Below the pieces are notes generated by a model. It had not been told where the DNA came from and ran no database searches. It saw nothing but the letters and a program-made list of their open reading frames with translations. DNA of 44,506 nucleotides from an uncultured Nitrospiraceae bacterium (GTDB lineage: Bacteria > Nitrospirota > Thermodesulfovibrionia > Thermodesulfovibrionales > SM23-35), in assembly GCA_937138415.1 (NCBI GenBank), contig CAKZPA010000039.1, positions 1 through 44,506 on the forward strand, read 5' to 3'. Below, piece after piece: positions 1 to 44,506 of this stretch (its first letter is position 1; each line of letters begins with the position of its first letter). The position numbers were made by a program, and so were the translations under genes.

Positions 1-388
<388 letters not shown>

Positions 389-430
389 AAGTTTAAAACT
401 GACCAGGGTTTGCTACGCACTTTTTTAGAT

Positions 431-441
431 TTTTCAAAGAA
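431..441 (-). promoter_or_regulatory. rRNA leader boxA-like antitermination site
   Basis: On the minus strand TTCTTTGAAAA lies between the promoter and the 16S gene. It matches the bacterial rRNA boxA consensus (GYTCTTTNAAAA type), which recruits NusB/NusE for antitermination. Confidence 0.6.
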
Positions 442-459
442 CGATGTGCAAGAGCCTAT

Positions 460-489
460 ATGTTAACGGAAGAGAATTTTGTTTGTCAA
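460..489 (-). promoter_or_regulatory. Sigma-70 promoter of the rRNA operon
   Basis: On the minus strand a perfect -35 TTGACA (484-489) and a -10 TAACAT (460-465) are separated by 18 nt. Transcription should start near 452, about 64 nt before the 16S gene. This is the only strong promoter between the upstream terminator (521-546) and 16S. Confidence 0.75.
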
Positions 490-520
490 CCGGAATTCTG
501 CCGAGATGGAAGAACCACAC

Positions 521-546
521 AAAAAAGCCAGGCCCTCGAGCCTGGC
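521..546 (-). terminator. Rho-independent terminator, upstream copy
   Basis: On the minus strand GCCAGG/CCTGGC arms (527-532 and 541-546) enclose an 8-nt spacer that itself contains CTCGAG. The hairpin is followed by six Ts (521-526). It would end transcription entering from 567-700 before the 16S promoter. It is nearly identical to the tRNA-Asn terminator at 4658-4685. Confidence 0.75.
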
Positions 547-566
547 TCCTTAAGAGTGCTGGCTCC
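521..566. repeat. 46-nt direct repeat, copy 1 (tRNA-Asn 3' end + trailer + terminator)
   Basis: 46 nt match 4659-4704 at 45 positions; the single difference is c535 versus t4673. The repeat contains the terminator, the trailer with CTTAAGAGTGC, the CCA and the last four bases of the tRNA-Asn body. The two copies bound a block of broken and accessory genes, as att sites flank an island integrated at a tRNA. A duplicated tRNA transcription-unit end is the alternative. No integrase is visible. Confidence 0.75.
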
Positions 567-639
567 CCGTGTGCAACCCTCTTCATAACCGTTCTCGTTC
601 TCCGGCTGTTAACCGAAAACCTTCAATTTCAACGGGGAG
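563..639 (-). other. tRNA-like relic or structured RNA with acceptor-type stem and CCA
   Basis: On the minus strand this 77-nt segment is closed by a perfect 8-bp stem, CTCCCCGT (632-639) with ACGGGGAG (563-570). It is followed at once by CCA and by the duplicated tRNA-Asn trailer and terminator. Inside, TTCGG-TTAACAG-CCGGA can form an arm with a 5-bp stem and 7-nt loop, like an anticodon arm. No recognisable T-arm follows, so a normal tRNA is unlikely. It may be a decayed tRNA or a short structured RNA ended by the 521-546 terminator. A weak upstream promoter cannot be excluded. Confidence 0.35.
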
Positions 640-704
640 CAGGCCGTTCCCGGGGAGGCGGAAGCGGTGTTAAATGACGGTTCCCCGCCGGATGTCACAA
701 CTCA

Positions 705-1458
705 TCACAGCGCCATCAGAGCGAACACGCCCCAGCCCAGGTACTCACGCGTGTGAGTTACGTAGCGTACGGGTTCCGAGGTCGGTCGGGCTCGAACCTT
801 TTGGGCTGACTCGTCGTCGGGATTGGCTTCAAGCCATCGGCGCATGGTGAGCCATTTGGCCGCTTCGTATCTGTCCCAGCTGTCTTGGTCGGCCAGAACC
901 ATTTTAACGACGTCGTAGCCAAGGCTCCCGAATGATGCGAGAAGTTCGGGGAACATGAGAAAGTCGGAGATCGAGCCGGCAAGACACCCCTTAGCAACTT
1001 CTTCCGTCGGCGGTAACTGCCGCCAGTAGGGTTCGCCGATGAGGATGATCCCTCCTTCCCTCCTGTGCGCAGGCTCCGCGCCAGAAGATCGATAGTGCCG
1101 GCCACTCCCCCGCCGATCCACGTGGCACCGACACAGGCCGCCACATCGACCTTTTCGTCGGAGACATAGCCGGTAGCATCGCCATGGATGAAAGTGACCC
1201 GGTCGGCGATGCCGAGTTCTTCGGCACGGCGTTTCGCTTGGTCGGTGAACAAAGAACTCATGTCGATTCCGGTGCCGATGACGCCGTAATCACGCGCCCA
1301 GGTGCACAGCATCTCCCCCGAACCGCTTCCGAGATCGAGCACCCGGGCCCCGGTTCCAGACGCAGCGCCGCGCCGAGCGTGGCGAGCTTCTCGGGTGTGA
1401 TCGGGTTGTGGATACGGTAAGCGCTTTCTGTGATGCTGAATATCCGTGGGATGTCCAC
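705..1458 (-). pseudogene. Class I SAM-dependent methyltransferase, two frameshifts
   Basis: The start is GTG at 1458, with GAGGAGG at 1468-1474 as ribosome-binding site. The reading begins VDIPRIFSITESAY and passes through a SAM-binding motif I (VLDLGSGSGEM). Later it reads EPYWRQLP and ends WGVFALMAL. Three frames are needed. The first break is in the G/C run near 1345-1352, where one extra G would restore EPGARVLDLGSG. The second is an exact 8-bp tandem duplication (1049-1056 and 1057-1064, AGGAGGGA twice on the coding strand); removing one copy restores TGGIILIGEPYW. Rossmann-fold methyltransferases of this kind are ~250 residues, as here once repaired. The substrate is unknown. It lies in the decayed block between the two tRNA-Asn-end repeats. 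Confidence 0.8.
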
Positions 1459-1579
1459 TGTGGAAAACCTCCTCAAGAATATGAATAGATTCGGTCACTG
1501 CATAACATAACTAGTGGCAGATGCAACGGCAGTGTACTAAAGCCAAAAAGGGCCGTGTCGTCGACATCTTGTAGAAAGC

Positions 1580-2165
1580 TCATCGGGTCTCTCCCGATTT
1601 CAGAAGCCGCTCCGCCGGCTCCAATGCGTCCACCGGCTGGAAACACTCCGGACGAGGACGGCGCACATTCGGTTGTCCCGCTTCTGGTCGGCAATTGAGC
1701 AAGGATTCGACTCATTGGCCGGGGACGGCGTTTCGGCCGTATACAGCGCGCCACGGATCGCGGCGTTGGTGTCGGTGTCTCCCCCGCGCATGACGGTGTC
1801 CGTCATGGTATGGGTCGACCCAAGATAATCGATCCTGGGGCATTTGAGAAGGTCGCTTTCGACACTTCTCAGGGCACAAAGGGCCTCTGGAATTTAAACG
1901 GCCACACCCTATGGAATTTTATTGACCTTTGAGGCCGCCCAGGTCACGATCTGCTCGTACGGGTTTCGGGCGTCGCACCCACGGCGGACGGCATGGGCAA
2001 TCGCCGTCGTGAACAATACGTTGGCTTGCCGGCAGACCGGACGGGGATGGGTGATCGCCGCGTCCTGCCGTGCCCACTCGGCAACCAACTCAGTGTCATG
2101 GTTGGCTCAGAAGATGCCCAACGGGCTGATTTTCGTCATCGCGCCGTTGCACTTCAAGGTCTAGC
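1580..2165 (-). pseudogene. ADP-ribosylglycohydrolase (DraG-like), C-terminal remnant
   Basis: Minus-strand translation, stitched across frames, gives family blocks in the right order: CNGAMTKISPLGIF, then AAITHPRPVCRQAN, then the signature RGGDTDTNAAIRGAL, then VPGQ-stop-VESLLNCRPEAG and PRPECFQPVDALEPAERLL. In this family the GDTDTNAA segment binds the dinuclear metal site that cleaves ADP-ribose from proteins or nucleic acids. There are in-frame stops (after PLGIF, after SKVNKIP, and a TGA where family members have Trp) and at least one frameshift. The N-terminal half is missing and the fragment abuts an unrelated plus-strand fragment near 2165. This is a dead gene. The next upstream gene on the same strand would have lain to its right but is gone. 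Confidence 0.75.
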
Positions 2166-2488
2166 ACATTTTCCGGGTCAGTTACAAAACCGTTCTCTCG
2201 CGTCTTCTGGAATAAAGGGCGGTGGACAAGTCCATCTGGATGAAGTTTAACACGGCCTATACGCAACACTTCAACCAGAAGCTTTCCTTCAAGGAAGAAC
2301 CGATGGGCATCAATCCGGCGGAGCCGTTCGGGAGGAAAAGCTTCGATTTCTACGAATACCGATTCAAACCCCTGACCAGGGAAGCGGTGGAAAAGGATAA
2401 GATATCGCTCAGCCGCGGCGCGGAGATGCTTCTGATCAGCATTGAGGAGATGCAGGATTGGCAGCGCAACTGGGAGGTCCTCCTGTGA
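2166..2488 (+). pseudogene. ImmA/IrrE-type (M78) metallopeptidase or HTH-peptidase, C-terminal fragment
   Basis: Translation reads HIFRVSYKTVLSRLLE, then a TAA stop at 2213-2215, then continues in the same frame with AVDKSIWMKFNTAY and ends REAVEKDKISLSRGAEMLLISIEEM followed by a short tail. The pattern 'VSYxTVLxRL' followed by 'A..xxxISLSRaAEmLxxSxEEM' is typical of the C-terminal part of ImmA/IrrE-like peptidases that act with XRE-family repressors on mobile elements. The HEXXH metal site and any HTH domain would lie upstream and are absent. A shorter reading from GTG 2222 (88 residues) is open but has no good ribosome-binding site. It meets the DraG remnant tail to head at about 2165, so the junction is probably a deletion or rearrangement scar. 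Confidence 0.5.
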
Positions 2489-2569
2489 TCGATGCACCAG
2501 GAAAGTCGCTTGCTTTTTAGGGCAACATGAATTAGACTAGTTTCAGACCGGTTTGTTTGGAGGTGCTTT

Positions 2570-2809
2570 ATGGGAACCGTCGGAGCCTATGAGGCAAAAA
2601 CACACCTCACCAAACTTTTGGAGCGTGTTGCCAAGGGTGAGAAAATAACGATTACAAAACACGGCGTGCCCGTGGCAACACTGCAACCCGCCGACTCGTC
2701 GAAAAAGACGCCCGTGCGCGACATCATCGATCAGTTGAAGCGGTTTCGAAGCGGCCACCGCCTCGACGGACTTTCTATCCGAGACATGATCGAGGAAGGA
2801 AGACGCTGA
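2570..2809 (+). CDS. Phd/YefM-family antitoxin
   Basis: This 79-residue protein begins MGTVGAYEAKTHLTKLLERV, the typical Phd/YefM fold: a short strand, then 'EAKTHLxxLLxxVxxGExxxIxxxGxPVAxL' (about residues 7-42). The fold binds the toxin-operon promoter as a dimer. The C-terminal half (about 48-79) is polar and would wrap and neutralise the partner toxin. A good ribosome-binding site (GGAGG) lies 7-8 nt before the ATG. The stop codon overlaps the start of the downstream PIN-domain gene by one base (TGATG), the usual coupling in these operons. Expression is expected to be autorepressed by the complex, although I see no clear operator palindrome. The pair is intact although its neighbours are decayed. 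Confidence 0.9.
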   Translation: MGTVGAYEAKTHLTKLLERVAKGEKITITKHGVPVATLQPADSSKKTPVRDIIDQLKRFRSGHRLDGLSIRDMIEEGRR

Positions 2810-3240
2810 TGCCCGCACGGTTTGTGGTCGACACCTCGGTGGTCATGTCTTGGTGCTTCGAGGAGGAGGGAAACAGTTACGCGGAGGCTGTCCTCGAAAG
2901 CCTCGAATTTGCGGAGGCTTTCGTGCCCGCTATCTGGCCGCTTGAGGTGGGTAATGTTCTGCTTGTGGCTGAAAGGAAAAAGCGCCTCACCCAGGCCGCG
3001 GTCGTCCGCTTTCTCGCCCTTTTGAGCGGATTGCCCATTACCGTGGAGCAGGAAACTCCCGAGCGGATGCTCAAGGAGATCGTTTCGCTCGCGCGGGAAC
3101 ACGGACGTTCCACCTATGACGCCTCTTACCTGGACCTCGCCATGAGGTTCGATCTTCCCATCGCCACAGTGGACGCATCCCTTCTAAAAGTCACGAAAAA
3201 ATGCAAAGTCCCGGCCTTTGACCCGGCTCGAGCGCGCTAG
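2809..3240 (+). CDS. vapC: VapC-type PIN-domain toxin (ribonuclease)
   Basis: This 143-residue PIN-domain protein has the expected acidic metal-binding residues: Asp8 (FVVDTSV), Glu46 (WPLEVGN), Asp104 (TYDASYLDLA) and Asp122 (IATVDASLL). VapC toxins are Mg2+-dependent endoribonucleases, often cutting tRNA anticodon loops or 23S rRNA, and are held inactive by the antitoxin. The gene starts on the last base of the antitoxin stop codon, so the two are translationally coupled. Its 3' end overlaps the converging DUF2924 remnant (3184-3835) by 57 nt. All four catalytic positions are present, so the toxin should be active. Its RNA target cannot be read from the sequence. Confidence 0.92.
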   Translation: MPARFVVDTSVVMSWCFEEEGNSYAEAVLESLEFAEAFVPAIWPLEVGNVLLVAERKKRLTQAAVVRFLALLSGLPITVEQETPERMLKEIVSLAREHGRSTYDASYLDLAMRFDLPIATVDASLLKVTKKCKVPAFDPARAR

Positions 3241-3835
3241 CATCATAACATCGCGCGGATGGCCCGGCGGTAGTTCTCGATATTTGATGTGCACCCCTTT
3301 TCTTCCGCTCCTCCTCTCGGATTTGCGGCTCCCGCCTCTGGCCGCGCCATCGGCGATGCCGAAGAAGAGGAACCCGTTCCACTTGTTCCCGGTGACCTCC
3401 TGGGCGATGGCTGAGAGGGACTTGTACCATCGGCCGTCGAACTCGAAGCCGTTGTCGAGGACCTTGACCACGATGTCGCGGCCTTGGAACTCGCGGGCGA
3501 GCAGAGTTCCGGGCAGAGGCAGCCTTGGGTCGCGAGGGGGATATGGGGCCGGTCGCCGTTCTCGCTTTGACCTCGGCGGAACCCGATGCGACCGGGTCAC
3601 GCGGAGACCGCGTTCTCAGGTCGGCATCATTGGTCGGTTCCTCAGCCCCGCGCCGGGCCTGCTCCGAAAGGTCACCCTCCGCCAAGGCCTGGATACGCCG
3701 GGCGATTCGCTTGCGAAGAGACTCCTTGTGGCAGGAGCGGGTCTCTTCTCCGAAGACCTCGATGTACTTATCTCGGAGCTCTCCCACAGTCATCCGGGAG
3801 AGCCCCTGAACCTCTTGATACGTTACTGTTTCCAT
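3184..3835 (-). pseudogene. DUF2924 family protein, frameshifted
   Basis: ATG at 3835 follows a good ribosome-binding site (AAGGAGG on minus). The N-terminal frame reads METVTYQEVQGLSRMTVGEL, then RDKYIEVFGEE, SLRKRIARRIQALAEGDLSE and ANDADLR-like NDADLR. The C-terminal half, in another frame, reads RDPRLPLPGTLLAREFQGRD, then VLDNGFEFDGRWYKSLSAIA and VTGNKWNGFLFFG. Together these match DUF2924, a protein of unknown function that commonly sits beside phage-type serine recombinases. The break lies near the G5 run at 3536-3540. No recombinase is present here. The gene converges on vapC and overlaps it by 57 nt. It could be a one-base sequencing slip, but neighbouring genes are also broken, which favours true decay. 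Confidence 0.75.
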
Positions 3836-4119
3836 GCGAAACCTCCTTGGTTCATGGGCTTCGCCCCGGCCGGCGGTCCGTCCGACACCACTCGAAGGTG
3901 ATGTCGTCGGCACCCACAATGGTCTCCGTTCTCACGGCCGTTTCCGCCGTCTGGTAATCCGTCTTCGCCGGACCTACTGGTCCGGCTTTCGGCAGATACC
4001 TACCGGAGGGGAGTTCAAAATGTCGAAGCGGATGCCCGGATGCAACCAGGCTGTTAAACAAGGCGACTCGAAAAACGGAGAACGGGAGAATTCGGAAAGG
4101 ACATTTTCGGTGAGCGCCC

Positions 4120-4136
4120 GCAACCCCCAGGGTTGC
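4120..4136. repeat. 17-nt palindrome, 7-bp stem and 3-nt loop
   Basis: GCAACCC-CCA-GGGTTGC is a perfect hairpin. It has the same geometry (7-bp stem, 3-nt loop) as the TCCCGC palindromes at 4349, 4382 and 4838, but a different sequence. Confidence 0.6.
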
Positions 4137-4195
4137 ACCCGCCCCCGGACTATAGGCTTCGAAACGGAGAATCAGGGTAAATGTACGGGCGGGCG

Positions 4196-4232
4196 CTTGC
4201 CTGTGCCGTGCTCGGCACGGCAGACAGGTAAG
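4196..4232. repeat. 37-nt imperfect palindrome (REP-like)
   Basis: CTTGCCTGTGCCGTGC and GCACGGCAGACAGGTAAG form a long stem with a 3-nt loop (TCG), one mismatch and a 2-nt bulge. Palindromes of this type are often dispersed intergenic repeats. No T-tract follows on either strand, so it is not an obvious intrinsic terminator. Confidence 0.55.
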
Positions 4233-4258
4233 TCGGAGTGGGCACGCCTGAAACGACG

Positions 4259-4288
4259 AGACCCCGAGGGGATCACCCCACGGGGTCT
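4259..4288. repeat. 30-nt hairpin
   Basis: AGACCCCG (4259-4266) pairs with CGGGGTCT (4281-4288), and GGGG/CCCC pairs inside around an ATCA loop, with one A-A mismatch between. It lies 25 nt beyond the GIY-YIG stop. It has no T-run, so a role in ending that transcript is possible but unproven. Confidence 0.5.
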
Positions 4289-4312
4289 TGCGTTAAACAA
4301 GAACCGCTGAAG

Positions 4313-4657
4313 TCAGCGGACTGAAATCTGGCTATTGGGGAGGGATTCTCCCGCTGGAAGCGGGACCGACCAAGTGGTTAATCCCGCCGGGGGCGGGACT
4401 CTCGGCGGGGATATGGTCGAGAGGTATCGCTCTATGCCTCTTTTCTTGATGTGGGTTTCGAGTCTCATAGCCTCGATGCGGGAGTGGCAAGGCATCTGCC
4501 ACACTAATCTCCACGGACCGAGGAATTTCTTTGTCCATTTTTCACCCGAACGATCCGGATCATTGTGTTCTTGCAGACGCCTGGGGAGGTATGCGGTCTG
4601 CCCGCAGTAGTAGCGGCCGGTTTTTTCACTCTGGAGGATGTAGACCCAATAGGTCAT
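4313..4657 (-). CDS. GIY-YIG nuclease-superfamily protein with repeat-encoded tail
   Basis: This 114-residue protein begins MTYWVYILQSEKTGRYYCGQ, a single-domain GIY-YIG fold of the short UvrC N-terminal-like (URI) group. The motif pair is 'YVYIL' (here WVYIL) with 'YYCG'. Then come the conserved LPRRLQEHN, GEKWTKKF, and an 'EAMRLETHIKKRGIERYL' helix carrying the catalytic Glu. The domain normally ends near residue 80. The remaining ~33 residues (PPRVPPPAGLTTWSVPLPAG and on) are encoded by a tRNA-Asn-derived repeat at 4336-4404, so the tail is probably accidental. The ATG follows directly on the T-tract of the tRNA-Asn terminator, with no Shine-Dalgarno sequence, so expression would need read-through or an internal start. 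Function is unknown. Small GIY-YIG genes are often found beside tRNA genes in environmental genomes. Confidence 0.85.
   Translation of the reverse strand: MTYWVYILQSEKTGRYYCGQTAYLPRRLQEHNDPDRSGEKWTKKFLGPWRLVWQMPCHSRIEAMRLETHIKKRGIERYLSTISPPRVPPPAGLTTWSVPLPAGESLPNSQISVR
4336..4404 (-). repeat. tRNA-Asn-derived element B, two arms replaced by 17-nt palindromes
   Basis: Read on plus, TGGGGAGGGATTC (4336-4348) matches tRNA-Asn 4706-4718. The palindrome TCCCGCTGGAAGCGGGA (4349-4365) then stands where the tRNA has GAACCC of the T-arm. CCGACCAAGTGGTTAA (4366-4381) matches tRNA-Asn again. A second palindrome, TCCCGCCGGGGGCGGGA (4382-4398), stands in place of the 10-nt anticodon-arm half. CTCT then resumes. 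So two tRNA arms are swapped for hairpins while the flanks keep tRNA identity. The element overlaps the 3' end of the GIY-YIG coding region. Confidence 0.75.
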
Positions 4658-4685
4658 AAAAAAAGCCAGGCCTTCGAGCCTGGCT
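4658..4685 (-). terminator. Rho-independent terminator of tRNA-Asn
   Basis: On the minus strand AGCCAGGC-TCGA-AGGCCTGGCT forms a stable hairpin followed by seven Ts (4658-4664). It lies 12 nt after the tRNA CCA. The next three bases are the ATG of the GIY-YIG gene. Confidence 0.85.
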
Positions 4686-4704
4686 CCTTAAGAGTGCTGG
4701 CTCC
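4659..4704. repeat. 46-nt direct repeat, copy 2
   Basis: This copy is attached to the intact tRNA-Asn gene and contains its last four bases, CCA, trailer and terminator. It matches 521-566 at 45 of 46 positions. The two copies are about 4.1 kb apart in the same orientation. Confidence 0.8.
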
Positions 4705-4773
4705 TGGGGAGGGATTCGAACCCCCGACCAAGTGGTTAACAGCCACCCGCTCTGCCGGCTGAGCTACCCAGGA
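4698..4773 (-). tRNA. tRNA-Asn (GTT)
   Basis: A 76-nt cloverleaf: acceptor TCCTGGG/CCCAGGA, D-arm with GCTCAGCCGGCAGAGC, anticodon loop CTGTTAA giving GTT (Asn), T-arm GGGGGTTCGAATCCCTCC, discriminator G and an encoded CCA. It is transcribed from the promoter at 4949-4977 together with the upstream relic at 4802-4878, and is ended by the hairpin at 4658-4685. Confidence 0.95.
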
Positions 4774-4801
4774 ATAGGTTAATCCGTGACTCCTTTCCTC
4801 A

Positions 4802-4878
4802 TCCGGGGAGCTCATGCCTGACCGACCGAGTGGTTAATCCCGCCGGGGGCGGGACTCTGCCGGCTGAGCTACCCAGGA
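4802..4878 (-). pseudogene. tRNA-Asn pseudogene (element C), palindrome in the anticodon arm
   Basis: The 5' 24 nt (TCCTGGGTAGCTCAGCCGGC and four more) are identical to tRNA-Asn. The 5' half of the anticodon arm is then replaced by TCCCGCCCCCGGCGGGA (4838-4854). TTAACCACTCGGTCGG resembles the tRNA, and the T-arm is replaced by unrelated bases. The 3' acceptor CCCCGGA (4802-4808) still pairs with TCCTGGG except at one position, and the overall length is 77 nt. The anticodon is lost, so it cannot decode. It lies between the promoter and the functional tRNA-Asn, so it should be co-transcribed. Confidence 0.75.
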
Positions 4879-4948
4879 ATCGTCCTCAGGAACATGCTCG
4901 ACCACCACTCACATCACTCCCGAGGCCGAGCATGCAAGACAGCTATTC

Positions 4949-4977
4949 TTTATAGCAAACGCCGAGTCTATTGTCAA
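4949..4977 (-). promoter_or_regulatory. Sigma-70 promoter of the tRNA-Asn unit
   Basis: On the minus strand TTGACA (4972-4977), a 17-nt spacer and TATAAA (4949-4954) form a near-consensus promoter with a predicted start near 4942. The -35 overlaps the stop codon of leuB, so this promoter is embedded in the 3' end of the upstream gene. Confidence 0.75.
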
Positions 4978-6047
4978 TCGACAGGCAGTTCGGTAGCGTA
5001 TCTTGCGACAAGATCGCCCACCTCGCTCGTCCCGTACCCCATCTTTCCCGCGGCGAGACTCTTCAGGTGCTTTCCGGTAACTTCGATGACCGCACTCTCG
5101 ACCAGCTCCGCTGCTTTCTGTTCGCCCAGGTATTCGAGCATCATTCCCCCCGCACAAATCGCCGCTAAAGGATTCACGACGTTCTTCCCCGTGTATTTCG
5201 GCGCCGAGCCGCCGATCGGCTCGAACATCGAGACACCGTCCGGATTGATATTTCCGCCGGCAGCGATGCCCATACCGCCCTGGATCATCGCCCCGAGATC
5301 CGTAATGATATCGCCGAACATATTGTCCGTTACGATGACATCGAACCACTCCGGATTCTTCACGAACCACATCGTCATTGCATCGACGTGTGCGTAGTCC
5401 ACCGCGACGTCCGGATATTCTTTCGCCACATCGTAAAAAACCCTCTCCCAAAGATCGAACGCATAGGTGAGAACATTCGTCTTTCCGCAGAGGGTCAGCT
5501 TCCTCGCCTTGTTCCTTTTCCGGCAATACTCGAAAGCGAACCGAATGCAGCGTTCGACACCTTTCCTCGTATTGATCGACTCCTGGATGGCGACTTCGTC
5601 CGGCGTCCCTTTCCTGAGGACGCCGCCTGCCCCGGCGTAAAGACCCTCCGTATTTTCGCGGACTACGACGAAATCGATGTCTTCGGGTTTTTTATTTTTC
5701 AGCGGACAGTCGACGCCCGGATAGAGCTTGACCGGTCGCAAGTTGATGTACTGGTCGAGTTCAAAGCGGAGCCTGAGGAGGATTCCCTTTTCGAGGATGC
5801 CGGGCTTGACGTCCGGATGACCGATGGCGCCGAGATAGATCGCGTCATAGCCCCGGAGTTCATCGATGGCTCCATCGGGCAGTGTCTCCCCCGTCCTCAA
5901 ATAACGGCTACCGCCGAAGTCGTACTCATGGAAATCAAGTTTGAGGCCGCAACGCGAAGAAACCGCGTCGAGCACTTTCCTCCCTTCACGGATAACCTCT
6001 GGTCCGGTTCCATCTCCGGGAATGACCGCTACGCGATATGTCTTCAT
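4974..6047 (-). CDS. leuB: 3-isopropylmalate dehydrogenase
   Basis: This 357-residue enzyme begins MKTYRVAVIPGDGTGPEVI. It belongs to the isocitrate/isopropylmalate dehydrogenase family, which oxidatively decarboxylates 3-isopropylmalate with NAD+ in cytosolic leucine synthesis. Family marks include LRFELDQYINLRPVKLYPG, VVRENTEGLYAG, KTNVLTYAFDLW, the metal-binding VTDNMFGDIITDLGA and the nucleotide-site GGSAPKYTGKNVVNPLA. A ribosome-binding site (GGGAGGAGA) precedes the ATG. It lies 25 nt after leuD on the same strand, so they form an operon. The sequence resembles the archaeal/deltaproteobacterial type 2 group; homoisocitrate or tartrate/malate dehydrogenase activity is the main alternative. 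Pairing with leuD supports leucine synthesis. Confidence 0.92.
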   Translation of the reverse strand: MKTYRVAVIPGDGTGPEVIREGRKVLDAVSSRCGLKLDFHEYDFGGSRYLRTGETLPDGAIDELRGYDAIYLGAIGHPDVKPGILEKGILLRLRFELDQYINLRPVKLYPGVDCPLKNKKPEDIDFVVVRENTEGLYAGAGGVLRKGTPDEVAIQESINTRKGVERCIRFAFEYCRKRNKARKLTLCGKTNVLTYAFDLWERVFYDVAKEYPDVAVDYAHVDAMTMWFVKNPEWFDVIVTDNMFGDIITDLGAMIQGGMGIAAGGNINPDGVSMFEPIGGSAPKYTGKNVVNPLAAICAGGMMLEYLGEQKAAELVESAVIEVTGKHLKSLAAGKMGYGTSEVGDLVARYATELPVD

Positions 6048-6072
6048 CGACTCTCCTCCCGCTCGTCTTTCC

Positions 6073-6579
6073 TCACGAATCTTGCGCGGTGCTCAACCTT
6101 CGCTTCGTCCACTCGACGAGTCCGCCGGCACGGATGAGATCCTGCATAAACGGGGGAATAGGGTTGGCCCGGTAGTTATCACCAGTGGTCAGATTCCTGA
6201 TCTCGCCGAGATCAGCATCGATTTCGACGACATCGTGTTCCCGTATCCTTTCCGAAGCTTCCGCCGACTCAAAAATCGGCAGGCCGATGTTGAAGGCATT
6301 CCGGTAAAAAATGCGCGCGAAGCTTTTCGCAATGACTGCCCGAATCCCCGCGGCCTTTATCGCGATAGGGGCGTGCTCGCGCGACGAGCCGCACCCAAAA
6401 TTTTTCCCCGCGACGAGGATATCGCCAGCTCTCACTTTCTGCGGAAACTCCCTATCGGCATCCTCCATAACGTGCTTCGCCAGCTCGACGGGATCCGACG
6501 TATTCAGATACCGCGCCGGGATGATCGCATCGGTATCGATATCGTTACCGAATTTCCACACCTTCCCTTTGATGAGCAT
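6073..6579 (-). CDS. leuD: 3-isopropylmalate dehydratase, small subunit
   Basis: This 168-residue protein begins MLIKGKVWKFGNDIDTDAII, the swivel domain of the aconitase superfamily in the short type 2 form. It carries the conserved AGKNFGCGSSREHAPIAIK loop that contacts the substrate, and YRNAFNIGLPI. With the large subunit LeuC it isomerises 2- to 3-isopropylmalate. LeuC holds the Fe-S cluster and is not in this window. GAGGAG lies 12 nt before the ATG, and leuB follows after 25 nt. Homoaconitase-type paralogues are the alternative, but the adjacent leuB favours leucine. A promoter candidate lies at 6617-6646. Confidence 0.92.
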   Translation of the reverse strand: MLIKGKVWKFGNDIDTDAIIPARYLNTSDPVELAKHVMEDADREFPQKVRAGDILVAGKNFGCGSSREHAPIAIKAAGIRAVIAKSFARIFYRNAFNIGLPIFESAEASERIREHDVVEIDADLGEIRNLTTGDNYRANPIPPFMQDLIRAGGLVEWTKRRLSTAQDS

Positions 6580-6616
6580 GATTTTCGGTTTCTCCTCTGC
6601 AAAAAAGCTGAAGCGT

Positions 6617-6646
6617 ATTATAGGAGATTCTCTCTTTTCTCTACAA
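6617..6646 (-). promoter_or_regulatory. Promoter of leuD-leuB
   Basis: On the minus strand a perfect -10 TATAAT (6617-6622) has a weak -35 TTGTAG (6641-6646) with an 18-nt spacer. The start would be near 6610, giving a ~30-nt leader before leuD. I see no leucine leader peptide or T-box in this short leader. Confidence 0.55.
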
Positions 6647-6794
6647 GGGCAGCGCTATGAGAGTCACACACACGTGGGTTTTTCTTCATGATCAATCACC
6701 TGTAACGATAGGTGAAAGCCTGTTTCCCGCAGCATGAGAGGCGGAAAATCCTCTCCGCATGCGACATCCGGTGATAACACGCTCGCATTTTTGA

Positions 6795-6806
6795 TACAGT
6801 AAGTGC
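6795..6806 (+). promoter_or_regulatory. -10 element placing the rtcA transcript start at its ATG
   Basis: TACAGT (6795-6800) is followed by exactly 6 nt and then the ATG of rtcA at 6807. No Shine-Dalgarno sequence precedes the ATG. The -35 region is weak. This spacing recurs upstream of several genes in the window. Confidence 0.4.
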
Positions 6807-7847
6807 ATGGTGGAAGTCGATGGCAGCTATAGGGAAGGCGGCGGCCAGATTCTCAGGACAGCGTTGAGCCTCTCATGCGTCCTGGGAAAACCGTTCAGAA
6901 TATTCAACATCCGCAGAGGACGCAAGAAACCGGGCCTCATGCCGCAACATCTGACGTGCGTTCGCGCCGCACAACTCATCTCCGGCGGTGAAGTTTTTGG
7001 CGACACCGTTGGATCGACCGAACTGACGTTTTCGCCCGGAAACGTGAGGAGCGGTCATTATCACTTCGACATCGGCACCGCCGGTTCCACCTCGCTCGTT
7101 CTCCAGACGATCCTCCCCGCGCTCATATTTTGCGATGAGGGCCAATCGAGGGTCGAACTGACCGGGGGTACCCACGTCCCCTTCAGCCCATCCTATCACT
7201 ACCTCGAACAGGTATTCGTCGCTTTCCTAAGGACTATCGGTATCGCAGTGAGCGTTTCCATTTCGTCCTACGGTTTCTATCCGAGAGGTGGGGGGAAAAT
7301 CGCGGCGAATGTATCCACGGCGAAGGCGATCGATGGTCTGCGCGCCGAGGAACGCGGAGAAATCAAGGGACTGACATTGACTTCCGGCGTCGGCAATCTC
7401 CCGCTCGCAATCGCACAGCGACAGATCGATGCAGCGCTCGCGTCGCTCGCGCCGATCCTAAAAGAACAGTCGCTCCTCGTCCGCAGTGAAGCGGTCGCCG
7501 TACCAGCGACCGGACAGGGAACATTTCTTTACGTGCACGCACATTCGTTACACTCTTTCGCCGGGTTCACCGCTCTGGGCGCGAAAGGGAAAAGAGCCGA
7601 GGCCGTGGGGCAAGAAGCTGCCCGGGAATTCCTCTCTTACTGCCGGACGGGAGCGGCACTCGACCCGCATCTCGCGGATCAGATCGTCCCCTACCTCGCA
7701 TTGAGTGGTAGACGCTCGCTGTACTCGACCGCATGCGTCACGGACCATCTGCTCACGAACCTATGGACGATAGAGCTGTTCCATCAATACACATACATCG
7801 TCGATGGAGACATTGGTAAGCCGGGAACAATTCACATCAATCCCTGA
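6807..7847 (+). CDS. rtcA: RNA 3'-terminal phosphate cyclase
   Basis: This 346-residue RtcA converts an RNA 3'-phosphate to a 2',3'-cyclic phosphate through an enzyme-AMP intermediate. It has VDGSYREGGGQILRTALSLS at the N-terminus, then GLMPQHLTCVRAAQ, DIGTAGSTSLVLQTILP and the internal domain after HYLEQVF. The catalytic histidine is His314 in VTDHLLTN, the position adenylated in E. coli RtcA (His309). Length fits the family (~340). No rtcB or rtcR neighbour is seen, so the usual RtcR-controlled operon is absent. The gene stands alone between leuD (divergent) and ybgC (convergent). The mRNA may be leaderless. RNA-end healing is the known role, and the in vivo substrate here is open. Confidence 0.95.
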   Translation: MVEVDGSYREGGGQILRTALSLSCVLGKPFRIFNIRRGRKKPGLMPQHLTCVRAAQLISGGEVFGDTVGSTELTFSPGNVRSGHYHFDIGTAGSTSLVLQTILPALIFCDEGQSRVELTGGTHVPFSPSYHYLEQVFVAFLRTIGIAVSVSISSYGFYPRGGGKIAANVSTAKAIDGLRAEERGEIKGLTLTSGVGNLPLAIAQRQIDAALASLAPILKEQSLLVRSEAVAVPATGQGTFLYVHAHSLHSFAGFTALGAKGKRAEAVGQEAAREFLSYCRTGAALDPHLADQIVPYLALSGRRSLYSTACVTDHLLTNLWTIELFHQYTYIVDGDIGKPGTIHINP

Positions 7848-7961
7848 AATCCAAAAGGTACGTGAAATGTAGGGAAACTGTTCTTCGCGGACGGTGCCAT
7901 CCATGGCGCTGCCATTGTAAAACAGCGAAGATCGAGCACATCGTGACGGCGGTCACAATTC

Positions 7962-8354
7962 TTACTGGCGTCTCAGCAAAGAAGAGACCGGCTCGGGCAG
8001 TCTCCTCGGTTTTCCGTTCGGATCGATGCACGCAAGTCGCACAGACGCTTCGACCAAAAGATCGTTGCTTCGCATGATCCGATGATCGAGGGTAATCGTC
8101 ACGTTCGTCAGCTCTTTCAGAATCGTCACGACGTCGAGGTGATCACCGAGGAGCGCCGGCTTCTTGTATCGGACGTCGACGTGGACGACCGCGAAGAGAT
8201 ACCCGTCCCGATGGTATTTCGCGACGTCAATGCCCTGTTCCGAGAGCAGTTCGGTCCTCGCCCGCTCCATATATCGCAAATAGTTGGCGTAGTAAACGAC
8301 GCCGGCCGCATCCGTATCTTCGTAGTAGACCCTGACCGAAAAGCGGTGTTCCAT
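7962..8354 (-). CDS. ybgC: YbgC-type acyl-CoA thioesterase (hotdog fold)
   Basis: Using the internal ATG at 8354 gives a 130-residue protein beginning MEHRFSVRVYYEDTDAAGVV. AGGAG lies 4 nt upstream, and this start avoids overlapping the upstream gene. The signature YEDTDAAGVVYYANYLRYME contains the catalytic Asp of the 4-hydroxybenzoyl-CoA thioesterase/YbgC hotdog family, and LLSEQGID and VRYKKPALLGD follow. YbgC hydrolyses acyl-CoA or acyl-ACP, and in many bacteria it is encoded with tol-pal. Here it is ~28 kb away from tolQ and instead follows an Smr gene by 7 nt, so they are probably cotranscribed. Confidence 0.9.
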   Translation of the reverse strand: MEHRFSVRVYYEDTDAAGVVYYANYLRYMERARTELLSEQGIDVAKYHRDGYLFAVVHVDVRYKKPALLGDHLDVVTILKELTNVTITLDHRIMRSNDLLVEASVRLACIDPNGKPRRLPEPVSSLLRRQ

Positions 8355-8361
8355 CTCGCTC

Positions 8362-8985
8362 CTATGTTGACTTGAGGACGACATAGGTCGCACCCAACCC
8401 GCCATCTCGTCGCCGGGCAGTCACGTACGCGAGCACCCATTTCCTGAAAGACCTGTGGAGAAACCGTTCGAGGGCTTTTTTGAGTACAGGCCCTCGCGGC
8501 GAACGCAATCCCCTCCCATGAATCACCTTCACGCACGAGTACCCTTTTTTCAGAGAGGACGAGAAGAAGTCCGAGAGCGCTGTCTCTGCTTCGTCCAGCG
8601 TCATCCCGTGGAGGTCGATCGAGTCCTGCACGGCGTAACTCCCCCCGTGCAGTCTGTCCAGAATGTCCTTTCTTACCCGAGGACCGGCCCATGCGATATA
8701 TTCGCCCGTATCCGTCAGCCTGATCTCTTCCTTCCCCTTGACGATGCGCGAGAGAATATCGAGCGCATCATCGTGACGGAGGGGAAATGACGGCACCTTA
8801 GATGTCCTTTGCGGGACGAGCCTCCTGAACTCCGGCAATTCCCTCACGTCCGACATTGCTTCGCGAAATAACTCTTCATCGGACTTGTCCTCGCTGACAG
8901 TCTTTTCTTTGAGAGGAAAGCGTTTCTTCTCGAGTTCGACTTTCAGCCTCTCGAAAGGCATATTCGCGAATTTCGAAGCCCTCAT
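8362..8985 (-). CDS. Smr-domain protein
   Basis: This 207-residue protein has a charged N-terminal half (FERLKVELEKKRFPLKEK...) and a C-terminal Smr domain from about residue 115. The domain carries the LDxHG-type motif (SIDLHGMTLDEAETALSDFF), the VIHGRGLRSPRGPVLKKAL loop and a terminal ATYVVLKS strand. Smr domains, as in MutS2, are endonuclease or RNA-cleaving modules. Stand-alone short forms (YdaL/SmrA/SmrB type) include SmrB, which cuts mRNA at collided ribosomes. The HGRG here matches the HGxG motif. A TATAAT (9000-9005, minus) lies 14 nt before the ATG, predicting a very short leader. ybgC follows closely. Confidence 0.88.
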   Translation of the reverse strand: MRASKFANMPFERLKVELEKKRFPLKEKTVSEDKSDEELFREAMSDVRELPEFRRLVPQRTSKVPSFPLRHDDALDILSRIVKGKEEIRLTDTGEYIAWAGPRVRKDILDRLHGGSYAVQDSIDLHGMTLDEAETALSDFFSSSLKKGYSCVKVIHGRGLRSPRGPVLKKALERFLHRSFRKWVLAYVTARRRDGGLGATYVVLKST

Positions 8986-9163
8986 CTTTTTCTCACAGTA
9001 TTATAATAAACCCCACGATACGAAACCCAAAATCGGTGAACCCGACCTTCGTTTCGAAAAAGCCTTTAGAGCACGGGATTCTTTCGATCAGCCGAGGCGA
9101 AAGCAATGCCCGAGTCCATTGGGGAAAAAGGAGTTGCCCGTTCGTCCATGCGACAGAGAGAAT

Positions 9164-10411
9164 ATGAAAACTGATATCGCCTCTTATGCCCAGGTGTTTC
9201 GGAGCAGGAAGATTGCCGTCATCGCGTTTCTCGGGTTCGCCTCGGGCCTTCCGCTTCCCCTCACGAGCGGCACTTTACAGGCTTGGTTGGCCCTTTCGGG
9301 AACCGATCTCCGCACAATCGGCTTATTCGGACTTGTCGGCCTTCCCTATACGCTGAAATTCCTCTGGTCACCCGTCATGGACCGGTTCGTGCCGCCATGG
9401 CTCGACAGACGCCGAGGATGGATTGTCATCACGCAATTCTTTCTCGTCGCAGGCATCGGCGCCATGGCATACAGCTCACCCGAAAAAGCGCCGTTCCTTA
9501 TTGCCGTGCTCGCGCTCCTTGTGGCGTTTACCTCCGCATCGCAGGACATCGTCATCGACGCGTACCGCACCGACGTACTGAACCCTCCCGAGCGCGGCCT
9601 CGGCGCCGCCGTCTTCGTGACAGGCTACCGTATCGCCGCGCTCGTTGCTGGCGCTGTCGCCCTCATCCTGTCGGATCATATCGGATGGAGGCATACATAT
9701 CTGTTTATGGCGGCGATCATGGGAATCGGCATCCTTTCGACTCTCGCGGGACCAAAGCCGCCGTCGCACGCCGATCATCCGACTTCGATGAAAGAAGCGG
9801 TCTGGGGACCATCGAAGGATTTTTTCTCGAGAGAGCGCGCAACGCTCCTCCTCGTGCTCGTCATCCTCTACAAACTCGGCGACGCGTACGCCGGCACCCT
9901 TACGACGGCCTTCCTCCTCACAGGCCCGGGGTTTTCTGCGAGCGAGGTGGGTACCATCAACAAGGGGATTGGATTCCTGTCGGTCATCGTCGGAGCATTG
10001 ACAGGCGGAACCCTGATGATCCGACTCGGCCTTTTTCGGTCGCTCTTGCTCTTCGGCATCCTCCAGGCGGTGTCGAACCTGTCGTTCGTGGCACTCGCCC
10101 TAACCGGTAAACACTACGGCATGTTCATCTTCGCGGTCGCGTTCGAAAACTTCACCGGTGGTATGGGAACGGCAGCGTTCGTCTCCCTCCTCATGTCGCT
10201 ATGCACCCATCGCTACACGGCAACGCAGTACGCCCTCCTGTCTTCGCTCGCGGCACTCGGACGCATCGTCATCTCTCCCACATCGGGATTCCTGGTCGAA
10301 GCTGTCGGGTGGGCGCCTTTCTTTTTCGCGACCTTCCTCATTGCGTTGCCTGGCTTGATTCTCCTCTGGACGCTGCGACACGCAATCACCGCCGCGAAGA
10401 GAGACGATTGA
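9164..10411 (+). CDS. ampG: AmpG-like muropeptide permease (MFS)
   Basis: This 415-residue integral membrane protein of the major facilitator superfamily begins MKTDIASYAQVFRSRKIAVI. The segment FLGFASGLPLPLTSGTLQAWL matches the AmpG N-terminus. LPYTLKFLWSPVMDRF, TSASQDIVIDAYRTDVL and the C-terminal GRIVISPTSGFLVEAVGW also fit. AmpG imports anhydromuropeptides from the periplasm in peptidoglycan recycling. About 12 hydrophobic segments are visible. The ATG at 9164 was chosen because the family alignment begins there; the upstream in-frame residues look non-coding. A DUF1460 gene converges with a 4-nt gap, and a NagA-like gene lies beyond it, which supports a recycling role. Related acetyl-CoA or sugar MFS transporters are the alternative. 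Confidence 0.88.
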   Translation: MKTDIASYAQVFRSRKIAVIAFLGFASGLPLPLTSGTLQAWLALSGTDLRTIGLFGLVGLPYTLKFLWSPVMDRFVPPWLDRRRGWIVITQFFLVAGIGAMAYSSPEKAPFLIAVLALLVAFTSASQDIVIDAYRTDVLNPPERGLGAAVFVTGYRIAALVAGAVALILSDHIGWRHTYLFMAAIMGIGILSTLAGPKPPSHADHPTSMKEAVWGPSKDFFSRERATLLLVLVILYKLGDAYAGTLTTAFLLTGPGFSASEVGTINKGIGFLSVIVGALTGGTLMIRLGLFRSLLLFGILQAVSNLSFVALALTGKHYGMFIFAVAFENFTGGMGTAAFVSLLMSLCTHRYTATQYALLSSLAALGRIVISPTSGFLVEAVGWAPFFFATFLIALPGLILLWTLRHAITAAKRDD

Positions 10412-10415
10412 CCTT

Positions 10416-11156
10416 TCAGCGCCTTTTTCGGGGTCTGAATACCAGGATGCCCGGTTTTGTGAGAACGTATTCTCTCAACTCCTCATCGACGACGCATTTG
10501 TAGATCGGCTGCGACGATGCGTGCCTGAGAAAGACGGCATTACCTTTTTTGACGACGATCCCGGTGTGGGAAACATCCAATGCGGGCTGATTCGAGTATA
10601 TGCCGATGTAGTCTCCCGACATCAGATTCGCGAGCGCGTCGCCGTCGATTCGGGCCGAGGGGATATAGCTGATCCGCCTCGCCACAGGATCGATTCCGGG
10701 CAAGAGCGCAGTCCCATCTTCACGCACATTCAGCACCTTCTCGAGCCTTTCTGTTCGCGTCCCGCCGATGTAATCCGTGACATCCTCGGTGATATCGTCG
10801 TTATATTCCTTCCAGTCCGTAAAAAAGTGATTTCGTCGCGCGTAATCGACGATCCCACCTCTATACCGCACTTTCCTCAGATGCCCGACAAAATCACTGA
10901 ACGAGGAGGAGAGGCGCATCGCCTCAAGGTATTCGATGAATGTCATACAATCGACCCGTTCGAGGTCGATGACGAGGACTTCCGATATCGCATGACTCCC
11001 TACGAGCGTGGACTCGGCGTAGGGGACGCCGACAAAATACTCGGAGAGGAACTGGATGCGCTCTCCTTCGTGCGGAATGCGGAACGCTTCGCTCAGTAGG
11101 CGGTCCCATTCCTGAAGGGTACGATGCCCGAGGTGCACTTTGCCCACATTGCTCAT
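10416..11156 (-). CDS. DUF1460 amidase-like protein (NlpC/P60-type fold)
   Basis: This 246-residue protein has the PF07313 core: FVGVPYAESTLVG, then the probable nucleophile Cys in ERVDCMTFIEYLEAM, then RYRGGIVDYARRNHFFTDW and SGDYIGIYSNQPALDVSHTG carrying the probable catalytic His. Family members are annotated as N-acetylmuramoyl-L-alanine amidase-like, and a papain-like fold has been described. No signal peptide is evident from MSNVGKVHLG, so it may act in the cytoplasm. It lies between ampG (tail to tail) and nagA (head to head, 29 nt apart). It has no Shine-Dalgarno sequence, and a TATTAT box lies exactly 6 nt before the ATG. A role in processing imported muropeptides is inferred from context. 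Confidence 0.85.
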   Translation of the reverse strand: MSNVGKVHLGHRTLQEWDRLLSEAFRIPHEGERIQFLSEYFVGVPYAESTLVGSHAISEVLVIDLERVDCMTFIEYLEAMRLSSSFSDFVGHLRKVRYRGGIVDYARRNHFFTDWKEYNDDITEDVTDYIGGTRTERLEKVLNVREDGTALLPGIDPVARRISYIPSARIDGDALANLMSGDYIGIYSNQPALDVSHTGIVVKKGNAVFLRHASSQPIYKCVVDEELREYVLTKPGILVFRPRKRR

Positions 11157-11168
11157 TTCTTTATAATA
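11157..11168. promoter_or_regulatory. Overlapping divergent -10 elements between the DUF1460 gene and nagA
   Basis: In a 29-nt divergent spacer, TATAAT on plus (11162-11167) overlaps TATTAT on minus (11163-11168). The minus box is 6 nt from the DUF1460 ATG. The plus box is 18 nt from the nagA ATG. RNA polymerase could not fill both sites at once, so the two genes may be expressed in competition. Confidence 0.4.
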
Positions 11169-11185
11169 ATGCGAGCCGTTATCAA

Positions 11186-12127
11186 ATGAACATTATCGAC
11201 ATCCATACCCACGGCATCGGGGGGTACGACACTCGGACCACCTCCGAAGAGGATATTCTCAGGATTGCCGAGACACACGGGAGTTTTGGCGTCTCTGAGA
11301 TCCTCCTGACGCTCTATCCCTCTCCCATCGCAGAAATGAGAGCGCAGATGGAAACAATCAGGAGAGCGATGGAGCGGCAGAAGTCGACAGGAACTCTCAA
11401 GGGGCGTAAAGTAAGGAACACCTCCCATACCGCGACAAACCGTCGCGCTCGCAAACAATCGTCTGCGATCCGAGCCGCGACGATTGCAGGCCTCTACCTC
11501 GAGGGGCCGTTCCTCAATCCATCGCAAGCGGGCGCACTCGACGCTGACGCCTTTCTCCCGCCATCCGAATACGCATTCATGAAGCTCGTCGACGGCTTCG
11601 AAGACATCATCAAAATCATGGCCATCGCACCGGAACTGCCCGGAGCGGTGGCCCTAATCAGAGAGGCCGTCGGCATGGGGATCGTCGTGAGCATGGGACA
11701 CTCCGATGCGACATTCGACGAAGCACAGCGAGGATTCCGTGCAGGGGCGATGGGCATCACCCATCTCTTCAACGCCATGCGCGGTATCCATCACCGTGAG
11801 CTGGGCATCGCGGGATTCGGGCTGATGAACAAACATGTCTATTGCGAAATCATAGCGGACCCTTATCACCTGCATGACCTGGCGATCGACCTCGTCTTGA
11901 GCGTCAAAACCCCGGACAAGATCATCCTCGTGTCCGACTCCGTGCGCGAAACGATCAGCGGTACCCGGCGTGGCGGCATAAGGGACGTGTACGGTACGCT
12001 TCGCGGCGGCAGCATGACGCTGACGGAATGCGCGAGAAGACTCCTGCGACGGGGATTCGATCCGGATATGATTACGAGATGCGTGACGGAAAATCCACGC
12101 ATGTACCTCGCTCATGGACGGCGCTAA
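11186..12127 (+). CDS. nagA: N-acetylglucosamine-6-phosphate deacetylase-like protein
   Basis: This 313-residue amidohydrolase begins MNIIDIHTHGIGGYDTRTTS. Metal and substrate motifs occur in order: DIHTHGIGGYD, GLYLEGPFLNPSQAGAL (metal Glu), VSMGHSDATFDEA, THLFNAMRGIHHRE and the catalytic Asp in ILVSDSVRE. NagA removes the acetyl group from GlcNAc-6-phosphate in amino-sugar and peptidoglycan recycling. At 313 residues it is shorter than typical NagA (~380). The usual N-terminal beta-sandwich strands before HTHG are missing, while the catalytic barrel is complete. About 20 basic residues (KGRKVRNTSHTATNRRARKQ, residues ~72-91) form an unusual insert. Divergent from the DUF1460 gene. No Shine-Dalgarno sequence is visible. 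Confidence 0.87.
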   Translation: MNIIDIHTHGIGGYDTRTTSEEDILRIAETHGSFGVSEILLTLYPSPIAEMRAQMETIRRAMERQKSTGTLKGRKVRNTSHTATNRRARKQSSAIRAATIAGLYLEGPFLNPSQAGALDADAFLPPSEYAFMKLVDGFEDIIKIMAIAPELPGAVALIREAVGMGIVVSMGHSDATFDEAQRGFRAGAMGITHLFNAMRGIHHRELGIAGFGLMNKHVYCEIIADPYHLHDLAIDLVLSVKTPDKIILVSDSVRETISGTRRGGIRDVYGTLRGGSMTLTECARRLLRRGFDPDMITRCVTENPRMYLAHGRR

Positions 12128-12170
12128 AAACTCCGTCATCCCTGTGCACCACGTTAACCCTGGGTTAGGG

Positions 12171-12176
12171 TATAAT
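12171..12176 (+). promoter_or_regulatory. -10 element of the nucleotide-sugar operon
   Basis: A perfect TATAAT in GGGTATAATGGGG lies 47 nt before the rmlA ATG. The -35 is not well conserved. It is the only good promoter-like signal upstream of the eight-gene operon. Confidence 0.45.
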
Positions 12177-12222
12177 GGGGAAAATGACGGCTGTTCGTTC
12201 ATAGCATGAAGGACGACATCTC

Positions 12223-13095
12223 ATGAAAGGCATTGTCCTCGCAGGAGGAAGCGGTACGCGCCTTTATCCCGTCACTCTTGGCGTCTGTAAACAGCTGCTC
12301 CCGATTTATGACAAGCCGATGATTTACTACCCCCTCTCGGTCCTCATGCTTGCGGGAATCCGCGACATCCTCATCATCTCCACCCCCCAGGATCTCCCTC
12401 GTTTCATGGCCATCTTCGATGACGGTTCCTCGCTCGGACTCCGCTTTTCCTACCGCGAGCAACAGCGCCCGCGTGGCATCGCAGAGGCATTTCTTATCGG
12501 CGAACAGTTCATCGGCGGTGATCCCGTCTGTCTCGTCCTCGGGGATAACATCTTCTATGGGCAAGGCCTCACGTCTCTGCTCACCAAAGCGAAGCGCGAC
12601 GTCGCAGAGCACGGCGGTGCGACGATATTCGGCTACCATGTGAACGACCCGGAACGGTACGGTGTCGTGGAGTTCGACGAAAAAGGATCGGTCGTCTCGG
12701 TGGAGGAAAAACCGCGGATACCCAAATCGAACTATGCGGTAACCGGCCTCTATTTTTACGACGCCGACGTCGTGGGGATCACACGGAACATAAGACCCTC
12801 CGGGAGAGGCGAACTCGAAATCACCGATGTGAACAGAGCATACTTGCACCGGAAAAGCTTGAGGGTCGAGCTGTTGGGGAGAGGATATGCGTGGCTCGAC
12901 ACCGGGACCCCGGACAGTCTTCTCGAAGCGGGAGAATTCATCGCAACGATCGAGAAGAGGCAGGCGCTCAAAATCGCATGCATCGAAGAGATCGCTTTCA
13001 AGTTGGGCTATATCGACGCAGAGCAGCTCTCGCGTCTCGCGCACAGGTACAATCACAACGACTATGGGAAATACCTCTTGCGCCTTCTGAGGTAA
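12223..13095 (+). CDS. rmlA: Glucose-1-phosphate thymidylyltransferase
   Basis: This 290-residue RmlA makes dTDP-glucose from dTTP and glucose-1-phosphate, the first step to dTDP-L-rhamnose. It has the nucleotidyltransferase signature [18 protein letters not shown], then [27 protein letters not shown] (metal Asp), [39 protein letters not shown] and [15 protein letters not shown]. Length matches the family. It heads an operon with rmlC 6 nt downstream. The ribosome-binding site is weak (AAGGA about 12 nt upstream of the ATG). Confidence 0.97.
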
Positions 13096-13101
13096 CCGTT
13101 C

Positions 13102-13660
13102 ATGCCATTTCACTTTCGGCGTCTCGACATACTGGATCTCCTTCTCATCGAACCCTTGAAGTTCGAGGATCGCAGAGGGTTCTCCATGGAGACGTATCGG
13201 CAATCTGATTTCGCAGCTCACGGCATTCGCGAACATTTCGTACAGGATAATTATGGCCTCTCGTTCCGTGGAGTTCTCCGGGGTCTCCACTACCGGCAAA
13301 AATCCTCACGCCCAGGGCAAGCTCGTTCTGTGTCTTATGGGACGAATTTTCGACGTCGCGGTCGACATCAGAGTCGGCTCGCCGACTTTCGCGCAATGGG
13401 TCGGCATCGACCTCTCGGACCAGAACAATCATATCCTCTATATCCCTCGAGGGTTCGCTCACGGTTACGTGGTCTTGAGCGATACCGCTCACGTTCTCTA
13501 CAAATGCACGAGCGAATACTCTCCCTCTCATGACCGTGGCATCCTCTGGAACGATCCCGATCTTCACATCCACTGGCCGGTATCCGATCCCGTGCTCTCC
13601 GAGAAAGATAGGGGGAACCCTCTATTGCGCGATGCGGACAACAATTTTGCCGCCGATTAG
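13102..13660 (+). pseudogene. rmlC: dTDP-4-dehydrorhamnose 3,5-epimerase, one-base frameshift
   Basis: The N-terminal frame reads MPFHFRRLDILDLLLIEPLK, then FEDRRGFSMETYRQSDF and FRGVLRGLHYRQ. The downstream frame continues HAQGKLVLCLMGRIFDVAVD, then IPRGFAHGYVVLSDTAHVLY and NDPDLHIHWP. These join in the A5 run 13298-13302; four As would give LHYRQNPHAQGKLV, the family consensus. Catalytic His (GLHYR) and Tyr (VLYKC) are both encoded. RmlC epimerises C3 and C5 of dTDP-4-dehydro-6-deoxyglucose. The rest of the operon is intact, so this may be a sequencing error, polymerase slippage or a switchable site. The repaired protein is ~185 residues, normal for the family. Confidence 0.85.
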
Positions 13661-13669
13661 CCCGACCTT

Positions 13670-14527
13670 ATGAAAATACTGATCACCGGTGCCAATGGAC
13701 AGTTAGCAACGGAATTCAAAGGTCTTCTCGGAATGTACGCGCATACGGTCGTGCCCCTCGACAGGGATCGCCTCGACATCACACGGGAAAACGACGTGGA
13801 GAAGGCGATTGCGGCTCACGCGCCCGAGATCGTCATAAACTGCGCCGCCTATAATTTCGTCGACCGGGCCGAGACGGATTACGAGACGGCAGTGAGAGTG
13901 AACGCGCTCGGCGTGAAATACCTCGCCGTCGCGTGCGAGAAAATCAGGGCGCTCCTCGTGCACTACAGCACCGACTACGTTTTCGACGGCGCGAAAGACG
14001 ATTTTTATACGGAAGAAGACGAGACTAAGCCGATCAATAACTATGGCATAAGCAAACTCCTTGGAGAGCAGTACCTTCGGGAAGCCACCGATAGATTTCT
14101 GCTGTTCAGAGTCAGTTGGGTGTTCGGCGACGGGCGACAGAACTTCCTCATGAACGTGCTCGAGTGGGCGCATCAGAAGAGGGTGCTGAAGATCGCGTGC
14201 GATCAGATCTCCGTCCCGACATCGACGAGGGACATCGCTCTCCTCACGATGTTCGCGTGGAACAGAGGCCTGCGGGGCCTCTACCATCTCACGAACGGCG
14301 GTTACGCGTCCCGGTACGAGGTCGCGCGCTACTTCCTCGAAAAAATGAATCTCGACAACATCGTGCTCCCGGTACCATCCGACTCCTTTCCATCCGCAGC
14401 AAAGAGACCTTATTTCTCCGCGATGTCCAACCGAAAACTCTCGCTCGCTCTCGATGTGGAGATCCCCGACTGGAGAATCGCCATCGATGGGTTCGTGGAA
14501 TCGCAGTTCAAAAGGGGGGAGACCTGA
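13670..14527 (+). CDS. rmlD: dTDP-4-dehydrorhamnose reductase
   Basis: This 285-residue short-chain dehydrogenase begins MKILITGANGQLATEF, the NAD(P)-binding GxxGxxG. It has VINCAAYNFVDRAETDYETA, the STDYVFDG strand with the catalytic Ser/Thr, and the Tyr-x3-Lys NNYGISKLLGE. It reduces dTDP-4-dehydro-L-rhamnose to dTDP-L-rhamnose, the last pathway step. It starts 9 nt after rmlC, and its TGA overlaps the rmlB ATG by one base (TGATG). No clear Shine-Dalgarno sequence precedes it, so coupling to rmlC translation is likely. Length and motifs are standard. Confidence 0.96.
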   Translation: MKILITGANGQLATEFKGLLGMYAHTVVPLDRDRLDITRENDVEKAIAAHAPEIVINCAAYNFVDRAETDYETAVRVNALGVKYLAVACEKIRALLVHYSTDYVFDGAKDDFYTEEDETKPINNYGISKLLGEQYLREATDRFLLFRVSWVFGDGRQNFLMNVLEWAHQKRVLKIACDQISVPTSTRDIALLTMFAWNRGLRGLYHLTNGGYASRYEVARYFLEKMNLDNIVLPVPSDSFPSAAKRPYFSAMSNRKLSLALDVEIPDWRIAIDGFVESQFKRGET

Positions 14528-15483
14528 TGGAGAGGCTTCTCGTGACAGGCGGCGCCGGGTTCATCGGGAGCGAATTCGTGAGGCAGGCGGTCGAGCGGGG
14601 GTACGACGTGACCGTCGTCGATAAACTGAGTTACGCTGGTGATTTGGAACGTCTGAAGACGGTCAAGCGTGTGTTCACGTTTCACCATGCCGACATCACG
14701 GACAGGGAGGCAGTTGTGCAGATCATCAAGGCAACCTCCCCTTCAGTCGTCGTCCACTGGGCGGCGGAAAGCCACGTCGACAGGAGCATCTCGAACCCCT
14801 CCCCGTTCATCGAAACGAATGTGAGCGGAACCCTGCTCCTCCTCGAAGCCTCCCGGCAATCCGGCATCCGTCTGTTCGTGAATATCTCGACTGATGAAGT
14901 GTATGGGGACTTGCACGGTGACGGGCGGTTTCATGAAACAACGCCGCTGAATCCAAGCTCGCCCTATTCCGTGAGCAAAGCGTCCGCCGACATGCTCGGG
15001 AGGGCATACCTCCGAACGTACGGCGTCCCCGTCGTCACTGTCAGACCCTCGAATAATTACGGTCCGTGGCAGTACCCGGAAAAGTTGATCCCCGTGACCA
15101 TATGGAGGGCCTTCCGGAACGAGAAGATCCCCGTATACGCCCGGGGAGAGAACGTGCGAGAATGGCTCTTCGTTGCCGACTGCGCAGAAGCCGTCTTCGA
15201 TATCATTCAGCGCGGCAGACCCGGTGAAATCTATAATGTCGGGAGCGGCGAAGAGAAACGGAATATCGATGTGGTCACGACAATCTTGCGCATCCTCGGG
15301 AAATCCGACGAACAGATCGAATTCGTGCAAGACCGGCCCGGTCACGACTTCAGATACGCATTGAATTCGGACAAGATCCGCTCGGAACTTGGCTGGAAGC
15401 CGAAAACGCAGTTTGCCGAGGGCATTGCGAAGACCGTCGCCTGGTATGCCGACCATATGGACTGGGTAAAGAGAAAACTGTAA
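14527..15483 (+). CDS. rmlB: dTDP-glucose 4,6-dehydratase
   Basis: This 318-residue extended SDR begins MERLLVTGGAGFIGSEFVRQ. It carries VDKLSYAGDLERL, HWAAESHVDRSI, the active-site STDEVYGDL (Thr-Asp-Glu), the catalytic Tyr-x3-Lys SPYSVSKAS, and RPSNNYGPWQYPEKLIP. It makes dTDP-4-dehydro-6-deoxyglucose, the step between RmlA and RmlC. The ATG overlaps the rmlD stop, and a GGGGAG lies just before it. It is a little short compared with ~340-360 residues in many RmlB, losing only C-terminal residues. The order rmlA-C-D-B is one of several known arrangements. Confidence 0.96.
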   Translation: MERLLVTGGAGFIGSEFVRQAVERGYDVTVVDKLSYAGDLERLKTVKRVFTFHHADITDREAVVQIIKATSPSVVVHWAAESHVDRSISNPSPFIETNVSGTLLLLEASRQSGIRLFVNISTDEVYGDLHGDGRFHETTPLNPSSPYSVSKASADMLGRAYLRTYGVPVVTVRPSNNYGPWQYPEKLIPVTIWRAFRNEKIPVYARGENVREWLFVADCAEAVFDIIQRGRPGEIYNVGSGEEKRNIDVVTTILRILGKSDEQIEFVQDRPGHDFRYALNSDKIRSELGWKPKTQFAEGIAKTVAWYADHMDWVKRKL

Positions 15484-15497
15484 CGTGTCCTCGAGTC

Positions 15498-16940
15498 ATG
15501 CATAGAGATCATATCTTTAGGGAATACGATATACGCGGAATCGTCGGTCGCGATTTCGACGAGGAATTCGCCCTTTCCCTCGGGAGAGCGTTCGGCTCCC
15601 GCATCAAGCAGAACAGTGACAAGGGACGGGGTGTGAGCGTCGGGAGGGATGTCCGTCTCAGCTCCGAGATACTCGCCAACCGGGTCATCGAGGGTATCAT
15701 GTCAAGCGGCGTAAGCGTTTTCGATCTCGGCATGTGCCCGACGCCCCTCCAGTACTTTTCGATCCACCACCTGGACCTCGACGGCGGCGTGATGGTGACC
15801 GGCAGTCACAATCCTCCCGAATACAACGGGTTTAAACTGAGCGTCGGCAAAGAGACGATCTTCGGACCCGATATTCAGATCATCAAGCACGTAATCGAGC
15901 ACCGTCCCTTGCACATTACGCAGACTCGCGGTTCCGTCGAGGGATACGACATTATCTCTGCCTATCGAGCATTCATGGAGAATCGCTTTTCATACCTGTC
16001 CGACCCGAAATACCCGAGACTGAGAATTGCGGTCGATGCCGGAAACGGGACAGCCGGCCCCGTCGCGCCACCTATCCTCGAAGCCATGGGCTGCGACGTC
16101 ATCCCTCTCTACTGCGAGCCGGATGGCCGTTTTCCTAACCATCACCCCGATCCGACCGTGGTCGCCTATCTCCAAGATTTGATCCGCGTGACAAAACACC
16201 ATGGCGCCGATATGGGTGTCGGGTACGACGGCGACGCAGACAGAATCGGCGTAGTCGATTCCGCCGGCAAGATTGTGTGGGGCGACCACCTCATGATCAT
16301 CCTGGCACGGGACATACTGAGACGGCGACCGAATGCGATCGTTATCGGCGATGTGAAATGCTCGCAAAACATGTTCGACGACATCGCAAAGCATGGCGGG
16401 AGGCCCATCATGTGGAAGACCGGTCATTCTCTCGTCAAGGATAAGATGAGGAGAGAGCGCGCAGTCCTCGCCGGCGAGTTCAGCGGCCATATCTTCATCG
16501 CCGACGACTACTACGGCTACGATGACGCAGTCTATGCGACGTGTCGGCTCGTCGAGATCATGAAACATACGGGGAGAGGAATACGGGAGCTGCTTGCCGA
16601 CGTACCGGAGACCGTCTCGACTCCGGAGATACGCGTCGAGTGCAGCGATGAACGGAAGCAGGCGATCGTCGAAACGCTCGTTCGCGCATGCAAATACTAT
16701 GAATCATCCGGTAAGGGTCCGGTGCTCATCAAGAAACTATACGACATTGACGGGGCACGGGTGATCTTCGAAAAGGGGTGGGGACTCGTGCGCTCGAGCA
16801 ATACGCAGCCGGTGATCGTCATGCGATTCGAAGCCGAGGACGAAGAGTCGCTCGCAGTATACCGGAAGTTTCTCGAGGAGACTCTCCGAAGACTCGAGAC
16901 GGAAGGGAACGATGTGGACAATGAGCAGCCATTTGGGTAA
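15498..16940 (+). CDS. manB: Phosphomannomutase/phosphoglucomutase
   Basis: This 480-residue alpha-D-phosphohexomutase begins MHRDHIFREYDIRGIVGRDF. Domain marks: the phosphoserine loop TGSHNPPEYNG (Ser103), the metal loop YDGDADRIGVVD (Asp244, Asp246, Asp248), the sugar-specificity loop GEFSGHIF and the phosphate-binding RSSNTQP near the C-terminus. It interconverts mannose-6- and mannose-1-phosphate (and often the glucose esters), feeding the GDP-mannose steps of the next genes and possibly glucose-1-phosphate for RmlA. GEFSGH with a Ser fits the bifunctional AlgC-like type. It starts 14 nt after rmlB, with a weak ribosome-binding site. Confidence 0.95.
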   Translation: MHRDHIFREYDIRGIVGRDFDEEFALSLGRAFGSRIKQNSDKGRGVSVGRDVRLSSEILANRVIEGIMSSGVSVFDLGMCPTPLQYFSIHHLDLDGGVMVTGSHNPPEYNGFKLSVGKETIFGPDIQIIKHVIEHRPLHITQTRGSVEGYDIISAYRAFMENRFSYLSDPKYPRLRIAVDAGNGTAGPVAPPILEAMGCDVIPLYCEPDGRFPNHHPDPTVVAYLQDLIRVTKHHGADMGVGYDGDADRIGVVDSAGKIVWGDHLMIILARDILRRRPNAIVIGDVKCSQNMFDDIAKHGGRPIMWKTGHSLVKDKMRRERAVLAGEFSGHIFIADDYYGYDDAVYATCRLVEIMKHTGRGIRELLADVPETVSTPEIRVECSDERKQAIVETLVRACKYYESSGKGPVLIKKLYDIDGARVIFEKGWGLVRSSNTQPVIVMRFEAEDEESLAVYRKFLEETLRRLETEGNDVDNEQPFG

Positions 16941-16964
16941 AGTAGGACGGGAGGATCGCACGAG

Positions 16965-18380
16965 ATGAAGGCTCTGATACTCGCCGGGGGGTCCGGGACA
17001 AGGCTCTGGCCCCTCAGCAGGAAGAACTACCCCAAACAATTCCTCAAATTGCACGGTAGCACTTCCCTCCTGCAGGACACCGTGCAGAGATTGCTGACCG
17101 CGTTCCAGCCCCATGATATTGTCGTTATGACAAATAGCGATTACAAATTCCACGTTCTCTCTGACCTGGAAGCCGCTCTTCCCGAAACATACGGCTCATG
17201 GAACGTGCTTCTCGAACCAACGGGACGAAATACAGCGCCTGCCATCGCTCTCGGCATCAAGTACTGCCTCGGGCGCCTCGGTTGCGGAGAGGACGAAGTC
17301 GTGTTCGTCTCTCCTTCTGATCACGTCATCAGACCATCGGAAAAATTTACGGACTATGTACGTCGCGCAGAGCGAATAGCACGCGCCGGTCCCATCGTCA
17401 CCTTCGGCATAAGGCCTGTAAGGCCGGAGACAGGATATGGATACATTAAAACCGGAGAACGACGATCTATCGACGAAGACTGCGAATGTTTCACGGTCGA
17501 ACACTTTACGGAAAAACCCGACAGCGAAACGGCACTCCGCTACCTGCGGGACGGCACCTATCTTTGGAACTCGGGGATGTTCGCGTTTCGCATCGAAACC
17601 ATGCTCCAGGAATTCGAGAGACATGCTCCGGAAATACGGCGAATGCTCGATCTGACGCTCGATAATCTGCTCGCGCAGTTCCATAGATTCCCCGATATCT
17701 CGATCGACTACGCAGTGGCCGAGAAGTCGGATCGCATCGTAGTTCTCCCCCTCGACCTGTACTGGAATGACATCGGGTCATGGGACTCACTCTATGAGCT
17801 GACCGAGAAAGACGAATGGGGGAACGTGAAGATCGGTGACATCATGGCCATCGACACCCGCGATACCCTCGTGATGAGTAACAGACGCCTCATCTCGACG
17901 ATCGGGCTCGATGAATGCCTGATTGTGGACACGGACGATGCGCTCCTGATCGCAAAAAGGGGGGAAACCCAGAGGGTCAAGGACATCGTTCAGGCGCTGA
18001 TCACCGCTCAGAGGAAAGAAGCATCCGAGCATGTCACGACCTATCGTCCGTGGGGCAGTTACACGATACTCGAGGAAGGTGAACGGTACAAAATAAAACG
18101 GATCGTCGTGCACCCCGGCGCGCGGTTGAGTTTGCAGAAACACTACCATCGTTCGGAACACTGGGTCGTGATCCGCGGTGCTGCCAAAGTAACGATCGCG
18201 GATCGAGAATCGATCATTCATGAAAATGAATCCGTGTATGTGCCCAAATCGACACTCCACAGGCTTGAGAACCCCGGCAAGGTTCCGCTCGAGATCATAG
18301 AAGTTCAAAATGGGGAATATGTGGGAGAAGACGATATCGTGAGAGTAGAAGATATATACGGGAGGGAGAAGGGACAATGA
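16965..18380 (+). CDS. manC: Mannose-1-phosphate guanylyltransferase / mannose-6-phosphate isomerase
   Basis: This 471-residue type II enzyme has two domains. Residues 1 to ~290 are a GDP-mannose pyrophosphorylase: [20 protein letters not shown], then KQFLKL, FVSPSDHVI, RPETGYGYIKTG and the FTEKPDSETA loop. Residues from ~345 form a cupin isomerase domain: YRPWGSYTILEEGERYKIKR, QKHYHRSEHWVVIRGAAKVT (metal His residues) and VYVPKSTLHRLENPG. It converts fructose-6-phosphate to mannose-6-phosphate and mannose-1-phosphate plus GTP to GDP-mannose. GGAGG precedes the ATG by 11 nt. It lies 24 nt after manB and feeds gmd. Confidence 0.97.
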   Translation: MKALILAGGSGTRLWPLSRKNYPKQFLKLHGSTSLLQDTVQRLLTAFQPHDIVVMTNSDYKFHVLSDLEAALPETYGSWNVLLEPTGRNTAPAIALGIKYCLGRLGCGEDEVVFVSPSDHVIRPSEKFTDYVRRAERIARAGPIVTFGIRPVRPETGYGYIKTGERRSIDEDCECFTVEHFTEKPDSETALRYLRDGTYLWNSGMFAFRIETMLQEFERHAPEIRRMLDLTLDNLLAQFHRFPDISIDYAVAEKSDRIVVLPLDLYWNDIGSWDSLYELTEKDEWGNVKIGDIMAIDTRDTLVMSNRRLISTIGLDECLIVDTDDALLIAKRGETQRVKDIVQALITAQRKEASEHVTTYRPWGSYTILEEGERYKIKRIVVHPGARLSLQKHYHRSEHWVVIRGAAKVTIADRESIIHENESVYVPKSTLHRLENPGKVPLEIIEVQNGEYVGEDDIVRVEDIYGREKGQ

Positions 18381-18420
18381 AGCGATGTGAACAGTTTACC
18401 GGCCGAATGGGAGAGACACG

Positions 18421-19572
18421 ATGAAACGGGCATTGATCACCGGCATTACAGGGCAGGACGGTTCCTACCTCACGGAATTGCTCCTCTCGAAAGGATACGA
18501 AGTTCACGGTCTCATTCGACGAGCGAGTACATTCAATACCCATCGGATCGATCATCTCTACCAGGATCCCCATATACCGAGCACGAAGCTCTTTCTCCAC
18601 TTCGGCGATCTATCGGATTCTGGCCAGCTCACCAACATCATTTATAACATCAAGCCCGACGAAGTGTACCATCTCGGGGCACAGAGCCACGTTCGCGTCA
18701 GTTTCGACCTTCCGGAGTATACAGGAGATGTCACCGCTCTCGGCACGACGAGACTGTTGGAGGCGATCAGGAGAAGCGGTATAAAAACGAAATTCTATCA
18801 GGCTTCGAGCAGCGAGATGTTCGGCGCTGCACGTCCCCCGCAAAATGAAAAAACTCCCTTCTGCCCGCGGAGCCCTTATGCTGCTGCGAAAGTGTATGCA
18901 TACTGGATAACGGTCAATTATCGGGAAGGGTACAACCTGTTTAATTGCAACGGCATTCTATTCAACCACGAATCCCCCCGGAGAGGCGAAACGTTCGTCA
19001 CACGAAAAATCACGCGGGCGATCGCGAACATCATCGCAGGACGGCAGAAGAAGATTTACCTCGGCAATCTCGACTCGAGGAGGGACTGGGGTTTTGCACC
19101 CGAATACGTTGAGTGCCAATGGCTCATCCTCCAGCAAGAGACCCCTGACGATTTTGTCATCGGTACCGGCAAAAGCCACTCGGTCCGGGAGTTTCTCGAA
19201 AAAGCGCTCGCGTATGCGGGCATCGACATCGAGTGGGTGGGTGAAGGCGTTGGCAGGACGGGAAAAGTGCGCTCCCTTAGGTCAGGCATATCGAATATCA
19301 GGGTCGGTGAAACGCTCATTGTCATCGACCCGAAATACTTTCGGCCAACCGAGGTCGACTTTCTGCAGGCGGACATCGCTAAAGCGAGGAGGGTTCTCGG
19401 CTGGGAACCCCGAACAACGTTCGACGAACTCGTCAAGATCATGATGGATTATGACCTCAAGCTCGCCGGTCTGCAACCTATTGGCGAAGGAATCGAGATT
19501 TGCAAGCGAAAAGGCTTCACGTACACCTCGCATGACTTTGCCCTCCATGAAAAGATTCGCGAACGCTGCTGA
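18421..19572 (+). CDS. gmd: GDP-mannose 4,6-dehydratase
   Basis: This 383-residue extended SDR begins [20 protein letters not shown], the typical GMD NADP site. It has [37 protein letters not shown], the active site ASSSEMFG, the Tyr-x3-Lys [28 protein letters not shown] and [18 protein letters not shown]. It converts GDP-mannose to GDP-4-dehydro-6-deoxy-mannose. GGGAGAG lies 6 nt before the ATG. The C-terminus extends about 35 residues beyond the usual end (~345 residues), with no recognisable domain. The next gene, fcl, finishes GDP-L-fucose. Confidence 0.97.
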
Positions 19573-19638
19573 AGATCGGGAGCGATTGCGCCGGCTTTCG
19601 ATACACCACCCTCTCTCGAAGAGACGAGGAGACGCCTG

Positions 19639-20706
19639 ATGGATCGGAGCGCGAAGATTTATGTCGCGGGTCATCGGGGTCTTGTCGGTTCGGCAATTCT
19701 GCGAAGGCTGCAGGAGCTGAACTACACTAACTTGCTGACCAGAACGAGTGACGAACTCGACCTTAGAAGACAAAGCGACACAGAGAACTTTTTCGAGCAG
19801 GAAAGACCCGATTATGTTTTCCTCGCGGCTGCAAAGGTCGGCGGCATCCTCGCAAATAGCACGTACCGCGCTGAATTCATTTATGACAACATCATGATTG
19901 CAGCAAACGTTATTCAGGCGTCATTTCGATACGGTGTAAAAAAACTGCTCAACCTAGGATCTTCCTGCATTTACCCGAAGTACGCACCGCAACCACTCAA
20001 AGAAGAATATCTTCTGACAGGTCAGCTGGAACCGACAAACGAGCCGTACGCTGTCGCGAAAATCGCTGCGATCAAACTGTGCCGATATTACAATGAACAG
20101 TATGGAACGAATTTTATGTCGGTCATGCCCACGAACCTCTTCGGCATCCACGACAATTTCAATCTCGAGACCGCCCATGTTCTTCCCGCCCTTATCAGAA
20201 AATTCCACCTCGCTAAATTGATGCAGGAAAAGCGGTTCGACGATGTCGAACGAGACCTGGCAACAGCCCCCCTCGGTCTCAACATAATCGAGACTTCCGG
20301 CCTCGAGGCTGTCGGCATCACTGCCGACGCGGTTACCCTCTGGGGCACGGGAAATCCATACCGCGAGTTCCTCTACGTCGACGACCTCGCGGACGCGTGC
20401 GTTTTCGTCATGACACGGTGCGACGCGGCATCCGCTCTTCGTACACCTGCTGAGGGATTCGAGGGAAACGTTATCGGGGAGTTTATCAATATTGGAACAG
20501 GCGAAGATATCACCATACGCGATCTCGCGGAGCTTGTCCGCAAAATCGTCGGCTACCGAGGGAACATCGTGTGGGATCCTGCGAAACCAGACGGAACGCC
20601 GCGGAAGCTCCTCGACATTTCCAGGATTACGTCGCTCGGCTGGAAGTCACGATTTACCCTGGAAGAAGGTATCAGAATAACCTACGAATGGTATCTATCT
20701 CGCTGA
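19639..20706 (+). CDS. fcl: GDP-L-fucose synthase
   Basis: This 355-residue SDR has KIYVAGHRGLVGSAILRRLQ at the N-terminus, then YVFLAAAKVGGILANSTYRA, the active-site LGSSCIYPKYAPQPLKEE, Tyr-x3-Lys EPYAVAKIAAIK, VMPTNLFGIHDNF and GTGNPYREFLYVDDLADAC. It epimerises and reduces the GMD product to GDP-L-fucose. It is longer than common Fcl (~315 residues). Two insertions, around residues 194-229 (QEKRFDDVERDLATAPLGLN...) and near 275-286, account for the difference and occur where length variation is known. GAGGAG lies 7 nt before the ATG. It is the last gene of the operon. No clear terminator was found before 20881. Confidence 0.95.
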   Translation: MDRSAKIYVAGHRGLVGSAILRRLQELNYTNLLTRTSDELDLRRQSDTENFFEQERPDYVFLAAAKVGGILANSTYRAEFIYDNIMIAANVIQASFRYGVKKLLNLGSSCIYPKYAPQPLKEEYLLTGQLEPTNEPYAVAKIAAIKLCRYYNEQYGTNFMSVMPTNLFGIHDNFNLETAHVLPALIRKFHLAKLMQEKRFDDVERDLATAPLGLNIIETSGLEAVGITADAVTLWGTGNPYREFLYVDDLADACVFVMTRCDAASALRTPAEGFEGNVIGEFINIGTGEDITIRDLAELVRKIVGYRGNIVWDPAKPDGTPRKLLDISRITSLGWKSRFTLEEGIRITYEWYLSR

Positions 20707-20880
20707 GCTTCACGGTAACACAATAAAGTCGTTAGCTTCGCCGGGACCGCTGTCAAGAGAGATCTTCTTACACTGGCTTCCTCCTATCGCATGGTTAACC
20801 CTCGTTTCTTGAGAAGCAGGTCGCTGTTGCTGGTATCGCCTCTCCCCTCGCTTTTCTTCTCTGGAGAGCGATCTCTTTAT

Positions 20881-22131
20881 TCAACGCTGAACGCGCGTGT
20901 AGTTGACCCCTCGTTCGAGCCCATCGATCCGGAAAAGCGGATCACCGCCGATGAGGTCGCTCAGTTTCTCCGATGGAATCTGATTGTAGAAAACAGGCCG
21001 TATCAGGGATAACGGTTCGGTCTGCCCAACGAGCCTGTTCCGCAGGGCGGGATCCCCGAGAATTATATCCGTGATTTTAAGACCTCTGTAGAGCCGAATG
21101 TACGTGTTGACGCCAACGCTGTCCGGGAGCGGTTTCTTCAAGATATCCACATATTCGCGAATCTCATCCTCCGTCTCGTGCGGAAACCCCGTCAGAAAAT
21201 CGACGGCAACCCGGATGCCGTGAGCTTTGGCGGCGAAGACGCATTTTTCGTAATCCTCCCAATAGAGGGTACACTTCCGCCAGGAATCGACCGCGATCGT
21301 GACGAGATAGACCCCGCAGTCCCTCAATAATTTGAAGAACGACTTGCTCGCATAGAGAGGTTTCATGTAGAGAGCCCAGCGTATGTTCAGCCCCGCCTCG
21401 CGGAGCGCGGAACAAAACGCCGTCGCATAGTCGGCATCCTCGTTGAACTCCGAGTCGCAGAGATGAAAGTGGTCATAACCGGCCTCGACGAGGACCCTGA
21501 TTTCGTCGATCACATCCTCTATTTTCTTAAACGATACCGGTCTTTTCGCTTCCAAACAGTACACACAGTCCGAGCTGCATCCCTTGTGGGTTTCGAACCC
21601 CGCCACACCGCCCTCCTCGAAATATCTCTTGTAATCGATGCCATGTCGCAATCTCCGGCAGGATACACCGCTCCGAAAAGCTCCCTTAAAAACCGTGCCT
21701 GGGGATACGCCGTTACCGATGCGCCGCAGGATGCCGTCGATGACCGCTTCTGCTGGTCCGCTTACGGCATAGTCGGCACCGAGATACTCGAGAATTCCCC
21801 CGGGATCGGCCGGGAGTCCGGAACCGCCTACGAGGACAGGGAGATGGTGGTCCCCTTTGAGGTACCCTATCACGTCTTTGATCTCGTCGAGAAAAAACTC
21901 GTTCGTGTGGTAGAGCACCGTATCAATGTTCCGGACAGTGACCCCCGCAATATCGGGCCGGAAAGAACGGACGGCACACTCTACGGCCGCTCGGACATCC
22001 CCCGCGAAGCAGAGGTCGAGTATCTCTGCATCGTGTCCGTGCGCTTCGAGAGACGCAGCGAGACATTCGAGGCCGAGAGGCGGGACGGGCGGATGACGAT
22101 ACCTGTTCGGATTAACGAGGAGGACGCGCAT
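20881..22131 (-). CDS. B12-binding-type radical SAM protein
   Basis: From the ATG at 22131 this is 416 residues, beginning MRVLLVNPNRYRHPPVPPLG. The N-terminal ~140 residues form a cobalamin-binding-like Rossmann domain ('PPLGLECLAASLEAHGHDAE' and VLVGGSGLPADPGGILEYLG), without the DxHxxG histidine of base-off B12 enzymes. The radical SAM barrel follows with its 4Fe-4S motif C185-x3-C189-x2-C192 (THKGCSSDCVYC), then HFHLCDSEFNED and VDFLTGFPHETEDEI. Class B members transfer methyl groups to unreactive carbon or phosphorus, or remodel rings. The substrate is unknown. Its start overlaps the end of the pterin-binding methyltransferase gene by 20 nt, so they are coupled. A longer start at 22170 is possible. 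Confidence 0.85.
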   Translation of the reverse strand: MRVLLVNPNRYRHPPVPPLGLECLAASLEAHGHDAEILDLCFAGDVRAAVECAVRSFRPDIAGVTVRNIDTVLYHTNEFFLDEIKDVIGYLKGDHHLPVLVGGSGLPADPGGILEYLGADYAVSGPAEAVIDGILRRIGNGVSPGTVFKGAFRSGVSCRRLRHGIDYKRYFEEGGVAGFETHKGCSSDCVYCLEAKRPVSFKKIEDVIDEIRVLVEAGYDHFHLCDSEFNEDADYATAFCSALREAGLNIRWALYMKPLYASKSFFKLLRDCGVYLVTIAVDSWRKCTLYWEDYEKCVFAAKAHGIRVAVDFLTGFPHETEDEIREYVDILKKPLPDSVGVNTYIRLYRGLKITDIILGDPALRNRLVGQTEPLSLIRPVFYNQIPSEKLSDLIGGDPLFRIDGLERGVNYTRVQR

Positions 22132-22921
22132 CGATCTCTGCGAGGTCGGCCGCCGAAAAAACGATGTCATCCCTGAAGGCCTTCACGAGATAGAGTGCCT
22201 TGCGGAGGCGTGCGTCCAGAATATCGACGATCGCGGCGTCGAGTCCCGCACCAGCGAGGTAGACGAGGAACGCGGCCTCAAGAGGCTTCCTCACGTCCCT
22301 CTGCATTCCCGATGAGATGTTGGAAACCCACGCGATCGTGCCGATCGGAGGTTCCACAAGCTCATTCAGCGCCAGGATGCATTCATGCGAGTTGACGACG
22401 TGTCGCTGACCCATTCCGCTGCCGATGTGGACAATCGAGGGATCGGCGAACAACCGTTCATTCGGTATATCGGCATCGTTCGCCTTTTCGATAAGCTCTT
22501 CGATGATCTGCAGTTTCGCTTCGAGCGAAGACGGAACCGTTCCACCCGACGCCCTCAGAACAAGGGAAGAACCCGTGCGGGAAACGAGCGAGAGCAGCGC
22601 GTCACGATCTTCCGGTTCTGTCCGGGAGATGAAATTAACGAGAGGGGGCTCTTTGCAGAGCGGGATGCTCTTCTCCAAAGCGACGATGTTTCTCGAGTCG
22701 AGCGAAAGGGGGATATCGACGATATCTGATATGACGCTGACGACCCACGGGAGATTGTCCTCGTCGCCGCTGCCATCGAGAGAACACTGGATATTGATCA
22801 TGTCGGCGCCGGCGACGCGTACCTCCCGAACCATCCCGGCGAGAACATCGGCAGCCCTCCTCGAAATCGCTTCCACGTATCCCTTGTTGCGCGTATTGAA
22901 CGTGTCGGCAATCGCGATCAT
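22112..22921 (-). CDS. AcsE/DHPS-like pterin-binding methyltransferase
   Basis: This 269-residue protein is a pterin-binding TIM barrel (PF00809). It resembles methyltetrahydrofolate:corrinoid/iron-sulfur protein methyltransferase (AcsE) more than dihydropteroate synthase. Shared features are ADMINIQCSLDG near the first strands, IPLSLDSRNIVALEKSI, PLVNFISRTEPE, ERLFADPSIVHIGSG, IGTIAWVSNISSGM and the late AGLDAAIVDILD, corresponding to the CGLDAAIAD segment of Moorella AcsE. It lacks an obvious p-aminobenzoate/pyrophosphate signature. AAGGAG lies 5 nt before the ATG, and a TATAAT (22953-22958) gives it its own promoter after uvrB. The overlapping downstream radical SAM B12-type gene suggests a methyl-transfer pair. 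No acsC/acsD is nearby, so a Wood-Ljungdahl role is not shown. Confidence 0.8.
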   Translation of the reverse strand: MIAIADTFNTRNKGYVEAISRRAADVLAGMVREVRVAGADMINIQCSLDGSGDEDNLPWVVSVISDIVDIPLSLDSRNIVALEKSIPLCKEPPLVNFISRTEPEDRDALLSLVSRTGSSLVLRASGGTVPSSLEAKLQIIEELIEKANDADIPNERLFADPSIVHIGSGMGQRHVVNSHECILALNELVEPPIGTIAWVSNISSGMQRDVRKPLEAAFLVYLAGAGLDAAIVDILDARLRKALYLVKAFRDDIVFSAADLAEIDARPPR

Positions 22922-22952
22922 CTTTCTCCTTCACGTCGTGCCGTCTTGCTCC

Positions 22953-22958
22953 ATTATA
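22953..22958 (-). promoter_or_regulatory. -10 element before the AcsE-like gene
   Basis: TATAAT on the minus strand lies 32 nt before the ATG at 22921, just after the uvrB stop. The -35 would lie in the last codons of uvrB and is weak. Confidence 0.4.
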
Positions 22959-22969
22959 CCACTTATCTC

Positions 22970-24967
22970 TCAAGACACGGGGATTCCCACTTCTATCAAC
23001 CTGTTCCGGATTGCTTTGATGCGATCGCGCAGCATCGCCGCTCGCTCGAATTCCAGTTTGCGCGCCGCTTCCCTCATCTCCTCCTCCAGCTCCTTGAGGG
23101 CCTTTTCGTCATATCCGTAAATCTCCTTCTCCTCTGCGACGGCGGGTACCGTCCAGTAATCGGATTCGTAGATCGAGCTGAGGATATCTTTGATCTGCGA
23201 TCTGATGGTTTCCGGCGTGATCCCCATCGCTCGGTTGTACGCTTCCTGTATACTCCTCCTCCTCTCCGTCTCCCGCAACGCCCTCTCCATCGAGCCGGTC
23301 ATCGTGTCGGCATAGAGGATCACCTCTCCGTTGACGTTCCTCGCTGCCCTCCCCGCCGTCTGGATGAGAGAGCGTTCCGAGCGGAGAAAGCCTTCCTTGT
23401 CCGCGTCCAGAATCGCGACGAGAGAAACTTCCGGAAGATCGAGCCCCTCCCGCAGGAGATTGACGCCGATCAAAACGTCGAACGTGCCCATTCGCAAGTC
23501 CCGCAGAATCTCGATCCTCTCGAGCGTATCGATGTCGGAATGGAGGTATCGCGCCTTCACGTCGAGATTCAGGTAGTAATCGGTGAGGTCCTCGGCCATT
23601 TTCTTGGTGAGCGTCGTCACGAGGACGCGCTCCCCACGCGCGGAGCGCACTCTTATCTCACCGAGAAGATCGTCAACCTGTCCCGCCGCGTGACGGACAA
23701 TGAGCTTCGGATCGAGGAGACCGGTGGGCCTGATAATCTGCTCGACAACGTTTCCCCCGGTTTTCCCCAGCTCGTAAGGCCCCGGCGTTGCCGACACGTA
23801 AATCGCCTGCCGAACCCTCTGCGCGAATTCGGCGAACGTGAGCGGACGGTTATCGAGAGCGGACGGCAGCCTGAATCCGAAATCGACCAATGACTGCTTC
23901 CTCGAACGGTCACCTTCGAACATCCCTCCGAGCTGGGGTATCGTCGCGTGAGACTCGTCGATGATGACCAAAAAATCCTCCGGGAAATAATCGATGAGCG
24001 TATACGGCGGTTCACCCGGGGCGCGACCGCTCAGATGGCGGGAATAATTCTCGATCCCGTGACAGTATCCGAACTCGCGAAGCATCTCGAGATCGAATCG
24101 CGTTCGTTGCTCTATCCTCTGCGCTTCGAGCAGTTTCCCCTGCCCGACGAAAAAATCTATCCGTTCCCGCAATTCCTCCTCGATCCCGCGCAATGCCGGA
24201 TCCAGCCTCTCGCGGGGGGTAATCCAGTGGCTGTTCGGGAAAACCGAGACAGTGCGAATCCTCCGGAGCTTTTCCCCGGTGAGTGGATCGAACTCGAACA
24301 GGGCGTCGACCGCGTCGCCGAAGAATTCGATGCGAATCCCTCGATCGAGAGAAAAAGACGGAAAGAGTTCCACGATGTCCCCCCTCACCCGAACGGTACC
24401 TCTCCTGAATTCCCCCTCCGATCGCTCGTACTGCATATCGATCAACCGTCTGAGGAGATCGTCTCTTTCCACACCCATGCCTTCGTCGATGACGAAGTGC
24501 ATGTCCCTGTAATCCTGCGGGGAACCGATGCCGTAGATACAGGAGACCGAAGCGACCACGATCGTATCCCGACGCTCGAGAACGGCACGGGTCGCGGAGT
24601 GGCGCATCCTGTCGATATCGTCATTGATGAGAGCGTCCTTTTCGATGTAGGTATCGGTTGTCGGTATGTAGGCCTCGGGCTGATAGTAATCGTAGTAACT
24701 CACGAAGAACTCCACCGCATTCTCGGGAAAGAGATCTCTGAACTCCCCGTAGAGCTGAGCGGCGAGCGTTTTATTGTGCGCGATGACGAGAGCGGGACGA
24801 TTCAGCTCCGCGATCACATTCGCGATGGTAAAGGTCTTGCCTGAACCCGTGACCCCGAGGAGGACCTGGTGTTTCTGACCGCGCTTGACACCGTTCACGA
24901 GTTGTCTGATCGCCTTCGGTTGGTCGCCTCTCGGCGAGAAGGGACTCACAAGCTTGAATAGCGACAT
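22970..24967 (-). CDS. uvrB: Excinuclease ABC subunit B
   Basis: This 665-residue UvrB begins [20 protein letters not shown]. It has the Walker A loop [14 protein letters not shown], the beta-hairpin [20 protein letters not shown] that locks the damaged strand, the Walker B-type [22 protein letters not shown], the helicase motifs [20 protein letters not shown] and [11 protein letters not shown], and the C-terminal UvrC-binding UVR motif ([20 protein letters not shown]). It loads on lesions with UvrA and recruits UvrC in nucleotide excision repair. There is no Shine-Dalgarno sequence. TAAAAT (24974-24979 on minus) sits exactly 6 nt before the ATG, suggesting a leaderless mRNA. Length is standard. 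Confidence 0.98.
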
Positions 24968-25009
24968 AGTAGTATTTTAGGGGAAGAGTGCCCTTCCTGA
25001 ACAGGGTCA

Positions 25010-25645
25010 TCAGTGCAGACCCCTCAAAGGACAGCCGTCGCATTGCGGCCGCGCTCGGCAGAATGTTTTGCCGAGCCGGACGAACAGGGCGTGATACTCG
25101 TTATAGAGCCGCACATCTCTCACGATCGCGCTGTGGAAAAGCTGCTGGAACGCCTCATACGATCGTTCGTACGCCATGATCCCGTGCCTCGCGAGCACCC
25201 GTCTGGTGTAGGCATCGATGACAAAAACAGGTTTTTCGAGAGCGTACAACAGAATCGAATCGGCGGTCTCCGGCCCGATACCATGAATCTCGAGGAGCTT
25301 CTCCCTGATGATATCCGTCTCCTCGCGGGCCATGTCCTCCATTCGTCCGCCGTAATGGCGGAAGAGGAATTCCAAAAAACATCTAATCCGACGCGCCTTT
25401 ACCCGGTAGTAGCCCGCCGGTCTGACGAGCGACGCGAGGTTCGCACCCGATAGCCGATACAGAGCCTTCGGGGAGAGCACACCGTGGCGCTTGAGATTTT
25501 CGATAGCACGTTCTACGTTCGTCCAGTTGGTATTCTGTGTGAGGATCGCGCCAATGGCAATTTCGAAAGGCGTTTTACCCGGCCACCAGCGCTGCGGACC
25601 GAAGAAGCAGAACAACATCCGATAGACGTGCTCGAGTTGATGCAT
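25010..25645 (-). CDS. Endonuclease III-like DNA glycosylase (HhH-GPD)
   Basis: With the start at 25645 this is 211 residues: MHQLEHVYRMLFCFFGPQRW, AIGAILTQNTNWTNVE, the helix-hairpin-helix LLEIHGIGPETADSILLYAL and the catalytic Asp144 in VFVIDAYTRRVLARHG. The Lys of the bifunctional Nth (LPGVGRKTAN) is replaced by Glu (HGIGPETAD), so a pure glycosylase is likely, as in MagIII/'endonuclease III-related' proteins that remove alkylated bases. The C-terminal Fe-S loop shows Cys196, Cys202 and Cys205; a fourth Cys is missing, and the final residue, His211, lies at the expected spacing. TACAAT sits 6 nt before the ATG, so the mRNA may be leaderless. It lies 42 nt upstream of uvrB on the same strand. 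Confidence 0.85.
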   Translation of the reverse strand: MHQLEHVYRMLFCFFGPQRWWPGKTPFEIAIGAILTQNTNWTNVERAIENLKRHGVLSPKALYRLSGANLASLVRPAGYYRVKARRIRCFLEFLFRHYGGRMEDMAREETDIIREKLLEIHGIGPETADSILLYALEKPVFVIDAYTRRVLARHGIMAYERSYEAFQQLFHSAIVRDVRLYNEYHALFVRLGKTFCRARPQCDGCPLRGLH

Positions 25646-25808
25646 CTTTCCATTGTAGCGCACGTGCTCGCCCCCGGACCACACGCCCATCTGGATGCGC
25701 CACCACGCAGAAGAACGCCGCAAAAAAACATGGCATATGCATCGCGTTACTGGTAAAATGAAAAGGAACTTTTTCAGTCAGGCATCAGAGTATGGGAGGT
25801 TGACATCC

Positions 25809-27155
25809 ATGAAGGTGAGTGACGCAGTTACCCTGAAGGAAGGTCGTCTGGAGATCGTGGACCGAGAGCTGCTGACGCATATGATGGATTCCCTCATCAA
25901 CGAGGCGGTGTTCTCCGAGGGAGATCAAAAGACTGCGCGCTTGATGCTGATCAAGGAGATCGCGAAAGCGGCGAATGCGATACCCGCGTCCATCCAGTCC
26001 CTCTACGAAGAAATGGGCAGGGAGTATCCGGGCTTCACGGTGCCAGCGATCAATATCCGTGGTCTCACGTACGATGTGGCGCGGGTCATCTTCAGGAAAG
26101 CTCTGGAGATGAATGTGGGAGCGTTCATATTCGAGATAGCCCGGTCGGAGATCGGATATACCAAACAACGGCCTTTGGAGTACGCTGCCGCCGTTCTCGC
26201 GGCGGCCGTGCGCGAGGGGTTCGAGGGGCCCGTCTTCGTGCAGGGCGACCACTTCCAGATCGTGAGGAAATACTATTTCGCAGATGCCGCGCCCGAGGTA
26301 ACCTATGTGAAGGGACTGATCAAAGAAGCCATCGATGCAGAGTTCTACAACATCGACATCGATACCTCGACGATCGTCGATATCGAGAAAGAGACCGTCA
26401 AAGAACAGCAGCGGAACAACTTCGAGATGACGGCGGAACTCGCTGAATATATACGCTCCATCCAGCCGGCGGGAATCGATGTTTCGATCGGTGGGGAAAT
26501 CGGCGAGATCGGCGGCAAAAACAGCACTCCGGAGGAATTGCGGGCATATCTGGACGGCTTCAGAGAGACATTCCGCGCCGGCAAAGGATTGAGCAAGCTC
26601 AGCGTGCAGACGGGTACGAGCCACGGAGGGGTCGTTCTTCCCGACGGAACGCTCGCGAAGGTGAAGATCGATTTCGAAACGCTGAGGACGCTTTCGGATA
26701 TCGCTCGAAAAGAATACGGACTTTCAGGCTGTGTGCAGCACGGTGCCTCGACCCTCCCCGAGGACGCATTTAACATGTTCCCCGAAACCGGCACCTCGGA
26801 AGTACACCTTGCGACCGGATTCCAGAATATCGTGTACGACAGCAGCGCCCTCCCCGCATCCTTCAGGAACGAAGTTTACCAGTTCCTCAAACAGGAATAC
26901 GCGAAGGAGTGGAAGGAAGGACAGACCGAAGAGCAGTTTCTCTACAGCACGAGGAAAAAGGGTTTCGGACCGTTGAAGAAGAAGTGGTGGGATCTCCCCC
27001 CCGACGTAAAAGATCCCATCATGAAAGAGCTGGAAAGTAAATTTGCTCTATTGTTCACTAAGTTGAAGGTCACGAATACGGTCGATATCGTCCGCGGGAC
27101 GGTGAAACCGGTCGTCGTGAAGAAAGATATCGATTCCAGCCTGCTCAATGCGTAG
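25809..27155 (+). CDS. Class II fructose-bisphosphate aldolase-like protein
   Basis: This 448-residue protein (ATG 25809, GGGAGG 9-10 nt upstream) begins MKVSDAVTLKEGRLEIVDRE. It matches the class II, zinc-dependent aldolase barrel: GPVFVQGDHFQIVRKYYF (metal-ligand His), the DIDTSTIVDIEKETVKEQQR loop, SIGGEIGEIGGKNSTPEELR, the second His site VQTGTSHGGVVLPDGT and GCVQHGASTLPEDAF (corresponding to the HGGS/T phosphate site). It is about 100 residues longer than usual class II FBA, with an N-terminal helical region and a C-terminal tail (TRKKGFGPLKKKWWDLPPDV). Reversible cleavage of fructose-1,6-bisphosphate is the likely reaction, and other sugar phosphates are possible. It heads a plus-strand series with a cyclophilin and a ChaN-like gene. 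Confidence 0.82.
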   Translation: MKVSDAVTLKEGRLEIVDRELLTHMMDSLINEAVFSEGDQKTARLMLIKEIAKAANAIPASIQSLYEEMGREYPGFTVPAINIRGLTYDVARVIFRKALEMNVGAFIFEIARSEIGYTKQRPLEYAAAVLAAAVREGFEGPVFVQGDHFQIVRKYYFADAAPEVTYVKGLIKEAIDAEFYNIDIDTSTIVDIEKETVKEQQRNNFEMTAELAEYIRSIQPAGIDVSIGGEIGEIGGKNSTPEELRAYLDGFRETFRAGKGLSKLSVQTGTSHGGVVLPDGTLAKVKIDFETLRTLSDIARKEYGLSGCVQHGASTLPEDAFNMFPETGTSEVHLATGFQNIVYDSSALPASFRNEVYQFLKQEYAKEWKEGQTEEQFLYSTRKKGFGPLKKKWWDLPPDVKDPIMKELESKFALLFTKLKVTNTVDIVRGTVKPVVVKKDIDSSLLNA

Positions 27156-27173
27156 GTGAGAGGAGGAGAATGC

Positions 27174-27776
27174 ATGAGATTCGGCGTGCTCACGAGTGTC
27201 ATCCTATCGTTGGCGCTGGGAACCTCGTCCGTGTTTGCCGACGTTACACAGACGACATTCTCAAAAAAGGAGATAGCGGCCATGTCAGAAACAAGAGCGG
27301 TGATCGAAACGAAGTTCGGGAATATCGAACTGAAATTTTTCCCTGAAGTCGCGCCGAATCACGTGAACAATTTCATCGAGCTTGCGAAGAAAGGATTCTA
27401 CGATGGAACGACGTTCCATCGCGTGATCCCGGGCTTCATGATTCAGGGGGGAGACCCCAACTCAAAAAATCCCGATAAGTCCCGTCACGGCATGGGCGGT
27501 CCCGGCTATACGGTAAAGGCGGAGTTCAACGACAAGCCCCATAAGAGAGGCACGCTCTCGATGGCGAGGGCGTCTCACCCCGACAGTGCCGGCTCCCAGT
27601 TCTTCATTTGCGTGGCGGACGCGCCTTTTCTCGACAGACAATACACCGTGTTCGGTGAGGTCGTTGCGGGCATGGAGGTTGCCGACAGGATCGTCAGCCA
27701 GCCGAGAGATCTGAGAGACAACCCGAACGAAAGAATCGAGATGAACGTCAAGATTATCGAGAAGCCGCAAAAGTAG
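27174..27776 (+). CDS. Secreted cyclophilin-type peptidyl-prolyl isomerase
   Basis: This 200-residue protein starts at the ATG at 27174, which follows GAGGAGG and fits a signal peptide: MRFGVLTSVILSLALGTSSV then FADV, probable cleavage after Phe-Ala. The mature part is a cyclophilin: ETKFGNIELKFFPEVAPNHV, FYDGTTFHRVIPGFMIQGGD (catalytic Arg in FHR), RGTLSMARASHPDSAGSQFF (the SQFF active-site segment) and YTVFGEVVAGMEVADRI. It catalyses proline isomerisation during folding in the periplasm. It follows the aldolase by 18 nt and precedes the ChaN-like gene by 14 nt. It is of the short bacterial PpiA/PpiB type. Confidence 0.94.
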   Translation: MRFGVLTSVILSLALGTSSVFADVTQTTFSKKEIAAMSETRAVIETKFGNIELKFFPEVAPNHVNNFIELAKKGFYDGTTFHRVIPGFMIQGGDPNSKNPDKSRHGMGGPGYTVKAEFNDKPHKRGTLSMARASHPDSAGSQFFICVADAPFLDRQYTVFGEVVAGMEVADRIVSQPRDLRDNPNERIEMNVKIIEKPQK

Positions 27777-27790
27777 ACGATGGCGGAGCT

Positions 27791-28660
27791 ATGATGAAAT
27801 GCCGGAGAAAGACCGTTCTCTTGCTGATTTTTCTCTTGTCGTATGCCATCCAGGCGTGCTCCCAGATGAAGGGGGACGACCAGCAAAGATCCGTTTTCAG
27901 GGTCAGCGATCAAAAGAAGATTTCGTACGCCAAGATGGTCGATGACCTCAAGCAGTCACAGCTCATATTCGTTGGCGAGACGCATGACAACATGGAGCAT
28001 CACCGACTGCAACTCGAGGTCATACGCTCGCTCCACGACGTCGGGTTACCGCTCGCCGTGGGTTTCGAAATGTTCACCGCACGGAGTCAGAACATCCTCG
28101 ACAAATGGGTAGCGGGGACTATATCGCAGGATGAATTCATTAAAACGTACTATGAAAACTGGAATTTCCCATGGCCGTACTATCGCGACATTCTCGTCTT
28201 CGTGAGGGACAAAAGAATCCCCGCGCTTGGGTTGAACGTCGAACCTGCGATCACGAGAAAGGTAGCCCGCGCGGGGTTCGATGCGCTCACGAGCGAAGAG
28301 CGTGCCCATCTTCCGCCCGACGTCGGGTGCGCGGTCGATAAACACTTCATGGAGTTCGTGCGACGGGCATACGCCATGCACGGACACAGCAACGACAAGA
28401 CATTCCTCTTCTTCTGCCAGGCGCAGCTCTTATGGGACCAGGTCATGGCGAGAAACATCCTCAGGTTCTTGGAGAAAAATCCGGAGCGCCGCATCGTGGT
28501 CATCACAGGGAACGGACATGCCTGGAAGCGGGGGATCCCCGAACACATTCGCCTCCTGTCGGATAAGATCCGCTATCGCGTCATACTCCCCGTGGTCCCT
28601 GGACATATCGACGAAGGTATCATTACGAAGGACGATGCCGATTACCTTTTGCGATCGTGA
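27791..28660 (+). CDS. ChaN/DUF399-family lipoprotein
   Basis: This 289-residue protein has a lipoprotein signal, MMKCRRKTVLLLIFLLSYAI then QAC-SQ, with the lipid Cys at residue 23 (Ile-Gln-Ala-Cys). The mature domain is the ChaN/DUF399 fold: SQLIFVGETHDNMEHHRLQL (conserved GExHD), LAVGFEMFTARSQNILDKW, FFCQAQLLWDQVMARNI and the ITGNGHAWKRGIPEHI segment. Campylobacter ChaR/ChaN-type proteins bind haem as dimers and are iron-regulated; this is family knowledge, and no Fur box is seen here. The second ATG, at 27794, has better spacing to GGAG and may be the true start. It follows the cyclophilin gene closely and is followed 19 nt later by tRNA-Pro. Confidence 0.88.
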   Translation: MMKCRRKTVLLLIFLLSYAIQACSQMKGDDQQRSVFRVSDQKKISYAKMVDDLKQSQLIFVGETHDNMEHHRLQLEVIRSLHDVGLPLAVGFEMFTARSQNILDKWVAGTISQDEFIKTYYENWNFPWPYYRDILVFVRDKRIPALGLNVEPAITRKVARAGFDALTSEERAHLPPDVGCAVDKHFMEFVRRAYAMHGHSNDKTFLFFCQAQLLWDQVMARNILRFLEKNPERRIVVITGNGHAWKRGIPEHIRLLSDKIRYRVILPVVPGHIDEGIITKDDADYLLRS

Positions 28661-28679
28661 TATGGTAATATTTTTTTGT

Positions 28680-28756
28680 CGGGGCGTAGCGCAGCCTGGT
28701 AGCGCACACGGTTCGGGACCGTGGTGTCGAAGGTTCAAATCCTTTCGCCCCGACCA
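28680..28756 (+). tRNA. tRNA-Pro (CGG)
   Basis: A 77-nt cloverleaf: acceptor CGGGGCG/CGCCCCG, D-arm GCGCAGCCTGGTAGCGC, anticodon arm CACGG-TTCGGGA-CCGTG with anticodon CGG, T-loop TTCAAAT, discriminator A and an encoded CCA. It lies 19 nt after the ChaN-like gene on the same strand. The T-rich stretch in between shows no clear hairpin. Confidence 0.96.
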
Positions 28757-29081
28757 GCTCATTTAGCTTTTTACCGCATTGCAATGTTTATAAAACATCC
28801 GGAAGGCGTTGTCAGTCAAGCGCTCCGGAAACAACAGTGAGTTTTTGTATCGAATCATGCGTGTCCAAAGTAAGAGAAGCGATATGGCTCGATACCCCGT
28901 AAACACCTTGAATCGACAAGATGATTGCATGGCAATCCTTATTCTATGACAGGCAAAGTCCCGTTTACACTTATAAGCCGTGTCGTGAAAGCAGCCGCGA
29001 ATTGATCTTACAATGTGTCGTCATGGTGTTCATTCGGCAGCCAGGCATTTTTTGAAATATTCTGGACAGGAGCGGTGTCGA
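28757..29081. other. 325-nt intergenic region, no gene seen
   Basis: I see no supported coding region. A small hairpin is possible at about 28799-28829 (TCCGGA...TCCGGA arms with GCG/CGC inside). The ribosome-binding site AGGAG of the next gene lies near 29068-29072. Confidence 0.4.
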
Positions 29082-29576
29082 ATGAAAAAGATGCTTTCCC
29101 TGCTGAACGTCTCGAAGGCAGTCGTTGCGGCGGTCGTTTCTCTCGTCATCGTACTTGCCTGCGTTACGCCCGGCGTTGTCCAGGCGGTTACATCGTCTGT
29201 AAGACCGCCGACCTCCATTGAAGGTTATACTGATGTCCCGTTCAACAGAATCACCAATCCTGCGCTGTCCTCGCAGATCTCTCAAAAATGGGTCCGTTTC
29301 AAGGCGAAGTATTCGATGACGGTCCCTCATCTCGACGACCTTCCACCGGAATATCAAGACGGCTGGGTGAGAATTCACGTCATAGACCCTGAGGATGTGC
29401 TCACCGGCACGCTCAATGTCATCGTTCCCGACGCGAAGCGAGATGCGCTCTCCGCATTGAAATATGGGGACGCGATAGAGGTGTTCGCCTATGGCGAGCC
29501 CATTAAAACGACCGTGTTCGAGCGCACCGTGAATCGGATTCTTTTTATTGTAAATGACATTAAGAAACTGAAATAA
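29082..29576 (+). CDS. Secreted or membrane-anchored protein of unknown function
   Basis: This 164-residue protein begins MKKMLSLLNVSKAVVAAVVS with a following hydrophobic stretch (LVIVLACVTPGVVQA), a Sec signal with probable cleavage after VQA near residue 35. AGGAG precedes the ATG by 9 nt. The mature part (about 130 residues) has alternating strands: WVRFKAKYSMTVPHLDDLPP, DGWVRIHVIDPEDVLTGTLN, VIVPDAKRDALSALKYGDAI and EVFAYGEPIKTTVFERTVNR. The pattern 'RFKAKY...VIVP...LKYGDxIEVFAYGE' looks like a small OB-like barrel, but this is inference. I do not recognise a named family. It stands alone between tRNA-Pro and a Flp-like gene. Confidence 0.75.
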   Translation: MKKMLSLLNVSKAVVAAVVSLVIVLACVTPGVVQAVTSSVRPPTSIEGYTDVPFNRITNPALSSQISQKWVRFKAKYSMTVPHLDDLPPEYQDGWVRIHVIDPEDVLTGTLNVIVPDAKRDALSALKYGDAIEVFAYGEPIKTTVFERTVNRILFIVNDIKKLK

Positions 29577-29829
29577 CACACCTCTATTCCATCCTTCACC
29601 GCAAACCTTTCAGTACGACCTTCAACGTGTTAAACCGGCTTCCGTATCATCTCCCGTTACGAATACCTCCGCATGTCGCAACAGAGTGGAGTCTTCGACA
29701 GCGGAAGCAATACGGGAACTGGCCCTACGCCGGTAGGATTCATGTTATCAACGGAATTCGCAAAATGAGATCAGGACAAGAAATCAGGTATGATGAAGCC
29801 GAAGAACAATGGCAAAGCTGGGGACATAG

Positions 29830-30021
29830 ATGACCAGAAACATCAAGGACATGTTATTTGAATTTATTCGAGATGAGGACGGTCTCACTCATTCTCACGT
29901 CCTCGAACACTTTCTTCTCCTCTTGATGATCGTAAGCATCATGGCACTCGTAATATCGGAGTTTCCCGTTTTCTATGTCAAGCTCTGGACCAGGATAATC
30001 GATGCCACTATCTTCAAATAA
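29830..30021 (+). CDS. Flp-pilin-like small membrane protein
   Basis: This 63-residue protein reads MTRNIKDMLFEFIRDEDGLT, then HSHVLEHFLLLLMIVSIMAL and a tail ending TIFK. The segment F-x-R-D-E-D-G-x-T, then about five residues, then Glu and a long hydrophobic helix matches the layout of Flp/Fap pilins (typically 'FLRDEDGATAIEYGLI'). Here AIEYGLI is replaced by HSHVLEHFLL, so the classical prepilin cleavage motif (Gly before x4-Glu-Tyr) is not exact. No tad/cpa assembly genes are in the window. The upstream signal GGGGA lies 7-8 nt before the ATG. It may be a stray pilin relative or an unrelated single-pass protein. Confidence 0.5.
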   Translation: MTRNIKDMLFEFIRDEDGLTHSHVLEHFLLLLMIVSIMALVISEFPVFYVKLWTRIIDATIFK

Positions 30022-30349
30022 CACAGATTTTCTATTTTCCGATCCGGTAGCCAACACCCAGCCGCCACACGACATCCCCGAAAAACGTCTCTTGCGCTAA
30101 GTCCGGAAAACATGCCATCTGGTTTCCGAAGCCCGAACCGCATAAGATAGTAATGCACACCATGGCATGGTGAGCCATTCGGCGTACTCCCCTGAGCGCA
30201 ACCCACAAAGCTCGGGAATAGTCCCCCGAACTTCGGCACGCGATCACCTTCGGACGGGATTTGAACGTCAGCTTCTTCCATCGCTCGAGATGACACATCA
30301 CAAATGCCCTCGACGGTTATCGCGGGATTTGGGCCTCGTAAGTTTTAAA
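30022..30349. other. ~330-nt intergenic region, no supported gene
   Basis: Two minus-strand readings of ~90-107 codons cross this region (29973-30301), but they show no recognisable domain and no ribosome-binding site. I treat the stretch as non-coding. The promoter at 30350 marks its right end. Confidence 0.45.
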
Positions 30350-30378
30350 TTGACAATCGCCGCCTCATTTGCTATAGA
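30350..30378 (+). promoter_or_regulatory. Strong sigma-70 promoter for the barrel-protein gene
   Basis: TTGACA (30350-30355), a 17-nt spacer and TATAGA (30373-30378) form a near-consensus promoter with a start near 30385. The leader is ~115 nt and includes a possible 19-codon leader peptide. Confidence 0.75.
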
Positions 30379-30442
30379 TTACGTAGTCAACGTGCGACAC
30401 GGGCATATTCACAAAGGGCAAAGGAGTAGCGGCAGGAGATCA

Positions 30443-30502
30443 ATGGTCAGGAATTATCACAAACTCCCCAATCTTATAAAAAATCTGGGAGGTGAATCAT
30501 GA
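30443..30502 (+). CDS. Possible 19-residue leader peptide (upstream ORF)
   Basis: MVRNYHKLPNLIKNLGGES, preceded by AGGAG 4 nt before the ATG, ends in a TGA that overlaps the ATG of the barrel-protein gene (ATGA, 30499-30502). The layout would couple the two translations. Whether it is translated is unknown. Its small size and the separate GGGAGG site for the main gene argue for caution. Confidence 0.35.
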   Translation: MVRNYHKLPNLIKNLGGES

Positions 30503-31104
30503 GGGGACTAAAAATCTTATTCCTAACGCTGGTTTTTGCTATAACATGTTCAACCGCAGACGCGGCGCAACGATATCTCCTTAAACCAGCGCTCGGAATC
30601 AGCAACATGGGTGTGAAGGTGAATTACCTCAACTTTACGGATCAACTTGTGGAAGACTTTGATAATAACGAAGGCCTCTACATCGGCTTCGAGGTGTATT
30701 CCGCGATCGCACCGAACATATACCTCGGGGCGGAGATCGGTTACGCTAACCCGACCGGCACCATTTACAGTGAATGGGAGCGTATCCATACAGAAGTGAC
30801 CTTCGTCCCTCTCGAGTTGAACCTGAAATACGCAGTGCAAACCTCTCCAGGCTTAGTGATCGACTTCGGTGCCGGAATTTCTTCGAATTACGTCGAAGAG
30901 GAAGAACGCGTGTTCGGCTATTTCGGCCATGGCAGCCGCGATGATTGGCTCTTCGGCGGGCAATTTTTCATGGACGTAAACTTCACGATGCAACAGTTCT
31001 TCATAGGTCTCAATGCAAAATACCAGGCTACCGAAGACTTCAGGGATTATAACTACAACTACAACAATTGGAGAATCGGCGGGCAAATCGGTCTGATATT
31101 CTAA
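30499..31104 (+). CDS. Outer-membrane beta-barrel protein, unknown function
   Basis: This 201-residue protein has a signal peptide (MRGLKILFLTLVFAITCSTA then DAAQ, cleavage after Asp-Ala-Ala or nearby). Alternating strands follow: YLLKPALGISNMGVKV, GLYIGFEVYSAIAPNIYLGA, EVTFVPLELNLKYAVQ, PGLVIDFGAGISSNYVEEEE and NWRIGGQIGLIF. The last residue is Phe, the usual signal for insertion by BamA. About eight strands fit an OmpW/OmpX-sized barrel. It carries an Asn/Tyr-rich hairpin (DYNYNYNNW). GGGAGG lies 6 nt before the ATG, and a strong promoter is at 30350-30378. The function is not recognisable. Confidence 0.82.
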   Translation: MRGLKILFLTLVFAITCSTADAAQRYLLKPALGISNMGVKVNYLNFTDQLVEDFDNNEGLYIGFEVYSAIAPNIYLGAEIGYANPTGTIYSEWERIHTEVTFVPLELNLKYAVQTSPGLVIDFGAGISSNYVEEEERVFGYFGHGSRDDWLFGGQFFMDVNFTMQQFFIGLNAKYQATEDFRDYNYNYNNWRIGGQIGLIF

Positions 31105-31220
31105 TACCGCCTTTTTATTCAATAGTCGGTCCATCGTGACCGCATCACTGCATGGATCTTATCGGCCGCGTTGCAATGACGCCCGCTCGGCCCTTCTCGC
31201 TGATTTTATATAATATGAAT

Positions 31221-31799
31221 ATGCAGCAGACGAGCAGGATCAGCTCGCAGCACCCGCTTCGAAAGCTCTTCAGAAAAGCACTCTCGTTCGGATTCGATTC
31301 CTCGGGAGTTGCGCGCAGCCCGGCCTTCGATTACCTCGAAGAGCAGGTGCTGTGCGAGTTCATCACCACGGACAACCTCTACAGAATCAGAGATGCCTCG
31401 GGGCGACGGTTGGAGGATATCGCCGATATGCTCCTCGAAGGCGACATCCGATTCCACGCGCGCAGTTTCGAGAGGGAATACGCCGTGCACAAGCATATTG
31501 GCGACTATACTCTGTTCATGCTGGGGTTATTTCCTGAAGCGTTGAAGAGGCGAAAAGGGAAGGAATTCATCCTGGGGAAAATCGTGATTCCCGAAGCGGA
31601 CATGACCGAACACTACGAACTCCAGGGCAGGCGCTCGTACCAGATCGCAGCGACGTTCAGTCACGAAAAACTCTTTCACGAGTTGTCATCGCACTACCTC
31701 CTCTACCGTGACGTCCTCTCCCTTGCGCGGACGTACCTCGAATCGGTGAGAAATGTGGAGTTTCTGAAGGCAAAGGGTATCATCGGTGGCACAGAATAA
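31221..31799 (+). CDS. Conserved-looking cytoplasmic protein of unknown function
   Basis: From the ATG at 31221 this is 192 residues, beginning MQQTSRISSQHPLRKLFRKA. No signal or membrane segment is seen. Readable blocks are DYLEEQVLCEFITTDNLYRI, RLEDIADMLLEGDIRFHARS, EREYAVHKHIGDYTLFMLGL, FPEALKRRKGKEFILGKIVI and LARTYLESVRNVEFLKAKG. It is helical in character. I recognise no named domain. A perfect TATAAT (31209-31214) sits 6 nt before this ATG and there is no Shine-Dalgarno sequence, so the mRNA is probably leaderless. A start at 31215 would put the ATG inside the promoter-to-start gap. A TPR lipoprotein gene follows 30 nt later on the same strand. Confidence 0.75.
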   Translation: MQQTSRISSQHPLRKLFRKALSFGFDSSGVARSPAFDYLEEQVLCEFITTDNLYRIRDASGRRLEDIADMLLEGDIRFHARSFEREYAVHKHIGDYTLFMLGLFPEALKRRKGKEFILGKIVIPEADMTEHYELQGRRSYQIAATFSHEKLFHELSSHYLLYRDVLSLARTYLESVRNVEFLKAKGIIGGTE

Positions 31800-31829
31800 C
31801 ACACGCCTCCTCAGATCGGAGAGACTGCT

Positions 31830-32210
31830 ATGGACCGTTACCGTCGGCTCGTACGTCTTATTTTCTTGATTCTCCTCTCGATGGCCCTGTTCGCGTGCGC
31901 GGGATTGAAAACCAAGAATGAAGCGCACGACGCATTCCATGCGGGGCTTGCACTATTCAACCGGGGAAACTACGAGGAAGCAATCGCGCATTTCGAGAAA
32001 GCGACGTCATTGGATCCGGAATTCGCGAAAGCGTACCTCTATCTCGGCAGGTCGTATGCTAATCTCGGAAAATGGCGCGAGGCCATCGTTCCTCTGCGAA
32101 GCGCGTACCGGCTCTCGCCGGAAGAGACGAAAAACGAACTTGCGGACATCGTCCTCGATGTGCTGCTCAACTATATGATGCGTCCCGACGATACGTTACA
32201 AAAACCGTAA
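31830..32210 (+). CDS. TPR-repeat lipoprotein
   Basis: This 126-residue protein has a lipoprotein signal (MDRYRRLVRLIFLILLSMAL then FAC, lipid Cys at 23) and about two tetratricopeptide repeats: AHDAFHAGLALFNRGNYEEA, IAHFEKATSLDPEFAKAYLY and LGRSYANLGKWREAIVPLRS, with a capping helix (ADIVLDVLLNYMM). TPR lipoproteins of this size serve as periplasmic or inner-leaflet scaffolds, for example in outer-membrane assembly or pilus secretion. The partner is unknown. Its 3' end meets cpoB tail to tail across 20 nt. Confidence 0.85.
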   Translation: MDRYRRLVRLIFLILLSMALFACAGLKTKNEAHDAFHAGLALFNRGNYEEAIAHFEKATSLDPEFAKAYLYLGRSYANLGKWREAIVPLRSAYRLSPEETKNELADIVLDVLLNYMMRPDDTLQKP

Positions 32211-32230
32211 CTTTCTCTGAACGCGACCCC

Positions 32231-33172
32231 TTACTTCTTCGTCTTCTTCAGTTGGGCGACGCGCTGGCGTGCGCTTTCGGCCTCTTTCGACTTCGGATAC
32301 CGTTCGATCAGCTGTTCGAGAATAACGATTCCCGTCTTCTTGTCACCGATCTCCACAAACGAAAGGCCTTGCTTCAGCAGAGACGTTGGGGCCTTCTGAC
32401 TCTTCGGATATTTCTTCAAATGCGTTTCATACGCGAGAATCGCCGCCTCGAAATCTTTCTCCTGATAATAGGTCTCCGCAATCCAGAAATACGCGTTGTC
32501 CGCCCGATCATCCTTGGGAAACGCCTTCAGAAAGGCTTCGAACTTCTCGCGTGCCTCTCCGTAACGCTTTTCCTGAAAAGCTTTGTAGGCCTCTTCATAC
32601 TGCGCACCGCTGTCAGCGGCCGGCTGCGAACTTCCTGTTTTCCCGGCCGCCGGCTGCTGTTCTTTCGGAGCGTCGTCGGATTTCTTCCCAACGTCCCGCG
32701 GTTGTTCGGACGGGGAAGCCCCGCTTTTCTCTTTCATGAGTCCCTCGAGAGCACTTACCCGGTCTTTCGTCTCCCGCATCTGTCTCTCGAATGAAGCGAT
32801 CTGCGCCTTGAGAAGGTCGATCTCAGCAGTCGATTCTTTGAGCGTTTTTTCGAGGAAATATTTATTTTCGTCGAAGCGGCCGCTCAATTTCTGAACTTCT
32901 CCCGCTATCGTCGCAAGCTGAGATTGGATTTCTGCCTGACTCATCCGGACCACGTGGAACGACTCCTCTTTGGCAAACCCAGCGGTCTTTTCCTTCAGGC
33001 TCTCGATGTCGCTCTTCGCCGCGTAAGAATCTTTCAGCAACCTGTTGACATCCATCCTGAGCGCCTCGACATCCTCCGTTGACGCGCAGCCACACAAAAG
33101 CCAGCTGAAGACGGAAACGCAACAAAGGAGAACAGATACAGAACTACGCTTTCCCACGACATCCCCGGTCAT
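32231..33172 (-). CDS. cpoB: Tol-Pal system protein CpoB/YbgF, lipoprotein form
   Basis: This 313-residue protein has a predicted lipoprotein signal (lipid Cys 29 in Leu-Cys-Gly-Cys-Ala), then a long coiled coil (about residues 35-155, with DVEALRMDVNRLLKDSYAAK and LKAQIASFERQMRETKDRVS). A low-complexity linker rich in Lys, Pro and Ser follows. The C-terminal TPR domain has EEAYKAFQEKRYGEAREKFE, FPKDDRADNAYFWIAETYYQ and KSQKAPTSLLKQGLSFVEIG. CpoB links outer-membrane constriction to peptidoglycan synthesis through TolA. E. coli CpoB is a soluble periplasmic protein, so the lipobox here is a variation. It lies 12 nt after pal and is the last gene of the operon. Confidence 0.9.
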   Translation of the reverse strand: MTGDVVGKRSSVSVLLCCVSVFSWLLCGCASTEDVEALRMDVNRLLKDSYAAKSDIESLKEKTAGFAKEESFHVVRMSQAEIQSQLATIAGEVQKLSGRFDENKYFLEKTLKESTAEIDLLKAQIASFERQMRETKDRVSALEGLMKEKSGASPSEQPRDVGKKSDDAPKEQQPAAGKTGSSQPAADSGAQYEEAYKAFQEKRYGEAREKFEAFLKAFPKDDRADNAYFWIAETYYQEKDFEAAILAYETHLKKYPKSQKAPTSLLKQGLSFVEIGDKKTGIVILEQLIERYPKSKEAESARQRVAQLKKTKK

Positions 33173-33184
33173 CCGGCGCTCTGC

Positions 33185-33748
33185 TTACCGCAACACCACA
33201 AAATGCGCTCGCCTGTTCTTTGCCCAACACTCTTCGGTCTGCTCCGTGCACTGAGGCTTCTCCTCGCCGTAGCTCACGATCTCGATCCTGTTCGATGCGA
33301 CACCGAGTGCGATGAGGAAATCCCTCGCCGATTTCGCTCTCCGATCGCCGAGTGCGAGGTTGTACTCGTTGGTACCACGCTCGTCGCAATGCCCTTCGAT
33401 CGAGAGTCTCGCGGCTGGATTTTTCAGCAACCACGCAGCGATGTCCTTCAGCACGGGCTTCGCTTCGGGCTTGATGTCATACTTGTCGAAATCGAAATAG
33501 ATATCGTCGAAAAGTCCCCGCTCTTCCTTGAAACGCGCGGGTTCTTCCTTGGTCTCGACCTTCGCGAGTTGCTGCTCGGTGATACGCTCTTCCGGCTTTA
33601 TCTCCCCTCTCTTATCGGCCACCGACGTGTCTCGCACCGCTTCCTGCTGTTGTCCTCCCGGTTGCAACTGCTGCGTCACCTGCCTCTTCGCGCATCCAAA
33701 GACACCCCATACAGCAACCAGGCACAAGAAAAGAATAATTTTTTTCAT
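33185..33748 (-). CDS. pal: Peptidoglycan-associated lipoprotein Pal
   Basis: This 187-residue protein has a lipoprotein signal (MKKIILFLCLVAVWGVFGC, lipid Cys 19), a linker of about 75 residues, and an OmpA-like domain from ~85: IYFDFDKYDIKPEAKPVLKD, then SIEGHCDERGTNEYNLALGD with the Asp and Arg that bind diaminopimelate, RRAKSARDFLIALGV and IVSYGEEKPQC. Pal anchors the outer membrane to peptidoglycan and binds TolB. It follows tolB by 116 nt, and AGGAGG precedes the ATG. The linker is longer than in E. coli Pal. Confidence 0.97.
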   Translation of the reverse strand: MKKIILFLCLVAVWGVFGCAKRQVTQQLQPGGQQQEAVRDTSVADKRGEIKPEERITEQQLAKVETKEEPARFKEERGLFDDIYFDFDKYDIKPEAKPVLKDIAAWLLKNPAARLSIEGHCDERGTNEYNLALGDRRAKSARDFLIALGVASNRIEIVSYGEEKPQCTEQTEECWAKNRRAHFVVLR

Positions 33749-33864
33749 TGCTGACCTCCTTTTTACAGATTTGCGTCGATTAAACGGTACCGCTCATATT
33801 TTACAACGTACTGTCAATATCTACGGCGTCACGAGCGACAGAGTGAACAAAGCACCATCGAAAC

Positions 33865-35139
33865 TCACCGCGGTGACCACCGGGGAGCATATGCCTTCAG
33901 ATTCCTCGGAGTGATTCTCTTCTGGTTCTCGCCGTTCGCCCTCATGACATACACCCCTTTCCTTCCGTCCCGGTCAGAAGAGAAAACAATGTACCGTCCG
34001 TCCGGGGAAAAAGACGGATCCTCGTTGTTCCCCTCCGTCGTGAGTTGTGTCAGTCCGCTCCCGTCAGGGTTTACGATAAAGATCTGATTCGTCCCCCGCC
34101 TCCCTGAAAATGCGATCTTGTCTCCCTTCGGAGACCAGCACGGGGACGTATTGTAAGTTCCATCGAAGGTAACCCTCCGCGTATCAGTTCCGTCGCTCCG
34201 CATGACGTATATCTGCGGCGTCCCACCCCTGTCCGAAACGAAGGCGATGAGCGTGCCGTCCGGTGAAACAGCGGGTGATACATCGATGCCATAGGACGAC
34301 GTCATTTTTTTCAGTACGCTGGTCTTAAGATTCAGAGAGTAAAGATCCGGCGTGCCCTCCTTCGACGACGAAAAAATGAGCTGCTCCCCGTTCGGCGTGA
34401 AATCCGCGGCGATATTTGTTCCCTGGGAAGCAAACACCCTTTCAGCCTTCATGTTCGGAAAATCGAGAACGTAGATACCCCACTGACGATTCTTTTCGGC
34501 CGCATAGACGATCTTCGAACCGTCCTGCGACCATCGCGGCGAGATAAGGATGTGCGCCCTGAGTCCGGTATCGGTCACCCTGTGTCCGTCCCAATCGGCG
34601 ATGAGCAGCCTTTTCTCTCCTTTCTCCTCCGCCACGAAGGCGATGCGCGACCTGAATATCCCCTGCTCCCCGGTGATCGAAAAGTAGACGTCGTTCGCGA
34701 TGGAGTGCGCGAGCGGTCTCACCAGATTCCTTTCGGCTCTGTACTCCTTTCTGAACATTTCTCTCCCCTCGAACACATCGTAACAGGAGACGTTGACGAC
34801 AAGCTCCTTGCCCTCTTTCACTATCCCCTTCACCACGATCTCGGCGCCGAGGGGCGTCCAGTTTTTTGGATTGAAGGGCTGCGAGGGACTTTCGACATGC
34901 GCTCTTTCGTCGATCTGAGAAAAAAGCCCCGTGAAATCGAGGTCGTCTCTCACGATCTCGCTCATCTCCTTCCCCATGGGCCCCGCAAACTCCTGAACCG
35001 CAACGGGAAGGCGCCTGAATGCGGGAGAGGTAATATCGATATAGACTTTCGCGACTGCAGTGGTGAGGGGGAAAGATGCGACACCGGCAAGGAACAGGAT
35101 AAAGAGAAACGAAAAGATCCTCAATACTGAAGAACGCAC
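33865..35139 (-). CDS. tolB: Tol-Pal translocation protein TolB
   Basis: This 424-residue protein has a signal peptide (MRSSVLRIFSFLFILFLAGV...VAKVY), an N-terminal alpha/beta domain (VYIDITSPAFRRLPVAVQEF) and a six-bladed beta-propeller. The propeller shows repeated 'PxWSPDGxxIxFxSxRxGxxxIYxM' units, e.g. ISPRWSQDGSKIVYAAEKNR, AVSPDGTLIAFVSDRGGTPQ, SPCWSPKGDKIAFSGRRGTN and SFSPDGRYIVFSSDRDGRKG. It shuttles between TolA and Pal in the periplasm. The start lies 7 nt after the tolA stop. Length and domain order are standard. Confidence 0.97.
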   Translation of the reverse strand: MRSSVLRIFSFLFILFLAGVASFPLTTAVAKVYIDITSPAFRRLPVAVQEFAGPMGKEMSEIVRDDLDFTGLFSQIDERAHVESPSQPFNPKNWTPLGAEIVVKGIVKEGKELVVNVSCYDVFEGREMFRKEYRAERNLVRPLAHSIANDVYFSITGEQGIFRSRIAFVAEEKGEKRLLIADWDGHRVTDTGLRAHILISPRWSQDGSKIVYAAEKNRQWGIYVLDFPNMKAERVFASQGTNIAADFTPNGEQLIFSSSKEGTPDLYSLNLKTSVLKKMTSSYGIDVSPAVSPDGTLIAFVSDRGGTPQIYVMRSDGTDTRRVTFDGTYNTSPCWSPKGDKIAFSGRRGTNQIFIVNPDGSGLTQLTTEGNNEDPSFSPDGRYIVFSSDRDGRKGVYVMRANGENQKRITPRNLKAYAPRWSPR

Positions 35140-35146
35140 GGCTTTC

Positions 35147-35815
35147 TCACGGGTAAAATCTGACCCCGATTTCCATCTCGTACGGCGGCGGAGCGAGGGG
35201 ACTCGCCCTCGCGAGTGCCTTTAACGCCGCCTTGTCGAAAAGGGGATTCCCGGAACTTTTCTCGATGTTCTGGATGACGGCCGTGCCGTCCTTCAAAATC
35301 CGTATCGAGATGATCGCTTCGATGTCTTTTCTGCCGGTATCGGGATAAACCCACTGCTGCCAGATTTCTTGCGTTATCTGTCGATAGTAATCATCGAACA
35401 TATCGCCTTTTGCCGAAGGAGGCGCCTCCGCGCGACCGGTGTCCTCGCCGCGTCCGCTCGCCTTGAGGGATATCATGCTACGCAGCTTGACAACTTTCTC
35501 AATATTCCTTTTCTTCTCGATCATCCGCAGAATGTCCTCTTTCTTCTCGAACTGTTTCCCAGCATCTTTTTTCATCTCCATCGCCAATGTGGTAGCAGCG
35601 AGAGATCGGGAGACGTCCTGGACAGTCGCCGATGCCCCTCCGCTCCTGTCGCCCGGACTCCCCCGAAGCACGTCCGGATTCACAAGCGTCACCACATACG
35701 GGGAAGGCATGACAAAGCGGTTCGATTGTTTGAGGACAGAAACGACTATCAGGAGTGCGATAATGTGGAGAGCAGCAGAGAAAAGTGCAGCCCTCTGGAG
35801 GGTAGGAACGCTCAT
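35147..35815 (-). CDS. tolA: TolA/TonB-like energy-transducing protein
   Basis: This 222-residue protein has a single N-terminal membrane segment (ALFSAALHIIALLIVVSVL, residues ~10-28), a short charged helical middle (KQFEKKEDILRMIEKKRNIE) and a TonB/TolA C-terminal domain (YYRQITQEIWQQWVYPDTGR, IISIRILKDGTAVIQNIEKS, SSGNPLFDKAALKALARASP). It is shorter than the ~420-residue E. coli TolA because the long helical linker is reduced. Between TolR and TolB, TolA is the expected gene; TonB is the alternative by domain alone. It starts 4 nt before the tolR stop. Confidence 0.93.
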   Translation of the reverse strand: MSVPTLQRAALFSAALHIIALLIVVSVLKQSNRFVMPSPYVVTLVNPDVLRGSPGDRSGGASATVQDVSRSLAATTLAMEMKKDAGKQFEKKEDILRMIEKKRNIEKVVKLRSMISLKASGRGEDTGRAEAPPSAKGDMFDDYYRQITQEIWQQWVYPDTGRKDIEAIISIRILKDGTAVIQNIEKSSGNPLFDKAALKALARASPLAPPPYEMEIGVRFYP

Positions 35816-36213
35816 TTAAGCGTGATTTTCGGCTCTGTGATCATGCCGAGTTTTTCGATGCCGGCCTCCTTTACCTCGGCCATAACTTCAACGACGAACC
35901 CGTACGGCACATCTTTGTCCGCCTTCAGGAATACGTTTGGATTCAGTGTGCTCGCTGCTGTCAGTTTCTTTCTCATTTCGTCCATCGCCACAGGATTGTC
36001 ATTCATGTAAATCGTGCCGTTTCGCTTCACGATGAGTGTAATCCGCTCTTCCGGCGGGAGATCCTTGCCCTTCGCTTTCGGAAGATTCACGTCGATCCCC
36101 TGCTGGAGCAAGGGCGCCGTGATCATGAAGATCACGAGCAGCACGAGCATCACGTCCACGAAGGGGGTAACATTGATGTCCGAGAGGACCGTTCTCTCTC
36201 TCGAGAATTTCAT
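35812..36213 (-). CDS. tolR: TolR/ExbD-family proton-channel protein
   Basis: This 133-residue protein has an N-terminal membrane helix ([20 protein letters not shown]) carrying the conserved Asp ([13 protein letters not shown]) that takes part in proton flow. The periplasmic domain has [34 protein letters not shown] and the [20 protein letters not shown] repeat. With TolQ it energises TolA using the proton motive force. It overlaps tolQ and tolA by 4 nt each (ATGA-type), so all three are translationally coupled. Confidence 0.95.
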
Positions 36214-36845
36214 TGATCCCCCTTACTGAAAAAATCGAGCAGTTCCTCCGCGAAATCCTCCATGTCGATGATCATTCTCCTCGCCATACTGAGGTAGTAG
36301 TTATAGGCGATGACCGCCGGGATGGCCGCCGCGAGGCCGGCAGCCGTCGCGATCAAGGCTTCCGCAATTCCGGGAGCGACAACGGTCAGCGACGCTGCAC
36401 CGACGGCCCCGATATTTCTGAAAGAATTCATGATCCCCCACACCGTTCCGAAGAGGCCGATGAACGGGGTCGTCGAGCCGGTCGTCGCGAGAAAATTGAG
36501 ATACTTCTCGAGCTTGGCCGCTTCGAGCGCCCCGTACCGCCTGATGACCCTTCTCGTCTCGCTCTTCTCCCGGTGCATCTCATCGGTATAGACAGACCTG
36601 AAGAGACTCGCGATAGGGCTGATCGTCAGATTCTTTGTCGCCTGGTAGATCTCGTTCGGGAGCCGGTTCGAACGATACGCCTGACGGAACTGCTGGGACT
36701 CTTTGTCCGCTTTCGCAAAATATCTCTGTTTATAGAAGATGATAGCCCACGATACGATGGAAAAAAAGAGGAGAATAAGGAGAACCCCTTTCACCACATA
36801 CCCAGCCTGCAGTATGAGCTGAACCGCCGAATGTTGCATGATCAC
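36210..36845 (-). CDS. tolQ: TolQ/ExbB-family proton-channel protein
   Basis: This 211-residue MotA/TolQ/ExbB membrane protein begins [20 protein letters not shown]. Three membrane segments are visible: [20 protein letters not shown], then two near [20 protein letters not shown] and [20 protein letters not shown]. The large cytoplasmic loop between the first and second includes [20 protein letters not shown]. The conserved [13 protein letters not shown] and [11 protein letters not shown] stretches line the proton path. It is the first gene of the tolQ-R-A-B-pal-cpoB operon. tRNA-Ser is divergent from it. Confidence 0.97.
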
Positions 36846-36923
36846 CTCGGTAATCTTAAGATCTGAATCGACATTCAGTTAGTTAACGGCATCCCTCGTC
36901 AAAAAGTCAAACTGCGATTTTGG

Positions 36924-36929
36924 TATAAT
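36924..36929 (+). promoter_or_regulatory. -10 element before tRNA-Ser
   Basis: TATAAT in TTTTGGTATAATAAAC lies about 54 nt before the tRNA-Ser 5' end. The -35 is not clear. Confidence 0.45.
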
Positions 36930-36982
36930 AAACATCGGATTTCTCCTCGTTCCTCACCGCTTCCCTTTGTGTGCTGCGTCTC

Positions 36983-37072
36983 GGAGGGGTGGCCGAGTGG
37001 TTGAAGGCGACGGTCTTGAAAATCGTTGTAGGGGCGACTCTACCGTGAGTTCGAATCTCACCCCCTCCGCCA
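36983..37072 (+). tRNA. tRNA-Ser (TGA)
   Basis: A 90-nt class II tRNA: acceptor GGAGGGG/CCCCTCC, D-arm GCCGAGTGGTTGAAGGC, anticodon arm ACGGT-CTTGAAA-ATCGT with anticodon TGA, long variable arm (TGTAGGGGCGACTCTACC), T-arm GTGAGTTCGAATCTCAC, discriminator G and an encoded CCA. Confidence 0.97.
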
Positions 37073-37120
37073 GATTGCTCCGGTAGCTCAAGCTCGATGC
37101 ACCGTCCTTCTCAGGAATGG

Positions 37121-37468
37121 TCAACGCTCCACACCAAGGGCTTCAATAATGCGTTTCTTCTGCTTTTCGATAACTTTCTGACCGTGCTCGAGATTCCTGA
37201 TGATCTCCCGCTTCGCATCGTCGGAAAGATCCTTCCCACGCTCGATGAGGTCGCTCACCTTCTCGCGCACTTCGCCCGCAAATTCATTGATGCTCTCCAC
37301 GGCGTCCTCAACGAGGTTGACCGTTTCCTTCTTCAGCCGTCGGGCGGCCTTTGAAATGTCTCTCCTCGTTTCCCGCCCCGCCTTCGGAGCGTAGAGGATG
37401 GCCAATGCCGCACCAATAAGGCCTCCCACGAGAAACGCCCCTGCAATCTTCCGGTAATCGTTCTCCAT
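37121..37468 (-). CDS. YtxH-domain membrane-associated protein
   Basis: This 115-residue protein begins MENDYRKIAGAFLVGGLIGA. It has a glycine-rich membrane helix (AGAFLVGGLIGAALAILYAP, about residues 9-28) followed by the YtxH signature LYAPKAGRETRRDI and an amphipathic, highly charged helix (AARRLKKETVNLVEDAVESI and on). The family is of unknown function and linked to general stress in Firmicutes. The gene stands alone between tRNA-Ser and ftsH (divergent). AGGAGAT precedes the ATG. Confidence 0.85.
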   Translation of the reverse strand: MENDYRKIAGAFLVGGLIGAALAILYAPKAGRETRRDISKAARRLKKETVNLVEDAVESINEFAGEVREKVSDLIERGKDLSDDAKREIIRNLEHGQKVIEKQKKRIIEALGVER

Positions 37469-37555
37469 ACTGATCTCCTTTCCCCGGCTTCACAGCATAC
37501 TACACTTTAACAGGTATAAAGGTGCGAGTCAACTTGTGAGCAACCCCATAAGAAG

Positions 37556-37584
37556 TTGAATTTTTGCCCATTTTCGATCATAGT
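37556..37584 (+). promoter_or_regulatory. Sigma-70-like promoter abutting the ftsH start codon
   Basis: TTGAAT (37556-37561), a 17-nt spacer and CATAGT (37579-37584) are followed by only 5 nt (TAATC) before the ftsH ATG. The predicted start falls on or next to the ATG. No heat-shock sigma-32-type motif was recognised. Confidence 0.5.
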
Positions 37585-37589
37585 TAATC

Positions 37590-39470
37590 ATGGCTGACGA
37601 CAAGAAAACGATGACCGACTTCATGAAGAGCCGCCAGTGGCGGATCATTTCCGCCCTCGTCATCTTCCTTCTGTTCCTCTCTCTGTGGAACCTCTTTTTC
37701 CGGATCGGTACGCCCGACTACCAGCCGATTACCTACAGCCAGTTTTTCGAGCAGCTTCAGGCAGGGAATATTCAATCGGTCACGATAAAGGAACTCCGTG
37801 TGAGCGGCACGTTCGTGAAGGAAGCGACCATCCCGGACCCCCATGGGAAAGGAACGCTAACGGTCAAGAATTTCTATACCTTTCTGCCTTCTTTTCAGGG
37901 TGACGATCTCGTTACGCAGCTCCGTGAAAAAAACGTCCTCATTACTGTCGAGCCCGCCGAGAAGAGTTCCTTTCTATGGCAGCTCTTCGTCGGTGTACTC
38001 CCTTGGGTGCTCATCATCGGCATCTGGGTTCTCCTGATGAAGCGCGCCCAACAGATACAGGGGGGGCCCGGAGGCCTGTTCACCTTCGGCGCGAGCAAAG
38101 CAAAACTGTTCGACGCGAAGAAGATCACGGTACAGTTCAAAGACGTTGCCGGCATGGACAAAGTGAAACAGGAACTGAGGGAGACGATCGAGTTTCTGAA
38201 GGACCCGTCGAAATTTAAAAAACTCGGGGCGAAGGTACCCAAAGGGGTCCTCCTCATCGGCCCACCCGGCACCGGCAAAACGTTGCTCGCCCGCGCGGTC
38301 GCGGGCGAAGCCCAGGTCCCCTTCTTCAGCATCAGCGGTTCCGAGTTCATCGAAATGTTCGTGGGCGTCGGCGCGTCACGGGTGCGAGACATGTTCAAGA
38401 AGGCAAAGGAAGCTCAGCCGAGCATCATTTTTATCGACGAGATCGATGCGGTGGGGCGAACCCGGGGAGCGGGCCTCGGAGGCGGTCATGACGAACGCGA
38501 ACAGACGCTCAATCAACTCCTCAGCGAGATGGACGGTTTCGAACCACACGAGGAAGTGATCGTGCTCGCGGCAACGAACAGGCCCGACGTGCTCGATCCC
38601 GCCCTGCTGAGGCCCGGCAGGTTTGACCGGCACATCGTCATCGACAGGCCAGGCTTGAAAGAGCGGAAGGCGATCCTCGAAGTCCATACGAGAAACAAAA
38701 TCCTCCACGAAGATGTAGACCTCGAAAAAATCGCACGGGGGACGCCCGGAATGACTGGGGCAGACCTCGAAAACATCGCGAACGAGGCGGCCTTAATCGC
38801 GATCAGGAAGAACAAAGAGAAGATCGATATGAGCGATTTCGAGGAAGCAAGAGACATCATCCTCATGGGGCATGTGCGGGACGAACCGATGAGCGAGACG
38901 GAAAAGAAGATCACCGCCTACCATGAAGCCGGGCACGCGCTCGTCGCATGGTATCTGCCGGGAACCGACCCTATCCATAAAGTGAGCATCATTCCGAGGG
39001 GACTCGCGATGGGGGTGACACAGCTTCTCCCTGAAGAAGACCGTCATTACTATCCGAAGACCTACCTCATGAACAGGTTGAGCGTCGCCCTCGCGGGCCG
39101 AGTCGCCGAGCGTCTCATCTTCAATGACGTGAGTAGCGGCGCGCAGAGCGACCTGAAAGAAGCGACGGACCTCGCGGAAAAGATGGTCGCGCAGTGGGGC
39201 ATGAGCGAAAAGGTGGGTCCGGTGAACTTAGGGAGAGGCGAAGAGCATCCGTTCCTCGGCAGGGAACTCGCTCTCCCCAAACGCTACAGCGAAGAGATGG
39301 CGTGGCTGATGGATCAGGAGATTCGGGAGCTCATATCGCAAGCCGAAAAACGCGCAGAAGAAGTTTTGACGCAGCATAAACAGAAACTCAGCGAACTCGC
39401 CGAGACACTCCTGAAAGAAGAGGTCCTCGAGCGGGAAGACATCGAGAGGATCCTCAAAGAACCGGCATAG
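37590..39470 (+). CDS. ftsH: ATP-dependent zinc metalloprotease FtsH
   Basis: This 626-residue inner-membrane AAA+ protease has membrane segment 1 ([19 protein letters not shown], residues ~19-37) and a small periplasmic domain. Segment 2 is [19 protein letters not shown], near 133-151. The AAA domain has Walker A GPPGTGKT (224-231), the pore motif [11 protein letters not shown], Walker [12 protein letters not shown] and [18 protein letters not shown]. The zinc site HEAGH (His445-His449) follows, with a downstream Asp ligand. It degrades short-lived cytosolic proteins and misassembled membrane proteins as a hexamer. There is no Shine-Dalgarno sequence, and the promoter ends 5 nt before the ATG. 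The 3' end overlaps the converging ksgA by 17 nt. Confidence 0.98.
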
Positions 39471-40245
39471 GTACGTCATGCCCCCTGCTCAGCAGGTTCG
39501 AGAGACGGGCAAATTCTTCGAAGCTGATCGTTTCGGCCCTTCTCCTGGGATCGATCCCTGCTTCTCTTAGCAGTCTCCCGATGTCTCCCCTCAATACGCG
39601 AAGGGAGTTCGAGAGCATCTTCCGCCGCTGTGAAAATGCCGTCCTGACGATGCGAAAAAATGCCGCTTCGTCATTCACCGTAACGACCGGCTTTGGCAGA
39701 ACCCGAATGCGTACGACGGCGGAATCCACCTTCGGGACAGGTCGAAAAGCCTCCCTAGGAACGATGAATTCGATCGATGCGCGGGCACGATACTGCACCA
39801 TGACGGAAAGGACCCCGTAATCCCGACCCCCAGGACGTGCCACGATCCTCTCGGCAACCTCTTTCTGAACCGTCAGCGTCATCGAACGAAGATTTTTTTT
39901 CGCTTCGAGAAGCTTAAAAAGGAGCGGGGTCGTGATGTAATAAGGGATATTCGCGACGACCGAGAACTCCGGGAGGTTCTCATAGGGATAGTCGAGGGCG
40001 TTGCCGTGGACGAGTTCAAGATTCTCATGCGCAGCAAGGCTCGCTTTCAGCCGTTCGTACAGCTTCGCGTCGAGTTCAATCGCAATGACTTTCCGTACCT
40101 TCTCGCAGAGCACGTGGGTCAACATGCCCGTACCGGGTCCAATCTCGACGACGAGGTCGTCCGTCCCGAGTTCAGCCGATTCGAGTATCTTTTCGATAAC
40201 CGCTCGGTCGCTGAGAAAATGCTGTCCGAGACGTGCTCTCGTCAT
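39454..40245 (-). CDS. ksgA: 16S rRNA (adenine1518-N6/adenine1519-N6)-dimethyltransferase
   Basis: This 263-residue KsgA/RsmA begins MTRARLGQHFLSDRAVIEKI. It has the SAM site VVEIGPGTGMLTHVLCEKV, an acidic residue after VIAIELDAKLYERL, the catalytic NIPYYITTPLLFKLLE motif and the C-terminal FSQRRKMLSNSL that contacts the 3' end of 16S rRNA. It dimethylates two adjacent adenines in helix 45 as a late small-subunit assembly check. It overlaps ftsH tail to tail. Length and motifs are standard. Confidence 0.97.
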   Translation of the reverse strand: MTRARLGQHFLSDRAVIEKILESAELGTDDLVVEIGPGTGMLTHVLCEKVRKVIAIELDAKLYERLKASLAAHENLELVHGNALDYPYENLPEFSVVANIPYYITTPLLFKLLEAKKNLRSMTLTVQKEVAERIVARPGGRDYGVLSVMVQYRARASIEFIVPREAFRPVPKVDSAVVRIRVLPKPVVTVNDEAAFFRIVRTAFSQRRKMLSNSLRVLRGDIGRLLREAGIDPRRRAETISFEEFARLSNLLSRGHDVPMPVL

Positions 40246-40319
40246 GCCGCTGAAATGATGCCGCAGTAACCGTTTTTTCTACAATATGCAACGACAGGAA
40301 ACAAAAAGGCCATGCTCTC

Positions 40320-41549
40320 CTACTTTTTTTGGATATTCGGTCCTCCGCCTTTGACGAAAAAGAGGATCATCAATCCAATGAGAAAGAAACCTGCCACTGA
40401 TAAAATGGCAGGCCGCTGGTTTTGAAAGGTCGACGACACATATCCGAAAACGATCGGGCCGATGATGGCCGACGATTTCCCGACCAGTGAATAGATCCCA
40501 AAGTACTCGGCCTCTTTTCCCGCGGGAACAAATTGGCTATAGAACGCCCGTGATGCCGCCTGCACCGTACCGAGTCCGAGCCCAGCGAAGGTCGCGATGA
40601 ACCAGAAATGGTGTTTCGAATAGACGAAAAAGGCCGCCACGGCAACGGACGTCCACAATGCGAGCGAGAGCATCACGACCTTTTTCGGCCCCCAGGAGTC
40701 TATCGGCTTCGCCATAACGAGAGACCCGGCGAGCGCAGTTGCCTGGACCGCAAGGTAAAGGAAGATCAGCTCACGCGGTTGGAATCCGAGCGTCGTCGCC
40801 GCAAAGATGCTCGAGAAGACGATGACCGTACTGACGCCATCCTCGTAAATGAGGTAGGAAATCAAGAATTTTCCCGGTTCTCTCCTCCGGACTATTTCAC
40901 GAAGCGCCCCGAGAGCTTGCCGGAATCCTTTCAGCGCGCAGCGGAGCAGTGGTTCCCTCTCTCCAGCGTCACCCGGCAAAAAGAGAAATGCGGGAATCGA
41001 ACAGATCGAAAAAAAGACCGCGACCATCGTCCACGTCCACGCGCCATGTCCTCTCTGGATCAGAGCAAGTGCGAGCATGAGTGAAGCGATCGACCCGGCG
41101 TAGCCGACCATATAGCCCCACGCGGAAACCCTCCCCTGATATTCGCTCGGCGCGATCCTCGGGAGAAAAGCATTGTAAAAGACGAGCCCTCCTTCCATTC
41201 CGAGGTTCGCCAACACGATTAGCAGAAACCCCTCCACGACCATTCCTCTTTCGAGAACCGAAAGGCTCTGAATGGCGAGAACGCTGAGCGCAGTGTAAAG
41301 AAACAAGAACCTCTTTCTGAGTCCACCGATGTCGGCGATCCCGCCGAGGAAAGGGGAACTCACCGCCACGATCGCCATGCTCAGCGATATCGCGCGCCCC
41401 CACCAAACATCTCCAAGCCCCGCTTCATTTCCGACGATGACGTTCGTGTAGTAGACGGGGAAAATAACTGCTGCGATGACCGCTGAATAACTTGAATTCG
41501 CGAAATCGAAGAGCGTCCAGCTTATGATCTGTTTTTTGTTCAAACCCAT
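40320..41549 (-). CDS. MFS transporter, Atg22/UMF1 family
   Basis: This 409-residue, ~12-segment membrane protein begins MGLNKKQIISWTLFDFANSS. The segment SWTLFDFANSSYSAVIAAVIFPVYY and GLGTVQAASRAFYSQFVPAG (conserved A.SR..) mark the Atg22/UMF1 family. Bacterial members are named for similarity to vacuolar amino-acid effluxers, and their substrates are generally untested. Other blocks are LAGSLVMAKPIDSWGPKKVV and SSFFLGGIADIGGLRKR-like SPFLGGIADIGGLRKR (an MFS loop 2-3 motif). It lies 74 nt from ksgA on the same strand. The exact start is supported by family alignment, but no good Shine-Dalgarno sequence is seen. Confidence 0.88.
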   Translation of the reverse strand: MGLNKKQIISWTLFDFANSSYSAVIAAVIFPVYYTNVIVGNEAGLGDVWWGRAISLSMAIVAVSSPFLGGIADIGGLRKRFLFLYTALSVLAIQSLSVLERGMVVEGFLLIVLANLGMEGGLVFYNAFLPRIAPSEYQGRVSAWGYMVGYAGSIASLMLALALIQRGHGAWTWTMVAVFFSICSIPAFLFLPGDAGEREPLLRCALKGFRQALGALREIVRRREPGKFLISYLIYEDGVSTVIVFSSIFAATTLGFQPRELIFLYLAVQATALAGSLVMAKPIDSWGPKKVVMLSLALWTSVAVAAFFVYSKHHFWFIATFAGLGLGTVQAASRAFYSQFVPAGKEAEYFGIYSLVGKSSAIIGPIVFGYVSSTFQNQRPAILSVAGFFLIGLMILFFVKGGGPNIQKK

Positions 41550-41809
41550 CGGCTGATAAATGTATATGCTACACCATTGCTATACGAAATATTGCAACAT
41601 ATGGCTGGATGTCGAAGAACCACCATGACTTCTCCTTGTAACGTTTCTCCATGCTCGCCTTCATGATGAGGCTTATGAGCCTGAACGTGAGTCCACCCGT
41701 CGAAGAACAAGGTTTGCCATATGAAAAAATACAATTACGGAGAGCAGGCGGCACAATCATCCCCCTATGTCGAGTTGTAGCTCACTTCCCTCACCCTTCT
41801 GGTTGCATG
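41550..41809. other. Intergenic region, no supported gene
   Basis: Short minus-strand readings of ~63 codons (41540-41760) overlap each other in two frames and have no recognisable domain. I see no RNA gene here. The tRNA-Val promoter begins at 41810. Confidence 0.4.
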
Positions 41810-41840
41810 TTGACACCGATCGGGGGAAAAGTGTTATTTT
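41810..41840 (+). promoter_or_regulatory. Promoter of tRNA-Val
   Basis: A perfect -35 TTGACA (41810-41815) is followed by TATTTT (41835-41840, 19-nt spacer). Transcription would start close to the 5' end of the tRNA at 41853. Confidence 0.55.
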
Positions 41841-41852
41841 ATATGCGATTGT

Positions 41853-41927
41853 GGGCGATTAGCTCAGCGGGAGAGCGCTTCCTTCACACGGAAGAGGTCG
41901 CTGGTTCGAAACCAGCATCGCCTACCA
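41853..41927 (+). tRNA. tRNA-Val (CAC)
   Basis: A 75-nt cloverleaf: acceptor GGGCGAT/ATCGCCT (terminal G-U pair), D-arm GCTCAGCGGGAGAGC, anticodon arm CTTCC-TTCACAC-GGAAG with anticodon CAC, T-arm GCTGGTTCGAAACCAGC, discriminator A and an encoded CCA. Confidence 0.96.
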
Positions 41928-42042
41928 TTCACATTCTCGGTGTCTTTTCTCGTTGGGAACATCCCTCTTGACATCCCTCCTTTTTACGCGAAGAATATGA
42001 CAACTGTGGTGCTTGATCGGCAGTCATAGGGCAATTTCAATA

Positions 42043-43392
42043 ATGAACAAGACGATCATTCTCCGCACCTTCCTGGTCATCCTCATTCTCATCCGCTGTC
42101 TCTTGCCGTCGGCAGAAGCCAGCCTATCAGACAGAGTTTTCGAAGCGACGCTCGCTAATGGGATGAAGGTAATCATCCTCGAAGACCACAGCGCACCCAC
42201 AACGACATTCCAGCTCTGGTACCGCGTCGGCTCGCAGGACGAGGCATGGGGGAAAACCGGACTTTCCCACATGATGGAGCACATGATGTACAAGGGGACG
42301 GGGGAAATAGGTCCCGAGGAGTATTCCCGTATCATTCAAAAAAACGGCGGAGATGACAATGCCTTTACGACACAAGACTATACATCGTTCTTCGTCAATA
42401 TCAGCGCCGACCGTCTTCGAATTCCGATCGATCTCGAATCCGACAGGATGCGCAATCTGACGCTCCGGGAGGAAGATTTCAAAGTCGAGCGCAACGTCAT
42501 CCTGGAAGAGCGGAGGCTGTCGACCGAAGACGATCCTCAAGAGTATCTCTACGAACAGCTTCAGGCGATCGCTTTCCTGACTTCTTCATACCGTTGGCCA
42601 ATCATCGGCTGGCAGCACGACATCGAACAGCTAACTCTCGATGACGTGAAGATGCATCATCGCCTGTACTACCACCCCGGGAATGCATTCCTCATCCTTG
42701 CCGGCGATTTGGAGAAGGACGAGCTCCTGAAGGAGATCGAGAAGGGATTCGGAACTATCCCAAAGGGAGAAAATCCGTTGCCTGGCAAAAACAGGGAAAT
42801 CCCGCAAAATGGCGAGCGAAGGATAATCGTGAAGAGAGAAGCCTCACTGCCTTGGCTCCTCATTGGATATCACGTGCCGAATTACCCCGATCAGGACAGC
42901 GTCGTCCTCGAGGTGATCGCGACGCTCCTGTCGCACGGCAAAAGCTCTCGTTTCTACAGGAGTCTCGTCCTGGAAAAGAAACTCGCCCTCGATGTGGAAG
43001 CCGACCATTCCCTCCTCTCAAGAGACCCTCACCTTTTTTTTATATCTGCCACAGCGACACCCGGGAGCGACGTCCGAACACTTGAACAGGCTATACACGG
43101 CGAGATTGCGTTACTCCAAAGCGAAACTATGGGAGACCGCGAACTCGAGAAAGCGAAGAACCAGATTGCTGCAGACTTTTTATTCGCCCAGGATTCGATA
43201 TTCGGCCAAGCAATGCTTCTCGGGCAGTTCGAAATCGTTACGGGATGGCGGGAGATCGATGCGTATCTTCCATCCGTGCAGAAAGTGACGCCGGAAGACA
43301 TCCGGCGCGTCGCGAAGAAATACCTCACTGAAGTCAACAGAACGGTGGGCATACTGCTGCCCCTCCCGAAGCAAGAGAACGACAATGATTGA
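42043..43392 (+). CDS. M16-family zinc metallopeptidase, secreted
   Basis: This ~449-residue protein (start chosen at ATG 42043 so that a signal peptide begins the protein: MNKTIILRTFLVILILIRCL then LPSAEAS) is an M16 (pitrilysin/PqqL-like) peptidase. The inverted zinc motif is HxxEH in GLSHMMEHMMYKGTGEIGPE. The third ligand is Glu in VILEERRLSTED, and NAFTTQDYTSFF precedes it. The C-terminal M16 domain (DSVVLEVIATLLSHGKSSRF, LYRSLV-like FYRSLVLEKKL) is included. Many bacteria encode two M16 genes, one catalytic and one inactive. Only the catalytic type is here; the next gene is unrelated. No good Shine-Dalgarno sequence precedes it. A start at 42013 is also open. Confidence 0.88.
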   Translation: MNKTIILRTFLVILILIRCLLPSAEASLSDRVFEATLANGMKVIILEDHSAPTTTFQLWYRVGSQDEAWGKTGLSHMMEHMMYKGTGEIGPEEYSRIIQKNGGDDNAFTTQDYTSFFVNISADRLRIPIDLESDRMRNLTLREEDFKVERNVILEERRLSTEDDPQEYLYEQLQAIAFLTSSYRWPIIGWQHDIEQLTLDDVKMHHRLYYHPGNAFLILAGDLEKDELLKEIEKGFGTIPKGENPLPGKNREIPQNGERRIIVKREASLPWLLIGYHVPNYPDQDSVVLEVIATLLSHGKSSRFYRSLVLEKKLALDVEADHSLLSRDPHLFFISATATPGSDVRTLEQAIHGEIALLQSETMGDRELEKAKNQIAADFLFAQDSIFGQAMLLGQFEIVTGWREIDAYLPSVQKVTPEDIRRVAKKYLTEVNRTVGILLPLPKQENDND

Positions 43393-43416
43393 CCCCAAAT
43401 AATTATAGCTATTCAA

Positions 43417-43445
43417 TTGACAATTGCATTCTTTTTTGATAAGTT
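43417..43445 (+). promoter_or_regulatory. Sigma-70 promoter before the PQQ-repeat lipoprotein
   Basis: TTGACA (43417-43422), a 17-nt spacer and TAAGTT (43440-43445) give a likely start near 43452, with a leader of ~78 nt before the ATG at 43530. Confidence 0.5.
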
Positions 43446-43529
43446 TGAGACAGCTCGCGAAAAGGGGATCCGTCCGCACTTTTAAAATATCCGAACAACG
43501 GTGATGCAACGCACCAAAGAGGAGGGAAT

Positions 43530-44506
43530 ATGAAACGCTGCGTATCGCTTTTTAGCCTGATAGGATTATGTTGTATTCTGGCACTCAGTGTAGCGTCGTG
43601 CGGTGGCGGAGGGGGAGCGGGCGCATTCACCGGCGGCCCGCCCCCAGATCCCACCAAACCCGCCCAAACTCTGGATACGTGGACCGATGCTTCAACGGAT
43701 TCGAGGGTCCCTGTGAGCGATCTCCTCATGGCTAAGATAGCCACGACTTCCGTCAATGCGGGCGCACTCTTGACTTCTACGAGAGTCGAAGTCAGCGGCA
43801 CACTCACAAATGTTTCCGACATCAAAGTATGGTGGAACACCTCGGATAACTTCGCGACAGCGGTATTGGCCGGATCGCAAGACAAACCGGTCATAGGCAA
43901 GGCATACGACGTAGCGCTCAGCGACGCAGGGAAAAATTCCGGTTTCCTCTACTATTCGATATCACTACCACTCGGGCAACGCGGCAACTATCAATTGAAA
44001 GTTCACAGCGTAACAGGAGCCACCGCTGATAATATTCCGCTACCGAAAACAACTGCACTAAGAAACATTATCATCGATGGATCGATGTTGTGGGATTTTA
44101 AAACCGGCGGAGCAGTTACCTCTTCCGCCGCCATTGGAGCGGACGGTACTATTTATGTCGGCTCGGATGATGGGTACCTCTATGCCATTCAACCTGATGG
44201 CCTGTTCAAGTGGAAATACGGAACAGGTGGAGCCATAAAGTCATCACCAGCAGTGGGAACGGACGGGACCATCTACGTAGGATCACTGGACCGTCAGCTC
44301 TATGCTCTCTATCCTAATGGAACTTTGAAGTGGGTTTATCCTACACGTGGTCCGCTCTATTCCTCGCCGGCTATAGGCTCCGACGAGACGGTCTATATCG
44401 GCGGGACCGATGCTGATCGTTCAGACACGGGATATGTGCATGCCGTAAACTCGGCTAATGGCCGCGCAAAGTGGATCTTCGAGACAGTCGGCTGGGTTCA
44501 ATCGTC
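43530..44506 (+). CDS. PQQ-like beta-propeller lipoprotein, 5' part (runs off right edge)
   Basis: The reading frame is open from ATG 43530 (GGAGG 4 nt upstream) to the window end, at least 325 residues. It begins MKRCVSLFSLIGLCCILALS then VASC, a lipoprotein signal with lipid Cys 24, followed by a glycine-rich linker. Residues ~60-165 form an all-beta domain (VEVSGTLTNVSDIKVWWNTS). From about residue 185, ~40-residue PQQ-like repeats appear: LWDFKTGGAVTSSAAIGADG, TIYVGSDDGYLYAIQPDG, WKYGTGGAIKSSPAVGTDGT and KWVYPTRGPLYSSPAIGSDE. These form beta-propeller blades ending in 'TIYVGSxDxxLYA'. BamB-like or pyrrolo-quinoline repeat proteins at the cell surface are relatives. The C-terminus, and so blade number and function, are not seen. 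Confidence 0.88.
   Translation, partial: MKRCVSLFSLIGLCCILALSVASCGGGGGAGAFTGGPPPDPTKPAQTLDTWTDASTDSRVPVSDLLMAKIATTSVNAGALLTSTRVEVSGTLTNVSDIKVWWNTSDNFATAVLAGSQDKPVIGKAYDVALSDAGKNSGFLYYSISLPLGQRGNYQLKVHSVTGATADNIPLPKTTALRNIIIDGSMLWDFKTGGAVTSSAAIGADGTIYVGSDDGYLYAIQPDGLFKWKYGTGGAIKSSPAVGTDGTIYVGSLDRQLYALYPNGTLKWVYPTRGPLYSSPAIGSDETVYIGGTDADRSDTGYVHAVNSANGRAKWIFETVGWVQS

Follow-up and report, generated by a model that had tools for sequence, protein, structure and literature searches.

Hairpin-armed partial tRNA copies beside a free-standing GIY-YIG nuclease gene: a probable tRNA-resident element of Nitrospirota and other bacteria

tRNA genes are favoured docking sites of mobile DNA, and the elements that to our knowledge dock there are of large size and bring an integrase with them. 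In the REP/BIME repeats and their RAYT transposases, short hairpins go together with a small gene of nuclease type. SegB, a free-standing homing endonuclease of the GIY-YIG kind that acts on tRNA regions, has been described from phages T4 and T6; according to the SegB passages of that paper it cuts inside tRNA genes, after which recombination amplifies the tRNA-segB unit in tandem (PMC13096335). GC-rich palindromes flank tRNA genes of Neurospora (Yin et al. 1981, via PMC4478555), and endonucleases have been proposed as mobilisers of mitochondrial GC clusters (Lang et al. 2014, via PMC4478555). A search of open-licence papers found no account of hairpin-armed tRNA copies together with a GIY-YIG gene.

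The window, that is the whole stretch of 44,506 nucleotides that was analysed, comes from an uncultured Nitrospiraceae bacterium. Read on the minus strand, it contains leuB and a partial tRNA-Asn copy (element 2, a 5' relic); an intact tRNA-Asn gene follows, and after it come a hairpin resembling a terminator, with its T-run, a GIY-YIG gene and a further partial copy (element 1, a 3' relic). Two partial copies therefore flank one intact tRNA-Asn gene, and the nuclease gene stands between the latter and element 1. The intact tRNA-Asn(GTT) gene (4698-4773, minus strand, as are all parts of the locus) is the one found by ARAGORN and matches Rfam RF00005 with 66.4 bits. Element 2 begins with tRNA nt 1-24 (4855-4878), which are 100% identical to the intact gene. 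In place of nt 25-34, the 5' half of the anticodon arm, it has the 17-nt hairpin TCCCGCCCCCGGCGGGA (written on the tRNA strand; 4838-4854), followed by nt 35-50 with one mismatch (4822-4837) and then by decay. Further along, CTCCCCGGA is able to pair with the acceptor 5' strand. Element 1 starts with GCCGAGAG (4399-4406), by analogy with two other loci (L072, L042) a D-arm remnant, and continues with TCCCGCCCCCGGCGGGA at the same junction (4382-4398) and with nt 35-50 at 100% identity (4366-4381). A second hairpin of the TCCCG..CGGGA type, TCCCGCTTCCAGCGGGA, takes the place of T-arm nt 51-56 (4349-4365), and the T-arm 3' strand and acceptor 3' strand with CCA complete the element (nt 57-76, two changes; 4329-4348).

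An earlier, sequence-only reading of this DNA had described tRNA-Asn relics with 17-nt palindromes, each with a 7-bp stem and a 3-nt loop. The window sequence, ARAGORN and shuffles bear this out, and the junction of the half-arm replacement that it gave as common to both relics can be refined to exactly nt 25-34. With up to 3 mismatches allowed, TCCCGCCCCCGGCGGGA has 5 matches on both strands of the window, all at this locus, where shuffles gave a mean of 0.33 and a maximum of 2. The relics fold with z of about -3.6 (element 2: -3.7).

The nuclease gene (4313-4657) encodes a free-standing protein of 114 aa that matches PF01541 (1e-13) with a domain at about residues 3-73. The reading frame of this GIY-YIG neighbour extends through element 1, which supplies the C-terminal tail. 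In three genomes of the order, which is presumably Thermodesulfovibrionales (Nitrospirota), the nuclease (G002, G018, G102) C-terminus is coded by the D arm and hairpin, with the stop in TTAA. The terminator-like hairpin and T-run, recognised from the sequence and its hairpin (4658-4685), lie between tRNA-Asn and the nuclease ATG and are identically placed at L171, L173 and L227. At all of these loci the ATG is directly 3' of the T-run (4655-4664 in the window), so expression of the nuclease may depend on read-through of the tRNA terminator. Elsewhere in the window, near the partial 16S rRNA gene at its start, a 46-bp copy (521-566) is 98% identical to 4659-4704, the terminator and tRNA-Asn 3' end. 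A 143-aa reading frame on the plus strand (2809-3240) has, by eye, the look of a PIN-domain toxin.

The 2.1-Mb genome of the window (G000) contains TCCCGC-N5-GCGGGA at 12 places, 3 of them at the window locus, and has five free-standing GIY-YIG genes plus one of UvrC size. Two of the five lie in tandem at tRNA-Ser(CGA) on contig C3 and form a second case: a tRNA-Ser 5' relic with a GIY-YIG gene occurs twice, followed by the intact tRNA-Ser and a 3' relic. The 5' relics consist of nt 1-36 and 37-53, split in the anticodon loop by a double hairpin, CTCGCCCCGGCGAG+TCCGCCCGAGGCGGA, and the identical double hairpin is borne by the 3' copy. Two other contigs (C36:1-75 and C44:1-75; L005, L007) share their first ~75 bp; this is a repeat with a TCCCGC hairpin (GAGATTGCCGCGTCCCGCTTTCAGCGGGACTCGCAATGAC), and the assembly is broken there.

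The sequence-only reading had proposed a repeat family on a tRNA scaffold, tied to the GIY-YIG gene, and had named as the contrary outcome that these were the only copies amid random decay in relatives. The family holds up, as the arrangement is found with many isotypes and in other phyla. A pattern search for the Asn junction, GCAGAGTCCCG-N4-10-CGGGATTAACC, found it with other hairpins in 12 of the 176 genomes of the order, from six families; the reversed pattern was found in 0 of 176. The leuB-tRNA-Asn locus has both filled and empty sites among members of the same family (f1). In G002 the intact tRNA is followed by the nuclease and then by a relic of the form GGCAGAG-TCCCGAAGGTGTTCGGGA-TTAACC...CCA; the flank past this 3' relic (CACCAATCAAGGG..) matches the flank past the sole tRNA in a genome with an empty site (G013). 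The two-hairpin layout of element 1 is repeated in G018 with different hairpins, and G009 shows the mirror layout, in which a 5' relic to about nt 38 precedes the nuclease and the intact tRNA. Seven tandem 84-bp 5' relics lie upstream of an intact tRNA-Asn in G155, and the nuclease with its 3' relic is present twice in tandem in G105. In a tRNA-Asp relic (G052) the anticodon arm and T arm are each swapped for a hairpin. A tRNA-Ala copy (nt 13-74; G027) shows 100% identity and lacks any hairpin, and this fresh insertion suggests that hairpins can follow insertion. Two genomes (G051, G174) have kept relics along with apparent nuclease remnants.

Five Asn-type nucleases served as queries in a search by protein alone, which found 80 loci in 18 phylum-level groups; 76 of these loci were analysed. 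The loci are mutually related, so that nominal p-values overstate significance. ARAGORN places a tRNA within 300 bp of the nuclease in 54 of the 76 loci (14 groups), against an expectation of about 0.01 per locus, and just 3 tRNAs lie more than 900 bp away in 195 kb. tRNA and nuclease share a strand in 54 of 54 cases with a median distance of 35.5 bp, and the tRNA is upstream in 44 of these. At most tRNA-linked loci the same tRNA recurs as a partial copy across the nuclease gene, a layout which, with the same-strand rule, extends over many phyla and isotypes. Hairpin-armed copies may themselves pass as tRNAs, as do those called by ARAGORN at L196, L217, L219 and L228. The presence of isolates among the hosts, such as Mariniflexile maritimum M5A1M (tRNA-Arg, L222) and Niabella ginsengisoli GR10-1 (tRNA-Val, L200), rules out an artefact of metagenome assembly.

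A scan without sequence assumption gave TCCCG as the commonest stem 5-mer near the nucleases (47 of 76 loci). There are 82 TCCCG hairpins near nucleases (57 kb) and 4 far from them (195 kb), a 62-fold enrichment. Of the 76 TCC[CT]G hairpins in the vicinity of tRNA-linked nucleases, 59 are flanked on both sides by 10 nt that lie in the adjacent tRNA, compared with 4 of 4987 random places. These hairpins replace relic arms at positions specific to the nuclease type: exactly nt 27-43, the whole anticodon stem-loop, in 17 loci, none of them Asn, and nt 25-34 (or nearly) in 11 loci from six phyla, exclusively Asn. The T arm is replaced in 6 loci and the D loop in 2. Chance palindromes are ruled out by the shuffle, reversed-pattern, near/far and random-place controls. 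A group I intron was likewise rejected, as an intact tRNA is present, the relic insert is a hairpin of ~15-23 nt, and Rfam gave no intron match. Shared insertion points had been taken to mean common ancestry; the family is real, but ancestry is not their sole meaning, since the replacement of the same arms by different hairpins in unrelated tRNAs points to a recurrent, nuclease-type-specific process.

The tRNA-linked nucleases are minimal GIY-YIG proteins of ~85-115 aa, the size of the catalytic domain. Catalytic-type residues are conserved in 82-83 of 83 rows (tRNA-type and related proteins), with Y6, Y17, G19, R27, H31, E67 and K71 invariant or nearly so, and all ten conserved columns are present in the window protein, which on its sequence belongs to the GIY-YIG nuclease superfamily. 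The nearest solved structures are the UPF0213 proteins 1zg2 (8.6e-11) and 1ywl, for which no link to tRNA or hairpins was found in the open-licence literature. The nuclease matched no PHROG or NCBIfam model and viral contigs yielded no relative, and membership of the SegB family was rejected on the missing PHROG match and viral-contig relative. A plasmid search gave no match and a phage search three weak ones (~40% identity). In the tree, although its resolution is weak, the nucleases group according to tRNA isotype (36 changes against 57.6 when shuffled; 0/200), and those of the Asn isotype taken singly do so too (4 against 15; 0/500). Asn-type nucleases span Nitrospirota, Thermodesulfobacteriota, Myxococcota, Verrucomicrobiota, Planctomycetota and Bacteroidota.

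The window is best read as carrying a single GIY-YIG element that resides in a tRNA gene, and the recurrence of the arrangement at many kinds of tRNA in over a dozen phyla points to an undescribed selfish element. Nuclease lineages that follow the isotype, replacement boundaries that are isotype-specific and a target gene that is directly repeated suggest a nuclease that recognises one tRNA gene. The elements are probably isotype-specific, homing-like residents of tRNA genes, whose hairpins disarm displaced copies at the likely target. A minimal, free-standing nuclease specific for a single isotype would have entered a tRNA gene, with one intact gene kept and a partial co-oriented copy left on the far side of the nuclease gene. 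The unit reads either from the intact tRNA through the nuclease to a 3' relic, or from a 5' relic through the nuclease to the intact tRNA. The nuclease would cleave its matching tRNA gene within or close to the anticodon arm, and repair from the tRNA-nuclease-relic donor, with tRNA sequences as the homology, would spread the unit by homing. Such repair would regenerate one intact tRNA gene, and may also yield tandem duplications. The hairpin would then mark a former cut site: through the exchange of arm for hairpin the displaced copy would lose its target and become uncleavable, non-functional as a tRNA and less recombinogenic with the intact gene.

Several observations count against homing. 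Relatives that have no nuclease next to the gene (G008, G029) share an identical tRNA-Asn with the window genome, and the idea that the intact tRNA was recoded for resistance was rejected on this identity. TCCCG hairpins also occur away from tRNAs, inside other repeats, as well as in genomes with no GIY-YIG match other than one of UvrC size, and the tRNA-Ala copy of G027 has none. As disarming is possible without any hairpin, the choice of the TCCCG hairpin calls for another reason. It is tentatively suggested that these elements may form an altogether new class of mobile systems, with isotype-specific GIY-YIG nucleases resident in tRNA genes across all bacteria, in which the anticodon arm of the displaced copies is swapped for a TCCCG..CGGGA hairpin owned by the system, the hairpin serving as a protein-recognised end, an immunity mark or part of a tRNA-like RNA.

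A second group of free-standing GIY-YIG genes lies away from tRNAs, with ATTCCYG..CRGGAAT-type hairpins on both sides at 6 of 22 loci of the order (L013, L073, L076, L081, L094, L097; nuclease at 1501-1720). The bracketing hairpins are dRS3-like (GTCATTCC..GGAATCCAG), and the order hairpin-nuclease-hairpin resembles a tiny transposon. Loci in G017 (L116-L126, L133) have 2-3 TCCCG..CGGGA hairpins per copy within a larger inverted repeat, GGATGAATACGGCGGATA..TATCCGCCGTATTCATCC, where they appear again as replaced inner arms. Together, this bracketing by related hairpins and the hairpins within other repeats make it possible that the hairpin is a recognition site for the protein.

It is unlikely that the GIY-YIG protein acts on and moves TCCYG..CRGGA hairpins in the fashion of RAYT and REP. 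tRNA arms, which are themselves hairpins in single-stranded DNA, would on that account be exchanged arm for hairpin, which suits the exact replacement of whole arms, the link of TCCCG hairpins to the nuclease across many phyla, the identical hairpins within other palindromic repeats and the bracketed non-tRNA group. It leaves the link between lineage and isotype and the boundaries peculiar to Asn unaccounted for, and hairpins are found without such a nuclease, as in G043, which has 31 copies and only a UvrC-sized GIY-YIG match. Nuclease presence was rejected as the cause of genome-wide hairpin numbers, since 2-60 copies against mostly 0-11 is a trend only and is confounded by kinship.

It appears quite improbable that the relics function as tRNA-like RNAs lacking an anticodon, such as decoys or regulators produced along with the nuclease. 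Stems are kept although the inner pairs 6 and 7 vary (pair 6: AT 39, CG 13, TA 3, GC 2), the outer five pairs being fixed by the selection criterion of this test, but such variation may only mirror the insertion of different hairpins. The window relics fold well, and the composite tRNA-Asp relic, in which both arms are swapped, takes a cloverleaf fold (z -3.9); low z values can come from the hairpins by themselves. The tandem arrays of 5' relics and the ARAGORN calls would also suit an RNA, but most relics lack one acceptor strand and their downstream parts decay freely.

An ordinary integrative element, whose integrase would have left the relics as attachment-site duplicates at a tRNA gene, is very improbable and is disfavoured. 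Part of the tRNA is indeed directly duplicated around inserted DNA, and the 3' relic carries the original flank. However, the insert is a nuclease gene with spacers only, no integrase was seen between the tRNA copies in the loci read, and the mechanism has no place for hairpin replacement. The partly decayed relics might recall duplicated tRNA genes that decayed at random and gained palindromes by chance; this reading is refuted by the same junctions and stem sequence in many phyla and by near-zero controls.

If the preferred reading of homing-like, isotype-specific residents of tRNA genes is correct, a minimal bacterial element of ~350 bp parasitic on tRNA genes is widespread, and some of the numerous UPF0213-type GIY-YIG genes that still await characterisation have a role. 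Many unexplained tRNA fragments would be accounted for, and each nuclease lineage would predict its own tRNA target. A nuclease family would also be tied to a class of very short palindromes, and how such repeats spread has long been a puzzle.

Among known proteins the closest solved structures, 1zg2 and 1ywl, resemble the nuclease in consisting of the catalytic domain alone. The REP/RAYT systems differ in their HUH/Y1 enzyme, which is here a GIY-YIG protein, and in that the present hairpins replace tRNA arms; no open-licence paper joining GIY-YIG with REP was found. SegB, as far as its description in the passages of PMC13096335 goes, is alike in being a GIY-YIG protein beside tRNA genes, in its wide range of isotypes and in the tandem amplification of the tRNA-nuclease unit. 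Those passages do not mention hairpin-armed partial tRNA copies, and the present elements lie on bacterial chromosomes, each nuclease lineage with its own isotype. The mitochondrial GC clusters and Neurospora palindromes, as portrayed in the relevant parts of PMC4478555, are likewise short GC-rich hairpins beside tRNA genes, whereas the elements described here are bacterial, and in them the arms of partial tRNA copies that adjoin a nuclease gene are exactly replaced.
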